A DNA stretch of 55,136 bases, taken from contig JALZWN010000006.1 of assembly GCA_023300235.1 (NCBI GenBank), forward strand, positions 1 to 55,136, in the 5' to 3' direction. The notes under the pieces were generated by a model, which worked only from the letters and a program-made list of their open reading frames with translations, made no database searches and was not told where the DNA came from. The DNA is from Mariniblastus sp. GTDB taxonomy: Bacteria > Planctomycetota > Planctomycetia > Pirellulales > Pirellulaceae. Shown piece after piece: positions 1-55,136 of the stretch. The position numbers and the translations under genes were made by a program. Numbering within the stretch: position 1 is the stretch's first letter; every line of letters begins with the position of its first letter.

Positions 1-211
1 GTTGGCAAAGTTTTCATCGCGGTAAGCGGCATTGTTGGCAGCCGTTGATCAGGTGATTATTTCATCGCCTGCGGTTGTTCGTGTTCAATCGCCTTACCGA
101 CATCGATCTGCAACGGCTGGTTCAAAGGCTAGCCCGCAAGGCATCGAGTGCAGGTTTTTTTTCGAATGCCTGTAGTCCCGTGTTTGGGGCTACTTGAATT
201 GGCTCAGTCTT

Positions 212-259
212 GTGCAAACAAAAGCGCAAACAAAAGCGCAAACAAAAGCGCAAACAAAA
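212..259. repeat. 12-bp tandem repeat, 4 copies
   Basis: Four head-to-tail copies of a 12-bp unit (consensus GCGCAAACAAAA, first copy starts GT) run directly into the terminator hairpin. The unit is a multiple of three, but I do not see a gene using it. There are no spacers, so it is not CRISPR. Confidence 0.85.
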
Positions 260-296
260 AAACGGCTTGTGGTAATTTACCACAAACCGTTTTTTG
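255..296 (-). terminator. intrinsic terminator, possibly bidirectional
   Basis: Inverted repeat with arms AAACGG-c-TTGTGGTAA and TTACCACAA-a-CCGTTT around a tiny loop, flanked by A-runs on the left and T-runs on the right. It lies 91 bp beyond the stop of the minus-strand lipoprotein gene and would give a U-tract on either strand. Confidence 0.75.
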
Positions 297-386
297 GGGA
301 GCGTCACTGGGATCAGGATGGAACCCAATGACGTGTTTCGCATTCTTGCGACTTCAAAGGTTGAAACGAAAGTTTCAGGTGTACTG

Positions 387-833
387 TTACAAGGACGGAG
401 GTGTGGCGAGTGAGCCGACGGTTCCAGAGCCAAGGTTGTTTATGGCGTTCGTCACTGCGCCAACGGCGGGACCAGGTTGAGGTGCGAATTGGCCCGAAAA
501 GCCAGGTTGCGAGCCGTTGATCGTTGGGGCACCGTAGAGCGGTTGGACTTGTGGTGCACTGAATTGGCCGCTTCCAAAACCTGACACCCCGCCACCAACA
601 CAAGTGCTGCAAACCGGTTGGGATAGCTGGCCAGCCGGCGTGTTGCAGGTGTCAACGCTATCGCCTTGAAACCAAGAACCGACGGTCGAGCGGATTGGCT
701 GATCTTGCAAGAAATTCGTGCCAAATAGGCCATTGCCTGAATTGCAACCGCAACCAGAAGAGGAACAGCCGCCGAACATTAGGGCGACAAGTAAAAGGCT
801 AAAGGCGATCGAGATACGTTGTGCGGATTTCAT
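387..833 (-). CDS. small Cys/Gly-rich lipoprotein
   Basis: A 148-residue protein with a short basic N-terminus, a hydrophobic stretch at residues 10-20 and a lipobox ending in Cys23 (FGGC), so it is probably lipid-anchored after signal peptidase II cleavage. The mature part begins with a Ser/Cys/Gly-rich stretch (several Cys in residues 23-30) and continues as a low-complexity Gly/Pro/Gln/Asn-rich chain without a recognisable domain. Such unstructured small lipoproteins are common in Pirellulales. It is monocistronic, with a terminator 91 bp downstream. The function is unknown. The lipobox and the clean end before the terminator argue that it is real. Confidence 0.7.
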   Translation of the reverse strand: MKSAQRISIAFSLLLVALMFGGCSSSGCGCNSGNGLFGTNFLQDQPIRSTVGSWFQGDSVDTCNTPAGQLSQPVCSTCVGGGVSGFGSGQFSAPQVQPLYGAPTINGSQPGFSGQFAPQPGPAVGAVTNAINNLGSGTVGSLATPPSL

Positions 834-1176
834 AGTGAACCATCCAAGCTACAAAAGTGATTTGGTGAAGGCGTTCGCAAGCATTGCATTTGCCAAGCCA
901 AGGAAACGTACAGCGCGAACAACCCCGTGCAAGCAAAACGTTTTGATTTTTTGTGTTCCCCAAAAGCTGTTTTGGTAAACTTTGCGGCTTTTGTCAATTC
1001 GATGAGTTTCTCGTAACAGCACTGTTGCTGAAAGACTAACGCAAGCTACAGATTCACGGGCTGTGGCAGTTCACACGAAGTTTATGATTTGAACAACCGA
1101 TCCAAGTACAGGCGGTATGGAGATGCTGCTTGGATGTAAATAAGTAGGTAAACCACTCTGTAGCACTCGTACACTC
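834..1176. promoter_or_regulatory. divergent intergenic region with small palindromes
   Basis: This 343-bp spacer separates the minus-strand lipoprotein gene from the plus-strand hydrolase gene and must hold both promoters. It contains a perfect 12-bp palindrome CAAAACGTTTTG at 934-945 and a hairpin CCAAAA-gctg-TTTTGG at 960-975 in an A/T-rich stretch. These could be operator sites. I cannot assign a promoter with confidence. Confidence 0.35.
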
Positions 1177-2424
1177 ATGAAATCTATTTCAGTAAGTTCG
1201 ATAGTGCGTTTAACCGTATGGCGGTATGCCAGCATTCGCTTGACGGTTGTGGCCGCTGCCCTCTTGTTGATTTGTTGTCCCGCTATTGGGCAAACGATTT
1301 CATCGGGTGTCCTGCAGATTGCACCGCCGACTAAAAGCGGATCAACGGTCGTTCCGATTCAGACTCCGGAGCAAGTGATTTCCAGGCCGCTTCGTACACT
1401 TGTCGACGCGGTTCGCGGGGAGCAAACGGTTCGCACTCGAAACGGGATTGGATTTCGCACCGTCAATATTCTGGCCGAAGACGAAGTTTGGCTCGTCTCC
1501 GCTCGGCATCAGAATCAGCGTAAACTGAGCGTCCAGCGATTGGTGGATGGTCAATGGTTGAACGCGAGCACGTTCGAGCTCTCCGACGCTCATGCGACAG
1601 ACCAGCAAAAAACGACCGTCGTCTATGTTCACGGCAACCGCACCGACGACCAATACGCTCGTTCCCGCGGGCTCCAGTTTTATGAGAATGTGTTCAACGG
1701 CCAAGCTCGGTCGGGGCCTGTGCGGTTTGTAATCTTCGCTTGGAAATCCGAGCGAGAGCGGATTCGGCCGACGGCGGACTTTAATGTAAAGCTAGATCGA
1801 GCCGTCGAGTTGGGCCCTGCGTTTGCAAGCTTTTTAGCGCAGTTTCATGATCGGCGTATCGTACTGACGGGTTTTAGCTTGGGTGGGCAGGTCATTCTGA
1901 GTAGTCTCGCTCAAATGCAATCTCAGGAAAGCCTCTTGGGCAGTAAAGAAGGCCGGTACCAAGTCGCGCTTATTACCCCTGCGCTAAAGGCCGAGGATTC
2001 GCTGAACAGCGTTGCTTCGTTACCGCAGAATTCAGTGGCCGCTAAAACGGTTGTTTTTATCAATCAAAAGGACAATGCGATCCGCGCGGCAATGCTGATT
2101 GCCAAAGCTACCTCTCGAAAAGCAGCGGTCACGCTTGAGCAGATCGCTGGTCAGCTTGGCGCCGTTGCGGAGATCAATCCGGTCGTGATCGAAGACATGA
2201 CACTAGATGTCACCTCCTGTCATTCGGTCACCAAGTATTCAGCAAAGTCGTTGCGGCTGCAAATGGTGGTCAACGAGATGGCCAGTGCGTTTCGAGGAAG
2301 CTTCGAGCAGGTTGGCGAAGAGTTGGTGGACGGGTTCGATTCGATTTGCCCAAAATGCGAAGCGTTGCAATCGCACTCGACCGTTGAAGTTGCGGAGCAG
2401 ATTGGCGAAGTGCAAGCCAAATAG
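1177..2424 (+). CDS. exported alpha/beta hydrolase (DUF900-like)
   Basis: A 415-residue protein with a signal peptide or signal anchor at residues 20-39. The hydrolase core starts with VVYVHGN (residues 148-154, the HG oxyanion turn). It carries the nucleophile elbow GFSLG with Ser234, followed by a helix typical of serine hydrolases. A likely acid and histidine come later (FINQKDNAIRAA and the His in TSCHS near residue 345), but I cannot fix the triad. The layout resembles the DUF900 group of alpha/beta hydrolases, whose substrates are mostly unknown. The C-terminal 60 residues contain a small Cys pair (CPKC). No operon partner is visible. Confidence 0.75.
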   Translation: MKSISVSSIVRLTVWRYASIRLTVVAAALLLICCPAIGQTISSGVLQIAPPTKSGSTVVPIQTPEQVISRPLRTLVDAVRGEQTVRTRNGIGFRTVNILAEDEVWLVSARHQNQRKLSVQRLVDGQWLNASTFELSDAHATDQQKTTVVYVHGNRTDDQYARSRGLQFYENVFNGQARSGPVRFVIFAWKSERERIRPTADFNVKLDRAVELGPAFASFLAQFHDRRIVLTGFSLGGQVILSSLAQMQSQESLLGSKEGRYQVALITPALKAEDSLNSVASLPQNSVAAKTVVFINQKDNAIRAAMLIAKATSRKAAVTLEQIAGQLGAVAEINPVVIEDMTLDVTSCHSVTKYSAKSLRLQMVVNEMASAFRGSFEQVGEELVDGFDSICPKCEALQSHSTVEVAEQIGEVQAK

Positions 2425-3082
2425 AGTTATGGCTGGGACAAATCAGCTTTAGAATCTAAGCATTCTGGTACCCCGCCGCGTTAGCAAGGATCCGACCGTT
2501 AACGAACGCAAATGGTAGTCCGTTGCGTCAGCGAGGACCGCATCGTCGCCTTTCACTCCGTGAAAGTAGCGCTACCTTCGGTGGACGTTCACAAAGCGGT
2601 TGGCTCTGAATAAACAGCCGTCTTTTAGGTTTCCGTTTCTCTTAGATCGGCGATTATATTAGGCCGGCGTTTATCCAAAGAACTGCTATTCAGTGACTGG
2701 ATGAGAGGTGTGTCGAGTGCAGCTGAGCATTTGAAAAAATGCGATCCTGATTGTTCGCCCATGCAAACGCTTCTTTCACGGAGTGAAAGGCGACTATCTG
2801 CGCATGGCTAAGTCAACAAACCCGCTAGCGAGGGTTTTGACTGGGGCCTCGTTCACGCGTCGGGCTACCCTTTACAGGGACTCCATAAATTGTAAAACGG
2901 ATTCACCCTAGAGCTTGGCACAAGGAACGTCGCTCCTGAAACGAGAATTCTGCATGGGGTAACAACAAAAAAAAGGCTGGACTGAAATTGCTTCCAGTCG
3001 AGCCCATGTTTTTCTAGGGGCAGCGAACTGCCCGGCTTTCCCGAGGCTACTCAGGCAGGCCCGGTGGCCCTTGGGACGCCGA
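2425..3082. repeat. repeat-rich spacer, no gene
   Basis: No credible ORF. The spacer contains several copies of the dispersed planctomycete repeat also found near 31.7, 53.1 and 55.1 kb. One is a copy at 2510-2577 with a TTTCAC-tccg-TGAAA hairpin; another is a partial inverted copy at 2770-2800 (CACGGAGTGAAAGGCGAC). A fragment at 2856-2875 has the GCGTCGGGCTACC end. The sigma-factor terminator sits at the right edge. Confidence 0.7.
2967..3004 (-). terminator. intrinsic terminator of the ECF sigma gene
   Basis: Read on the minus strand, GGCT-c-GACTG and CAGTC-c-AGCC pair around a 10-nt loop and are followed by eight T. It lies about 80 bp after the stop codon of the sigma factor gene. Confidence 0.8.
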
Positions 3083-3658
3083 TTAAACGGCCGCCAATGC
3101 TGGCAACTGTTCAGCAAGACGCTTACGAGCGACGTGCAAACGACGCTTGATCGTGCCGAGTGGAGCGTCAAAGTCGTCAGCCATTTGCAATAGCGAATGG
3201 CCGTCAACGTAAAACGCAACCAAGGTCTCGCGGTCCATCGCACCCAAACGATCCAAGCCGTCAGTCAACTGCTCTTTTCGTTCGAACTCAAGCAATTGAT
3301 CCGATGGCAAGTCGTGCGACTCCATCGTAGCTTCAAGCATTTCAGGCTCGACCGAAATCGCAGGGCCTCGACGAACTGCTCGATTGATTGCCATGCGGAC
3401 GGTGATCTGACGCAACCAGCCGATGAAAGCCTCAGGGACTCGCAACTGCTCGATTTTCAACATCGCTTGAACGAACACGTCTTGGCACAGTTCTTGTGCG
3501 TCGGCGTGGTCACGCAAGCGTCGCATCGCGATCGCCATGACCGTTGGTTGGAACCGCTCGAACAGAGTGCCGAAAGCGTCTCGGTCACCCGCTTGGGCAG
3601 CGCGGACTAAGTCCGCTGTTTGTGTAACTTCGAAAATGTTCTTGTCGATAGCGTTCAT
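3083..3658 (-). CDS. ECF-type RNA polymerase sigma factor
   Basis: A 191-residue sigma-70 family protein. Region 2 spans about residues 15-85 (DLVRAAQAGDRDAFGTLF then DAQELCQDVFVQAM, the core-binding and -10 recognition helices). Region 4 spans about residues 135-185 (LGAMDRETLVAFYVDGHSL and LGTIKRRLHVARKRL, the -35 recognition helix-turn-helix). Regions 1 and 3 are absent, as expected for ECF factors. It would direct RNA polymerase to a dedicated promoter set. No anti-sigma gene is adjacent, so control must come from elsewhere. The gene stands alone with its own terminator. The ATG at 3658 has a GAGAG Shine-Dalgarno-like stretch about 9 nt upstream. Confidence 0.9.
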   Translation of the reverse strand: MNAIDKNIFEVTQTADLVRAAQAGDRDAFGTLFERFQPTVMAIAMRRLRDHADAQELCQDVFVQAMLKIEQLRVPEAFIGWLRQITVRMAINRAVRRGPAISVEPEMLEATMESHDLPSDQLLEFERKEQLTDGLDRLGAMDRETLVAFYVDGHSLLQMADDFDAPLGTIKRRLHVARKRLAEQLPALAAV

Positions 3659-4759
3659 TGTGGTTATCTCTCGAATGAACGAACCCTAGTTCGCGATTTG
3701 TATCTAGCACAAAGTGCACCAATACAAATGGCAGGTTCGTCGTGATTGGGTCGAGGCAAACAGAACGTGGTCGAGCAAAACTGGTTTTCAAAAAGGCCCG
3801 TGCTTTGAACAGCAACGGTTTTAAAAACGATCAGTGCTTGCAGAACATTCGCTACTTAAATGTCTTAAGTAGCTTTGGCGAATTACACGCATGATTAGCG
3901 TGAACTGCCAATTCTGTCAGCCAAGGAATCTGTTTTTGAATCAAGTTGTGACCCCGGTTCTGGGGTGTCGCGAAACGATTTTTCGCAGGCGACTAACTAA
4001 CTAATTCGTTGAAACAGAAATGGACGGACTGGTTGAAGGAAACGGAGCAAAGGTAAATACGCTTGGAACGTTTGAGTAAAATTCGATTTACTCGTTATTC
4101 CTGTACTGGCGGAATTGCCAGCGAAGGAAGGTTCCAGGCGATGTTCCGGCAGTTGATCTGCCAGTTTGCCCCGGCCGAGAATTCTCGGCCCAGTACAATC
4201 ATGTTGCGGCCATGTCGCGGGCAACGCATTGACGGTGCGCAACATCACGGTGGCCGTGCCGCTAAAACGTAGAATGACGTTTGCGATCGAGCTGTTGGTG
4301 AATGTATTTCGCATTTCAATACTCCCGCGTGGTAACACGCAATTCGAGAGAACTATAAAAAATGTCGATCAAGCCATCCGGTGGCCTGACCCCATGGTGC
4401 TTGTTCAGAGCACCGTTGCCGAAGGCTAAAATAGCCTTTGGTTGAACTCGGATTTGTTCCGAATTCATTGACGAGACTTTTTGTCTCGCCGGAAGTGTAG
4501 CGTGAAGCTTTCAGAAATCAAAGGAAAATTGATTGTCTTTTCACTTACACCTTCACAGACAAGTCTTCGACAAACAGGTTCGCGTCTTTGGATGCTTTTT
4601 TAGGGAAAACGAATTCTTTGCCAAATCCCAGTGGAATCCGGCGGAAAAAGGCGTTTTTGAAGTGTTTGCTGCTTCGGGTAACAGGTGCTATCGCCTAAAT
4701 TTTCGTTGTCAGCGAACCTTGGTGACCCAATTTTGAGTTCAGTAAAGCATTAAAAAAAC
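3659..4759. other. 1.1-kb spacer with hairpins and one weak ORF
   Basis: No convincing gene. A minus-strand ORF at 3997-4314 has a well-placed GGGAG before its ATG but a composition unlike protein from this genome and no recognisable domain; I would not call it. Visible structures are a perfect hairpin GCTACTTAA-atgtc-TTAAGTAGC at 3851-3873 and an exact 18-bp palindrome GGCCGAGAATTCTCGGCC at 4173-4190. The left end (3659-3850) should hold the sigma factor promoter. Confidence 0.4.
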
Positions 4760-5200
4760 ATGACCGATCGCCGCCATCCATGGGTTTTGCTCCACCACCA
4801 AGTCCAGAATCCGTCAGGCGTTGAGAGCGATCGCTCTCAAAACAATCTTAGCGACCGTGGCGACCACTACGATCTAATGTTGTCCCCGCCGGAATCCGGT
4901 TTGCTCTGGACTTGGGCGATCGCGGTCAACCCGTTGGACCGAGGTCTGCCGTTGGAGTGCGAGGTGGAAAGATTGTCTGACCATCGTCGAGTCTATTTAG
5001 AATATGAGGGGCCGATATCAGGTGATCGAGGCCAAGTGCAGCAAGTCGCCACTGGAAGTTTTGAGGTCATTGCCTGGTCAGACCAACAAGTTGCAGTGCG
5101 AATCGGATTCGACGGGGCTAACCATCAAAAAGATTCGTTTTTAATTTCATTAACTCGGCGAGCAGATGCTTGGCAATTAAATTGGTCAGCTGTCGAATGA
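4760..5200 (+). CDS. stand-alone LigD-type 3'-phosphoesterase domain protein
   Basis: A 146-residue protein matching the phosphoesterase (PE) domain of bacterial NHEJ ligase D. Residues 12-41 contain the paired histidines and an HYDLML motif (His36-Tyr-Asp), equivalent to HYDFRLE in LigD PE. A WTWAI strand and the YLEYEGPIS..RGQV segment follow, as in that fold. In LigD this domain removes 3' phosphates and ribonucleotides at DNA ends with Mn2+. Here it is a single domain with no ligase, polymerase or Ku gene nearby. The Arg following HYD in LigD is Met here, so activity may differ. It precedes a small minus-strand gene and shares no operon. Confidence 0.7.
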   Translation: MTDRRHPWVLLHHQVQNPSGVESDRSQNNLSDRGDHYDLMLSPPESGLLWTWAIAVNPLDRGLPLECEVERLSDHRRVYLEYEGPISGDRGQVQQVATGSFEVIAWSDQQVAVRIGFDGANHQKDSFLISLTRRADAWQLNWSAVE

Positions 5201-5215
5201 TTTGTTAGCAATGAC

Positions 5216-5386
5216 TTAGAGAGCGTCAGCGATTTTGTAGCCCAGAGGGCGACACAAAGGCAGCATTTGGTTGAGTGTAAGTGTGTCGTCCTCCGGGCTG
5301 GTTCCTTGCTTAGGCGGCGGGCTTCCACTAACGGTTAACACACCAACCAAAAGAAATCCAGTTAAGCCGAACGCCGATCGTAACAC
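5216..5386 (-). CDS. possible small single-span membrane protein
   Basis: A 56-residue ORF if started at GTG 5386, which has GGAG four nt upstream; a longer TTG start at 5464 is possible. It has one hydrophobic segment near the N-terminus (FGLTGFLLVGVLTV) followed by a Pro-rich linker and a soluble tail. No family is recognised. It lies tail to tail with the phosphoesterase gene and head to head with the next lipoprotein gene. The start signal and single membrane span are the only support. Confidence 0.35.
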   Translation of the reverse strand: MLRSAFGLTGFLLVGVLTVSGSPPPKQGTSPEDDTLTLNQMLPLCRPLGYKIADAL

Positions 5387-5570
5387 GAATCTCCGAGTCG
5401 TGACCGAGCGATAGCGAGGTTTGCTGTAAACGATCGTAGGATAACAATACTGAACGAAAACCAAGTTTGCTGAGCTGCTGATTGCCGGTTAAACTCGACA
5501 AATAGAGAACCTTTGGCGGCAAACAGTTGCTGCAATCAACACTTGGTGCATCATCATTCAAGCAAAAACA

Positions 5571-6017
5571 ATGAATCGATTGAAACTTACTGGTCTCGCG
5601 TTTGTGTTATTGATCTGCGGTTGCTTTGGCTCCGCTGCTGAAACGACCGTCAATGGCACGCTTACTTACGATGGCCAACCGATGGAGAACGTCTTGTTAA
5701 CGTTTTACTCGGCGGAAGATCCTGATGCAAAGAAGTTAATCGCTAGCGGGCTAACCAACGCCAGCGGCGAATTCACGTTAACTCGCGACGAGGTAGAAGA
5801 GCCCAGCATCGCGGTGGGTAGTTACTTGGTCACGTTAACCGAGGGAGAGGTTCCGGCAAAGGTAGCTGCTTCAGAGGAGCCGCTGGCCGAGCAAACCTAT
5901 TTGGTGTCGCTTGCCCACCGTCCGCTGCCAGTGGTTTACTCCCGGCATGTCGACACGCCACTAAAAGTAGAAGTCGTTGGCGGTAAATCAGTCTATTCGC
6001 TAGAGATTCACAAGTAG
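5571..6017 (+). CDS. lipoprotein with carboxypeptidase-regulatory-like (transthyretin-type) domain
   Basis: A 148-residue protein with signal peptide and lipobox LICGC (Cys about residue 18). The rest is one small beta domain of the carboxypeptidase regulatory-like type. It shows VNGTLTYDGQPMENVLLTFY at residues 27-46, the GEFTLTRDEVEEPSIAVGSYLVTLT stretch (residues about 66-90) and a strand-rich end. Planctomycetes encode many such 'G.V..dG.P...v.v.F' lipoproteins. They are presumed periplasmic or surface proteins with unknown ligands. It is monocistronic. Confident as a gene; role unknown. Confidence 0.75.
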   Translation: MNRLKLTGLAFVLLICGCFGSAAETTVNGTLTYDGQPMENVLLTFYSAEDPDAKKLIASGLTNASGEFTLTRDEVEEPSIAVGSYLVTLTEGEVPAKVAASEEPLAEQTYLVSLAHRPLPVVYSRHVDTPLKVEVVGGKSVYSLEIHK

Positions 6018-6042
6018 CGATAGTTGCGATGCGTGCAGGTGG

Positions 6043-6372
6043 TTATGGCGTTACCGTTTGGATGCCTTGCCTGAGCATCCCAAGGTCGCCTTTAAAACTC
6101 GCTTGGTAGAACTGCTTGAAGTTTTGTACCGCGACACGCTGCTTGCTTGGCGTCCATTGACGCGAAAAGAAAGTGGTGCCTTCGTGGATCGTTTGCTGGT
6201 CGACATTTTGGGCTTCACCAAGAATTGCTTTGCCGAGACACGCGACGTGCCTTTTGGTCGGATGCAGGCGGTCCGGAAACAAAATGCAGAAATCCTGCTC
6301 GCCAACGCCATGCGAATCTGGTAACCCGACCAGAATATCTGCTAGAGGCCAGTCGCCTTTACGGAAATAAAA
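6043..6372 (-). pseudogene. C-terminal remnant of a formyltransferase paralogue
   Basis: The minus-strand frame ending at 6043 matches the C-terminal 100 residues of the intact formyltransferase at 7735-8529. GKAILGEAQNVDQQT here lines up with GKAILGEANNVDQQS there, then GTTFFSRQW with GTTYYSRQW and FKGDLGMLR with FKGDLQKLR. Weaker similarity extends back to FRKGDW/WIDEGID. The N-terminal formyl-donor and catalytic half (NLHTG) is missing. The homologous frame is still open, but it overlaps the last codons of the glycosyltransferase gene by 14 bp and has no start signal of its own. It looks like the residue of a duplication or exchange at the distal end of the polysaccharide operon. Confidence 0.7.
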
Positions 6373-7462
6373 TCCGGAGGTACTCGCGGGCGGCAACCTC
6401 TGGTGCAAATTCTTGAGATCGATCTTTTAATTTCTGAGCATTGATTGGCTGCCCGAGCACTTCTGCCATACCTAACGCCAGTTCTTCTACGTTGTTTACT
6501 GGAACCAGCTTGCCGTATTGACCATCGGCTAGGATTTCATCCGGACCAAATTGACAGTTTGTCGAGAGGATCGGTACGCCACAGTTCATCGCTTCGACGA
6601 TCACATTCCCGAAACCTTCATAACTCGAAGACAATACAAATAAATCGGCACTCGCATAAACGGGAGCTGGATCCTTGACAAACCCGGGCATCAATATCTG
6701 ATTTTCAACCCCTTCGTCACGTGCCAGCTGTTCTAGGTCCGAGCGGAGTGGCCCGTCGCCTAAAATCATGAGCTTTGCATTCTCATGTCGGAACTGTCTA
6801 GCGAAAGCTTGAATCAGTAATGCTTGATTTTTCTGAGCTTTCAAGCGGCCTACATTTAAAATGCGCTGCCCCTCGAAGTGGCCCCACAACGCCTCAGTTG
6901 AAGGGCAAACTCGCTCGACAGTACGACAAGGAATTGGATTAAAAACTACATCTATTTTTTCTGGACTCATCCAGCCGAGACGCGCCAACTCTTTGCCAAC
7001 TCCCTTTGATACGGTGACTCTAGCGCCCGCGAAGCGATAGGTGCCTAAGATGCTTAATCGCATCTTGAGATTCTGAAAACTACTGAAATGCTGATAGGCG
7101 AGAGTAAGGGAGTTGTGATCCACAACAACCAATCGTGTCTTCTGCCGAGACAACCAGTGACCAACCACACAGCTGCACGTCAGCGGCCACATGTTGGCGA
7201 TGACGCCAGCGGGCTTCTCAAGTTTCAAGTATCGTGAAAACGAGAAAGGGACGTCACGAATCTTTGGCGTTTCCAAATCAATCAGGCGTACCTTCTCTGG
7301 TAATTCCTCAATCAATTCGCCTTTCTTTCGAAGCACGACCACATCAACTTCGTGACCAAGCCGCAAGAATTCACTCGCCAGTGTCAGATTCACTCGCTCA
7401 GCCCCGCCTCCGGTCAAGTCAGGCAAGACCAAGGCAATTCTTTTTCTATCGAAGGCAGTCAA
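6359..7462 (-). CDS. glycosyltransferase family 4
   Basis: A 367-residue GT-B enzyme. The N-terminal acceptor domain opens with IALVLPDLTGGGAERV (residues 9-24, glycine-rich loop). The C-terminal domain has the GRLKAQKNQ nucleotide-sugar lead-in and an EX7E motif in SYEGFGNVIVEAM. It should transfer a sugar from a nucleotide donor to the growing polysaccharide repeat at the cytoplasmic membrane face. The likely start is TTG 7462, preceded by GAGAG. It follows the formyltransferase gene by 272 bp on the same strand, so it may have its own promoter. The 3' end runs into the formyltransferase remnant. Confidence 0.88.
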   Translation of the reverse strand: MTAFDRKRIALVLPDLTGGGAERVNLTLASEFLRLGHEVDVVVLRKKGELIEELPEKVRLIDLETPKIRDVPFSFSRYLKLEKPAGVIANMWPLTCSCVVGHWLSRQKTRLVVVDHNSLTLAYQHFSSFQNLKMRLSILGTYRFAGARVTVSKGVGKELARLGWMSPEKIDVVFNPIPCRTVERVCPSTEALWGHFEGQRILNVGRLKAQKNQALLIQAFARQFRHENAKLMILGDGPLRSDLEQLARDEGVENQILMPGFVKDPAPVYASADLFVLSSSYEGFGNVIVEAMNCGVPILSTNCQFGPDEILADGQYGKLVPVNNVEELALGMAEVLGQPINAQKLKDRSQEFAPEVAAREYLRILFP

Positions 7463-7734
7463 AATCTCTCACTCGTTGTCGGCTTTCCTCTGGCGTAAAC
7501 TTACAAATCCGCTCTCAGGTGATTATTGGCAAACCATCAGAACTTACCAACACGGATAGGAACTCCAATCTGGCAATCACGGAAATGGCCCAAGGCAGGA
7601 ACGATTCTATTTTACGCCAGCACGCGTTCCAACGCCACCCGATGGATCGATCTGAAATGTTCATGAACGGTCGCCGCAGTATCTGCACGACACGAACTTG
7701 GAGATGGCTTGTGCCAAACTCTTTTCCGTGGATT

Positions 7735-8529
7735 CTAACCAGGGTCAACGGTTTTCACGTCAAGTCTTAGTTTTTGTAGATCGCCCTTGAAAATAGATCG
7801 GTAGGACTGATCAAAATTCTGCACCGCAGCACGTGCTTTGGACGTAGTCCATTGACGAGAATAATAGGTGGTGCCTTCGCAGATCGATTGTTGATCGACA
7901 TTATTTGCTTCGCCGAGTATCGCTTTGCCTATGCAGCGTACATACAAGTCGTGTGCATGTTGCATCACTTTAATGTGTAGCTCGTTCAGATCTTCATCAC
8001 CCTGCAGCGGAGTAAATTCGGTGCCTATCAGATTGCCCGAATCGATTCCTTCGTCGATCCACATTACTGTGTTACCAATCAGATGGATTTTCTGTTCAGC
8101 AAGGCACCAGTTAGTGCAGTTTGGGCCGCCTTTGATGTAAGGAGAAAGTCCGGTGTGTAAATTAAGGATTTTGCCTGTGGGGGTTTTGCTGAGCATTTTG
8201 TTTTTGATCATTCGCGTACCAGAAACCGCAACCAATTCTGGGGATTGAGCGATCGCGAAATCTATCGCAGCTTGACTATTAATGTTTTCAACGTTCAGCA
8301 CATTCGAGTTGATAAGCGAGGGGTGGCGGCGGCGACAATCAGCTTGCATCGATTTCCAAGCACTAGCTAGTGGTGATTGAAAGAGTCGCTTGCGGATTCG
8401 TGACAGCAGGTTTTTGTTTTGAGACGGCCGTGATTCCAAGATAATGCCCGCGACGTCAAATTTTTCCTGCAACAGGTTTGCCAAGGCAATGTGATGGGGA
8501 GCGTTGCCGATCCAAAGCAAAAGTTTCAT
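7735..8529 (-). CDS. formyltransferase, probably sugar N-formyltransferase
   Basis: A 264-residue protein with the formyl_trans_N fold of methionyl-tRNA and sugar formyltransferases. The catalytic triad can be read as Asn123, His125 (ILNLHTGLSPYIKGG) and Asp163 (WIDEGIDSGNLI). It lacks the Fmt C-terminal tRNA-binding domain, and a true fmt is present at 39.5 kb. This one therefore more likely uses 10-formyltetrahydrofolate to formylate an amino sugar. Its start overlaps the deacetylase stop by four bases (ATGA), implying translational coupling: deacetylation could expose the amine that is then formylated. That order is inference. A damaged paralogue lies at 6043-6372. Confidence 0.82.
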   Translation of the reverse strand: MKLLLWIGNAPHHIALANLLQEKFDVAGIILESRPSQNKNLLSRIRKRLFQSPLASAWKSMQADCRRRHPSLINSNVLNVENINSQAAIDFAIAQSPELVAVSGTRMIKNKMLSKTPTGKILNLHTGLSPYIKGGPNCTNWCLAEQKIHLIGNTVMWIDEGIDSGNLIGTEFTPLQGDEDLNELHIKVMQHAHDLYVRCIGKAILGEANNVDQQSICEGTTYYSRQWTTSKARAAVQNFDQSYRSIFKGDLQKLRLDVKTVDPG

Positions 8530-9452
8530 CGGGACATCAACCTTTTCAGTTTTGGCAACCAGCCGCTAAGTCGGAGCCAAGTTTTGATCCATTTTTCGTT
8601 GTACACCTCAACGCGAGGTACGCGATACACATCATCTTGCGGCCAGGAAAAATCACGCTGCTGGACCGCCAAGCCAAACTCGTAGCCAGCAGCAATGGAT
8701 TGCTCTACCACCCGGTCGTTAAAGCTACCGATGGGATAGGAAATCGTTTTCGGGAAGTGGCCTAGCTGTTCTTCAATTCGCATCGCCGAAACTGAAAGTT
8801 CTAAGCTTAATTCCTCCGAGTCTTCGATCGACGCCAGCATTGGATGCGAGACGCTGTGCGAACCGACTCGATGCCCCAGTTGAACCAGTTCGGCTAAATG
8901 ATTCCAGTCCATCATCAGCTTTGGCATTTTAACGTCATTCAGCATCGCTCCAACATGCTCGCAAACTTTTACTCGTTGCAGATTCGGTAACTGTTTGATC
9001 GCAGGTTTGAGTCGCTTGCAATAAGCGATACGAGCCTCTCGCGTTGGAAGCGAGGTCGCGTGGAATTCTGAGGACAGGAAATCGAATAGGACATCAATCT
9101 GCTCACGGTCCGTATTTAAGAACCGATAGTCCAGTTGATGCGTCCACGTCATCTGGTTGAAATCAATGCAATCGGTCACAACGTAAAACGAAGCCTTGCA
9201 ACCGTACTTCTCTAAAATTGGCAACGCATGCGTATAGTTATCCAGGTAACCATCATCGAAGCAGATGGTGGCAATTGACTGCCGAGCATGCTTGTCCGGA
9301 TCCGCCAGCAGGTCTTCGAGTAGGACGACCTTGAATTTGCGACTGATGTAGGCAATGCATTTCTCAAACAACTCAGGCGGCATTGGATCCCAGAGTTGTT
9401 CTCGTTCTGGGTTGACGCGGTGAAAAAGGAAATTTCGAATTATTGGTTGCAT
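8526..9452 (-). CDS. polysaccharide deacetylase (NodB/CE4 family)
   Basis: A 308-residue protein with the CE4 motifs: TICFDDGY (Asp66-Asp67, catalytic base and metal ligand) and the zinc-binding HSVSH in GSHSVSHPML. A later ISYPIGSFND corresponds to the YPYG/YPFG motif. It has no signal peptide, so it may act on a lipid-linked precursor in the cytoplasm. The reaction would be removal of N- or O-acetyl groups from sugars. Its stop overlaps the formyltransferase start, and its start overlaps the tail of a truncated glycosyltransferase frame by 13 bp, so a rearrangement joined this gene to the stub. Confidence 0.88.
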   Translation of the reverse strand: MQPIIRNFLFHRVNPEREQLWDPMPPELFEKCIAYISRKFKVVLLEDLLADPDKHARQSIATICFDDGYLDNYTHALPILEKYGCKASFYVVTDCIDFNQMTWTHQLDYRFLNTDREQIDVLFDFLSSEFHATSLPTREARIAYCKRLKPAIKQLPNLQRVKVCEHVGAMLNDVKMPKLMMDWNHLAELVQLGHRVGSHSVSHPMLASIEDSEELSLELSVSAMRIEEQLGHFPKTISYPIGSFNDRVVEQSIAAGYEFGLAVQQRDFSWPQDDVYRVPRVEVYNEKWIKTWLRLSGWLPKLKRLMSR

Positions 9453-9649
9453 GTGTGAAGCTGTGAAATAAAAGCTACAGTAGTTTTAGGGTCTGATCGA
9501 TATGGTTTTGAACTGAGTACCTTGACTTCTACTCCTCGCATGACCAAATCGTTGATTTGCTTGCTCGCTTGCAGTTCGGCTCCTGCGGTTACTAGCAACG
9601 GTAATATGAAGCAGATTTTTGGTTGGTTTTTATTCACAGTTTTGGGCAT
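9440..9649 (-). pseudogene. N-terminal stub of a GT4 glycosyltransferase
   Basis: From ATG 9649 the frame encodes 69 residues. KICFILPLLVTAGAELQASK, followed by a helix and MRGVEVKVL, is the classic first beta-alpha-beta unit of a GT4 enzyme, including the G-A-E loop. The similarity then stops and the frame ends at 9440, inside the deacetylase start. The remaining 300 or so residues, including the donor-binding domain, are absent. It is almost certainly a non-functional fragment left by a deletion or gene replacement in the polysaccharide locus. Confidence 0.65.
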
Positions 9650-9973
9650 CAGAAATTTATCAGTATGCCCGAAATTGTAAGAAGTTGAGAAGCGGCTGAG
9701 CAGGAAGGGGGTGGTTGTTCTGTCAAGTTTTTCGCTGTCCGGGGTGAATCTGTTTTGCAAATTAGGAAGACGCTTTAAGGGTTCCTCGCTAAAGCGTTGG
9801 GTCACCAGAACGCCCAGCTTCACTGGACAACGTCGCTAACTTCGTTAGATTGTTTTCGGTGCGTTATAGGGTGTTTCTTTTGTGGTGTAGTTGCTTCAAA
9901 AATAATCCATTGTTGCCGCCAATTTTAGAATCAATGTCGCGCTGCCTAACGAGTGGCTTCCTTAAGAGACAAA
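9650..9973. other. spacer with dispersed repeat between divergent transcripts
   Basis: No gene is seen. The stretch separates the minus-strand stub from the plus-strand glycosyltransferase. At 9779-9826 it carries a copy of a dispersed repeat also present at 31808-31853 (shared core CCTCGCTA, then GCCCAG). Promoters for both sides should be here but are not obvious. Confidence 0.5.
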
Positions 9974-11158
9974 ATGAAATCGAGAAAAATTCTGTACATC
10001 AGTTATGACGGCATGTGTGAGCCTTTGGGGCAATCGCAGGTGCTTTCTTATCTTTCTCGATTAGCTGAGAATTGGGATGTGGAGCTCTTAAGCTTTGAAA
10101 AACCAAGCGATATAAAAAATAGCGAGAAAGTGAAATTCGTAGATAGCCTATGTAAAGAAAAGGGCATCCGCTGGCATTATAGGGCTTATCATAAGTGGCC
10201 AAGTTTACTGGCCACTCTGTATGACGTTTTTGTGGCTTGGATTTGTGTGTTGAAGCTTGGGAGGTCTGGCCTGGCCTTGGTGCACTCGAGAAGCTATGTC
10301 CCCATGTTAATGGGGTTGCCATTGAAATGGTTTTATAAGACTCCGATTGTTTTTGATATGCGTGGCTTTTGGGCGGATGAAAAAGTCGATGCTGGAACGT
10401 GGAAAAAAGGACTTCTATATTCGTTGGTCAAGAAGCTCGAAAGCTATTTTGTAAATACGGCTGACCACATTATTTCGCTAACAGAAACGGCAGTGGATGA
10501 AATTTTGACATGGGAATCCGCTAGTAAGCTTAGCAAAGATAAGTTCAGTGTTGTTTCAACCTGTGTGGCGGCTGACAAATTTAAATGGGTGGAGGACTTT
10601 CCTGAACCGATATGTCTAGGCTGCGTTGGCGGAGTTCAGCTTTGGTACGATTTTCCAAGAGTCTTGGACTTGTACAATTTGCTGCTGAAGGTGCAGCCAG
10701 AAGCCAAGCTTCATATTGTGAACCAGTCGGAGCATGAATACATAAAAGAGTGTCTGAGTGATGCTGGTGTTTCAATGGAGAATGTTGTTCTTGAGTCTCG
10801 GGAGCACAGTGAAATGGCGGCGGTGTACGAGAATTTTAGTTTTGGTGTGTTCTTTATCCGTGACTACTATTCAAAAAAAGCATCTATGCCTACTAAGTTG
10901 GCAGAATTTATGGCTACGGGTACGCCTGTGATCACGGGCAAAGGCATTGGCGATGTGGATCGTTACATCGAAAATTACGATGCCGGTGTTTTGCTCGATC
11001 AGAAGGTCGATGAAGCTGGCGTGCAAGAAATTATCGGTTTACTCAGTGATACAGAAATTCGGCAGCGATGTAGAAATATGGTTGTTGAAGAATTTAGCTT
11101 GGACAAAGCCATTCAAAGTATCGATTCAATTTATAGCCACTTGGCAAGCCAAGATTGA
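9974..11158 (+). CDS. AT-rich glycosyltransferase (GT4-like), opposite orientation
   Basis: A 394-residue protein from ATG 9974, preceded by AAGAG; a GTG at 9953 would add seven residues. ILYISYDGMCEPLGQSQVL at the N-terminus, GFWADE, and the C-terminal ASMPTKLAEFMATGTPVITGKGIGD are features of GT-B glycosyltransferases of polysaccharide loci. The gene is the only plus-strand member inside the minus-strand gene block. Its base composition is visibly more A/T-rich, with Lys codon AAA and Lys/Asn-rich protein, than that of its neighbours. This suggests recent acquisition. Its end overlaps the end of asparagine synthetase by 28 bp (convergent). Confidence 0.82.
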   Translation: MKSRKILYISYDGMCEPLGQSQVLSYLSRLAENWDVELLSFEKPSDIKNSEKVKFVDSLCKEKGIRWHYRAYHKWPSLLATLYDVFVAWICVLKLGRSGLALVHSRSYVPMLMGLPLKWFYKTPIVFDMRGFWADEKVDAGTWKKGLLYSLVKKLESYFVNTADHIISLTETAVDEILTWESASKLSKDKFSVVSTCVAADKFKWVEDFPEPICLGCVGGVQLWYDFPRVLDLYNLLLKVQPEAKLHIVNQSEHEYIKECLSDAGVSMENVVLESREHSEMAAVYENFSFGVFFIRDYYSKKASMPTKLAEFMATGTPVITGKGIGDVDRYIENYDAGVLLDQKVDEAGVQEIIGLLSDTEIRQRCRNMVVEEFSLDKAIQSIDSIYSHLASQD

Positions 11159-12981
11159 AAAACAAGTAGATTCCATATTTGAAACTGCCAGTTTCTTTTG
11201 CCGGACATGTGCTCGTGCAAGTACTGATCTACAACTGCTGCGTTCAGGAATCCTTGAGATTTAATTGAAGAAGTAGACAACATATCGTGTGTCCATGATT
11301 TGAGTTCTCCTCGGAACCAACTATCGATTGGCACAGCGAATCCCTTCTTGGGAACATTTAACAAGTCGTCACCTAGGTATTTCTTGAGCATGTTTCTCAA
11401 GGGTTTTTTGGTAGATGAAGCGTCTATTTTGTAGTGAAGTGGCAATGTCTTGCAGAAGTTGTATAGATCAACATCTAAGTAGGGAGCTCTTGTTTCTAAA
11501 CTATGCGCCATGCTGGCCCGGTCTACTTTCACCAAAATGTCGTCAGGCAAGTAGTGGTTTTGATCGTGCACCATCATGTCTTGCGTGTTGCGAATTTCGT
11601 GGTTGAAGTCTAGTGCGGTGTCGTTCGTCAAGCCGGGCAAGTGTTGATTGCTGATGCTGATCTCAAAGGCCTCTGTCAAGTTGTCTGACGACATCAACTG
11701 AATCAACTTGTCGACTTTATTGGCGGCATAAGGGACAGGTAAGGCGTTTGCCAGGCCTGAGCGATTTAGGAGCTGGAGACCGCGTTGGCTCAGCGGCCTC
11801 ATTGCCTTAGGGATTTTGTGAATGCGCTGGAGGCTTTTTTCTAGCCACTTGTATCTGTTGTAGCCAGCAAAAACTTCATCTCCACCATCGCCAGAAAGTG
11901 CTACGGTCACATTTTTTCGCGTTAGTTTAGATAGGAGCAATGTCGGTATCTGAGATGAATCGGAAAATGGCTCGTCATAAATGTCAGCGATGTTCTGTGC
12001 TTGATCCAGTAAGTCTGAACTCGAACAAATGTATTCCGTGTGTTCGAGGCCTAGGTGCTGAGCGATTCTGTTGGCGATCGTGGATTCGTCGTAGTCTTTT
12101 TGAGAAAAGCCAATGGTAAAGCTTTTTACTCGTTGGGAAGATTGCTTCTGAAGCAAGGCGGCGATCAGGCTTGAATCGACGCCTGAAGAGAGCAAGACGC
12201 CCAAGGGAACATCGGCTACCGCTTGCCGACTTATCGATTGTTCTAAAAGTTCCTCAATTTTCAAGTTGGCTTCTGCTTCACTGTACTCTGTGTTTTCAGA
12301 GTAGCCTTTGTCGAAGTATTTTTTTTCAGTCCCTGCTTCGCCGCCTAGCGTAATGGCAATACTGTGCCCGGGCGATAGTTTATAGATGTCTTTGTAAATG
12401 CTCAAAGGAGACGGGATATAGTTGTATTTAAAATACATCGACGCCGCTGTCGGATTGATCTCTCGCTTGAAGGTCGGCAGAGCTGCGATCGCCTTGAGTT
12501 CTGAGCTGAATAGAAACGTTCCGTTGCTTTTGCCGTAGTAGAGTGGCTTCTCGCCAAAGGGGTCGCGGGCAAGGATGATTTGTTTTTCATTCTCTGAAAA
12601 ATAAGCAAAGGCGAACATTCCGCGAACATCGTTAAGCGTTTTTTCGACGCCAAATTTTTCAAGGTACTCCAAGAGAACTTCGGTGTCAGAGTGGCCTCTG
12701 AGTTGTACATCGAGACGGCCAGAGAGTTTCGGGTAATTGTAGATTTCGCCGTTCAGAACAATCGAGCTCAGCCCTGAATGAGATTGCATGGGCTGGTGTC
12801 CAGCCGCGCTAAGGTCAATGATAGAGAGCCGCCGATGTCCAAAGTACAATCGGTTCTCGTGGCTCCAAGTTCCCTCGTCATCGGGACCACGATGAGTCAG
12901 GGCATTGTTCATTGATTTTAAATCAATGAGTTTCTGCTGGTGTTCACCATGTGGTTGAATGAATCCGTTAATTCCACACAT
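11131..12981 (-). CDS. asnB: asparagine synthetase (glutamine-hydrolysing)
   Basis: A 616-residue two-domain enzyme. The N-terminus MCGINGF gives the Ntn nucleophile Cys2 of the glutaminase domain, which then shows LTHRGPDDEG, the HRRLSIID motif and LNGEIYN. The synthetase domain has the pyrophosphate loop LLSSGVDSSLIAALL and the ALSGDGGDEVFAGYNRY motif. In polysaccharide loci such enzymes (WbpS/AsnB type) often amidate uronic acids or supply amidotransfer to sugars rather than making free asparagine. That use is inferred from location. It follows the acyltransferase after a 218-bp gap. Confidence 0.93.
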   Translation of the reverse strand: MCGINGFIQPHGEHQQKLIDLKSMNNALTHRGPDDEGTWSHENRLYFGHRRLSIIDLSAAGHQPMQSHSGLSSIVLNGEIYNYPKLSGRLDVQLRGHSDTEVLLEYLEKFGVEKTLNDVRGMFAFAYFSENEKQIILARDPFGEKPLYYGKSNGTFLFSSELKAIAALPTFKREINPTAASMYFKYNYIPSPLSIYKDIYKLSPGHSIAITLGGEAGTEKKYFDKGYSENTEYSEAEANLKIEELLEQSISRQAVADVPLGVLLSSGVDSSLIAALLQKQSSQRVKSFTIGFSQKDYDESTIANRIAQHLGLEHTEYICSSSDLLDQAQNIADIYDEPFSDSSQIPTLLLSKLTRKNVTVALSGDGGDEVFAGYNRYKWLEKSLQRIHKIPKAMRPLSQRGLQLLNRSGLANALPVPYAANKVDKLIQLMSSDNLTEAFEISISNQHLPGLTNDTALDFNHEIRNTQDMMVHDQNHYLPDDILVKVDRASMAHSLETRAPYLDVDLYNFCKTLPLHYKIDASSTKKPLRNMLKKYLGDDLLNVPKKGFAVPIDSWFRGELKSWTHDMLSTSSIKSQGFLNAAVVDQYLHEHMSGKRNWQFQIWNLLVFQSWLAKWL

Positions 12982-13199
12982 CAGATAGGGCTCTTAGATT
13001 GGCGGTAAAGAAGCATTTGTTTTGAGGTTTTGAATTGGCTTCAGAGATAATTATCGAGTGCAAAACATCGGATGCACCTTGATCTTGGTTAAAAGTAAGC
13101 CTAGTTAATTGAGAAAGGGTGGAGTTGGCGTTGACTTTGGTTGTCGCGAAAAGGTAGCAGGAGTAGCAGCGAGCGGGCTAGTTTCTTTTCACCGAGTGC

Positions 13200-13775
13200 T
13201 TAAGACAAATTTTTGATTACAGACGCGGGGATCCCGCCGACAATCACACCACTTTTGAAATTTGAGTTGACGACGCATTGGGCGGCAACGATCGAGTCGT
13301 TGGCGATCGTAGAGCCGGCTAAGACGGTTGATTTTGCTCCAATCCAAACGTTGCGGCCAATCTTAATGGGGGCGATTTTCATTGGTTGTTCACGAAACGG
13401 AGCGTCGATCAACTTGGTGCCGTGATTTTGGTCGCGAATGGTAACGAACTCTCCAATTAAACAATCTTCGCCAATGTGAATGGCTTGGTTGGAGCAAATG
13501 ACCGTGCCCCAGCCAATGAACGAATTGTTTCCGATGACCAAAGACCCATACTTGGCAATGATCACGCAATTGTCTTTGATAGACGTACCATCGCCAATGT
13601 TAACTGAGCCTCCGTCGGTTACGCTGAATTTAACATTGTGTCCAATCATTACATTGCGGCCGATCTTGCAAGAAGGATACTTGAGACGAATAATCAAGCA
13701 ACGAATGTGTGATCTGGCTTTGTAGTTTAGCACCGAGAGTGCTCTGATTATTTTCGCGATTGCGTGGCGTATCAT
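13200..13775 (-). CDS. hexapeptide-repeat acyltransferase
   Basis: A 191-residue left-handed beta-helix protein. Imperfect hexapeptide repeats run through the centre (IGRNVMIGHNVKF, IGDGTSIKDNCVI, IGNNSFIGWGTVI, IGEDCLIGEFVTI). A loop with His (RDQNHGTKL) that usually holds the catalytic residue follows, then more repeats (IGRNVWIGAKSTVLAG). This is the arrangement of sugar O-acetyltransferases of the WbbJ/NodL/LacA type, using acetyl-CoA. Its start overlaps the stop of the damaged sulfotransferase by four bases (ATGA). It would add O-acetyl groups to the polysaccharide. Confidence 0.85.
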   Translation of the reverse strand: MIRHAIAKIIRALSVLNYKARSHIRCLIIRLKYPSCKIGRNVMIGHNVKFSVTDGGSVNIGDGTSIKDNCVIIAKYGSLVIGNNSFIGWGTVICSNQAIHIGEDCLIGEFVTIRDQNHGTKLIDAPFREQPMKIAPIKIGRNVWIGAKSTVLAGSTIANDSIVAAQCVVNSNFKSGVIVGGIPASVIKNLS

Positions 13776-14305
13776 TTTAACCTCCCGGCGGTGTCTGGAG
13801 CGATGGTGGCTAGTGGTCGCTGGTTGGCGTGCGGCCAGGCGTCGATTGAGTAACCTATAAACGACTCAAGTAACTGTCGGTTGGTTGCTAATTCTTGGCG
13901 GACCTGTTGGCGAACCGAGTTTGAAATTGGATTGTGAATTGGTTTTTCATATTCGTTAATCTGTCGTATCCTACTGGCAAGGCCAAGGCTCTCTAAACCC
14001 AATAGCTTTTTGGTAAACGAAGCTGCCGACAGTAACGAAGCGGGCGGGCTGGGAACGAGCCAGCGAGACCGATTTTTGCGTTTGGCATTGATTTTACGGA
14101 AGTCAGAATAGCCGTTGTTCGGAAGATCCAAGAGTCGCATCGCCGCGGCGTGTGTGGCCCAGCGAAAGTTGGGGAAGCCTGCACTAACGAAATGCGGTTC
14201 TTTCGTCTCGCTAAAGGTAATGTCTGAGTGTTGGCTCAGGTGCTCATGCCATGCAGTAGTACCGCATTTAGGCGCTCCGATGATAAAAAGATTGAGATGA
14301 TTCAT
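13772..14305 (-). pseudogene. sulfotransferase with large internal deletion
   Basis: A 177-residue frame. The start is a normal sulfotransferase N-terminus: LFIIGAPKCGTTAWHEHL (residues 6-23) holds the PAPS 5'-phosphosulfate loop, and KEPHFVSAGFP follows at about residues 35-45. After about residue 67 it jumps to sequence typical of the last third of the family (INAKRKNRSRWL ... LLESFIGYSIDAWP). The middle, about 130 residues with the 3'-phosphate-binding Arg/Ser segment, is missing compared with the usual 280-300 residues. The reading frame survives, so a short product could be made, but PAPS binding should be lost. The gene is tightly packed in the operon (1 bp after the flippase, ATGA overlap with the acyltransferase). 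Confidence 0.7.
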
Positions 14306-14306
14306 T

Positions 14307-15689
14307 TCAATTGGATTTTGCTGGGATTAAAAACGAGACAATATTGCCATCGATCCCCAGGATTCGCTTGGCAAACACAACCATCAGTAGGTTCCAAACG
14401 CCTACCGAAACCGCTGTTGCGATTGCAGCACCGTTAACTCCGTACCGAGGAATTAATAGGTAGTTCAGTAGGATGTTGCAAACTACGCTGGCCAACATAC
14501 CGATGCCGACAAAGCGTTCTTGGCGTGACATCGAAAGGATCGTACCCACTGGTCCTGAAGCGACGTTTAGTAATTGCCCGACAGCTAAGATGATCATTGG
14601 TAAGTAACTGTCAGAAAAATCAGGCCCAAAAATAGCCAGTACAATCGGCCCCAACACTATCAGCGCTGCCACGATCAACAGACTACCAAGGGTCGCAATG
14701 TTCGTTGCTTGGATCAGTGATTTCTGAAGTTCCTTGCTGCGGTTGGCATCGTATCGCTCTGCCACAAGCGGAGCAATCGCTTGGTTTAGCCCCAGCAGGG
14801 TAAAGTTGACAACCATCGCCATTTGCACTGCCACTGAATACAAGCCTACGCTCTTTATGTCTTGGAGTGCCCCCAGCATAAGCCGGTCGGTGCGTTGATT
14901 GATGGTCGAGATCCCCGCGATTACAACAAACGGCAAAGATCCAAGTAGCCAAGTTTTAGATGCTTTTAGGTAATCTAGGAGAAAGTTGGCTTCGGTTGTC
15001 GAGCTCAAGTTGGCTTGGTCGGCAGCCATTGTTTTGGCGTCTTGGCGGCGTGCGGCCAGCATGCAAAACACCATCGCAACAAAAGTCGTGACCACGTTGA
15101 TCAGCAAAGCCTTTGCTGGGTGGCCGGGTGTTGCAGACCACAACAACAAACCGATGGTTGTCATCTGCAAAATGGGGCGAATTAAATTCTCTGGGATCAG
15201 CGATTTGATGATCTGCTTATTTGCCCGAAAGCGACCACGATAAATCGCGATCATGCACAATAGCGGTATCATGATCGGTCCGACCATGAACGTGGGGCGT
15301 AAGCTTCGGTCTTCAAATTCTAACCAAGGGAGCAAGCAATAAATGCAAGCGACCGCGAGCAACGAAAAAGTCAGAATAAAACCACGCGAAAAGTTCCATA
15401 GTCGATTCGCGGTTTGGGAATCTTGGCGACCACGCGCAGCCGCTGTTTCGCGAACCAAGTAGTCCTCGAACCCAAAAATAACCAGAATGACGACCAGCAG
15501 CATCCAAGAAGTGACAAAGTTGTAGGCTCCCAGGCCTTCGGCACCGATCCAACGGGTCAACAACAGTGTCGTGGTAAATCCTGACGCTAGATAGAAAATC
15601 TGCAACAAAAATGTCCCCCCAGCGGTCTTGGCAATAAATTTGTCCAAGGCTTTTTTGGTGGGAATGGTATTGGGTTGGCCGTCAGTCAT
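14307..15689 (-). CDS. polysaccharide flippase (Wzx/oligosaccharide flippase family)
   Basis: A 460-residue membrane protein with about 12-14 hydrophobic segments, starting with GGTFLLQIFYLASGFTTTLL and the LLTRWIGAEGLGAYNF motif typical of the polysaccharide-transporter/MATE-like group. It would flip undecaprenyl-linked repeat units across the inner membrane. Together with the EpsG-like polymerase and the tyrosine autokinase it completes a Wzx/Wzy-type export pathway. It ends one base before the sulfotransferase start, so the two are co-transcribed. Confidence 0.9.
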   Translation of the reverse strand: MTDGQPNTIPTKKALDKFIAKTAGGTFLLQIFYLASGFTTTLLLTRWIGAEGLGAYNFVTSWMLLVVILVIFGFEDYLVRETAAARGRQDSQTANRLWNFSRGFILTFSLLAVACIYCLLPWLEFEDRSLRPTFMVGPIMIPLLCMIAIYRGRFRANKQIIKSLIPENLIRPILQMTTIGLLLWSATPGHPAKALLINVVTTFVAMVFCMLAARRQDAKTMAADQANLSSTTEANFLLDYLKASKTWLLGSLPFVVIAGISTINQRTDRLMLGALQDIKSVGLYSVAVQMAMVVNFTLLGLNQAIAPLVAERYDANRSKELQKSLIQATNIATLGSLLIVAALIVLGPIVLAIFGPDFSDSYLPMIILAVGQLLNVASGPVGTILSMSRQERFVGIGMLASVVCNILLNYLLIPRYGVNGAAIATAVSVGVWNLLMVVFAKRILGIDGNIVSFLIPAKSN

Positions 15690-15854
15690 GTTTGATTACT
15701 GTGGGGGGGGCGCCAAGCTATGTCGGCGATTTCATCGAATGAGATTCAGCTTAGCTAACATGGCGGATTTTGAAAGTGTCGCTATGGTTTCGGTTTGAAC
15801 GTAGGTGCCCTCGGAAGACAACGATGTTTCGCTGCGGTCGAGTGTCACGTTACT

Positions 15855-16892
15855 CTAGGATAAGCTAGAGAATAAACGATCGTACTTTGCCACCGCGGAA
15901 GCTGTGGAGTATTCCTGCACGACTCGCTTTCTCGCCTCGATTCCCATTTGAACTCTCTTGGTCTGGCTGGATAAAAGCAAATCCAAAGGCTCAAACCAAT
16001 CTTGCTCATTAGCGAACAAGCCATTGCTTTGGCCATCGATCACATCTCGATTCATTCCCACCGGTGAAGCGACAGCTGCACGCCCGACTGACATGTATTG
16101 GATCAGTTTAAAAGCACACTTTCCTCGAGTCCAAGCGGTGTCATCGAGTGGCATGATTCCGATGTCGAAAGACTGTAATGTTGCAACTTCTAGCGATGGA
16201 CTCCAACGAACAAAATCCGCATTCAGCCTTTGAAACAAATCGCGGTCTTCTCGATCACTACATATTACAAATTTGAAATCGTGCCGCTGCTTAAGTTCAG
16301 CCAGCGGCTTAATCAATTGGTTTAGATTGGTGAAATTTCCCGATGTCCCCATCCAACCAATAGTTGGTGGGCCGTCTGATGGGCTTTCCAAGGGACGGTA
16401 GATGTCTGTATCAACACATGAAGGGATCACCGTAATGGGGGCCAGGCCTTCGACCTGTTCCGCTAAAAAATCATTTCCTGCAATGACATGCCGGCATTTG
16501 GAAAAGACTCGTCGTAGGGACTGGCGGCGACGCTGGCAATCCTGTTGGCGTCGATTCAGATAGATTGCATCGTCAAAGTCAAACACGACACGTTGATTAC
16601 GCTTCAATAAAGCTAGTTCCGGCAAGCTCGAAAATGGAATTGCAAGACGTTGAAGTAACACTGGGCCATCGTGAGAAACGGTTGCGGTCTTCCAAGCACG
16701 CAGAAACCGGCAGGCCGACCGGTAAGCAAACTGAGTCCGTCGTCCCTTGATGCGTTGGTCAAGCTGCCCATAGCCATAGATTGAATCACTCTCCCAGCCA
16801 AGTTCATTTAATCCCGTCAGTATTTGATCCACCCGATACCTCGTCGACGGCACGAGGGAGCCATCACTAACTGCAACAATTTTTCTATTCAT
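15855..16892 (-). CDS. glycosyltransferase (GT4-like)
   Basis: A 345-residue GT-B-type protein. The N-terminal half includes SDGSLVPSTRYRVDQIL and VVFDFDDAIYLNRR; the C-terminal half has the nucleotide-sugar domain (TIGWMGTSGNFTNL near the middle). KLIQYMSVGRAAVASPVGMN stands in the place of the usual EX7E/acceptor region. This FDDAIY subgroup of glycosyltransferases is frequent in exopolysaccharide clusters. The start codon shares one base with the stop of the polymerase gene (TGATG), which indicates translational coupling. The donor and acceptor sugars cannot be told from sequence. Confidence 0.82.
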   Translation of the reverse strand: MNRKIVAVSDGSLVPSTRYRVDQILTGLNELGWESDSIYGYGQLDQRIKGRRTQFAYRSACRFLRAWKTATVSHDGPVLLQRLAIPFSSLPELALLKRNQRVVFDFDDAIYLNRRQQDCQRRRQSLRRVFSKCRHVIAGNDFLAEQVEGLAPITVIPSCVDTDIYRPLESPSDGPPTIGWMGTSGNFTNLNQLIKPLAELKQRHDFKFVICSDREDRDLFQRLNADFVRWSPSLEVATLQSFDIGIMPLDDTAWTRGKCAFKLIQYMSVGRAAVASPVGMNRDVIDGQSNGLFANEQDWFEPLDLLLSSQTKRVQMGIEARKRVVQEYSTASAVAKYDRLFSSLS

Positions 16893-17935
16893 CAGTGGTG
16901 TGGGGTGTCCTGGTAGATACTAGGTGAAATTTGATACGGTAACCATGCGTCTGCGTGAACAGCAAAATTCAACCAAACGGTTAAAGCTAGCGCATAGCAA
17001 ATGACGGCAGCCACTGGAATTGCTGAGTTGCTACTCAGGCGGTTAATACGGCCACATACAAATAATTGGAGGGGAATCAGGTAGATCCCCAAGCGGTCGG
17101 CAGCCGTCGATGAGAATTGCGTCAGGCCAATTGCGACTGCCGTAACCGCAGCAAAAATTCCCCAGAGTAATCGCTCTGAAGTGTTGTCGCAGAATTGCTT
17201 GTGGAAGAATACTAAAAGGAGTCCGGCAACTGCGCTCATGGCCAAACGAACTAACGCACCCGTTGAACTATATCGATCACTCTCAACGTAATCTTCGACA
17301 TATCCGACGGCTTCTGCGGCGAACAAAATGTAAATGCCTACGCAAGCACTGGCTAAGACGGCAGCGTAGTGAATTTGAGTACGGTTTTGCGTCGCGAAAA
17401 TTCCGAGGGGTAGCAAAATGAACGCTGATTTGTGAAAGACTCCAGCCATCGCAATCCAAAACAGAAAACGTACTGCCTTTTTATCCATAATGGCAATCAG
17501 GGCCAGCAGCTCGAACCCGACTGCGATCGACTGTCTTGTGTATCCCATTCCGACAACAACGACCAGGTAAGCAGTTGCTGAGACGAAAACAAGCCAAGGG
17601 GCCTCGAAGCGTTGTGAGAAAGCTGCAATGCCTGTCATCAAGATTGCGCCGGCGATGGTATTTACGCCAATAAGGCCGAGTCCCAAGTTATGGCAAGCAA
17701 TGTTTAATGCCGCATATCCGATGTCGTGAGAGACGTATCGCCAGTTTTCAATTGAGCTGTTCTGAGCGCGGGTAAAGGTCGTTAGGTAGGTAGACCAGTC
17801 TCCACCCACTTCATGGCGAATCCCAATGGCAGTCGCCATAACGATCGCAACGCAAACAATTACTTGTCGACTCTCCCGAAAGGGGCGATGACCAGCACAG
17901 GTGGCCAGTGCAAATAGTAGGTAGTAGGCAATCAC
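16892..17935 (-). CDS. EpsG-family polysaccharide polymerase (Wzy-like)
   Basis: A 347-residue multi-span membrane protein. The signature near the N-terminus (IGIRHEVGGDWSTYL, about residues 37-51) is the R.....G.D...Y pattern of the EpsG family, which polymerises repeat units in the periplasm. About ten hydrophobic helices follow, with the family's loop after the first pair. It sits between the dTDP-sugar genes and a glycosyltransferase and is coupled to the latter by a TGATG overlap. Confidence 0.82.
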   Translation of the reverse strand: MIAYYLLFALATCAGHRPFRESRQVIVCVAIVMATAIGIRHEVGGDWSTYLTTFTRAQNSSIENWRYVSHDIGYAALNIACHNLGLGLIGVNTIAGAILMTGIAAFSQRFEAPWLVFVSATAYLVVVVGMGYTRQSIAVGFELLALIAIMDKKAVRFLFWIAMAGVFHKSAFILLPLGIFATQNRTQIHYAAVLASACVGIYILFAAEAVGYVEDYVESDRYSSTGALVRLAMSAVAGLLLVFFHKQFCDNTSERLLWGIFAAVTAVAIGLTQFSSTAADRLGIYLIPLQLFVCGRINRLSSNSAIPVAAVICYALALTVWLNFAVHADAWLPYQISPSIYQDTPHH

Positions 17936-18044
17936 GGCAGTTCACTACCTACCCGCCAGGCGATTGGAGATCCCTGCTGCTTTGCGTTTTTGAAGTGAGT
18001 GGTGGAAAACGTGTTTCTGTACCACCGGCAAGCACACGTTTTCA

Positions 18045-18953
18045 TCAGTTTGGGCTCCCGGTGCTTAAGTTGGGCACGCGTGGACTGACCGGATGCCAAT
18101 TTCGTAACGAGCGGATGATTGCGTCTTCCACAGAAGAAATTTTAACACCCGCATCGGTCAACTTTGAGTTGTCCATCACACAGTTTGAGCGAGGTGTTTT
18201 GGCCGCTACTTTCATGAATTGGTTTTCGTTTTCAAAGAAACTAAATTCTTGATCGAGCTTCAGTTCCTTTTTAATTAGGTCCACAACTTGGCGAGCGGTT
18301 ACTGAGCCGGTGTTGGTCACATTGTACGTGCCAAATGGAATTCTCTGTTTCCAGCTGGCCCAACAGCAGGCAGCGAACTCATCCAGATGAGAAATTGAAT
18401 TCTCGGCGTCGAGCAAACGATCGTAGTTGATTAGTTTGGACAGATAATTCCGAGGCCCATCGAGATGGTTAAACGGAATTCGCAAACGCCATTGAAAAAC
18501 GTTTTCTGCATCGGCCAAAACTTCTTCGCCGATTGCCTTGCAGCCGGAATAGAAACTGCAATTGTTGGTTCGGAAACAAAAGTTGGGTTCGTCGGTTTCT
18601 TTAAAGCCAGAACCGTCTGTGTTGCGGCCGGTGTAGATGCAGCCAGACGACACGTGTCCCCAAGCCAGCTTGGTCGCCTCACAAGCCTCGCGAATGATGC
18701 CTGGAAGTATCGCGTTGCCAAGAAGGCAGTCAGCTTTGTAGATCTCGCAGGCGTCGACGTTGGGTTTACCCGTGTAGCCTGCGGTATTAATCAAAAATTC
18801 TGGCTGCGTCTGGCGAATTAGCTCTATCAACGTATCGCGATTGGCATAGTTGTAGTCCGCTCGTGAGATCACACGGAATTCAACGTCGCTTTGTTGAAAG
18901 AGTCGCTGGAAGGAGTGGCCTACGTATCCGTTTCCGCCAAGCAATAAAATCAT
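18045..18953 (-). CDS. NAD(P)-dependent sugar epimerase/reductase (RmlD-like SDR)
   Basis: A 302-residue extended short-chain dehydrogenase. The Rossmann loop is LLLGGNGYVGHSF (residues 3-15). The active-site region has the YxxxK motif in FYSGCKAIGEEV, with the preceding Ser/Thr in HVSSGCIYTGRN. The size and NTAGYTGKPNVDACE segment resemble dTDP-4-dehydrorhamnose reductase and related sugar-nucleotide reductases or epimerases. With rmlA directly upstream it probably helps make a dTDP-linked deoxysugar, but rmlB and rmlC are not in this window. The exact reaction is uncertain. Confidence 0.75.
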   Translation of the reverse strand: MILLLGGNGYVGHSFQRLFQQSDVEFRVISRADYNYANRDTLIELIRQTQPEFLINTAGYTGKPNVDACEIYKADCLLGNAILPGIIREACEATKLAWGHVSSGCIYTGRNTDGSGFKETDEPNFCFRTNNCSFYSGCKAIGEEVLADAENVFQWRLRIPFNHLDGPRNYLSKLINYDRLLDAENSISHLDEFAACCWASWKQRIPFGTYNVTNTGSVTARQVVDLIKKELKLDQEFSFFENENQFMKVAAKTPRSNCVMDNSKLTDAGVKISSVEDAIIRSLRNWHPVSPRVPNLSTGSPN

Positions 18954-19028
18954 GTTCGAATCGATTTAGAAGTGTTTAAAAGAGGTCGGCCCGTCACTCG
19001 AGTTGTCTCAAGCGGTGGCGACTGGCAA

Positions 19029-19907
19029 TTAGTGATTGATCACGCTACGCAGGTAATTGCCGTAAGAATTGTTGTACTGTTCAGCGAGCTTTCGCAGTTG
19101 GCTACGATCGATGAATTGCATTTTGTAAGCGATCTCCTCCAAACAGGCAATCTTCAAACCTTGGCGTTTTTCCACCGCCGCAACAAAATTGCAAGCATCT
19201 AGCAGGGAATCCTTGGTGCCTGTATCCAACCAAGCGAATCCTCGTGAGAACAATTCGACTCGCAATTGCTGTTGTTGCAGGTAGATCCGGTTTAAATCGG
19301 TGATCTCCAGCTCGCCGCGAGCAGAAGGTTCTAAGCTGGCTGCCATTTGCACGACTTGGTTGTCGTAAAAGTATAAACCGGGCACAGCATAATTAGACTT
19401 AGGGTGTTCCGGTTTTTCTTCGATCGCGATCACGTTGCCGTTCGCATCGAACTCTACAACTCCGTAGCGCTGTGGGTCGTGAACACGGTAACCAAAAATT
19501 GTCGCCCCTTCGGTTCGCGAAGCGGTCGTTTCGAGGATCGTTGTTAACTGGTTGCCGTAAAAAATGTTGTCGCCCAAAACCAAAGCAACATTGTCATCGC
19601 CAATAAAATCCGCACCAATGATAAACGCTTCGGCCAAACCGTTGGGGGCTGGTTGTTGAGCATAGCTGAATGACATGCCCCATTGGCTACCATCGCCTAG
19701 CAGCGATTCAAACTTCGGTAAATCTTGTGGCGTCGAAATGATCAAGATGTCCTTGATGTTGGCCAGCATCAAAGTCGACAGCGGATAGTAGATCATCGGC
19801 TTGTCATAAATCGGGAGTAGCTGTTTGCTAACCGCTTGTGTGATTGGATGCAAGCGACTGCCAGTGCCGCCGGCGAGCACGATGCCCTTCGTAGTGTGTT
19901 GTTGCAT
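19029..19907 (-). CDS. rmlA: glucose-1-phosphate thymidylyltransferase
   Basis: A 292-residue enzyme making dTDP-glucose from dTTP and glucose 1-phosphate. The nucleotide-binding signature [16 protein letters not shown] is at residues 8-23, followed by [27 protein letters not shown] (Mg-binding Asp), GVVEFD and [20 protein letters not shown] are also typical of RmlA/RfbA. The length fits the family. It is the first gene of the leftward polysaccharide block and faces the wzc-like gene across an 880-bp control region. Confidence 0.95.
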
Positions 19908-20790
19908 GGTTAGTTTTTGGTTAGTCTGAAAAGACGGGTAGCAGCAGTTTACTGCGATTTAGTTTGGTGGGGCTGTGGTCGATTTTGTCGTCTGCCAAAG
20001 CAGACTCCGTCCCTCTGGGTGACGGAGCATCCTTTTTGGGGGGGCCGTCACCGCCTAGCAGGTGCGGTTGGGATTGCGGGTAAGTGAAGCGCCGGTTGGC
20101 AATCAAAGCTAGATGTGATCCAAGTTATCCAAAGTAGTTTTGCATCGAAACTAAAAGGAAGCTTTTCCGGCTTTTCCAAGAAGGCAGCGATGTGAGAACT
20201 TGGATTTAGACGTTTTTTCGTTGAACCCGAACGACCAGCTTTGCGTAATGTTAAAAGAATCTACAAGCTTGGGAAGCTGGCTAGACTGGGCGGGGTTTGG
20301 CTCGGGTTTTGTTTGGCTCGGTTTACATCTGAAAATCGCTTGGCAGACGGTCTGATTTCCGTTTGAATTTTGGTGAAGAATATCTGCTTTTGCCTTTGAA
20401 ATCCACCTGCCTCAAGCTGTCCGCCTGTAGCAGTTGGCGTTTTGTTTAGTTTGGGTTGATTCTGAAAAGTGACAGACAAAAGACGCCACAACCGTTAAAC
20501 TGATCATACCCGTCGTAATCCCGATTTGCTCAAATCGGGACGAGAGCGCTCCTTTGGGAGGATATCTCGCGATTGGATTGTGGCGTTTACGAAACACTGA
20601 CGGGCTGCCTATTTTGCCCAGTCGGCACGATTGTTACCGAAGTTGCTGAGTCTAGCAGAGATTCCACTATAAACGATTACCCAACTACGTAAAATATCCT
20701 AGCTTATAAGGCGTCGTCGTTACAATGAACGGATGATGCCAAAGTTAAACGCGTCATGCCCCAACTCCTCCACGTTGCTGAAACACCACA
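19908..20790. promoter_or_regulatory. divergent control region between rmlA and the autokinase gene
   Basis: No credible gene in 880 bp. It must hold the promoters for both arms of the polysaccharide locus. Visible elements are a near-perfect inverted repeat at 20519-20540 (arms TCCCGATTTG and CAAATCGGGA, 2-nt centre), which could be an operator or RNA hairpin. A plus-strand hairpin CTCCGTC/GACGGAG at 20006-20028 is followed by CATCCTTTTT and resembles a terminator without a gene before it. A minus ORF at 20412-20597 covers the palindrome and is not convincing. Confidence 0.45.
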
Positions 20791-23265
20791 ATGACGCTAC
20801 TCCCGACCACTCCTGCCTCTTCGCCGAATGCAACTAGTTTGCAACCTGCTCCGGCGCCTATCGCCAACGCTTACAGTCCAGCTCCAGCTCAAAATCAGCC
20901 TGCTAGTGGGTTTGATATTTGGGGCCCATTGGAACGTCGGAAGTACCTAATTGCATTGTTCTCGATTGTTGGGGCAGTGATTGGATACGTATACTACGTC
21001 AACTGTCCTAAGGTTTATTCGTCGAATGCGTTGTTGATGATCACGACGCAGAGTCCGCCCTCCCTGATCGATCGCGAGTTCCGCAGTAGCAAGCAGTCAC
21101 TGGACAAGCAGATCAGTTTGATTGCCAGTGAATTGGTTTTAAGGCGAGCCGTCGACCGAGGAAATCTTGATGGCATGAAGACATTCGTCGATTCGACATA
21201 CCCGGTAAGCGATTTGAAAGAAATGCTTGAAGTGCTGCCTGTCAGCGAAGAAACCCTTTCCATCGTCTGTACTGGTCCCGATCAAGACGAACTGCCGACT
21301 ATCGTTACCGAGATCATTGCATCCTATAACACGGAAATCGAAAAAGACTCAAAGACAGACAGCCAAAAAGTAAAGGATCACATCCAGAGCTTTAAGGACA
21401 AGCTTTCTGATGATAAAGAATACGCCGAAACTGAGCGAAGCAACTTGTGGGTCAAGTTGGGGATCGAATCGACGGACAGTCAAGGCAACATCATCAACCC
21501 GCACAACAAGAAGCTATTTCGCCTGCAGGACCAGCACGATAGCTTGCGGCGTAACTTGAAAGAAGTTCAAGATCGAGCTCGGCTGTTGGCCAAAAACCTT
21601 AGCATCGATCAAGAAACCGGAATGATTGACGAAACTCAAGTCAAGATTTCCGCAATTGAAGCTCAGGAATACTTGAATCTCACACGGGCAATTTTCAAAG
21701 AAGAAGCCCTTGGTGGCGACCGAGTTATCCGTAACTTGCAGCCAGATTTGCAACGTCGTCAGGCGGTTCAACAGCAGATCTGGGATCGAGATTCACGATT
21801 GACCGACTTGCAGTTCGAACGAGCAAGGCTCTCCGATGTGTTCGGCCGCGGTCACAAGTCCATCACCTCGTTGGACAAGCAGATCAAGTTTTACAATACT
21901 CAGCGAGACGATTTGGCCGGTCAGTTGAATGATTTGGAAGACCACATTCAAGCTGAGGCACAACAGCTTAAGTCACAGCTTTCGGTGAAGAGCGACAAGC
22001 CGCCAATGGATTTGGAAGATTTTCGTGCCAGCGAAAATCGTGAGTGGATTCGCATGTACCAGTTGAAGTTGCAGCACGAGCAAAGCCGTTTGTTGAAGAA
22101 TCGACAAGCGTTGGAAGAAGAGATTTCAACGGATACTAAAAAAGCTCAGGCAGTAGCGGCTGGGATCAGTAAGCTGAATCTATTGCAAAATCAGATCGAC
22201 GAAAAAGGCGAACTCGTTAGTGGGTTTGTAAATAAGCTTTCTGAATTCAATATTCTCTCGAAAGATAAATATTCGACGACGACCGTGAAAGTGTTGAACA
22301 CGCCTAAGCGTGGTGCCAAAGTGGCTCCATCGTTGCCAAAGTCGTTGGCACTGGGAACGGTCTTGGCATCGTTGCTAGGGTTTGGTTTGGCGATCTTGGT
22401 CGACCAAAGCGAACTTGCTTACCGCAACCCAACGGAGATTTTCCAACGGCTGCACATTCCAGTGGTCGGACGGATTCCTCGAATCAACATCCGCCAGATC
22501 GAAGCCAAGCAGGGACACGCATCCTTGGTGGCGGCTCACAAGCCATCGGCAACGGCATCGGAGTCATTCCGTGACGTTAGAACAGGATTGTTCTTCCGAT
22601 CGAATGTGGATGACATCAAGACGATTTTGTTCACTAGCCCTTCACCGGGGGATGGCAAGTCGACCACGACTGCGAACATTGCGATTTCGATCGCACAAGC
22701 CGGTAAGAAGGTTTGCTTGATCGACGCTGACTTCCGCCGTCCGCGAGTACACCAGTACTTTGGCCAAGAATTGTCGCCAGGGTTGTTGGGTGTGTTGTCG
22801 GGCGAAATGGAGTTGGACGAAGCGATCCAAGAGTGTGCGCTTCAGCGAGACTTGTACTTGATGCCTGCTGGAGGCCGTCCAAGCAATCCAGGTGAATTGG
22901 TTACGTCCGAAGAATTCCGCAATTTGATCGAAGCGTTACGAGAAAAGTTCGACTACGTGTTGATCGATTCGCCTCCTGTGTTGCCTGTTTCTGATCCGGC
23001 CACGATCGCCACGATCGTCGATGGTGTGTACTTGGTGACTCGTATTCGCAAAGGCGTTAAGCTGACCTCGCAGAAGGCTAAAGAGACGTTGGATCGAGTT
23101 GGAGCCAACTGGATGGGTGTGATCGTCAATGGCGTGGACGAGAATCCGCACTACAGCGAGTACGGTTATCAGTACGGCAACTACAGCTACTACGGTGGAG
23201 TGTACGGTCGCTACCACGACAGCAACGCTCAGGTCTACCGCGATAAGATTGCGACCACGAAGTAG
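20791..23265 (+). CDS. polysaccharide co-polymerase / tyrosine autokinase (Wzc/BY-kinase)
   Basis: An 824-residue fusion of a chain-length regulator and a bacterial tyrosine kinase. The first membrane segment is at about residues 51-72, followed by a long periplasmic coiled-coil region, and the second is near residues 510-530. The cytosolic kinase has Walker A SPSPGDGKSTTTANIA, Walker A' CLIDADFRRPR and Walker B VLIDSPPVLPV. A tyrosine cluster (YSEYGYQYGNYSYYGGVYG) at the C-terminus is the autophosphorylation site. Phosphorylation cycling of such proteins controls polymer length and export. It is divergent from the biosynthetic genes and stands alone. Confidence 0.94.
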   Translation: MTLLPTTPASSPNATSLQPAPAPIANAYSPAPAQNQPASGFDIWGPLERRKYLIALFSIVGAVIGYVYYVNCPKVYSSNALLMITTQSPPSLIDREFRSSKQSLDKQISLIASELVLRRAVDRGNLDGMKTFVDSTYPVSDLKEMLEVLPVSEETLSIVCTGPDQDELPTIVTEIIASYNTEIEKDSKTDSQKVKDHIQSFKDKLSDDKEYAETERSNLWVKLGIESTDSQGNIINPHNKKLFRLQDQHDSLRRNLKEVQDRARLLAKNLSIDQETGMIDETQVKISAIEAQEYLNLTRAIFKEEALGGDRVIRNLQPDLQRRQAVQQQIWDRDSRLTDLQFERARLSDVFGRGHKSITSLDKQIKFYNTQRDDLAGQLNDLEDHIQAEAQQLKSQLSVKSDKPPMDLEDFRASENREWIRMYQLKLQHEQSRLLKNRQALEEEISTDTKKAQAVAAGISKLNLLQNQIDEKGELVSGFVNKLSEFNILSKDKYSTTTVKVLNTPKRGAKVAPSLPKSLALGTVLASLLGFGLAILVDQSELAYRNPTEIFQRLHIPVVGRIPRINIRQIEAKQGHASLVAAHKPSATASESFRDVRTGLFFRSNVDDIKTILFTSPSPGDGKSTTTANIAISIAQAGKKVCLIDADFRRPRVHQYFGQELSPGLLGVLSGEMELDEAIQECALQRDLYLMPAGGRPSNPGELVTSEEFRNLIEALREKFDYVLIDSPPVLPVSDPATIATIVDGVYLVTRIRKGVKLTSQKAKETLDRVGANWMGVIVNGVDENPHYSEYGYQYGNYSYYGGVYGRYHDSNAQVYRDKIATTK

Positions 23266-23386
23266 GTGGCGATTGGTGTCGCGTTATTGGGGGGAGCTAA
23301 GTTTTAGGCTTGGCTGCTTGGCGATAGCTTCGGTTTATCCCGCCAAAAACGCTGGGGGATCCTGCCTCCTAAAGCCGAAGGCTTGT

Positions 23387-23923
23387 TTACCTTCTCGCGT
23401 ATCGCGATAGCGTGAAATCGTATTCGTTTTTTTCGTCGGCTTGGAAGGCTTCGGTGGTGACGAGTTCGAACTGGTCCCAGTCGATCTCGGGCAATAGGGT
23501 ATCGCCGTCGATCTCTGTGTGGACTCGAGTCAGATAGATCTCGTCCACCCGTGGAAGCCCCAATCGGTAGATCTCTGCGCCACCGGTGAGGAAGGCGGTT
23601 TCTTGATCGTGGCAAGCGGCCAAGGCGTCTTCAATGGAGTGCACGACGGCAGCGCCTTCGAATTTGAAATCCCGATTGCGAGTGATGATCACGGTTTGGC
23701 GACCTGGCAAGAGGCGGCCGATCGAGTCGAAGGTTTTTCGACCCATGATGATGGCGTGTCCCATGGTGAGGGCTTTGAATCGCTTGAGGTCCGCCGATAG
23801 TCGCCATGGCAAATCGTCGTTGATGCCGATCACATTGTTTTCGCTGGCGGCAACGATCAGGGCGAGTTTGGGAGCTTGTTTGGGAGCTTGTTTGGGAGCT
23901 TGTTTGGGAGCTTGTTGGGACAT
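23387..23923 (-). CDS. folA: dihydrofolate reductase with QAPK-repeat N-terminus
   Basis: A 178-residue protein from ATG 23923. After four tandem Gln-Ala-Pro-Lys units (residues 4-19) the DHFR core begins: LALIVAASENNVIGINDDLPW, where the Trp and an Asp near residue 38 belong to the active site. GHAIIMGRKTFDSIGRLLPGR and the TGGAEIY loop are NADPH-binding motifs. It reduces dihydrofolate to tetrahydrofolate. The repeat is encoded by four identical 12-bp units. A longer start at 23998 would add 25 unlikely residues. No thymidylate synthase gene adjoins it. Confidence 0.92.
   Translation of the reverse strand: MSQQAPKQAPKQAPKQAPKLALIVAASENNVIGINDDLPWRLSADLKRFKALTMGHAIIMGRKTFDSIGRLLPGRQTVIITRNRDFKFEGAAVVHSIEDALAACHDQETAFLTGGAEIYRLGLPRVDEIYLTRVHTEIDGDTLLPEIDWDQFELVTTEAFQADEKNEYDFTLSRYARR
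23867..23914 (-). repeat. 12-bp coding repeat, 4 copies, in folA
   Basis: Four identical 12-bp units (plus-strand unit TTTGGGAGCTTG) encode Q-A-P-K repeated four times, just after the start codon. Copy number could vary by slippage without breaking the frame. Confidence 0.9.
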
Positions 23924-23998
23924 GGAATAAACGTCGGGGGCAGGTGGTTTGAATTCGGAAAACGTTAGAGTCGATCGAGGCGATTTTCGACAGGGCAA

Positions 23999-24546
23999 AT
24001 TTTGAAAAGCGTGGTGCTGATGTAGGCCGTGAACAGCTCGTCAGAGACGCCGCTACGGCCAAGCCACTTTGAAGCCAGCAGGTATCGGCCATTTTTTGCG
24101 GCGGCGATTTTCAGCTACGAAAGACACGAATCTCCGGAAAGGGCAAGAATCGAATCTTTCGAACCCTTCGTGAATTTCGTGGTAAGAACATGGTTTGGGT
24201 CACTTCCGTCGCTAGAAAACGCCCAATGCGTCCAGCCGAAGCTCAGCAGATGGCATGGGCGTCAATCGATGGAAATCGTTGAAATTTGACTCCAGAGCTG
24301 CCGATATAGTCAGTTTGACGTCGGTGGTTGCACCGTTTGAGCCCTCGCCGAGGTTTTTACCTTGTGAATTCGACCGCGGATCATTAACATAACGGCCCGA
24401 ATTTTGCGGGAAATCGATTCGAAATATTCGAATCCAAAGCGAAAACCGGTATCATTTGAAGTTAGACTGCCGTTTGCAAGCGAGCAAAACCAATACACGC
24501 GGTTGATCTCAACCGCTGAAGCAACATTTATTTAAGGAATCTCTAA
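23999..24546. other. intergenic with inverted dispersed repeat
   Basis: No gene seen. At 24115-24182 there is an imperfect inverted repeat (left arm CTACGAAAGACACGAA, right arm TTCGTGAATTTCGTGG) of the 'accacgaaattcacgaa' kind scattered in planctomycete genomes. The last 100 bp should contain the promoter of the small basic protein; the A/T-rich GAAATATTCGAATCC stretch is unassigned. Confidence 0.45.
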
Positions 24547-24636
24547 GTGGGTACTAAGAAAACCGGCAAAGGCCGCCGAAAAGTCGGTCGCAAAAAACGA
24601 CGCATGCGAGCTAAAATTCGGCATCGCAAAAAGTAG
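24547..24636 (+). CDS. 29-aa highly basic protein, candidate small ribosomal protein (bS22-like)
   Basis: GTG 24547 starts a 29-codon ORF with AAGGA nine nt upstream. The product has about 18 Lys/Arg out of 29 residues (GKGRRKVGRKKRRMRAKIRH in the core) and no acidic residue. Size and composition resemble the AURKAIP1/COX24-domain proteins and mycobacterial bS22, which bind 16S rRNA on the small subunit. The match is to a short low-complexity pattern, so function is tentative. The good ribosome-binding site, uninterrupted basic code and isolated position support a real gene. A structured repeat begins seven nt after its stop and may end the transcript. Confidence 0.7.
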   Translation: MGTKKTGKGRRKVGRKKRRMRAKIRHRKK

Positions 24637-24643
24637 TCTCACT

Positions 24644-24720
24644 CAGTGCTTATCCCAAGGCTTCGCGACAAAGCAGAAAATGCGTCGCTCAGAAAAGGTT
24701 GTGGGATAAGCTCTTGGTTT
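24644..24720. repeat. structured dispersed repeat, copy 1
   Basis: About 77 bp shared with 31884-31960. The outer arms CTTATCCCA (24649-24657) and TGGGATAAG (24702-24710) and the inner arms GCGAC (24665-24669) and GTCGC (24684-24688) can form a two-stem hairpin. Compared with copy 2 one outer pair changes from T-A to C-G on both arms. Confidence 0.75.
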
Positions 24721-25003
24721 GTCCAGGCGTTTTTGGAAACGCCTAGATTCACTGACTGCTCGTCGATCATCATCAGCCGCAGATCCGCTCTGCTGCCACG
24801 GACGCGAATTGCCACATCTTTGAGTGTGGCTTTTGTTCGTTAATGGGTGGCAATTGGGCTCAAAGGAACGGCTGGTTGAGCGGTAGCTCACTAAAACGAT
24901 TGGCCGGTTGCAGGAATCTTGTCGGTTGGTGATTGAAACCAAGCCCGTCGAGTTTGCGTTTGGGTAAAATGCCCAACGGTTCGCATTGATTTATTGCCGG
25001 CCT

Positions 25004-25060
25004 TGAAACCTGTTGGTTTAACCGAAACCTGTTGGTTTAACTGAAACCTATTGGTTTAAC
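25004..25060. repeat. three tandem 19-bp repeats with internal dyad
   Basis: Units TGAAACCTGTTGGTTTAAC, CGAAACCTGTTGGTTTAAC and TGAAACCTATTGGTTTAAC are head to tail with no spacing. Each contains AAACC-N4-GGTTT. They end 53 bp before the radical SAM start codon, a suitable place for operator sites or a structured leader. Confidence 0.85.
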
Positions 25061-25113
25061 GTCGTGCTTGGCAACCACCAAGAATTTGTCCATCGCTTTA
25101 ATAGGAAGCCAAT

Positions 25114-26391
25114 ATGTATTTTGGGCTCGCCAAACGAATGCTGTTTGAAACCGATAAGCGACTGCTGTGGAAGCTGGCTTGGAACATGGGTTTCAAAGGT
25201 TGGCGAAGTGTTCAAAAGCATAAGAAGCGACTGAAGCAAGGCAAGTTCTTTCCGCCTTACCTTTATATCTCGATCATTAACTCGTGTAATCTGCGCTGCA
25301 CCGGTTGCTGGGTCGATGTGGCTGCCAAGCAACACAAAATCGACGTGCCAGCGATGAATCGAATGATCGATTCGGCAAAACGACAGGGCAACAGTTTCTT
25401 TGGTTTGCTGGGCGGCGAGCCGTTCATGCATAAAGAGTTGTTTGACATTTTGGAAGCTCATCCGGATGTCTATTTTCAAGTGTTTACCAACGGCCACTTC
25501 ATCACCGACGAAGTTGCCAAGCGGCTCCGCAAGTGCGGCAATGTCACGCCGTTGATTTCGGTCGAAGGCACCGAGATCATTAGCGATCAGCGTCGCGGTA
25601 AAGCGGACGTGTTGTCTCAAACGATGCAAGGTTTACAGCACTGCTTGGACAACAAGGTCATGACCGGCGTTTGTACGAGCCTGTGCCAGACCAACTTTGA
25701 CGACCTGTTGCGTGAAGAGTGGGTAGACCGACTGATCGAGATGGGCGTCATGTACACTTGGTATCACGTGTACCGGCCGATGGGCCCCGATCCGGCCCCT
25801 GAACTGGCGCTGACTCCGCAGCAGCAGCGCAAGGCCCGTCAATTCGTGGTCGACATGCGTTGCAAAAAACCGATCATCATCATCGATGCGTACTACGACG
25901 CCGACGGTCAAGCACTCTGCCCTGCCGCGACCGGGTTCACGCACCACATCAATCCGTGGGGCGATATCGAGCCTTGCCCGATCATTCAGTTTGCTAAAGA
26001 TTCGATTCACGACGAGCGACCGTTGGAAGAGGTTTTCAATGAGTCCGAATTCTTGCACGACTTTCGCCGAACCGCGGCCGAGCATACTCGGGGTTGCATC
26101 GTGCTGGAGCGCCCAGATTTGATCGAGGACTTGGCCAACCGACATGGAGCCAAAGACGCAACGGTTCGTAAAACGGCTTTTGCAGAACTCAAAGCTGCTC
26201 AGCCGCATCCTTCTCAGTACGCTCCCGAATCAACTCCGATTCCTGAGCGAAGCTGGGCGTATCGCTTGGCCAAAAAAATTGCATATCATGACTACGGTGT
26301 TTACGACAAACATTTTTCTGCTGACCAGTGGCAAGATCCCAAGGATGCGGAGCCACCGAAAAACGAATCCGAATTAGTTCAGTTGAAGTAG
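25114..26391 (+). CDS. radical SAM protein with SPASM-like C-terminal region
   Basis: A 425-residue protein. The CxxxCxxC motif (Cys58, Cys62, Cys65 in SCNLRCTGCW) binds the [4Fe-4S] cluster that cleaves S-adenosylmethionine, and GLLGGEPFMH is the GGE motif. Downstream cysteines in LCPAATGFTHHINPWG and IEPCPIIQFA resemble a SPASM/twitch auxiliary-cluster domain, as in peptide-modifying and anaerobic-maturase enzymes. No substrate peptide gene is obvious next to it. AGGAAG lies five nt before ATG 25114. It is followed 20 bp later by a small membrane protein gene, so the two may form an operon. Confidence 0.88.
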   Translation: MYFGLAKRMLFETDKRLLWKLAWNMGFKGWRSVQKHKKRLKQGKFFPPYLYISIINSCNLRCTGCWVDVAAKQHKIDVPAMNRMIDSAKRQGNSFFGLLGGEPFMHKELFDILEAHPDVYFQVFTNGHFITDEVAKRLRKCGNVTPLISVEGTEIISDQRRGKADVLSQTMQGLQHCLDNKVMTGVCTSLCQTNFDDLLREEWVDRLIEMGVMYTWYHVYRPMGPDPAPELALTPQQQRKARQFVVDMRCKKPIIIIDAYYDADGQALCPAATGFTHHINPWGDIEPCPIIQFAKDSIHDERPLEEVFNESEFLHDFRRTAAEHTRGCIVLERPDLIEDLANRHGAKDATVRKTAFAELKAAQPHPSQYAPESTPIPERSWAYRLAKKIAYHDYGVYDKHFSADQWQDPKDAEPPKNESELVQLK

Positions 26392-26411
26392 ATACGGTCG
26401 AGGAGAATGTA

Positions 26412-27071
26412 ATGCAGATGTTTTTTGTGTTTACTGGCGTCATTGGTTTTGTGGCGGCGATGATCTACTGGTCGTACGCTTTGCAGAAGAAACGCACGGC
26501 TGCATTTGAAGAGCACGCGGGGTTGCTGGGGTTGCATTTTGTTGACGACCCAGAGGGCGAGGCGTATCACCAATTTGATGGCTTTAGGTTGTTCACGCGT
26601 GGTCGAAGTCGCCGAATGCGAAATTTGATCGAAGGTGATAGCGGAGACGTCAAGATTTCGATCTTTGATTATGCCTTCGTCACCGGTTCAGGGAAAAATT
26701 CCACAACGCACAATCAGACCGTGGTTGCTCTGCAGTCATCTTTGCTTGGCTGCCCTGAATTCTCGATGCGGCCGCAAGGGTTCTTTGACAAAATCGGCGG
26801 CGCGATGGGGTTTCAGGATATTGACTTTGATACTCATCCTGAGTTCTCAAAGCTGTTTGTTTTAAAAGGGCCCGACGAAGCCTCGATTCGCAGTTATTTT
26901 TCGCCGACGGTGCTGGGGTATTTTGAAGGCCACGCGGGGGATTCGTTGGAAGGCGCAGGCCAGACGATGTTCTTTTATCGAAGCCGTGTCCGGCGCAAGC
27001 CCGAAGAGCTCAAGGACATGTTGAGTGAGGCGTACGAGGCTTATGGTGTGTTGACCGAAGCCAGTGTCTAA
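26412..27071 (+). CDS. membrane-anchored protein of unknown function
   Basis: A 219-residue protein from ATG 26412, preceded by GAGGAGA. An earlier in-frame start at 26328 overlaps the upstream gene and is less likely. One N-terminal transmembrane helix (about residues 3-22, FFVFTGVIGFVAAMIYW) is followed by a soluble domain that I cannot place in a family. That domain includes FRLFTRGRSRRMRNLIEGD and a C-terminal stretch on which a helix ends the protein. The topology suggests a cytoplasmic or periplasmic sensor-like domain tethered to the membrane. It lies 20 bp after the radical SAM gene. Confidence 0.65.
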   Translation: MQMFFVFTGVIGFVAAMIYWSYALQKKRTAAFEEHAGLLGLHFVDDPEGEAYHQFDGFRLFTRGRSRRMRNLIEGDSGDVKISIFDYAFVTGSGKNSTTHNQTVVALQSSLLGCPEFSMRPQGFFDKIGGAMGFQDIDFDTHPEFSKLFVLKGPDEASIRSYFSPTVLGYFEGHAGDSLEGAGQTMFFYRSRVRRKPEELKDMLSEAYEAYGVLTEASV

Positions 27072-27371
27072 GCCACTTGTGAAGTGGGAACCGAGTGCGG
27101 TGTTTGCTGGGGTGTCAGGGTTTTACCAGTTGCTCGACCGTCGGATGGCCCACTCAAATGATTGTTTTTATCACAGGTTTTGGGCGGCAACGTGTGATTT
27201 CGAAGAGCGGCAAAATATCGGTCTTGCTCGAATGCTTTGAATCCTCTAACACTATGTATGGCTTTTTGTGCCGGTCACCAGTCGTCGGCGATAGCATTGG
27301 TTTTTGTTTTGAAAACCGCCTTTAAACGAACCAGTTTTGCGGGCTTTGTCCCGTGATGCACACCCATTCGT
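27072..27371. other. intergenic, 300 bp
   Basis: I see nothing definite. There is a small hairpin CCACTT-gtg-AAGTGG directly after the previous stop codon, without a T-run. A 76-codon plus-strand ORF lacks a ribosome-binding site and looks non-coding. Confidence 0.4.
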
Positions 27372-28127
27372 ATGTCCGAGCCCAAACTAGCAACTTACTT
27401 GATCAACTTGGATCGCAGCCAGGATCGGCTCGCGTATTCTAAGCTGGAGTTCGAGCGCTATGGGATGGACTTCACTCGCATCCAAGCGGTCGACGGACGC
27501 GAGTTGGATATCGCGGACTTCCCGCAGTCGACTCGCAACGGTTGGGCCTACCACACGCCGCTAACGATCAACGAAGTCGCTTGCTATAAGTCTCACTTGA
27601 AAGCGTTGCGGAGTTTCTTAGACAGCGATGCGACGCATGCGATGGTTTTGGAAGACGATTTCGCGTTTGTCGAAGATCCGATGCCTTGTCTTCAAAAATT
27701 GATAGCGCTGGAAGATTGGGACATCGTCAAACTTTATAATTGGAAAAAGCGAAGCATGAAGAAATACTTCACTTCGTTCATGACCGATCAGCGTAGGCCC
27801 TATTCGTTGTACTTTAACGCCAGTACGGCGATCTGTAATACGGGGCAGATTTTTTCTCGCAGTGGTGCTAAGAAGTTCCTCGACAAAAAAAATCATTTTT
27901 ATCGACCGGTCGATGTCGAGCTTAAGCATTACTGGGAACAGAAATTGCGAATCAAATCGCTATTCCCACCAATCATTACCGAGCACAAAGAAACTCAACC
28001 GCTCAGCACGATCGGTCATCAGAGATCCGAGAAGTCACTTCCGGCGTTCGCGTGGCGGATGAAGTACTTCGTGCATTACGGGGTGTTGAAGTTCGTGAAC
28101 TACGCGATCGCTCCTGAAGGCAATTAG
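27372..28127 (+). CDS. glycosyltransferase family 25 (LPS-type)
   Basis: A 251-residue GT25 protein. The N-terminus LATYLINLDRSQDRLAYSK, the IQAVDGREL segment, TINEVACYKSHLKAL and the DxD-like MVLEDDFAF are all typical of GT25 (LOS/LPS galactosyltransferase and collagen galactosyltransferase relatives). It should transfer a hexose to a surface glycan. It is not linked to the main polysaccharide locus, and it is tail to tail with the next glycosyltransferase gene. Confidence 0.88.
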   Translation: MSEPKLATYLINLDRSQDRLAYSKLEFERYGMDFTRIQAVDGRELDIADFPQSTRNGWAYHTPLTINEVACYKSHLKALRSFLDSDATHAMVLEDDFAFVEDPMPCLQKLIALEDWDIVKLYNWKKRSMKKYFTSFMTDQRRPYSLYFNASTAICNTGQIFSRSGAKKFLDKKNHFYRPVDVELKHYWEQKLRIKSLFPPIITEHKETQPLSTIGHQRSEKSLPAFAWRMKYFVHYGVLKFVNYAIAPEGN

Positions 28128-28152
28128 TTTTTCGCTGTGCCAGGCAGGAAAG

Positions 28153-28195
28153 AAATTAACCACGGATTTTTAAACGCACATCCGTGTCTATCGGT
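28153..28195. repeat. dispersed inverted repeat between convergent genes
   Basis: CCACGGAT and ATCCGTG face each other across a short spacer, and the right half continues TCTATCGGTGGT. This is the common 'accacggat...atccgtgtctatcggtggt' element that occurs in many planctomycete and verrucomicrobial genomes. It sits between two converging glycosyltransferase genes. Confidence 0.55.
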
Positions 28196-28251
28196 GGTGA
28201 TAAACTTTTCCGCAGTACCAAACGCCTAAGAGCTTAGGCTTTGGGCCAACG

Positions 28252-29592
28252 CTACATGGTTGGTTTTTGTTTCTGGAAAAATTCGTCGATCGCTTGTGAG
28301 GTTGCTGCGGCCATCTGGGCAGCGTTTCGCTGTTCAAAAACGTAACGCTGGCCGGCCTTGCCCATTTCGTTTCGCAGTTGATGATCTTCCAGCAAACGCA
28401 AGATCGCATCGGCCAGCAATGGTGGGTTTTCGTAAGGCACCAAAAGGCCGCCGGTTGATTCGCTGACAAGTTCTGGGAAGGCCCCATGCTGATGCACCAC
28501 TACAGGAACGCCGGCGGCAAGCGCTTCTAAAACGTACAGCCCCTTCGGTTCTTTAAATTGAGTTGGAACCGACAACAGATCGATGCTTTTCAGAAACTCC
28601 AGCTTCGTTGCTCGATCGACCGCGCCGAGGTATTCGAATTGATCCTCGTGTCCCGCTGATTTTAGTCGATCGAATTGTTGATCCGCGTACGCCTGGTGTT
28701 CTGGAGCCAGCCAACCCGCGATCTTCAGGCGGATGTGTTGGGTGTTCGGGCGTGTCTTGAGCTCAAGAAATGCGTCGACTAAGTGATGCAAGCCTTTTTC
28801 AGGTGCTAGTCGAGCTAAGTATCCGATCGTGTGTGGCTGGTCAGGTTGATGCGGTTGGTGAGTTCGTTTGAAGCTTTCGAAATCTGCGGTGTTGATTCCC
28901 AACGGCGTCACATAAAACTTCTCCAGCGGAATCGAAAAGTACTCTGCCATGTAGTCGCGGAAGAAATTCGATTGCACGATAAAGCCATCGACGTGCTGAG
29001 TGATCTGTTTTATTTGATCGATGCATCGCGTTTTATAGGGTTCCTTGAGGCTATCGAGAAACACATCATCGCCTTGCAAGGTCACCAGAACCGGGATGTT
29101 CGTTTTTTGCTTGAGCGGTTCGATGCATCCGCCGATCAAGATGTTTGAAAAAATCACCAGCTTTGGATTGATGGCCTGCAACCACTTGCACAGCTGACGG
29201 ACTTCTTTTCTTTGGTTGCCGCGTTCACCCAGCAACATGCTGTGAGCCAGTTGGCCGAGCATCTTGGCATCGGTTTCCATGGCTTTGGAAGTGACTTTGC
29301 GAATCAGCCAGGGCGAATCGAGGAAGCGATCCAGGAACGCGGGCAAATACCGAAGTAGCGGAATCTTTTGTTGCAAGTAAACGTTGACGCCACCAAACAT
29401 CACTCGGTCGATGCTAACGTCGTCTTCGTCGGTGCGGATGGGCGTGTAGGTCGGCGCCAGTTGGATGTCCCAGCCGTGTTCGGATAGGGCTCGGGACAAC
29501 GCGTTGTCGTGCATGCAGCTCCCGCAAAACATCCCCCCTGCCCCGGCGGTCAGGTAGATTATTTTTTCGTTGTCAGGAGGAGTGGTTGGCAT
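28252..29592 (-). CDS. glycosyltransferase family 4
   Basis: A 446-residue GT-B enzyme. The N-terminal loop reads AGAGGMFCGSCMHDNALSRAL, a variant with two cysteines (CGSC) common among planctomycete GT4 proteins. The donor domain has GYLARLAPEKGLHHLVDAF and LSVPTQFKEPKGLYVLEALAAGVPVV, which carries the EX7E motif (E-P-K-G-L-Y-V-L-E). It should add a sugar to a glycan or lipid carrier on the cytoplasmic side. It is not in an obvious operon. Confidence 0.88.
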   Translation of the reverse strand: MPTTPPDNEKIIYLTAGAGGMFCGSCMHDNALSRALSEHGWDIQLAPTYTPIRTDEDDVSIDRVMFGGVNVYLQQKIPLLRYLPAFLDRFLDSPWLIRKVTSKAMETDAKMLGQLAHSMLLGERGNQRKEVRQLCKWLQAINPKLVIFSNILIGGCIEPLKQKTNIPVLVTLQGDDVFLDSLKEPYKTRCIDQIKQITQHVDGFIVQSNFFRDYMAEYFSIPLEKFYVTPLGINTADFESFKRTHQPHQPDQPHTIGYLARLAPEKGLHHLVDAFLELKTRPNTQHIRLKIAGWLAPEHQAYADQQFDRLKSAGHEDQFEYLGAVDRATKLEFLKSIDLLSVPTQFKEPKGLYVLEALAAGVPVVVHQHGAFPELVSESTGGLLVPYENPPLLADAILRLLEDHQLRNEMGKAGQRYVFEQRNAAQMAAATSQAIDEFFQKQKPTM

Positions 29593-29755
29593 CGTGGGCT
29601 GGCGAGTCGGAAGGTGCGAGGCTCGTGAACAGATCCAGTGTAACGTTTCTTCGGCAGTTCAAAAGATTACTGCTTGGTCAAACCGATTGCGGCGGTTCTT
29701 TCGTAGCCGAAGTGAAGCCCCCGAGCAACTTGTGGATCAATAGCTGCCATATCGG

Positions 29756-30298
29756 TTACTTGGCGTCGTCGCTGCACTCTTGACCAGAAACATCATCGAC
29801 CGTGGATAATTGGGTTTGACCTTCTGTTGGCTTCTGGGGCGAATGGACGCTTGGTGATGGTTCCGCTTCCAGTTCAAGCGACGGCATGCGGTCCTCAAGA
29901 TCGACGCGGGTTAGCGGTTGGACTATCCGCCATGGTTTGGCTCTGAGCAATCGAGCGGACCGCTGAGGCAGTGTCTGTGGAGGCAACTCGAGGGGACGCT
30001 CCGCCTCTGACTCGCTAAACGATGACCGCTGGTAATCTACGGGCAAGGGATGAACCGAAGGTTGTTCAGTGGCTTTTGATTCCGGCAGATCAGATGGATC
30101 GGTGCCGTTGCTAAACTCCGTTTTTTTGATCGCCCGTTTTGCTCGGCATTCAACCCAGTTGCCCGTTCGCAGCAGCGGCGTATCAAGTTCGGGAATTCGG
30201 ATCGGAGTTTGGCAATCCACGCAGCGAACGACCTTACCCATCCGGTTGGACGGCAAGCGAATCTGGCAGTTGTTTGGGCAGTGAACGAGCAGCGGCAT
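29756..30298 (-). CDS. zinc-ribbon protein with disordered tail
   Basis: A 180-residue protein. The first 35 residues form a small zinc ribbon (HCPNNCQIRL ... VVRCVDCQTPIRIPE, four Cys as C-x3-C and C-x2-C), resembling the MJ0042/zinc-finger motif at the start of many planctomycete proteins. The rest is Pro/Ser/Glu-rich and looks disordered, with no transmembrane helix. It might be a regulator or adaptor. It lies between a glycosyltransferase and a lipase gene, all on the minus strand. Confidence 0.6.
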   Translation of the reverse strand: MPLLVHCPNNCQIRLPSNRMGKVVRCVDCQTPIRIPELDTPLLRTGNWVECRAKRAIKKTEFSNGTDPSDLPESKATEQPSVHPLPVDYQRSSFSESEAERPLELPPQTLPQRSARLLRAKPWRIVQPLTRVDLEDRMPSLELEAEPSPSVHSPQKPTEGQTQLSTVDDVSGQECSDDAK

Positions 30299-30670
30299 CG
30301 AGGCGGAAGTGGTCTGGAGTAGAAAAGTTTTTGGCTACTGGTAATTTAGCATGTACAAGTTTGGTGATTCCCAAATATTGCCGCAATCCACCTTGAATAT
30401 CCGCCGAGCTTTTCGGGCGTTTTTTGGTGATGGAAGCTTGCTTGTAGACCGGGGGGGCTGAATGCCCACTGTTCGAAAGAAAATTGCATTTATTGCGGCA
30501 ACTTACAACGCTTTGCGAAAAAAACAGCGGTGCGTGCAAAACCGCCAGCAGCGTTGGCCGAGTGTTTGGTCGCAAGTCCGTCGAGCGAGGAGTAGCGTTG
30601 GGAGGCGATTGCGAACGACGTGGCAATCGATTTTTAAAACGGGCGGCATCGTTTTGGTGAATCACCGCAC
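30299..30670. other. intergenic, 372 bp
   Basis: No gene that I trust. A minus-strand ORF covering 30234-30665 overlaps the zinc-ribbon gene and has an unnatural composition. A G/C-rich stretch followed by CGTTTTTTGG near 30418-30425 is weakly terminator-like. Confidence 0.4.
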
Positions 30671-31531
30671 CTAATCAGCTTTGGCGGTCTTCTTGCGCTC
30701 GTTGCGGACGAGTTTGAAAATGGTGTCGATGTAGTCATCGATTCCGTGATCGCCTAGGTGATCAATTCGAAAATTCATCAGCTCTTTAAAGAATCCTTTT
30801 AGCTTGTCGCTGGTCTTGCGCCAGCCTTTCAAGTCGCGAAGTCGCCCGTGGTGGTCAAGGTACTGCTCGGTTCCAGAATGACGGTAGCCTAGCAGGACAG
30901 GAGGAACGCGAGTCACAATGTCGTTGTTATTGACCCATCGATAGTGCGACAGCGGAACGTGGTTGACGTAACGCCGGCATCCGACTCGAGGGCTGCCGAA
31001 AGTGTACACGCCCATCGGTTCCATTTTCAGATAAGATAAAACACAACGACCGCCGCAGATTGTAGCCAGTGCACCACCTAGGGAGTGGCCGCAAAACCAG
31101 AGTGGCTTCGTGTTTGCTTCGAGCTCTTTTTCGATCAACGGCCAGATCTCGTCGACTTCCCCTTTGAAACCGCTGTGAACTTTACCGACCGTTTCAGCCA
31201 GAGCGGCGATAGCATTGGCGTCGGCTTTGATGTCGTTCCAGTCGTCGGCTTCGGTGCCGCGGAAAACAATCACGCTGTCGTGCTCGCTTTGGAACCAATA
31301 AGCCTGCGATCCGCTGCGGTCAAAAAACTTGCCTTGGGTGAAGCCAATTTGGCCTGCAGCGATGTTGCATTGCTGGACGTTCAGGTAGGACATCATCGAG
31401 ATTTCCGCCATCAGCAGCGATCGCTCTAGATGAGACATCGCTGCAATTGGCCCTGCGAACTTGGACTTAAAGTCAAACTCATCGGCTTGTTTGTCGGCCA
31501 GTTTGTTTTTCGTTTTTGTATTTTGCGCCAT
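30671..31531 (-). CDS. class 3 lipase family protein
   Basis: A 286-residue alpha/beta hydrolase of the lipase_3 family. The nucleophile elbow is FCGHSLGGALA (Ser in GHSLGG). The acid is probably Asp in NNNDIVTRVP, which follows the family's TFGSPRVG strand. A histidine near the C-terminus (LGDHGIDDY) fits the third triad position. SVIVFRGTE is the usual oxyanion strand. There is no signal peptide, so it acts in the cytoplasm or is peripheral. The substrate would be an acylglycerol or a related ester. It is isolated between two repeat-bearing spacers. Confidence 0.85.
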   Translation of the reverse strand: MAQNTKTKNKLADKQADEFDFKSKFAGPIAAMSHLERSLLMAEISMMSYLNVQQCNIAAGQIGFTQGKFFDRSGSQAYWFQSEHDSVIVFRGTEADDWNDIKADANAIAALAETVGKVHSGFKGEVDEIWPLIEKELEANTKPLWFCGHSLGGALATICGGRCVLSYLKMEPMGVYTFGSPRVGCRRYVNHVPLSHYRWVNNNDIVTRVPPVLLGYRHSGTEQYLDHHGRLRDLKGWRKTSDKLKGFFKELMNFRIDHLGDHGIDDYIDTIFKLVRNERKKTAKAD

Positions 31532-31654
31532 GTTTCCGGTAGATCAACTTTATTCAAGGCTTTTGGATGGAGAATAAGTCCTGTGATTGTAACCCATTGG
31601 CTAGTGTTCTATCAATTCGTGCTGAGTGCTTATCAGGGTGAATCGGTTTTGCAA

Positions 31655-31806
31655 ATAAATGGTAGCCCGACGCGTTAGGGCCTATTGATTTAGCATGTTT
31701 GGGCGAAGCCTAAAAAATGTGGAGGTGGGCTGCCAGCCTGTCTGCGCGCATGACAGGCTGGAAGCCCATCAACACATTTCCTCGCTGACAGCGAGGATTT
31801 CCACAG
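31655..31806. repeat. composite hairpin repeat, copy A
   Basis: Modules are TTGATTTAGCATGTTT, an AATGTGGAGG stretch and a 15-bp stem GGGCT-g-CCAGCCTGTC / GACAGGCTGG-a-AGCCC. TTTCCTCGCTGACAGCGAGG then follows. Copy B at 54972-55107 has the same order with a longer loop. Confidence 0.75.
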
Positions 31807-31883
31807 GCTCCTCGCTACTGCGCTGGGCTGCCAGAATGCCCAGATTCAAAAAAACAGCTTTGCCTTACAGTGCCTTTGCCTTA

Positions 31884-31960
31884 CAGTGCTTACCCCAACA
31901 CTTGGCGACAATACAGGGAATGCGTCGCTTAAGAAGGTTGCGGGGTATGCTCTTGGTTGA
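31884..31960. repeat. structured dispersed repeat, copy 2
   Basis: Matches 24644-24720 in about 75% of positions. The inner stem GCGAC (31905-31909) / GTCGC (31924-31928) is unchanged. In the outer stem one pair changes from T-A to C-G on both arms (TTACCCC / GGGGTA), so pairing is kept. It ends just 8 bases before the stop of the cyclase gene. Confidence 0.75.
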
Positions 31961-31967
31961 ACGTTTA

Positions 31968-33815
31968 CTATTTGGCTCGCATTCGAATGATGCCGTCGGT
32001 CGTTCTGGTTGTTCTGGGTTGTTGCAGGAATTCAAGTAAAAACTGAATGACGGAATCGGCTACATTGCCGTCAGGTGATTTAGCGATGGCCGTTAGTTTG
32101 GCGATCGCAGGTTCGATTTTTCCATTTTCGAACAGGGCCAATGCAGCCTCGTAAGCGGCTTGGTACTTAACGTCTTGTTCACCGCCGGTCAAAATTCGGT
32201 GCAGTTGGACTGGGTTGGCCATGCCAACTGGCTGAAAGTTCCCCATGCGGCGGTGGGCAAAATTCGTTTGACTGTCTCCTTGCTCTTTTAATTGATCGAG
32301 CAACGTCTTGGTGTTTTCGTCGATCAAAATCGACGCCTTCAGCTGTTTGGTCATACCTTCCAGCCGAGCTGCCAGATTCACGACGGGGCCAAACGCGGTT
32401 ACTTTGACTTGGTCCAGCGTCCCAATTTTTCCAGCTACTGCATTTCCTGACGCGATACCAATGCCCATCGTGAACTCGTTGGCTACAGGTTGCTGGCTGG
32501 CTAGTTGCGAGAATTCCGATTGGATTTGAATCGCTGCCAAAACCGCTGACCGCGCGGTTTGTACGGGCGATTTGTCTTCGAGCGGCCAGCCCCAAAAACC
32601 CATCACCGCGTCGCCATGGAAATCGCCAATCACACCGCCGGTATCCAAAATCACACGCGTGGTCACACCCAGCGACTCGCTAACACGCGACAGTAAACCA
32701 AACAAATCGTCGGCCATTTGTTCGGACGTTCGACTAAATCCTCGCAGGTCACAAAATAAAACCGACACTTCGCATTGGCGAGGTTGCAAAACCGTTTCGG
32801 GGGCTCGGCCGCGCAAAGCGTCGATGACCACTGGAGAAAAGAACGTCCGGAGGCTCGCTTGTTGACGCTCTAGCTGTTGGACTCGTAGCAAGTTCTTTAG
32901 CGTCGAACCGACCAGCTCGCAAAACTTGATGTCGCTTTCGAGCTCGCCTTCTTGAATCGCTTCGGGGGTTTGGTTCAATCGACTGCTGCCGGCGACGTAC
33001 ACGGCCCAGCCGGGTGTTGCTTCGGTTTGGATTGGGCAAGCGAATGCCCAATCGTTTTCGTAGTCGAACGTGTAGTTCGCAGCGTTTGAAGCGCCGTTCT
33101 GCCAAACATTCAAAATCGTTTGGGTTACTTCAATCGCTTGCGTCACCAGCTTTTCGCTCGGCTGAAAATCGCCGCGAGTTAAACCGCGTCGGTCCCAGTG
33201 GATTACTTTTAGTTGTCCGGCGTTGTTTGGCTGAGCATTGGTTTGTAGTGCATTTTCGGTTCGGGGGTTGCCAGCCAGCGGCGAGAGGTCTTGGTTTAGT
33301 TGCACGACGCCGATGGTGGTTGCTGCCGAGATGCCAGCCATCAGGGTATTCACCATTCCGATCAATAGCTCGTCGGAATTGTTGGCTTCGGCGATGACTT
33401 CGGGCAGTCGGTTCAAAACATCGATGCGTCGGTCGGCGTCGCGGTATTGAACTTGTTCTAGGAAATCCGCAGAAAAGGTTTGTTGGCGGATCGGATCGGG
33501 GGCCGACAGCGAACCGAAGGCTTGGTCTGACGCTACCATGAACGACGTGTTGCCGATGACAAAGTGCTCGCCCGGCCGCACGAAGAAGTCTTCAACTTCG
33601 CGACCGTTAAAGAAAATCGGGTTGGCGGCGTCTGCGATTGATTTGACGTGCAGTCGGTGTTCGGTCGCAGTAAGCGTCGCGTGTCGACGCGAGACTTGAT
33701 TGTCCCAGGGGACGCGATAGGTCTGGGTTGATCGACCAAGTTCGACGGTGGCTCCCGGCAGCTTACGCCGCCAGCGGAAGTCAAGCGTCGGTCCTTGAGC
33801 GATCAGTTCGAGCAT
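31968..33815 (-). CDS. FHA-GAF-class III adenylate/guanylate cyclase
   Basis: A 615-residue signalling enzyme. Residues 20-95 form an FHA domain (VELGRSTQTYRVPWDNQVSRRHATL, phosphothreonine binding), about 120-310 a GAF-like sensor domain. The class III cyclase follows at about 345-540. VSVLFCDLRGFSRTSEQM gives the first metal Asp, GDFHGDAVMGFWG the second, and VTAFGPVVNLAARLEG the conserved Asn and Arg. It makes cAMP or cGMP in response to a phosphoprotein partner and a small ligand, by inference from the domains. No transmembrane helix is visible. It is a single gene ahead of ilvD on the same strand, 141 bp apart. Confidence 0.92.
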   Translation of the reverse strand: MLELIAQGPTLDFRWRRKLPGATVELGRSTQTYRVPWDNQVSRRHATLTATEHRLHVKSIADAANPIFFNGREVEDFFVRPGEHFVIGNTSFMVASDQAFGSLSAPDPIRQQTFSADFLEQVQYRDADRRIDVLNRLPEVIAEANNSDELLIGMVNTLMAGISAATTIGVVQLNQDLSPLAGNPRTENALQTNAQPNNAGQLKVIHWDRRGLTRGDFQPSEKLVTQAIEVTQTILNVWQNGASNAANYTFDYENDWAFACPIQTEATPGWAVYVAGSSRLNQTPEAIQEGELESDIKFCELVGSTLKNLLRVQQLERQQASLRTFFSPVVIDALRGRAPETVLQPRQCEVSVLFCDLRGFSRTSEQMADDLFGLLSRVSESLGVTTRVILDTGGVIGDFHGDAVMGFWGWPLEDKSPVQTARSAVLAAIQIQSEFSQLASQQPVANEFTMGIGIASGNAVAGKIGTLDQVKVTAFGPVVNLAARLEGMTKQLKASILIDENTKTLLDQLKEQGDSQTNFAHRRMGNFQPVGMANPVQLHRILTGGEQDVKYQAAYEAALALFENGKIEPAIAKLTAIAKSPDGNVADSVIQFLLEFLQQPRTTRTTDGIIRMRAK

Positions 33816-33956
33816 GTTTTGTTTCCGCGGCTTGGGCCGCTCCTGCTAGATGCGATGAAGTGGCTGGTTAGGACTGTATCGCCGGAGCCGCCAGATCTCG
33901 AGCGAAGTGCCGGTGCTTCTGAACTCTGGCGAGCTCACCTACGACGGCAGCGGTGT

Positions 33957-35633
33957 CTACTCGTCGGTCACGCAGCCTTCGGATGCCGACTTCACGTTCT
34001 TAATATACTTGTACAGCGTGCCGCGTGTGACTTTCAATGGTGGAGCTTGCCATTTTGCCTTGCGAGCGGCGAGTTCTTCGTCGGAGACGTCCATTTGGAT
34101 CAGGTTTTTGTCCGAGTCGATGGTGATTTTGTCGCCATTTTGAGCCAGCGCGATCGGCCCGCCGACTTGTGCTTCAGGAGTCACGTGACCGACGATGAAA
34201 CCGTGGGATCCGCCGGAGAAGCGTCCGTCGGTCATCAAGGCAACGTCGGCGCCGAGTCCAGCGCCCATGATGGCGGAGGTTGGGGTGAGCATCTCTGGCA
34301 TGCCCGGTCCGCCTTTGGGACCTTCGTAGCGAATGATGACCACGTCGCCTTTGTTGATTTTGTTTTCTTCCAAAGCTTTCAGCATGTCTTCTTCGCAATC
34401 AAAGACGTTGGCGATGCCTTCGAACGAGTTGCCTTCTTTGCCGGTGATCTTTGCCACGGCACCGTCGGGAGCGAGGTTGCCTTTGAGGATTTGAATGTGG
34501 CCTGAAGATTTGATCGGGTTGTTGAGCGGTCGAATGATGTCTTGGTCGGCGGCAAAGCCCGGAACGTCGGCCAAGTTTTCGGCAAGCGTTTTGCCGGTGA
34601 CGGTCATGCAGCTGCCGTCGAGTAAACCTTCGCTCAGCAAAAACTTCATCACCGCTGGGGTTCCACCGATCGCGTGCAAGTCTTCTTGGACGTACTTGCC
34701 GCTTGGCTTGAGGTCAGCCAGCAATGGGATGCGATCGCTGACTGCTTGGATGTCTTCGAGGGTCAGTGGCACGTCGACGCTGCGAGCCATCGCGATTAAG
34801 TGCAAGACTGCGTTGGTGGATCCACCCAAGGCAACCGTGACGACCAAGGCGTTTTCAAACGCCGCGCGGGTCATGATGTCGCGCGGTTTGAGGTCCATTT
34901 CTAGTAGCTTCAAAATCGCGGCGCCGGCTTGATGGCATTCGTCGATCTTGGCTGGGTCTTCGGCTGGGATGGAAGCACTGAATGGCAGCGCCATGCCCAA
35001 GGCTTCGATCGCGCTGGCCATGGTGTTGGCGGTGTACATTCCGCCGCAGGCTCCTGCACCGGGGATCGATTTTCTCAAGATACTGCAGCGAGTTTCTTCG
35101 TCGATTTTGCCGGCGAGGTGTTCGCCGTAAGATTGAAACGCAGAAACGATGTCCAGTTTACAACCGGCGTGTCGGCCAGCGCGGATCGTGCCGCCGTAAA
35201 CCATTAGGCTGGGACGATTCAATCGGCCCATCGCGATCAGGCAGCCAGGCATGTTTTTATCGCAGCCGGGTAATGCGACGCAGGCGTCGTACCATTGAGC
35301 GCTCATGATGGTTTCGATCGAATCGGCGATCAGGTCGCGAGACTGCAGCGAAAAGCTCATTCCCGAGGTGCCCATCGAGATCCCGTCGCTGACGCCGATG
35401 GTGTTAAAGCGCATTCCGACCAGCCCAGCTTCAACGACGCCTTTTTTGACTTCGAGGGCCAGTTTGTCCAAGTGCATGTTGCAGGTGTTGCCTTCGTACC
35501 AAACACTGCCGATTCCGACTTGTGCTTTGTCCATGTCGTCGGAGGTCATCCCGGTGCCGTAGAGCATCGCTTGCGAGGCGCCTTGGTTTTTGGGTTGGGT
35601 GATGCGGCTACTGTATTTGTTTAGTTGAGACAT
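33957..35633 (-). CDS. ilvD: dihydroxy-acid dehydratase
   Basis: A 558-residue Fe-S enzyme of branched-chain amino acid synthesis, converting 2,3-dihydroxy acids to 2-keto acids. Cluster ligands are visible as Cys in GNTCNMH (about residue 51), CDKNMPGC and [12 protein letters not shown]. The C-terminal active-site Ser is in [10 protein letters not shown]. The length matches the IlvD/Edd family. No other ilv gene is adjacent. Several plus-strand ORFs over this region are antisense shadows. Confidence 0.95.
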
Positions 35634-35685
35634 GTTTGAATGATTGGTTGAAGTCGAATGTCTTGACGAAAGCGTTTGATTTTTA

Positions 35686-35721
35686 AAAAAAGCCCTGACG
35701 ATTTTACTCGATCAGGGCTTG
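35686..35721 (-). terminator. intrinsic terminator of the isomerase gene
   Basis: Read on the minus strand, AAGCCCTGA and TCAGGGCTT pair with an inner CGA/TCG, followed by a run of seven T. It lies 28 bp after the stop at 35749. Confidence 0.85.
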
Positions 35722-35748
35722 ATGGGTACTCTGGATTTGCGTTGGCGA

Positions 35749-36738
35749 CTAGGCAGTTGCAGGGGCTGCAGCTTCGGCAGGAGCTCCTTCTTCGCCTTCA
35801 CCTGCTTCAGCGGCTTCGGCTTCAGCTAGTTCAGCAGCGATGGTTGCGGCAGGGTCTTTGCCTTCGGCTAACCAATCCAAGTGCTTGCTGATTGCTTTGA
35901 CAACGTTATCGCGAGTGTCACCTGAGTAGGTCGACAGATCGGTAGAAGCTGAAATCGCAACAGGAAGTCCGCTGGCGACGGCCGCTGCGGCGACTTTGGA
36001 GCTGACAGAATCAGCAACGTCGCCTGGCAATGCGGTGCGATCGCACTGCTTGATTTCGTCTTTTTTCGCGTCTGCTTTGACGTCGGCGAATCGGATTTCA
36101 GTAATTTGGTCGAAGGAAAGTTGTTCGACGGTTCCGCCACCGAGTGCCCATTCCCAAGTATCAACGCATACGCCAACGTTTGGCTGACCGACTGATTTGA
36201 CCAATGTCAAAAGTTCTTCTGCGGTTTGGATGAACTTGAACGTTCCATCGGCAGGTTCAGCCTTTGAAGTTTGCAACGCAAGACCAAGCTTGATGCCGCT
36301 GGCAGAAAATTGCTCGGCCAACGCTTGCAAGCGAGTCTGGTGCTTTTCGAAGCACTCTTGGAATGAGAAGTGTTCGCAGTTGGGTGCGATTTCGATGTAG
36401 CATCGCTCGGCGCCGAGTTCCGAAGCCAAGTCGATGATGGTTTCGTTTTTGGCGATCGAAGTTGCATACTGTTCGTCAGTGCCGCTCAACTCGATCGGTA
36501 GCAGGAAGGTACCGATGGTTAGGTGCTTTCCACCGCTGGCGGTATCGCCTTCCGATGCAGGGCTCTTGGCAGCTTTCAAAAACTGACAAGCGAATTCTTT
36601 ACCCATGGCATCGTGACGACCGACCAAATCAGCCATGTCAACTTCAACACCGTTGAAACCAAAAGTAAGAGCCAGTTCGATCAGCTCGTTTTGTTTTCCG
36701 CCAACACCCAATCCGCGGGTATTCAAAATTTTAAACAT
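35749..36738 (-). CDS. xylose isomerase-like TIM-barrel (sugar phosphate isomerase/epimerase) protein
   Basis: From ATG 36738, preceded by AAAGGAGA eight nt upstream (a 14-residue longer reading at 36780 is unlikely). The 329-residue protein begins MFKILNTRGLGVGG, then shows FGFNGVEVDMADL and YIEIAPNCEHFSF. VGVCVDTWEW and ADVKADAKKDEI follow, the metal-ligand strands of AP-endonuclease-2/xylose isomerase-like barrels. The C-terminal 28 residues are a Glu/Ala/Pro-rich tail. The exact sugar substrate cannot be told. Confidence 0.8.
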   Translation of the reverse strand: MFKILNTRGLGVGGKQNELIELALTFGFNGVEVDMADLVGRHDAMGKEFACQFLKAAKSPASEGDTASGGKHLTIGTFLLPIELSGTDEQYATSIAKNETIIDLASELGAERCYIEIAPNCEHFSFQECFEKHQTRLQALAEQFSASGIKLGLALQTSKAEPADGTFKFIQTAEELLTLVKSVGQPNVGVCVDTWEWALGGGTVEQLSFDQITEIRFADVKADAKKDEIKQCDRTALPGDVADSVSSKVAAAAVASGLPVAISASTDLSTYSGDTRDNVVKAISKHLDWLAEGKDPAATIAAELAEAEAAEAGEGEEGAPAEAAAPATA

Positions 36739-37183
36739 CAATGTGTCTCCTTTAATATCTGCCAAGGGACGCTCATTCAATATTCCTAGCCTACCAGCTA
36801 ACCGAAGCTGTCTTCCGGAACCTTCCGGTTGGCCAATTGAATGAATCGTGCGGCTGCGAATTTCGTTCTGTTCGCCAAAGCCGCTTGGTAATTTCGTGTG
36901 CGAGGGCCCAAGAATGAGGCGTCTGCGATTGTTTCAAGCGTGAACTACAGCGTTAAAGGGCGGGATTATGCCAAAAACTGCAACCACGTCATAGGGCTGA
37001 ATTCGGTTCATTGCCTGTCGCAGGCCAAAATAATCCGCCGATTGATCATAAAAACCGGATGTCGGCAGTGAAACGTGAGCCAATCGCCGCAATGGTCCGT
37101 TTGAGCTGTCGATTTGGCCCTTCGGCTGTTGGGGCGGACGTTTTCGTTGTTCGATCTTCGGCCCCGCGGTTCGATGCCTCGAT
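36739..37183. other. intergenic, 445 bp between folK and the isomerase gene
   Basis: It lies between the folK stop and the isomerase start, both on the minus strand. No gene is convincing; the minus ORF at 36934-37209 overlaps folK in another frame. A strong ribosome-binding site for the downstream gene is present at the left edge. The region probably holds that gene's promoter. Confidence 0.45.
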
Positions 37184-38035
37184 TTATTGGGTTCTTGGTT
37201 GTTGGCCAATCGTTTGGAGGGCGGCCGATAGCTCGGTTAGGGCGACCTGCGAATCGGCGGGATGCTTTAGATGCAGCGTCGGACCGGCGAACCGTGCCGC
37301 GTGTTCTTTCAGTTGCTGCCAAGCGTCGTCGTCAGTGCTAAAAGTGGGGCTGTCAAAAGCCACAACCATTGTCAAATTTGCATCAAGTAGAAAAAGTTTT
37401 TCGGTGGAAAATATTTTTTTAAATTGCCACTGCGGATTTTGTTTTGATAGCAGGAGCGTCAGTTTTTCAAGTGCGACGGTGTGGATTTCCGAGCTTGGGG
37501 ATGCCAGTGCCATGGTTTTAACAGGCAAGTTAATTCGGTTGAGCAGGTCTGCGATGGAGCATTGCGAGGTTGGGTGTCGTAGATCGGCGGCGATTTCGGC
37601 GGCGGGTTCGAGGACAAAACGCCGAAAAGACATGCGTGGATGTGGCAATTTTAGCCAACGCGTGTCAACGATATGGTCGCCCAGAAGCAATAAGTCCAAG
37701 TCGATCGTCCGGGCTTGCCACCGCCCCGTTCGGATTCGGCCGAATTGGTGTTCGATGGCTGAGCTTTGTAGGTGTAGTTCAGTCGGGTTTAACCGTGTGT
37801 GAATACGGATGACAGCATTCAGGTAAGGCGTCTGGGCCGCGGTTGGTTGTGCGGGGTTGGCCTGCCTGCCGGTAACGGGTGCGGTCCAGATTGGTTCACT
37901 GTGAGAGACCACCGTAATGCCAGCGATTCGTTGCAGTGCGTCGATGGATGCCTGGAAAACCTGCAATGAATCGCCTTGATTTGAGCCAAAGGCGATCAGC
38001 CCGGTGTTGGTCGGTAAGTGAGTGTCGGGCTGCAT
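37184..38035 (-). CDS. folK: HPPK (folK) with C-terminal extension
   Basis: A 283-residue protein if started at ATG 38035. The first 165 residues are 6-hydroxymethyl-7,8-dihydropterin pyrophosphokinase: GLIAFGSNQGDS, the pterin region, then RWQARTIDLDLLLLG and LPHPRMSFRRFVLEP, the signature and ATP-binding motifs. About 110 further residues with a helical look (LLSKQNPQWQFKKIF ... LTELSAALQTI) have no certain family; they faintly recall the end of nucleoside kinases. It catalyses pyrophosphoryl transfer in folate synthesis. A terminator hairpin lies 35 nt upstream of the start, so expression may be attenuated. Confidence 0.88.
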   Translation of the reverse strand: MQPDTHLPTNTGLIAFGSNQGDSLQVFQASIDALQRIAGITVVSHSEPIWTAPVTGRQANPAQPTAAQTPYLNAVIRIHTRLNPTELHLQSSAIEHQFGRIRTGRWQARTIDLDLLLLGDHIVDTRWLKLPHPRMSFRRFVLEPAAEIAADLRHPTSQCSIADLLNRINLPVKTMALASPSSEIHTVALEKLTLLLSKQNPQWQFKKIFSTEKLFLLDANLTMVVAFDSPTFSTDDDAWQQLKEHAARFAGPTLHLKHPADSQVALTELSAALQTIGQQPRTQ

Positions 38036-38069
38036 CAGTGAGGTGGCGGTTTTGAAAAGATAAATGCAC

Positions 38070-38103
38070 AAAAAAACGGTACTTGGCGTCCTGCCAAATA
38101 CCG
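38070..38103 (-). terminator. terminator/attenuator before folK
   Basis: Read on the minus strand, CGGTA-t-TTGGC and GCCAA-g-TACCG pair around a short loop, then a run of seven T. Its T-run ends about 35 nt before the likely folK start. It ends either a small RNA or an attenuated leader. Confidence 0.75.
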
Positions 38104-38223
38104 TAAGAGCTTTACTTGCTGAGTCGCAGTTTAGCTCACAAAAATTTTCTTACTTAAGATCTGGCATCATGCCAAAAACACTAACTTCTCCAAGTTATGT
38201 GTTGCTTCCTTTTGAAAGGTAAG

Positions 38224-38299
38224 AAAAAAGGGTGCCTGATAGATCATCCATCCCAGCGTAAGCCTGAACAGTCGTGTTCCTTCGGTCGTTAGGCACCCT
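38224..38299 (-). ncRNA. candidate structured RNA with terminator stem
   Basis: On the minus strand a 9-bp stem AGGGTGCCT/AGGCACCCT encloses about 53 nt and is followed by six T. The enclosed part can form GAAC-acgact-GTTC and includes CCGAAGGAAC and GGGATGGATG. It matches no RNA class I can name. The closing stem plus U-tract suggests a small RNA or riboswitch-like element in the folK leader. Confidence 0.4.
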
Positions 38300-38604
38300 A
38301 TGAGTTGAGCTCACGTCATGATTGCTCAAAAAGCATCGTACGGTATGTGTTGGTGTAAAGCGGAGTGGCTAGTAGAAGCCCGGCGAGAAAACAATTTTGG
38401 GATAGCTGCTGGAATTGATTTCGCATGTTGCTTGAAGAATCCCTTGAGGAAAACGAAGATCAAGGGATTGTGGTGGAGGAAGGTGGGTTTGTTTGAGTGA
38501 ATTAAAGTCGTTGAAAGGAGTTCAACGATTGAAATTCACGGGCAGCGTTGTTAGCTTTTCTACAGCCGCTGGAAGGTTCGTCATTCTGCCAAGCTGAAGC
38601 GTAA

Positions 38605-38676
38605 TGTCAAGCAAATTACTTTTATTTTTTTGAGTTGTTCTCACTTTCAAAAAAAAGTAATGCGTGCTGCTTGACA
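38605..38676. repeat. 72-bp near-palindrome
   Basis: Arms 38605-38634 and 38645-38676 are imperfect inverted copies: TGTCAAGCA/TGCTTGACA ends plus ATTACTTTT/AAAAGTAAT, with a few extra bases on the right. It lies about 120 bp upstream of def. It may be a small mobile repeat or a structured leader. Confidence 0.6.
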
Positions 38677-38799
38677 TCAAATCTGACACGATGTTATTTC
38701 CAAGCAAGCTGATTTTATTGCTTGGCAGGTGTGAGTTTTTTGGCCCCTCAAACCTGCTGTCATCCACCTAAAACACTAATCGATTTACCGGAGTTCAGT

Positions 38800-39378
38800 T
38801 TGAACATTATTCAGTACCCCCATCCAACTCTACGGTACAAAAGTAAGCCGATAAAGCGAGTCGATGAAGAACTCAAACAGATCGTCAGTGATATGTTTGA
38901 TGCGATGTACGAAGCCAAAGGAATTGGTTTGGCCGCCAACCAAGTTGACTTGCCGTTCAGATTGTTCGTGTTGAATTTAAGCGGCACGCGTGGCGAGGGA
39001 GAGGAGATGGTGTTTATCAATCCAGTGGTTAGCGCGCCCAAGGGAAGTGATGAGTTTGAAGAGGGATGTTTGAGCATCGTCGGTGTCAACGCAGTGGTGA
39101 ATCGCCCGGAACAAATTCATGTTCAAGCTTACGATTTGGGCGGCAACGAGATCGATGCAACGGTGAACGGAATGCTGGCCAAAGCCATTCAGCATGAGAC
39201 CGATCATCTGGACGGAGTGTTGTTTGTGGATCGAATTGGCGAATCGTCCAAGGCAGCGATCGCGGGTGAGTTGGAAGACTTTGAATTGATTTTTGAGAAC
39301 GAACGCTCGACAGGCAACATTCCTGAGGACGACGCAATCATGGACCGATTGAAAGAATATGAAACGAAGTTTTGTTAG
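38800..39378 (+). CDS. def: peptide deformylase
   Basis: A 192-residue metallohydrolase that removes the formyl group from nascent proteins. Three signature motifs are present: GIGLAANQV (motif 1), EEGCLSIVG (motif 2, Cys metal ligand) and QHETDHLDGVLF (motif 3, HExxH). The start is TTG 38800 with CGGAG six nt upstream; the longer ATG at 38722 would add residues unlike the family. It is followed 73 bp later by fmt, the classical def-fmt pair. Confidence 0.95.
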   Translation: MNIIQYPHPTLRYKSKPIKRVDEELKQIVSDMFDAMYEAKGIGLAANQVDLPFRLFVLNLSGTRGEGEEMVFINPVVSAPKGSDEFEEGCLSIVGVNAVVNRPEQIHVQAYDLGGNEIDATVNGMLAKAIQHETDHLDGVLFVDRIGESSKAAIAGELEDFELIFENERSTGNIPEDDAIMDRLKEYETKFC

Positions 39379-39451
39379 CGATTGTTTCTGTTTGTTTGGA
39401 ATGTCGACCGCTTGTTCCCCCTTTTTTGACTAACTGCTGCAAGGCACTTTT

Positions 39452-40426
39452 ATGCGAATCGTTATGTTCGGCACCGGCCCGTTTGCTGTGCCCACCTTTG
39501 AGGCTTTGCTGGCCAGTGATCACGATGTGTGTGCGTTGTACACTCGGCCGATCGCGGATTCGGGCAATCGCCGAAAGTCAGCCGCCAATCCAACTCGTGA
39601 CGTTGCTGAAGCCAAAGGGTTGGTGATTCATGAGCCGATCGATGCAAACGCTGCGGATTCGATTGCGGTGTTGCAGGAGCTGCAGGCAGATTTATTTGTT
39701 GTTTGCGATTATGGACAAATCCTTTCCCGAGAATGCCTTGGATCGGCAAAAAAAGGTGGAATCAATTTGCATGGTTCACTGCTGCCAAAGTACCGTGGTG
39801 CGGCGCCGATCAATTGGTGTTTGTACAACGGCGACCAAGTGACCGGGATTACGATCATTCACATGACTGCAAAACTTGACGGCGGGCCTTGCTTGGCGAC
39901 TCGCGAATTGCCCGTCACGGATCAGGATACCTCTGAATCGATCGAGCCAAAATTGGCGCAGCTGGGCGTCGCCGCGGTGGTGGATTCGATCGGTTTGCTG
40001 GGAAAATGGGACGGCGAGGCGGCGATCGGAGAGTCGCAAGATCAAGCGTTGGCGACCAAGGCGCCGCGGTTGAAAAAGTCCGACGGGTTGTTGGATTGGC
40101 AACGTCCTGCAGTGCAGTTGTTTAATCAGATTCGAGCGTTTCAACCTTGGCCCGGAAGTTTTACCAATTGGCATGCTCCTAAGAAAAAACAGCCGATGCG
40201 ATTGATCGTGCATCGGGCGATCGTGGTCGACCGTGATTCGCTTGAAGCACCGCCTGCTGCCGTTGATGCCGGGCAAGTAGCGTTTTGTGATAAAGAAAAA
40301 TTGCTGGTGCAGACGGGCGATGGTTTGCTGTCGATCGAAGCTGTCCAGCCGGCCGGTAAAAAAAACATGCCAATCGCCGATTTTTTGCGAGGCAATCCGC
40401 CAGCAGTGGGCGACCGGTTTATTTGA
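39452..40426 (+). CDS. fmt: methionyl-tRNA formyltransferase
   Basis: A 324-residue enzyme that formylates initiator Met-tRNA using 10-formyl-tetrahydrofolate. Motifs seen are MFGTGPFAVPTFEAL at the N-terminus and INLHGSLLPKYRGAAPINW, with the catalytic Asn/His. ITIIHMTAKLDGGPCL holds the catalytic Asp and is followed by the C-terminal tRNA-binding domain (PRLKKSDGLLDW onwards). It forms an operon with def, which acts on the product of this step. It is full length, unlike the sugar formyltransferase at 7735-8529. Confidence 0.95.
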   Translation: MRIVMFGTGPFAVPTFEALLASDHDVCALYTRPIADSGNRRKSAANPTRDVAEAKGLVIHEPIDANAADSIAVLQELQADLFVVCDYGQILSRECLGSAKKGGINLHGSLLPKYRGAAPINWCLYNGDQVTGITIIHMTAKLDGGPCLATRELPVTDQDTSESIEPKLAQLGVAAVVDSIGLLGKWDGEAAIGESQDQALATKAPRLKKSDGLLDWQRPAVQLFNQIRAFQPWPGSFTNWHAPKKKQPMRLIVHRAIVVDRDSLEAPPAAVDAGQVAFCDKEKLLVQTGDGLLSIEAVQPAGKKNMPIADFLRGNPPAVGDRFI

Positions 40427-40773
40427 GGCCGGAAGCGAGAGTCTGGAGGTAGGGGGGCGGAAGGTTGTGGGCAATAGCCAGCGGCCCCCTGCATATAGCC
40501 TTCTAGTTACCTCCAGCCTATAGTCTGCTACCTCCATTCCGCACTCGCCGGAAAAGGTTACAATCTGGTCAGTCTGAGCTCAGCTGAGTGCGTCGGCATG
40601 GCGAGCACAGATCGAAATTTGAATGTTGCTTTTGAACCGATAAAAAACCAGTCGATCGCTCGTCGCAGTGAACCTGTCGCGAAGCGCTTCGCCCTAGCTG
40701 TTGGTTTTAATCGTTGAAAAGTATTTAATCTCTGGACGACCCGCTTCCATTATCTAACTCCCACCTATCCCTC
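40427..40773. other. intergenic, 347 bp
   Basis: No gene seen. A long-loop inverted repeat (CTGGAGGTA at 40443-40451 and TACCTCCAG at 40508-40516) follows the fmt stop and could be a weak terminator or a dispersed repeat. The right half should hold the promoter for the TPR protein gene. Confidence 0.4.
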
Positions 40774-42507
40774 ATGAGCTGGTTCAACGCTTTCGGACGT
40801 CGCATTAAATCGCTTACCGGGCCATCGCGTCCTGAGGTGGGATCCGATGAAATTCGAGAACCGGAAATTGATTCCGCATTAGGCGGTTTTGGCCGGATGA
40901 TGATTTCGGTTTTGGTGTTCCCGTTGCAGGTGCTGTTTTTGCCGATGCGACTTTTGGGATTGTTCCACCAATCGGGAGTCCCTGACGAACATTACGAGAG
41001 TTACGAAAATCTTTCGCTCGGCGGCAAGGTCTGGCGAGGTTTAAAGGGACTTGGCCGTGGCATCATGATGTTGCCGTACATGATCGTGACGGCTCCGGTG
41101 CGTTTCTTTCGTGGCGTTGCGAACTCTGGTCTCCGCGAAGTATTGTTCATCATTCCAGCGCTGTTGATGCTTGGGTTCTTGGGTTACGTCGGAATGCAAG
41201 TGATGGGACGCGGCAAAACCATTAACAACCGATACGCCGACGAAGTCAAGTTGGCGATGGAAGACGGTGACTTTAAGTTAGCCAAAACTTATTTCGCTCG
41301 CCTCCTGCAAGACCAAGAGCTTACGCCGCTGCAAAAATTGCAATGGATGGTTGTGTTGGCTCAGACCGGCGAGAAGGAACGAGCGGAAGCGCTTTTGGAT
41401 GAGTTGGCTCCCGATGACGGAGTCGGCTTCCCGCCGGCGCACCGAGTCAAAGCATTGAAGATCGCGTTTTCAAGAAAAGATAAAAATGCCCCGCTGCCGC
41501 TTAAGCTACTGGAGAGTCACCTCACGCGTTCACGAGATCACACGCCGATGATTCAACAAGCATGGGCTCTCTATCACCGGACCAACGACAATCCTGATAA
41601 AGCAATTGCGGCGTTGGAAATTGCAGCCCAACAAGATCCAACTTTTTATATTGCGATCGCCAAGTACCAAGGAGAAATCAACCGAATCGAAGACCAGAAG
41701 GCGTCGCTTCGAACGGCTGAGCAGTTGTTTACGCGGTTGTTGGATGAAGATCCAATGAACAGCAAGGCCCGCTGGTTGCTGGCCAACTCGCTGTCACAGC
41801 AATCGCGATTTGATGACGCTCAGGAAGTGCTTGTGGAAGGGATGAAAGCCCAACCTGATAAGGCCATGCGACTGGCCAATGCTGAGTTCTTTACGATGCG
41901 ACATGACCTTGAGCAAGCTGGGGAAAACCGAGTTGGCAAGCGAGTCGCTTATCTGTTTCGTGCACTGAGTGCTCAACCACATCACCTGCCGATTTACGAG
42001 CGTCTCATTAAGCTGGCTGACGAGAAAGGTGCCGATGACAGGAATTTTGTGCGAGTGCGTCGTGAACTCAATCGTGTGATCGCAGGCGACGATCCCAATC
42101 CGATGGCCCACTTCGCTCTTAGTAATATCCTTTGGCAGCACGAAGAGTTTGAAGAGGCGACGACCCACTTGGAATTGGCTTATAAGATTGAGCCAAAGTT
42201 TACGATCGTTTTGAATAACCTCGCCTGGGTGCTGGCTCATCAAGGTTCGCCGGATCTCGACCGGGCTCTTGAGTTGGCCAGGCAAGCGGTCAAACAATCG
42301 CCAAAAGATGGCAGGTATCACGACACGCTAGGAACGATTTACCTGAAGCAAGAAAAATACAAAGATGCTGCTGCCGAATTTCAGTTGGCGTTGCCCAGTG
42401 CAGAGAATCCGATTGCCGTTCGTGAAAAATTGGTCACGGTTTACACGGAACTGAACATGCCCGAGCAGGTTGAGCTTCAAAAGGATATGATCGAAGCTTC
42501 GAACTAG
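40774..42507 (+). CDS. membrane-anchored tetratricopeptide repeat protein
   Basis: A 577-residue protein. Three hydrophobic stretches in the first 150 residues (MISVLVFPLQVLFLPMRLLGL, IMMLPYMIVTAPVRFF, VLFIIPALLMLGFLGYVGMQ) are followed by repeated helical units. These include TPR-like motifs such as ARWLLANSLSQQSRFDDA, NPMAHFALSNILWQHEEFEE and GRYHDTLGTIYLKQEKYKDA. TPR proteins act as scaffolds; in this position it may serve envelope assembly. It precedes the NusG-like gene by 196 bp on the same strand. Confidence 0.85.
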   Translation: MSWFNAFGRRIKSLTGPSRPEVGSDEIREPEIDSALGGFGRMMISVLVFPLQVLFLPMRLLGLFHQSGVPDEHYESYENLSLGGKVWRGLKGLGRGIMMLPYMIVTAPVRFFRGVANSGLREVLFIIPALLMLGFLGYVGMQVMGRGKTINNRYADEVKLAMEDGDFKLAKTYFARLLQDQELTPLQKLQWMVVLAQTGEKERAEALLDELAPDDGVGFPPAHRVKALKIAFSRKDKNAPLPLKLLESHLTRSRDHTPMIQQAWALYHRTNDNPDKAIAALEIAAQQDPTFYIAIAKYQGEINRIEDQKASLRTAEQLFTRLLDEDPMNSKARWLLANSLSQQSRFDDAQEVLVEGMKAQPDKAMRLANAEFFTMRHDLEQAGENRVGKRVAYLFRALSAQPHHLPIYERLIKLADEKGADDRNFVRVRRELNRVIAGDDPNPMAHFALSNILWQHEEFEEATTHLELAYKIEPKFTIVLNNLAWVLAHQGSPDLDRALELARQAVKQSPKDGRYHDTLGTIYLKQEKYKDAAAEFQLALPSAENPIAVREKLVTVYTELNMPEQVELQKDMIEASN

Positions 42508-42703
42508 CGTCGGGCTTGGCACAGGTTTTCACTCCATGCTCGCAGTGGCATCGCTTTTCGCATCGACTGCTACAAGGTGGAGGGGATTAAACCGCGAACA
42601 GCAGCCAATAGATACGAATCAACGCTAACACCAGCACTGAGCAATCGCGTTTATTTGTGTTCGTTAGCGAAACGATTATTCAAATTACGGACTGGTTCAA
42701 GTC

Positions 42704-43264
42704 ATGCCAATTCTTGGCAAAGAAAACGATATTTATCCTGCGGATTTGCTGACCGATGCGCGGCCATTCGAAGACGATCAGGCGATTTGGTATTCGGTGT
42801 ATACGATGTCGCGGCGCGAAAAGGATTTGATGCGGAAGCTGTATTCGCAGAAGATTCGTTTTTACGGGCCGGTGATCACCAAGCGTTTTCGGTCGCCCAG
42901 TGGTCGGATGCGAACCTCTTATGTTCCGCTGTTCCCGAATTACGTATTTATGTTGGCCAGCGAAGAAGATCGTTATCAAGCGATGACGACGAATTGCATT
43001 TCCAAATGCACGCCCGTTCCTGACCCGGTACAGTTGGTCGAAGATCTTCAACGAATCGCCAACGTTGTCGCACTGGGGGAAGGTATGACTCCCGAGGCCA
43101 GATTGGTAGCCGGACAACCGGTGCGTGTTAAAAGCGGGCCGTTTGCCGGTTACGAAGGGCAAGTGATTCGTCGCGAAGGCAAGACGCGTTTTTTGTTGTC
43201 GGTGAGGTTTCTCGAACAAGGCATCTCGATCGCGATGGACGAGGCGTTGATCGACCCGCTTTAA
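42704..43264 (+). CDS. NusG-family transcription antitermination protein (RfaH/UpxY-like)
   Basis: A 186-residue protein. The NGN domain spans about residues 24-120 (WYSVYTMSRREKDLMRKLY, FPNYVFMLAS). A C-terminal KOW domain follows (VAGQPVRVKSGPFAGYEGQV, the KOW signature). The length and a divergent NGN suggest a specialised paralogue of the RfaH/UpxY type rather than the essential nusG, which is normally beside rplK. Such proteins bind RNA polymerase and suppress termination in long polysaccharide operons; the link to the 6-20 kb locus is inference. A 20-bp copy of the gene's end follows its stop in frame. Confidence 0.85.
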   Translation: MPILGKENDIYPADLLTDARPFEDDQAIWYSVYTMSRREKDLMRKLYSQKIRFYGPVITKRFRSPSGRMRTSYVPLFPNYVFMLASEEDRYQAMTTNCISKCTPVPDPVQLVEDLQRIANVVALGEGMTPEARLVAGQPVRVKSGPFAGYEGQVIRREGKTRFLLSVRFLEQGISIAMDEALIDPL

Positions 43265-43294
43265 ATTGATCCGCCGTTGATCGATCGGCTTTAG
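43245..43294 (+). repeat. direct repeat at the end of the NusG-like gene
   Basis: CGTTGATCGACCCGCTTTAA at 43245-43264 holds the last codons and stop. A copy differing at three bases, ending TTTAG, sits at 43275-43294 in the same reading frame. Read-through of the first stop would add nine residues. Confidence 0.6.
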
Positions 43295-43433
43295 GGTTTG
43301 AACAAAGTGTCCAACAGATAAATGGGGGCCATGTTCACGCCTTAGATGCAGCGGGCACTGTATCTATCACGAACATGCTCACGTGAATTTTAAGGCTGCG
43401 GGCTAGCCTCGCTACCGCTCGCTAGTGGCGCAT
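43265..43433. other. short spacer with weak repeat fragments
   Basis: It lies between the NusG-like gene and the terminator of the thioredoxin gene, which converge. It holds the 43275-43294 repeat copy and a GCTGCGGGCTAGCC...CGCTCGCTAG segment reminiscent of the dispersed repeats. No gene. Confidence 0.4.
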
Positions 43434-43457
43434 AAAAAAGGACCGCCGAAGCGGTCC
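43434..43457 (-). terminator. intrinsic terminator of the selenoprotein-like thioredoxin gene
   Basis: Minus strand: GGACCGC-ttcg-GCGGTCC followed by six T. A 7-bp stem with a stable TTCG loop, 27 bp after the stop codon. Confidence 0.9.
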
Positions 43458-43483
43458 AGTGTTTTCTGCGATTTGCATACCGA

Positions 43484-43912
43484 TTAAAGTGCGTTCTCGA
43501 TCAACGCGCGGATCTTATCTTTGCTCGCACCTTTTACTCGGCCAACTTCTTCACTGCCCTTCATGAGCACAAGCGTCGGCATGGCACTAACTTCATACTC
43601 TTGTGCAACATCCCTGCTTTGGTCGACATCGACTGCAACGATTTTTACTCGACCGGCGAACTCGCCAGCCATCATTTGAAGCCCCGGCTTCAATTTTTTG
43701 CAAGGCGGTCACCAGGTGGCAGTAAAGTCGACCAGCGTCAACTCATTAGCGGCCAATGCTGAAGCCAAGGCGTCTTTGTCGACCTCCATGACTTCGCCAG
43801 CAGCGCCGTCGTAGGCTGCCGGAGCTGCAGGGGCGTTATCAACAACCGCCTCCTCTCCGCAACCAAGAGCCAGTAGTGCGAATAGCGCACATACTGAAAG
43901 TAGATATTTCAT
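43484..43912 (-). CDS. thioredoxin-like lipoprotein with in-frame UGA at the active site (candidate selenoprotein)
   Basis: Read through one UGA, the frame gives 142 residues from ATG 43912, preceded by TGAGG. Residues 1-18 are a signal peptide with lipobox LALGC (Cys18), so it should be anchored in the periplasm or outer surface. The thioredoxin fold follows: ELTLVDFTATW at 57-67, UGA at residue 68 (bases 43711-43709), then Pro69-Pro70-Cys71-Lys-Lys-Leu. IVAVDVDQ and the cis-Pro in SAMPTLVLM (Pro112) come next. The UGA replaces the first Cys of the usual CxxC, giving UxxC. A hairpin with SECIS geometry begins 15 nt downstream. The frame is identical on both sides, so this is not a frameshift. 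A nonsense mutation is the alternative. Confidence 0.75.
43676..43693 (-). promoter_or_regulatory. candidate bacterial SECIS hairpin
   Basis: Minus-strand RNA UUGAAGC-CGGG-GCUUCAA, a perfect 7-bp stem with a 4-nt loop holding G at its second position. The loop starts 22 nt after the UGA codon, inside the 16-37 nt window accepted for bacterial SECIS elements. It encodes Leu-Lys-Pro-Gly-Leu-Gln at the same time. Confidence 0.6.
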
Positions 43913-44120
43913 TTTTTGCCTCACGATAGTTTGTCGCCGCCAGCAACCTAAGGTCTCACAGCGGCACGAATTGGAATAAGCTGATTGCACTTTAATCGGC
44001 TATTACGCCGACGGCAACCGAAGTATTTCCTTACAAAACTAAGCCTTAAAACAAAACGTATCCGCTTTATGCGGCCAGAGCGTACCCTTGTCTACCAATT
44101 TCTAGGCTGCCAAATTCAAC

Positions 44121-44156
44121 AAAAAAACCACCGCAAGGCATGTATCCTTGCGGTGG
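44121..44156 (-). terminator. intrinsic terminator of the oxidoreductase gene
   Basis: Minus strand: CCACCGCAAGG and CCTTGCGGTGG form an 11-bp stem with loop ATACATG, followed by seven T. It is 50 bp beyond the stop at 44206. Confidence 0.92.
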
Positions 44157-44205
44157 CTGTTAATTTCAACACAGAATCGATACCGACCTGATATTGCAGG
44201 CAATC

Positions 44206-45678
44206 TTAGCTGCCGGCTGGGTCTTTGCCATCGACCCAAGGCCCTGCCAAATTCATGTGATCAGGCTCTTGCAGAGTACTACCTGCGTCGCCAGCTTTCC
44301 AGCCAGGGATGTGCATCGGCTTACCGCGTTTCTCAGAAATCGCTTCCCAACGCTTGCTCCAGCTATCATCCGCTTCGCTGACTTCCATTTTTTGGTCATC
44401 AAAGAAGTACACCTTGCCTTCGCGGTAGCTTTTAGCACCCAGCAGCACCGTCGTAATCGCAGCAGCCCCCAACAGTGGATCGTTGTTACACATCGATGGG
44501 TCTTCGGCAACCATCGCTTCCACCCAGTTCTGGAAGTGAGCGTAAGTCGTGTCTTTGATCTCGTTGGTCGTAATCCGCTTTTTCTTGAGCTTGCTGTTAA
44601 GTGTAACTTGCGGACGTTCGGGGACGAAATCAAAACCATCAAACGCTTCGCCGTTACCAAGCACGTAACTTCCGTGGTGACCGCGAATCATTTGTTGAAC
44701 AGGAGTCTCTTGGCATGCCATCGTGGCCGTGACCAACCCTTGAACGCCTTCTTTGAAGTCAGCAACCACGGTCGCGACGTCTGGGACGCTTCGACCATCG
44801 TACTCAAGGAACAAACCACCCGCACCAACGACGCGGCCTGGGAATCGAAGGCCAGTCGCTTTCAACATCGAAGTCGTGCGGTGAACGAACAAGTCAGTGA
44901 ACATGCCGCTACCGTAAGGCCAGTAACGTCGCCACTGAGCATACTTCTCGCGATCAAACGGTTCGTACTCAGCCAGGCCTTCTTCGGTGCCCAGCCAGCG
45001 TTTCCAGTCAATGTTCGTTGGCGTCATTTCCTTATCAAGCCGGTAGTAACGCCACTGTCCCATGATGCTGTTACGGAAAAACTCGGTTTGGTACATCAGC
45101 ACTTTACCAAGGTTACCTTCATTCAACAGCGAATTGATTTGATTCCAAACAGGCAAGCTCGTCGACTGCACACCGACTTGCATGACTTTGCCGGACCCCT
45201 GCCAAGCCTTTACAACAGCGACTGCTTCTTCAACGGTCTTGGTCATTGGCTTTTCGCAGTAAACGTGCAAGCCAGCTTTGAGCGAATGAATGATTTGTGT
45301 GGCGTGCCAGTGATCGGGAGTACCGATACACACTGCGTCGAGATTTTCTTTCTCGATCATTTCGACGTAGTCAACGTAGCCTGTGGCTTTGACCTTGGTA
45401 GCTTTTTCAATGTGCTTAATCGCGCGGTCAACGTGCTTGTTGTAAACATCGCAAACGGCAACCAATTCAATCGGCTGGCCTTCAGCGGCCAGTTTTGACA
45501 ATTGCTTGACGTGCGCAGAAAAACCACGTCCACCTGGTCCGATGAATCCGATCCGAATTTTCGCGTTCGGTGAAACGGTACTCGCCGCAGTTGCAGTCGA
45601 GGCCATCGCTCCGGCGGTGACCGTTGCAGCCGCAGCCGCAGAAGATGATTTGATGAAGTCTCGTCGATTCGTATTCAT
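44206..45678 (-). CDS. Gfo/Idh/MocA-family oxidoreductase, Tat-exported
   Basis: A 490-residue protein. A twin-arginine signal (RRDFIKSSSAAAAA, residues 5-18, then an Ala-rich segment) directs folded export, usual for this planctomycete subfamily. The Rossmann domain has IRIGFIGPGGRGFSAHV and the EKP motif in YCEKPMTK, with the Lys as a catalytic residue. A C-terminal alpha/beta domain follows. It should oxidise or reduce a sugar or cyclitol with bound NAD(P) in the periplasm. It lies 265 bp after the propeller-ThuA gene on the same strand and ends in a strong terminator, so it may close that operon. Confidence 0.92.
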   Translation of the reverse strand: MNTNRRDFIKSSSAAAAATVTAGAMASTATAASTVSPNAKIRIGFIGPGGRGFSAHVKQLSKLAAEGQPIELVAVCDVYNKHVDRAIKHIEKATKVKATGYVDYVEMIEKENLDAVCIGTPDHWHATQIIHSLKAGLHVYCEKPMTKTVEEAVAVVKAWQGSGKVMQVGVQSTSLPVWNQINSLLNEGNLGKVLMYQTEFFRNSIMGQWRYYRLDKEMTPTNIDWKRWLGTEEGLAEYEPFDREKYAQWRRYWPYGSGMFTDLFVHRTTSMLKATGLRFPGRVVGAGGLFLEYDGRSVPDVATVVADFKEGVQGLVTATMACQETPVQQMIRGHHGSYVLGNGEAFDGFDFVPERPQVTLNSKLKKKRITTNEIKDTTYAHFQNWVEAMVAEDPSMCNNDPLLGAAAITTVLLGAKSYREGKVYFFDDQKMEVSEADDSWSKRWEAISEKRGKPMHIPGWKAGDAGSTLQEPDHMNLAGPWVDGKDPAGS

Positions 45679-45943
45679 TATTTCAAACGTCTTTTAAAAA
45701 GGGGCGGATGGAAATTGCGACTGAGGCACGCTGTTAACAATCCAACAAAGCTGACCATTTTCAAAAGTCGGCTTCATCGGGGAAAGCGTCATAGTCTAAC
45801 AAGGCGAATGTGTTTTGATACCAAAATCACAAACGACTCAACCAGATCGACACCAATTGACCGAAAGCCCAACCGCTGAAAACAAGAACGTTGCAGTTGC
45901 CAGCGATCATTGTATTTTCGACCAACTCGTAAATTACGGCTAG

Positions 45944-48475
45944 TTACTTGTAGAAATCTGCCTTGCGTGGTTCAACGCCAATCTTAGGGTAATTAAACCC
46001 AGATTTCAGCGGTTGGTATTCTCCAACAATCTCAACGGAGCGATTTTTATCGATTTCAGATTCCATCCCTAGTCCCCAATACAAGGCGTTAACCGTCATT
46101 CGCCTTACGCCCGCGTTGCTGAAATCGCGAGCCGAACCCATTGTGAAGTGGAAGATCGGCGATTCGATTCCTTTGTTGCCTTTCCACTTTTTCACCCAAG
46201 CAATTGGCAGCGCCTCTTTCTTTAAGTTCGGCGGCGAATCGGGGTTCAGGTCTTGGCAAGGCTGGCCCAAAACCAACTTCGTGCAATCGGCCGGAAACGG
46301 AGACTTGTCCGTGTGGCAACGATAAACATCCGAAGGCCCCCAAATATCAGCCACGCCCGTCAGCACGGGATGCGATTTTTGCGAGTCCACGATCACACCT
46401 CGAGTTGCCTCGCGATGCCAGCCACCATGGTGACCGCGGAATGTTCCGCCGAGTAGCTGTTGCAACGAAACCTTTTGGTCGCCCAGCATGTACTGCTTCG
46501 ACCACGGCGCAATTCCATGGTTGCCGGTGCGCAACACCAACATCGGTTTTCCTGAATCAAAGAAATCATAAAGATGCTTCGTACTCGCATCGTCCAATCG
46601 CATGTTCCGAGCCAGAAAAACCATCGCGTCCGCTTTGGCCAAGTGCTCCAAACCAGGGATTCGATGGAACTCTTTTGAGTCTCGTTTCAAATCGATCGTT
46701 GGGTCGACTAAACCATCTTTGTTCGTTGAAAATAAAACCGTGCAATCAAAACCATGATGCTCCGCCAACACCTTGGCCAACATCGGCATCGACTGCTCGC
46801 TGCGGTATTCCTGATCGGCCGCGATCAAAACCACATGCTTGCCTGCGCCGGGGCCAGGCTTGCCCGAGTACGTCAACCACTGATCGCTCTCTGGAACTGG
46901 ATGCTTCCGCTGCATCGTTGAATCTGCTTGAGCCTGCCGACCCGACTGCACTGGCGCGGCCTGCATCGAAGTCTCTGCCGGCTGGTCTGTGCTGACCTTG
47001 CCAGGAATCTCGTTCAAAGTGTAATACGCATTCGCGTGCACTAATCGCTCCGTTTCGGCTGAGCGCATCTCCGGCAGAAAGAAATCATGCACGTGCCCTT
47101 GGACCAACCCATCGACTTCGACCAAAACCGACATGCCATCTTCGGCAACCGTCGCCTTGGTAACCTTTGGCTCGGTCTGATCAACTTCCGGACTGCCATA
47201 GCCTTGACGGTAAACATGCGTGAAGGTTTTCATTTGGTAAGTATCGGGGTTCGCCGCCACGTTCGGATCAACTGGCTTGGTAAATGTCAGCTTAAAACCT
47301 TTCGGCTTTGCGTTAACGGTGTGGATCTCAAACGGAACCTTCCCCGTCCAATCCAGCCGCTGAATCGCGTAAGCCTTCGGTCCGCGTACCGGCCAACCGC
47401 GATTGGTACCACCGGAAATTAAATTTCCATTGGGCGTAAATTGAACCGCCAGTAATCCAGTGTCAAAACCTTCGCGGAACGGATAGCAGGCTCCCTGCCA
47501 AACGCCGTTGACCTTCTCCGTCGTCGCACGCATGATCACGCCCAAGCTAAAATCGCTCACGAAAATCTGGTTTTCAAACGGACCAAACTTTCCGCCCGTT
47601 CGATTTACCTCGAACCCAGAAATCGAACGTCCCATTCGTTTGTACGGAAAAACAACCGCGTAGGGGACCAGCTCTTTGACTCGTTTGCGTTCGGTTTCCA
47701 AACGCGACGGCGTATCGGGTTCAACCTCTGGCTTCGCTAAATTTGGCGCCAAGTCGTACCAGTTGAAACTGACGGGATGCCCCATGAAGCCGCCGGTCTG
47801 CAATACCTTCAACGAACACGAACCGTTCCACGGTCCTTGGCTTTCCGCATAAAACATCTCGCCCGTCTCGTTCGGTCCGATCCCGCAGGGGCTGCGAATA
47901 CCACTGCACACCGGAATCGTTTTTCCCTCGGGAGTGATCTTCAAACACCAGCCGCGAAACGGCACCCAAGAGTGATAAGACTTTGACAGGCACAGCGAGA
48001 CCCAGATATTTCCTTCGGGGTCAGGCTTGGATCCAAATGCGAACTCGTGATAGTTGCGAAAGCCCCAGCCATCGGCGAGCGTTTCAAATCGATCGGCGCG
48101 ATCATCGCCATCGACATCCGTGATTCGCGTGACCTCGGTTTGTTGGGTTACCAAGAACGAGCCGTCGCGGTAGGCCATTCCAAACACTTCGTCCAAGCCA
48201 CTGGCATACTTATGGAACTTCGGTTCGGGATGCTCGTCAAACACACCATCGGCCAAAAAGATATCACCGCGTCGCGTCGCGATTGCGAGGCGTTTTTTGT
48301 CCGGCATCACTTCAAAGCTGCCCGCTTCGATCGCCAAATCGTCGGGCAAGGGGATGTCGACGAGCTGGTAGTATTTGGCTTCTTCTTCGGCGGTTCCCCA
48401 ATATTCGCCTAGCGGTTCTTGCTGAAGAAGCATCGAAGCGGCCAGCAGCGGCAGCACTTTTAAAATGATGAGCAT
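45944..48475 (-). CDS. beta-propeller (sorbosone-dehydrogenase-like) protein fused to ThuA-like domain
   Basis: An 843-residue exported protein with an N-terminal signal segment (LIILKVLPLLAASMLL). About residues 40-380 read as a beta-propeller of the PQQ-dependent sugar/L-sorbosone dehydrogenase kind, seen in FAFGSKPDPEGNIWVSLCLS and SPCGIGPNETGEMFY. A spacer with Gln/Ala-rich sequence follows. Residues about 545-800 are a ThuA-like (class I amidotransferase-fold) domain (HVVLIAADQEYRSEQSMPML, VLRTGNHGIAPWSK, GGTFRGHHGGWH). Both modules are common in planctomycete glycan-use loci. The cofactor is unproven. It is 60 bp after the cytochrome gene and probably co-transcribed with it. Confidence 0.85.
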   Translation of the reverse strand: MLIILKVLPLLAASMLLQQEPLGEYWGTAEEEAKYYQLVDIPLPDDLAIEAGSFEVMPDKKRLAIATRRGDIFLADGVFDEHPEPKFHKYASGLDEVFGMAYRDGSFLVTQQTEVTRITDVDGDDRADRFETLADGWGFRNYHEFAFGSKPDPEGNIWVSLCLSKSYHSWVPFRGWCLKITPEGKTIPVCSGIRSPCGIGPNETGEMFYAESQGPWNGSCSLKVLQTGGFMGHPVSFNWYDLAPNLAKPEVEPDTPSRLETERKRVKELVPYAVVFPYKRMGRSISGFEVNRTGGKFGPFENQIFVSDFSLGVIMRATTEKVNGVWQGACYPFREGFDTGLLAVQFTPNGNLISGGTNRGWPVRGPKAYAIQRLDWTGKVPFEIHTVNAKPKGFKLTFTKPVDPNVAANPDTYQMKTFTHVYRQGYGSPEVDQTEPKVTKATVAEDGMSVLVEVDGLVQGHVHDFFLPEMRSAETERLVHANAYYTLNEIPGKVSTDQPAETSMQAAPVQSGRQAQADSTMQRKHPVPESDQWLTYSGKPGPGAGKHVVLIAADQEYRSEQSMPMLAKVLAEHHGFDCTVLFSTNKDGLVDPTIDLKRDSKEFHRIPGLEHLAKADAMVFLARNMRLDDASTKHLYDFFDSGKPMLVLRTGNHGIAPWSKQYMLGDQKVSLQQLLGGTFRGHHGGWHREATRGVIVDSQKSHPVLTGVADIWGPSDVYRCHTDKSPFPADCTKLVLGQPCQDLNPDSPPNLKKEALPIAWVKKWKGNKGIESPIFHFTMGSARDFSNAGVRRMTVNALYWGLGMESEIDKNRSVEIVGEYQPLKSGFNYPKIGVEPRKADFYK

Positions 48476-48535
48476 GGCTCGGATCCAGATTGGAACTTAA
48501 TTTTAATGGATTAAAACGAATGCAGGCAGGACTCG

Positions 48536-51373
48536 TTAGTCCCACAGATAATCGACAACGAATTCGATTTTTTGGTTGGGCGTTAAATCGAATATGAACT
48601 CGAGCGATTTTCCTTTACCAGCATCAACGATCTTCGCTTGCTGTCCAGATTCGACCCGAATCTTCAGCTTGCCAATGGTGAACTCTCGCTCGGCGATCTG
48701 TTGGATCTTCTCCCCGGCGCCCAGTCGGAACCGTAACCCTTGGCGTTCCGTGGTCGACATCAGCGAAACGCTTCGTCGCAACTGCGTCTTTTCAGTCGCC
48801 TGCTGCCCTTTGATCGGTTCAAAAAAGTCAGTCACGGCAACCGAGTCGAACTCGTACATGAACGTTGGCTGCCGTTTTGCATCCAACGAGTAACCTTTGA
48901 ACTGATGCTTCCCAGGTCGGCCTTCTTCCGTCCACACCCACGGTTCCTTTTGATCATCTAACTCGGGGCCCTTGGCCAAATTGATCGTTGGGCCTAACGG
49001 TTTCACTAGCCCGCTGCCTTGACCTTTCCAGGCACTGCCAGGATCGACAAACTTGCCTCGCCAGATCGTCGCCAACCGAAGTTGTTCCGCATCGAACGCG
49101 ATGTTCACGCCGCCCGGATAACCGACGCCGATCCCACGTTTGCTATCCATGCCGGGGTAACGCCGGCGAAGCATTTGGGCTTCGTCCGTGACCACGATCT
49201 CTAGTTCCTCTCGCACCACACCCGCCGGTGTTCGCGATTGACGACCGTCCAACAGGTACAACCACACGGACTCCAGTTGATCGCTGGGCGTACCGGCAAG
49301 ATCTGGACGCATTGCTTTACCGCCAGGCCAAAACGAAGGCATCACCGTGTTGGGGCTGAACTTCTGTGGATCCAACATGTACTGATAAAACCAATCCTTC
49401 TTCAACCGCTCGGCCATCTCGGTCAAATCAACCGCCGGCATCGTGTCGGCCGCTTTGAATTTATGCGTATGGCAAGCAACGCAGTTCAAGCCTTTGTTTC
49501 CGACCAAGTGCAGCCCCGTTTTGATCGCCGCCTTGGTGTCAGGTACCGCCGCAAACTTGGTCGCTGGCAGGTGATCCATTTTTTGAAACAGATCCACCAA
49601 GTGCCCAACGTTCTGTTCGCCGTACTGCGGCATCGTGGTTTTTGAATACGGCCGCACGCGTCTGCCGTTGACCAAAACATCTCGCGTCCACTTGGCTTTC
49701 AATTTCGCACCCACGCCAGTCAATGTCGGCGGGATTCGTCCTTGATCGCCAAGGTTCAAGTTAGTCGTTTTAAAGTACGGGTTTCGTTGGGCGCTAACCC
49801 CGCCAACTTGATCGCGTTGATGACAAGCGGTGCAGTTATAAGCGTGCAACGTGTGGTCGACACGTTGCTGATCGGTCAACTTAAGCGGTCGGTTCGCAAT
49901 CGCTGCCACGATGTCGTCACGGTCTTGGTCGCTTAAATGAAAGTTGGGTACCTGCTTGGGTTTATTCGTGTTTTGGTCGACCGCCAAACAACCTTGATTC
50001 GTATTGGCTCGATCCAGCGACACCAAAAGCTTGGGTGCCATGCCAGTTTCGTTTGGTCCTAGATTCACTTCCGTGTGACAACTTGCACAGCCGAGATTTT
50101 GAAAGTGAGCCTTTCCCGCTGCTGCCAAACCCTCATTCAACTTCCAAGGATTCCGCGCCGGCGATGGTCGCGACTGCAACAGGAAACTCGACACGTCAAC
50201 CGCTTCGCGATGTGTCAAACCCATGTTCGGCATGTACCCTGAAGGGCGTGACGCGTGCGGATTCTCGAGGAAATCAATCAACCCGCTCAAGCTGTACTTC
50301 GTCGACAAACCACCCAGCGGTTTGGAATCTTCTAACGCAATCTCGTCCGCACCTTCGTTGCGAGGAGCATGACAAGCGACGCAGCCGACGGAGTTGAATT
50401 TTTCATGTCCGCGTTTTACCGCCTGCGGGTCGATTGGTTGTGCCTTGAACTTATTAGTGCTTTTAGAAAGGATGAAGTGCGCCAGTTCTTTCGCGGTCTT
50501 CTCGCGAGTGGATCGATCAAGATGGCCGAGCATCTGGGGCATCTTGGTGCCGGCTTTGGCGTGACTCGGGTCGGCGATGAAATCTTCTAGGTACTGCGGG
50601 TTCACCCACTTTGCCGACCACTTCAATCGTGGCGCGATCGTCGGCTGCACCAGCGCGGTGACGGAATCCGATGCATGACAACCAGCACAGTTCAGCTGCT
50701 GAATCAGCACAAGTCCTTTAGCTTCGGCCGTCAATTCACGTTGGGCCACGCCAGAGTTCGCAGTGCCCGCGTCTGGCCCGCGTTCTTTCAAATCGATCAC
50801 GTACTTCAGCAAATCCAAGAACTGCTGCCGGTTCTTCATCTCGTCGACCAAACTATCAGGCATCCCCGAAACCTTGCTGTCGCGTTGAACGTCGATGTCA
50901 TCGACGGCGATTTTGATTTCGCCGCCTTGCCCGGAGTAATCCCCGAGCACGATTTCGTCTTTGGTTTCTTTGATCACCGGCCCCACCAGCGTTCGACCAT
51001 CGACATGCAAAATCGCTTTCGACGCGAATCCTTTAGCGATCACCTTCGACGGTTCCAAGATCGATTCCACAATCATTTCGTCGGTCATGTCCTTGGCCAG
51101 TTGGCTCAAGTCCGGACCAAGTCGCGTCTTTCCGGCAGCTGGGCGGTGGCAGCGCGCACAATTAATGTTCCCTTGGTGGAACAGGATCGCTCCACGAATG
51201 ATGTCGCCGGATTCGCGGGCTTGTTGCACCAGTTGAGTCGCATCTTCGGCGATCAAGGTTTGGGTCAACGTTTGCTTAGCCGAAAAATCGGTGGGCGTCT
51301 GCGAAAAAACGAAGCTGCTACTGCAACACAGAAACGGTGCCAAGAAAAAAACAAAGCGTTGGCAAAAAATCAT
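48536..51373 (-). CDS. secreted hexaheme cytochrome c with 'putative heme-binding domain'
   Basis: A 945-residue protein from ATG 51373; upstream in-frame sequence to 51634 is unlike a signal peptide. A signal peptide is present (residues 1-25). Six CxxCH heme sites are visible: CARCH (Cys72), CAGCH, CVACH, CASCH, CTACH and CVACH. The first belongs to the Pirellula/Verrucomicrobium heme-binding domain: GAILFHQGNINCARCH, GPDLSQLAKD, the DGRTLVGPVI strand, and MPDSLVDEM. The C-terminal 250 residues are beta-rich without a heme site. It probably transfers electrons from a periplasmic dehydrogenase, most likely the adjacent propeller protein. Confidence 0.88.
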   Translation of the reverse strand: MIFCQRFVFFLAPFLCCSSSFVFSQTPTDFSAKQTLTQTLIAEDATQLVQQARESGDIIRGAILFHQGNINCARCHRPAAGKTRLGPDLSQLAKDMTDEMIVESILEPSKVIAKGFASKAILHVDGRTLVGPVIKETKDEIVLGDYSGQGGEIKIAVDDIDVQRDSKVSGMPDSLVDEMKNRQQFLDLLKYVIDLKERGPDAGTANSGVAQRELTAEAKGLVLIQQLNCAGCHASDSVTALVQPTIAPRLKWSAKWVNPQYLEDFIADPSHAKAGTKMPQMLGHLDRSTREKTAKELAHFILSKSTNKFKAQPIDPQAVKRGHEKFNSVGCVACHAPRNEGADEIALEDSKPLGGLSTKYSLSGLIDFLENPHASRPSGYMPNMGLTHREAVDVSSFLLQSRPSPARNPWKLNEGLAAAGKAHFQNLGCASCHTEVNLGPNETGMAPKLLVSLDRANTNQGCLAVDQNTNKPKQVPNFHLSDQDRDDIVAAIANRPLKLTDQQRVDHTLHAYNCTACHQRDQVGGVSAQRNPYFKTTNLNLGDQGRIPPTLTGVGAKLKAKWTRDVLVNGRRVRPYSKTTMPQYGEQNVGHLVDLFQKMDHLPATKFAAVPDTKAAIKTGLHLVGNKGLNCVACHTHKFKAADTMPAVDLTEMAERLKKDWFYQYMLDPQKFSPNTVMPSFWPGGKAMRPDLAGTPSDQLESVWLYLLDGRQSRTPAGVVREELEIVVTDEAQMLRRRYPGMDSKRGIGVGYPGGVNIAFDAEQLRLATIWRGKFVDPGSAWKGQGSGLVKPLGPTINLAKGPELDDQKEPWVWTEEGRPGKHQFKGYSLDAKRQPTFMYEFDSVAVTDFFEPIKGQQATEKTQLRRSVSLMSTTERQGLRFRLGAGEKIQQIAEREFTIGKLKIRVESGQQAKIVDAGKGKSLEFIFDLTPNQKIEFVVDYLWD

Positions 51374-51779
51374 CGATAACTTTTCTAATAACAACAATTC
51401 AAACGAGCTGCGATCGAACGTTATCGTAACCGAAAAAACGTCTCCAGTGCACGGTCGTCCGCAGTTTGTTTCTTCGCCCGCTGTCGTTCCAACACAAAAC
51501 CCGTGGACGCTGACACAGACGTCGTTCAGGCCCGAAGCTCGCCTTTGGTGACCGGAGCAATTGATTTTCTTCAGCGCTGCTAAGTCCAAAAAACTGTAAA
51601 AAAAGGAGTCTGCGCACAAGGATTTGGGGTTCAAGCCACAACGGCCGATAAAGCCTTAGAGAGACCGCTCGAAAACGCCAATAAAAATCGGCACGTTCGT
51701 GACAACTGGAACGTTGGAACAAGCCAGCCCCACAACCACCTCGCCCGAACGTTAATTCGTTTGCTTGAGAATTGCACTT
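51374..51779. promoter_or_regulatory. divergent intergenic region
   Basis: It separates the minus-strand cytochrome gene from the plus-strand lyase gene. No credible gene, and no obvious palindrome. It must hold both promoters. The minus-strand frame continuing from the cytochrome to 51634 is judged non-coding. Confidence 0.5.
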
Positions 51780-53087
51780 ATGACAACACAACAAAACGTT
51801 TGGCCCAACTCGATTTTAGCCGTCATTGGGATCGCGTTGCTGATCCTGCAGCCAGCGACCGCTCTTGTCGCTCAATCAGGCAACGCTTCGGGATCAAAAA
51901 CGTCGGCTGCGACCCAATCATTTGTGCACCCCGGCATCGCTCACACTGCCGCCAATCTTGAATTCGTCAAAGAAAAAATCGCCACCGGCGACCAGTCATG
52001 GCAAGATGCCTTTGAAAAGCTACAGCGTTCACGTCACGGCCGATTGTCTTGGAAACCTGATCCTCGTCCGCACGTCCAACGCGGCGTCAGGAACAACCCG
52101 AACATCGGCGGCTCCGACTACATCGACGATGGCCTGGCCGCTTACACGCACTCATTGCTTTGGGTGCTAACTGATAACGAAGACCACGCTAGAAAATCTG
52201 CGCAGATCTTAAACGCTTGGTCCGCCGAACTGGAAACCATCACCAACCACGACGCTCAGCTGTTGGTAGGGATGGCGGGGCATTTGTATTGCAACGCTGC
52301 CGAGCTTTTGAAACACCGTTGGGACGGCTGGCCGAAGGAAGACCAGCAACAATTTAAAAAAATGCTCACCAGCGTTTTCTACCCAGTCATCAAAGACTTT
52401 TATCCGTCGGCCAATGGCAACTGGGATGCCTCGATGTTGCAAACGATGATGGCGATGGCGATCTTCTTGGACGACCGAGCGATGTTTGATCGAGCGGCTG
52501 ACTACTATCGATCCGGCGAAGGCAACGGTGCGATCACGAACTACTTTAACGAGTTTGGTGAATGCCAAGAGTCAGGCCGCGATCAAGTTCACACGCAAAT
52601 GGGGCTCGAGTTCCTCGCCAACACCTGCGAGTTTGCATGGAGCCAAGGCGTCGATCTGTATGGCGAGGCCGACAACCGGTTGTTACTGGGTTTCGAATAC
52701 ACCGCTCGTTACAATTTGGGCTACGACGTTCCATACGAACCCTACGAGAGTTTTGAAAAGCGTTATCACTACAAGAAAATCTCGGGCGACTCTCGCGGCC
52801 GCATCCGTTCGATGTACGAAAAGATTTTCAATCACTACCACGGTCGCAAGGGCTTGGAGGCTCCATTCACTCTGCGGGCCGTCGTTGCCACACGTCCTGA
52901 AGGGCAAGGCAGCGCCATGCTTCCATGGGGGACGTTGATGTACGGGCAAGCGTTACCCGAAGTCGAATCGATCGACGAGAAGCCCACCTTCACTCCAAAG
53001 TCACGAGAAAATCCCGACCGACGAAAGAGAAGAGATCGAGATCGCGAACGAGACGAAAAAAGAGACCGCGAACGCAAATCCGAATGA
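51780..53087 (+). CDS. alginate lyase-like polysaccharide lyase
   Basis: A 435-residue secreted protein from ATG 51780 with a signal peptide (VIGIALLILQPATALVAQ). The alpha-helical toroid expected of the alginate-lyase family (PL5-like, Pfam alginate_lyase) is suggested by IDDGLAAYTHSLLWVLTDN, NGNWDASMLQTMMAMAIFL and GQALPEVES. QESGRDQVHTQMGLEFLANT holds a conserved Gln-Glu-Ser-Gly-Arg-Asp-Gln block. The C-terminal 35 residues are a charged Arg/Asp/Glu tail (RDRDRERDEKRDRERKS). It would cleave a uronic-acid polysaccharide by beta-elimination; the substrate is not proven. Confidence 0.85.
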   Translation: MTTQQNVWPNSILAVIGIALLILQPATALVAQSGNASGSKTSAATQSFVHPGIAHTAANLEFVKEKIATGDQSWQDAFEKLQRSRHGRLSWKPDPRPHVQRGVRNNPNIGGSDYIDDGLAAYTHSLLWVLTDNEDHARKSAQILNAWSAELETITNHDAQLLVGMAGHLYCNAAELLKHRWDGWPKEDQQQFKKMLTSVFYPVIKDFYPSANGNWDASMLQTMMAMAIFLDDRAMFDRAADYYRSGEGNGAITNYFNEFGECQESGRDQVHTQMGLEFLANTCEFAWSQGVDLYGEADNRLLLGFEYTARYNLGYDVPYEPYESFEKRYHYKKISGDSRGRIRSMYEKIFNHYHGRKGLEAPFTLRAVVATRPEGQGSAMLPWGTLMYGQALPEVESIDEKPTFTPKSRENPDRRKRRDRDRERDEKRDRERKSE

Positions 53088-53249
53088 GGCGAGCACAATG
53101 GAAGCCCGCTGCGTCAGCGAGGAACCGAATGTCGCCTTTTACTCGGTAAAGTAGCGCTCTATCACGGAGTGAAAGGCGACTATCTCATCCACTACGTTTT
53201 AGCTATGCCAACGCAATTCCCACCCGAGCCATAACGCTCTCAACCAAAG
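53088..53249. repeat. dispersed repeat between converging lyase and sulfatase genes
   Basis: It contains AGCCCGCTGCGTCAGCGAGG at 53103-53122, GTCGCCTTTTACTCGGTAAA (53131-53150) and CACGGAGTGAAAGGCGAC at 53163-53180. These are the same modules found at 2510-2577 and 2770-2800. The last part forms a hairpin with the preceding GTCGCCTTTTAC. It may act as a bidirectional terminator for the converging genes. Confidence 0.7.
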
Positions 53250-54833
53250 CTACGGAGCACTCCGCCCATCGGCTTTGGATTTTTCGAGTAGCTCGCTTAG
53301 CTCCTTCACCACCTGTGGGTACTCGAGCGACAAATTTGTTCGCTCGCCCGGGTCGGCATCCAGATCATACAGCTGCCCCGGCGCATCTGGTGCCAGTTCC
53401 GGCAACGCGTACTCGGCCATCTCTGATTTGTCGTGGTACTTGTTTCCGCCGGAACCTTGATGGGCCAAATACTTCCACTTGCCTTTGCGAATCGCCAAGT
53501 ACCGTTTGCCGCCGAATCCTTGTTGCAAAATGTACGGCCGAATCTGAACGCCGCCATCGGTGCCCTTGATCGCTGGCAACATGCTAAAACTATCCTGAGC
53601 CGAATCACGCGGCAGTTCAACATCCACGATCTCCGCCGCCGTCGCCATCACATCGGTTAACGAAGTGATCTGATCCGAAGTCGTGTTCGCAGCAACTTTC
53701 CCAGGCCAGCGAACAATAAACGGCACGCGATGCCCGCCTTCCCAATTGTCTCGTTTGACTCCTCGCCAAGGTCGAGCCCCATCGTGCTGGTGGTCCTTCC
53801 GCATGCTCAAGACCGTCGGAACCTCTGGGCCGTTATCGCTCGTGAAAATCACCAGCGTGTTGTCATCCAACTCCAGCCGCTTCAACGTACTCAACAACTC
53901 GCCAACCACGTAATCCAATTCAAAAATGAAATCGCCATGCGGGCCCGATTGCGTTTTCCCTTTAAATGATCGGCCGGGGAACGAGGGCAGGTGGACGGCT
54001 TGCGTCGAGTGGAACAAGAAGAAAGGCTTGTTCGGGGTTTCTTTGACGTGTCGTTCTAAAAACGCTTTGCTCTTCGCCAAGAACTTCATGTCAACTTCTT
54101 CCAGATCAAAATCAGGAGCCTGTTGGCCAGGCCGGCAATCGACCGAATACGGGTGCTTGGGGATCGTCGCTTTGTTTAGTCGCTGAGTCGGCGGCACGGG
54201 GATTTTTTTTCCGTCGATGTAAGCGTACAACCAGTCAGTCGTTGGGCAACAAGCCGTTCCAAAGAACTGATCGAAACCACAGTCGATCGGACCGCCATCA
54301 ATCTCGCGGGAGTAATCAATTTCGGTCACCGTCTTGGGGCCGCCTTTATGAATCGGCTGGCCTTCTTTGTTGTAAAAGGTCAAACCGATATGCCACTTGC
54401 CAAAGCAAGCCGTCGCGTAACCTTTTTTGCGAAGCATCTCCGGCATCGTCAACTGACCGGGATCGATCAAAGACGGCCCACCGGCTCCCGAAAACACACG
54501 TCCTCCCAGTGGCGTACGGAACGCCATCTCGCCGGTCATCAAACTAAACCGAGTCGGAGTGCAAACCGTGCACGGACTGTGAGCGTCCGTGAAGCGCATC
54601 CCCTCAGCTGCCATTTGATCTAGATGTGGGGTTGGGATTTTCGAATCCGGGTTGTAGCAGCCGACGTCTCCATATCCCAAATCGTCTGCGAGAATCACAA
54701 TAATGTTCGGTGTGTCGCTGTTGGGGTTTTCCGCTGACAGGGGCACCGGATCTTGAGCCAAACATTGCCCAGCAAATAAACTCAACGCCAGCAGACAGGC
54801 CAACTCAAATAAACTCAAAGTCTTGGTCGTCAT
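53250..54833 (-). CDS. arylsulfatase family (type I) sulfatase
   Basis: A 527-residue exported sulfatase. After a signal peptide (residues 7-26) come the metal site NIIVILADDLGYGD (Asp50, Asp51) and the formylglycine motif CTPTR at Cys91-Arg95. The latter must be matured by an FGE or anaerobic maturase encoded elsewhere. Later motifs FGKWHIGL, HSTQAVHLP (His) and TSDNGPE (Asp, Asn) complete the active site. It removes sulfate esters, very likely from the glycan attacked by the neighbouring lyase. It converges on the lyase gene. Confidence 0.95.
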   Translation of the reverse strand: MTTKTLSLFELACLLALSLFAGQCLAQDPVPLSAENPNSDTPNIIVILADDLGYGDVGCYNPDSKIPTPHLDQMAAEGMRFTDAHSPCTVCTPTRFSLMTGEMAFRTPLGGRVFSGAGGPSLIDPGQLTMPEMLRKKGYATACFGKWHIGLTFYNKEGQPIHKGGPKTVTEIDYSREIDGGPIDCGFDQFFGTACCPTTDWLYAYIDGKKIPVPPTQRLNKATIPKHPYSVDCRPGQQAPDFDLEEVDMKFLAKSKAFLERHVKETPNKPFFLFHSTQAVHLPSFPGRSFKGKTQSGPHGDFIFELDYVVGELLSTLKRLELDDNTLVIFTSDNGPEVPTVLSMRKDHQHDGARPWRGVKRDNWEGGHRVPFIVRWPGKVAANTTSDQITSLTDVMATAAEIVDVELPRDSAQDSFSMLPAIKGTDGGVQIRPYILQQGFGGKRYLAIRKGKWKYLAHQGSGGNKYHDKSEMAEYALPELAPDAPGQLYDLDADPGERTNLSLEYPQVVKELSELLEKSKADGRSAP

Positions 54834-55136
54834 GGGATTCTCTTTTTATGCGCTCACAGGGCACGGACTCGATGGGGGAATCGATTATAATTGTGTTCAC
54901 ATCAACACGCGATAGTCTGCGACTCACCTTAAGGTAGAACAGTTTTTGTAGCTGGGTGCTCTGGTAGCCAGTTGATTTAGCATGTTTTGGCGCAGCAAAA
55001 AATGTGGAGATTGGCTTCCAGCCTGTCTTGCTCGCTGCCCCCATGCAAATGACAGGCTAGAAGCCCATCACCACAGTTCCTCGCTGACGCGTCGGGCTAC
55101 CATTTATGGATAGCGCCTGTCTAATTTGTAAAATTG
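54834..55136. repeat. right-end spacer with composite hairpin repeat, copy B
   Basis: No gene seen to the window edge. 54972-55107 is the composite repeat also at 31655-31806: TTGATTTAGCATGTTT, an AATGTGGAGATTGG stretch, then arms GGCTTCCAGCCTGTC and GACAGGCTAGAAGCC around a 23-nt loop. The end carries ACGCGTCGGGCTACCATTTAT, an exact inverse of the start of copy A. The sulfatase promoter should be at the left edge. Confidence 0.7.

Follow-up and report, generated by a model that had tools for sequence, protein, structure and literature searches.

The window analysed here is a 55,136-nucleotide stretch of Mariniblastus sp. (contig JALZWN010000006.1, assembly GCA_023300235.1), and the gene of interest lies on its minus strand at 43484-43912, running from an ATG at 43912 to a TAA that ends at 43484. 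Translation of this minus-strand frame (43912-43484) with TGA read as selenocysteine (Sec, U) gave a product of 142 aa, interrupted by UGA only once, at residue 68; the plus strand of the same interval, read in frame, contained stops and no gene. The features of the locus are given below in window coordinates, with the basis of each in brackets.

43484..43912, minus strand: coding sequence of a predicted Sec-thioredoxin lipoprotein, 142 aa, TAA stop (translation, PF00085, orthologue in the same-genus species G025)
43709..43711, minus strand: predicted Sec-UGA codon 68, which opens the UxxC motif UPPC (translation, homologue alignment)
43676..43693, minus strand: putative bacterial SECIS hairpin TTGAAGC-CGGG-GCTTCAA (hairpin scan, folding, identity in G025)
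43859..43912, minus strand: predicted signal peptide and lipobox LALGC with Cys18, the putative anchoring residue (pattern match)
43577..43579, minus strand: codon of the presumed active-site cis-Pro, Pro112, within SAMPT (translation)
43919..43922, minus strand: Shine-Dalgarno-like GAGG, 6 nt upstream of the ATG (sequence)
43440..43457, minus strand: intrinsic terminator GGACCGC-TTCG-GCGGTCC followed by TTTTTT, 7-bp stem, after the stop (terminator scan)

The UGA replaces the first cysteine of the CxxC motif (TW-U-PPCK, in the context ...FTATW-U-PPCKKLKP...VSAMPT...), and a profile search placed a thioredoxin domain (PF00085, E 5.1e-26) at residues 41-139, spanning the UGA. Solved thioredoxin-fold proteins also matched the window protein (best E 1.4e-23), and Pro112 within SAMPT is taken, from established knowledge of thioredoxins, to fill the cis-Pro role. 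The cut-off of the canonical thioredoxin equivalog TIGR01068 (96.8) was not reached, the score being 83.8 bits; judged by its sequence, the protein would work like a thioredoxin yet falls outside that equivalog. The N-terminus, MKYLLSVCALFALLALGC, reads as a signal sequence with a predicted lipobox (LALGC, Cys18). A PROSITE-style lipobox pattern matched the window protein and its G025 orthologue alike, and Cys18 is the probable lipid-anchored residue.

These results bear out a preliminary description of the locus, which had omitted the strand of the gene and had reported an in-frame UGA at residue 68 on the first CxxC cysteine, one frame running through both halves with a signal peptide and lipobox before the UGA and the cis-Pro SAMPT after it, a perfect 7-bp hairpin with loop CGGG 15 nt past the UGA (present at 43693-43676) and a clean terminator belonging to the gene itself (43457-43440, 7-bp stem and TTTTTT). 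The gene adjoins a NusG/KOW-domain gene (NusG/RfaH-like; 42704-43264, plus strand), and genes of polysaccharide-biosynthesis type occur elsewhere in the window. A cytochrome-c-domain gene lies about 5 kb from the Sec-thioredoxin gene and, in G025, the orthologue adjoins convergently an ORF with CxxCH haem motifs; neither observation is sufficient to assign a role.

At the threshold used, a close relative of the window protein was found in only one other genome (G025) among 241 genomes of the family, so that conservation of the UGA rests on two species. The G025 orthologue is 57% identical and contains one TGA, at the equivalent codon (VW-U-GPCK). A UGA that falls exactly on the catalytic Cys of an intact thioredoxin, and does so again in a second species, is not a chance occurrence, and the presence of the same UGA and hairpin in an independent species of the genus all but excludes sequencing error. 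Synteny between the two genes was looked for, and their neighbourhoods are not conserved. Past the UGA, purifying selection still acts on the coding sequence (NG86 dN 0.30, dS 1.12), while the YN00 ratio of 0.63 for this part indicates weaker constraint than the NG86 estimate; the frame past the UGA is intact, in agreement with the earlier statement that the gene shows no sign of decay.

Column 68 of the alignment of 144 homologous loci contains Cys in 128 and UGA in 16, the latter comprising the G025 orthologue and 15 members of a different, TrxA-like family found within the genus. More distant homologues recovered by contig search, mainly from Myxococcota, Chloroflexota and others, were at most 52% identical over the matched part and all have Cys at the site, which by sequence comparison is as expected for Sec/Cys replacement. 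The proposal that homologues be compared for Cys or UGA at this position was thus answered by UGA in the G025 orthologue and Cys in the distant homologues. In the phylogenetic tree, whose root and several forks are weak, the window protein and its G025 orthologue form a clade (99/93) to which none of the genus's TrxA-like Sec proteins belongs; because of this separation, the two lines probably gained Sec independently. One row of the tree (L176) is wrongly labelled Sec, so that the tree overstates the number of Sec changes. This locus and L179 had been listed with a TGA in a phylum-wide search, and both were rejected as Sec homologues: in L176 the TGA precedes the domain and the active site carries Cys, and the alignment column shows Cys in both loci.

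The hairpin downstream of the UGA (plus-strand 43711-43709) has a perfect 7-bp stem, TTGAAGC/GCTTCAA, and the loop CGGG, the stem starting 15 nt and the loop 22 nt after the UGA, with a minimum free energy (MFE) of -7.5 kcal/mol when folded with short flanks, or -17.2 when 52 nt are included. A published bSECIS consensus specifies a loop of 3-9 nt, a stem of 4-16 bp, a G within the first two loop positions, 16-37 nt of spacing from the UGA to the loop and an MFE of -7.5 or lower (PMC13188914), and the hairpin agrees with all of these rules. The SECIS search suggested for the region downstream of the UGA ended in a structure that satisfies the published bacterial rules (PMC13188914), and no other hairpin within the first 40 nt after the UGA does so. 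Comparable hairpins (perfect stem of at least 7 bp, a G as first or second loop base, and the loop 16-37 nt past the TGA) follow 16 of the 1874 TGAs of the window (0.9%), so the hairpin by itself is weak evidence. An Rfam scan of the locus gave no SECIS family match; given how short and variable these elements are in bacteria, this outcome carries no information.

Comparison with G025 adds to this. A block of 18 nt, ATTGAAGCCGGGGCTTCA, is identical in the two species; it is the longest identical block of the gene and holds the hairpin, although codon-column shuffling matched a block of this length in 1236 of 20000 trials (~6%). Among conserved residues, the exact codon is kept in 5/5 cases within the hairpin vs 31/68 elsewhere (Fisher p 0.025). 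Identity of the hairpin in G025 and the retention of codons lend modest support to a SECIS role.

The genome encodes a full set of Sec machinery. The preliminary description had proposed a search for selA, selB, selC and selD, and all four were found in the same genome above curated cut-offs: selA (573 bits, 460 aa), selB (368 bits vs a cut-off of 242, in a complete ORF of 640 aa), selD (280 bits, inside a 737-aa ORF) and tRNA-Sec (69.8 bits vs a cut-off of 47; ARAGORN identifies it as tRNA-SeC, anticodon TCA). These genes sit on separate contigs. SelD forms the C-terminal half of its ORF (L011, 298-2511, plus strand), whose N-terminal half, judged by reading the sequence, resembles an NADH-dehydrogenase-type flavoprotein. 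Across the genus, tRNA-Sec was detected in 24/28 genomes, including 16/16 of good quality. The FdhA of this genome (L195, contig C222) has one UGA, at ATUHAPTVAGL, a canonical U-H-x-P Sec site, accompanied by a hairpin with a GGUCU loop, and by its sequence the formate dehydrogenase alpha subunit is a positive control for Sec use in this genome.

On this evidence the UGA is almost certainly read as selenocysteine, and two accounts that dispense with Sec must be set against this reading. A pseudogene or sequencing error, with Cys (TGC or TGT) as the true codon or with a nonsense mutation in a decaying gene, would need only a single base change from TGC or TGT to TGA, and the gene is indeed rare (2/241 family genomes); the same TGA in the independently assembled G025, in a protein just 57% identical, largely refutes this account, and the intact post-TGA frame under purifying selection and the full Sec machinery also speak against it, leaving it very improbable. 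Ordinary readthrough, or a code in which UGA is reassigned (e.g. to Trp), would make the hairpin incidental, and could draw on the fact that a SECIS-like hairpin is not very unusual (16/1874 window TGAs) and that this one does not share the GGUC loop seen in the genome's other candidates. Against it, TGA is the ordinary stop codon that terminates another gene of the window (39452-40426), Trp is encoded by TGG in the codon right beside the UGA, and Trp in the position of the nucleophile would abolish redox function. The site is, moreover, Cys in 128/144 homologous loci and UGA in the rest, and the genome has a dedicated UGA-decoding tRNA-Sec; we regard this second account as scarcely credible.

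A further alternative accepts the Sec reading and concerns only the hairpin, which would be a chance or terminator-like structure while SelB uses another element. The loop CGGG differs from the GGUC(U) of the other Sec candidates (FdhA, TlpA-like, TrxA-like), so recognition by SelB is not assured, and on the plus strand the hairpin is followed by TTTTTT and was flagged by the terminator scan. The coding (minus) strand, however, has no T-run after the hairpin, the hairpin is identical in G025 while the adjoining T-run is interrupted there, and the first 40 nt offer no alternative hairpin that conforms to the rules, which together make this alternative unlikely.

The locus is best described as encoding what is very probably a thioredoxin with an active-site Sec (UPPC) as its nucleophile, predicted to be lipid-anchored and extracytoplasmic, its UGA decoded via SelB and the 3' hairpin. 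The earlier reading as a Sec-containing thiol-redox protein is supported by the sel genes and by the UGA and hairpin shared with G025, and it withstood each of the refutation checks proposed with it. The position of the UGA, the intact domain, the full machinery and the conservation of UGA and hairpin are computed results; Sec insertion itself, binding of the hairpin by SelB, lipid anchoring, and the substrate and electron source are inferred. In the proposed mechanism, SelA would make Sec-tRNA-Sec using selenophosphate from SelD, and SelB loaded with Sec-tRNA-Sec would bind the hairpin just 3' of the UGA, so that Sec would be delivered at UGA 68 in place of termination by release factor 2. 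The exported protein would be anchored through Cys18, with Sec68 as the attacking selenolate and Cys71 as the resolving thiol, forming a selenenyl-sulfide/dithiol redox pair outside the cytoplasm. The mature protein may reduce disulfides or similar oxidised groups there, and would itself need to be re-reduced, presumably by a membrane thiol-electron carrier.

Sec thioredoxin (Trx, PF00085, UxxC) is an experimentally verified family of prokaryotic selenoproteins (PMC13188914), of which seven were tallied in bacteria in 2006 (PMC1794560). The window protein shares with known bacterial members the domain, Sec at the first CxxC Cys, a 3' hairpin and selABCD in the genome, and differs in a predicted lipoprotein signal, a minor point, and in having its closest Sec relative in one species of its own genus only. 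In planctomycetes, selenoproteins were reported in 2016 from the Porphyra isolates P1 and P2 (PMC4807772), the only relevant paper found on Sec in Pirellula-type organisms. Both isolates have a full Sec-insertion gene set and a Sec FdhA, and the sel genes of P1 are not co-localised, as in the window genome; in contrast to the present genome, no Sec thioredoxin appears in the main text of that paper (PMC4807772). The Trx-like 1 proteins of the GOS marine selenoproteome (COG0526, UxxC), abundant in marine bacteria (PMC2398784), are likewise UxxC thioredoxin-like selenoproteins but are metagenome sequences, whereas the window gene encodes a predicted lipoprotein and shares its genome with the sel genes. 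Anchored thiol-disulfide oxidoreductases of the TlpA/ResA type are similarly exported, membrane-anchored thioredoxin-fold proteins (the window anchor being predicted), although the window protein scores best against PF00085 and lies far under the ResA and TlpA cut-offs. Since Sec thioredoxins are established and planctomycete selenoproteins have been reported, the window protein adds a member to a known family. Taken alone it appears genuine and fairly ordinary, and specialists would hardly be surprised by it. Standard annotation cuts the gene short or misses it, which would make it one more hidden selenoprotein.

The genus as a whole looks rich in Sec, with two separate thioredoxin lineages that appear to use it. 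In the TrxA-like lineage, 15 genomes of the genus, G025 included, have UGA in place of the first CxxC Cys (L145-L154, L156, L161, L164, L167 and L169), and the hairpin GACTG-GGTC-CAGTC follows the UGA in 11/15. Sec and Cys alternate within this clade, and such switching inside one lineage would offer a small natural test case of the conditions under which Sec is worth having over Cys. The copy in the window genome, G000 (L144/L206/L219, contig C163, ~7546-7990, plus strand), has the active site CPPC, and its sister group in the tree consists of nine UPPC Sec rows (100/92). This copy has an extra tail ending GGGC-TGA-GGC-TAG, with the hairpin AGCGTT-GGTC-AACGCT 14 nt past the TGA, and possibly carries a C-terminal Gly-Cys-Sec-Gly tail, which would look like a shift of Sec out of the active site into the tail. 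A separate TlpA-like Sec candidate (L193/L220, contig C117) is exported and has a TlpA/AhpC-TSA-like domain with the motif W-UGA-PPC, its UGA being followed by the hairpin ACGAGC-GGTC-GCTCGT. Across 189 kb of stretches of this genome, in which some scanned loci overlap and matching TGAs are not itemised, only 2 of the 6322 TGAs have, at the appropriate spacing downstream, a GGTC tetraloop on a stem of 5 bp or more, and the two Sec candidates known to have such a hairpin, the TrxA-like tail and the TlpA-like UPPC site, lie in the scanned set.

The tail pattern, GC-UGA-G-stop with GGTC, was matched in 14/395 relatives: the window genome itself, seven matches behind short upstream frames (3-50 codons), which are probably due to chance, and six homologous matches. 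The six are DUF6428 proteins (PF20001, E 1.3e-37) from six genomes of the genus, all around position 1500 of their loci (L204 in G022, L205 in G019, L207 in G008, L208 in G016, L209 in G007 and L210 in G018). Their C-termini read ECGDTGC-UGA-GGN-stop, the codon after the UGA always being glycine with a variable third base and the stop being TAA or TAG; the hairpin that follows the UGA, AACCTCGGTCGAGGTT (AACCTC-GGTC-GAGGTT, 16 nt), is invariant while its surroundings diverge. Cys homologues of DUF6428 in Bacteroidota end in -GCC, the second Cys aligning with the UGA. These sequence patterns make it reasonably probable that Sec occurs in C-terminal Gly-Cys-Sec-Gly-stop tails of two unrelated proteins, DUF6428 and the TrxA-like copy of the window genome; the candidate tails end in the same four residues as mammalian thioredoxin reductase. 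If so, DUF6428 would found a selenoprotein family of its own, the tailed thioredoxin would represent an architecture not seen before, and bacteria would have arrived convergently, with their GCUG tails, at the ending used by thioredoxin reductase. A literature search returned no paper on DUF6428, as a selenoprotein or otherwise, and neither DUF6428 nor GCUG appears in a 2026 review of prokaryotic selenoproteins (PMC13188914). The new family would also be placed beside arsenic-operon biology: in Bacteroidota, DUF6428 lies between ArsR and ACR3 arsenite-efflux genes in 3/4 records, the fourth record being unannotated, and in the Mariniblastus-genus genomes it lies outside an arsenic operon, with neighbours that resemble RimO and a phosphatidyltransferase.
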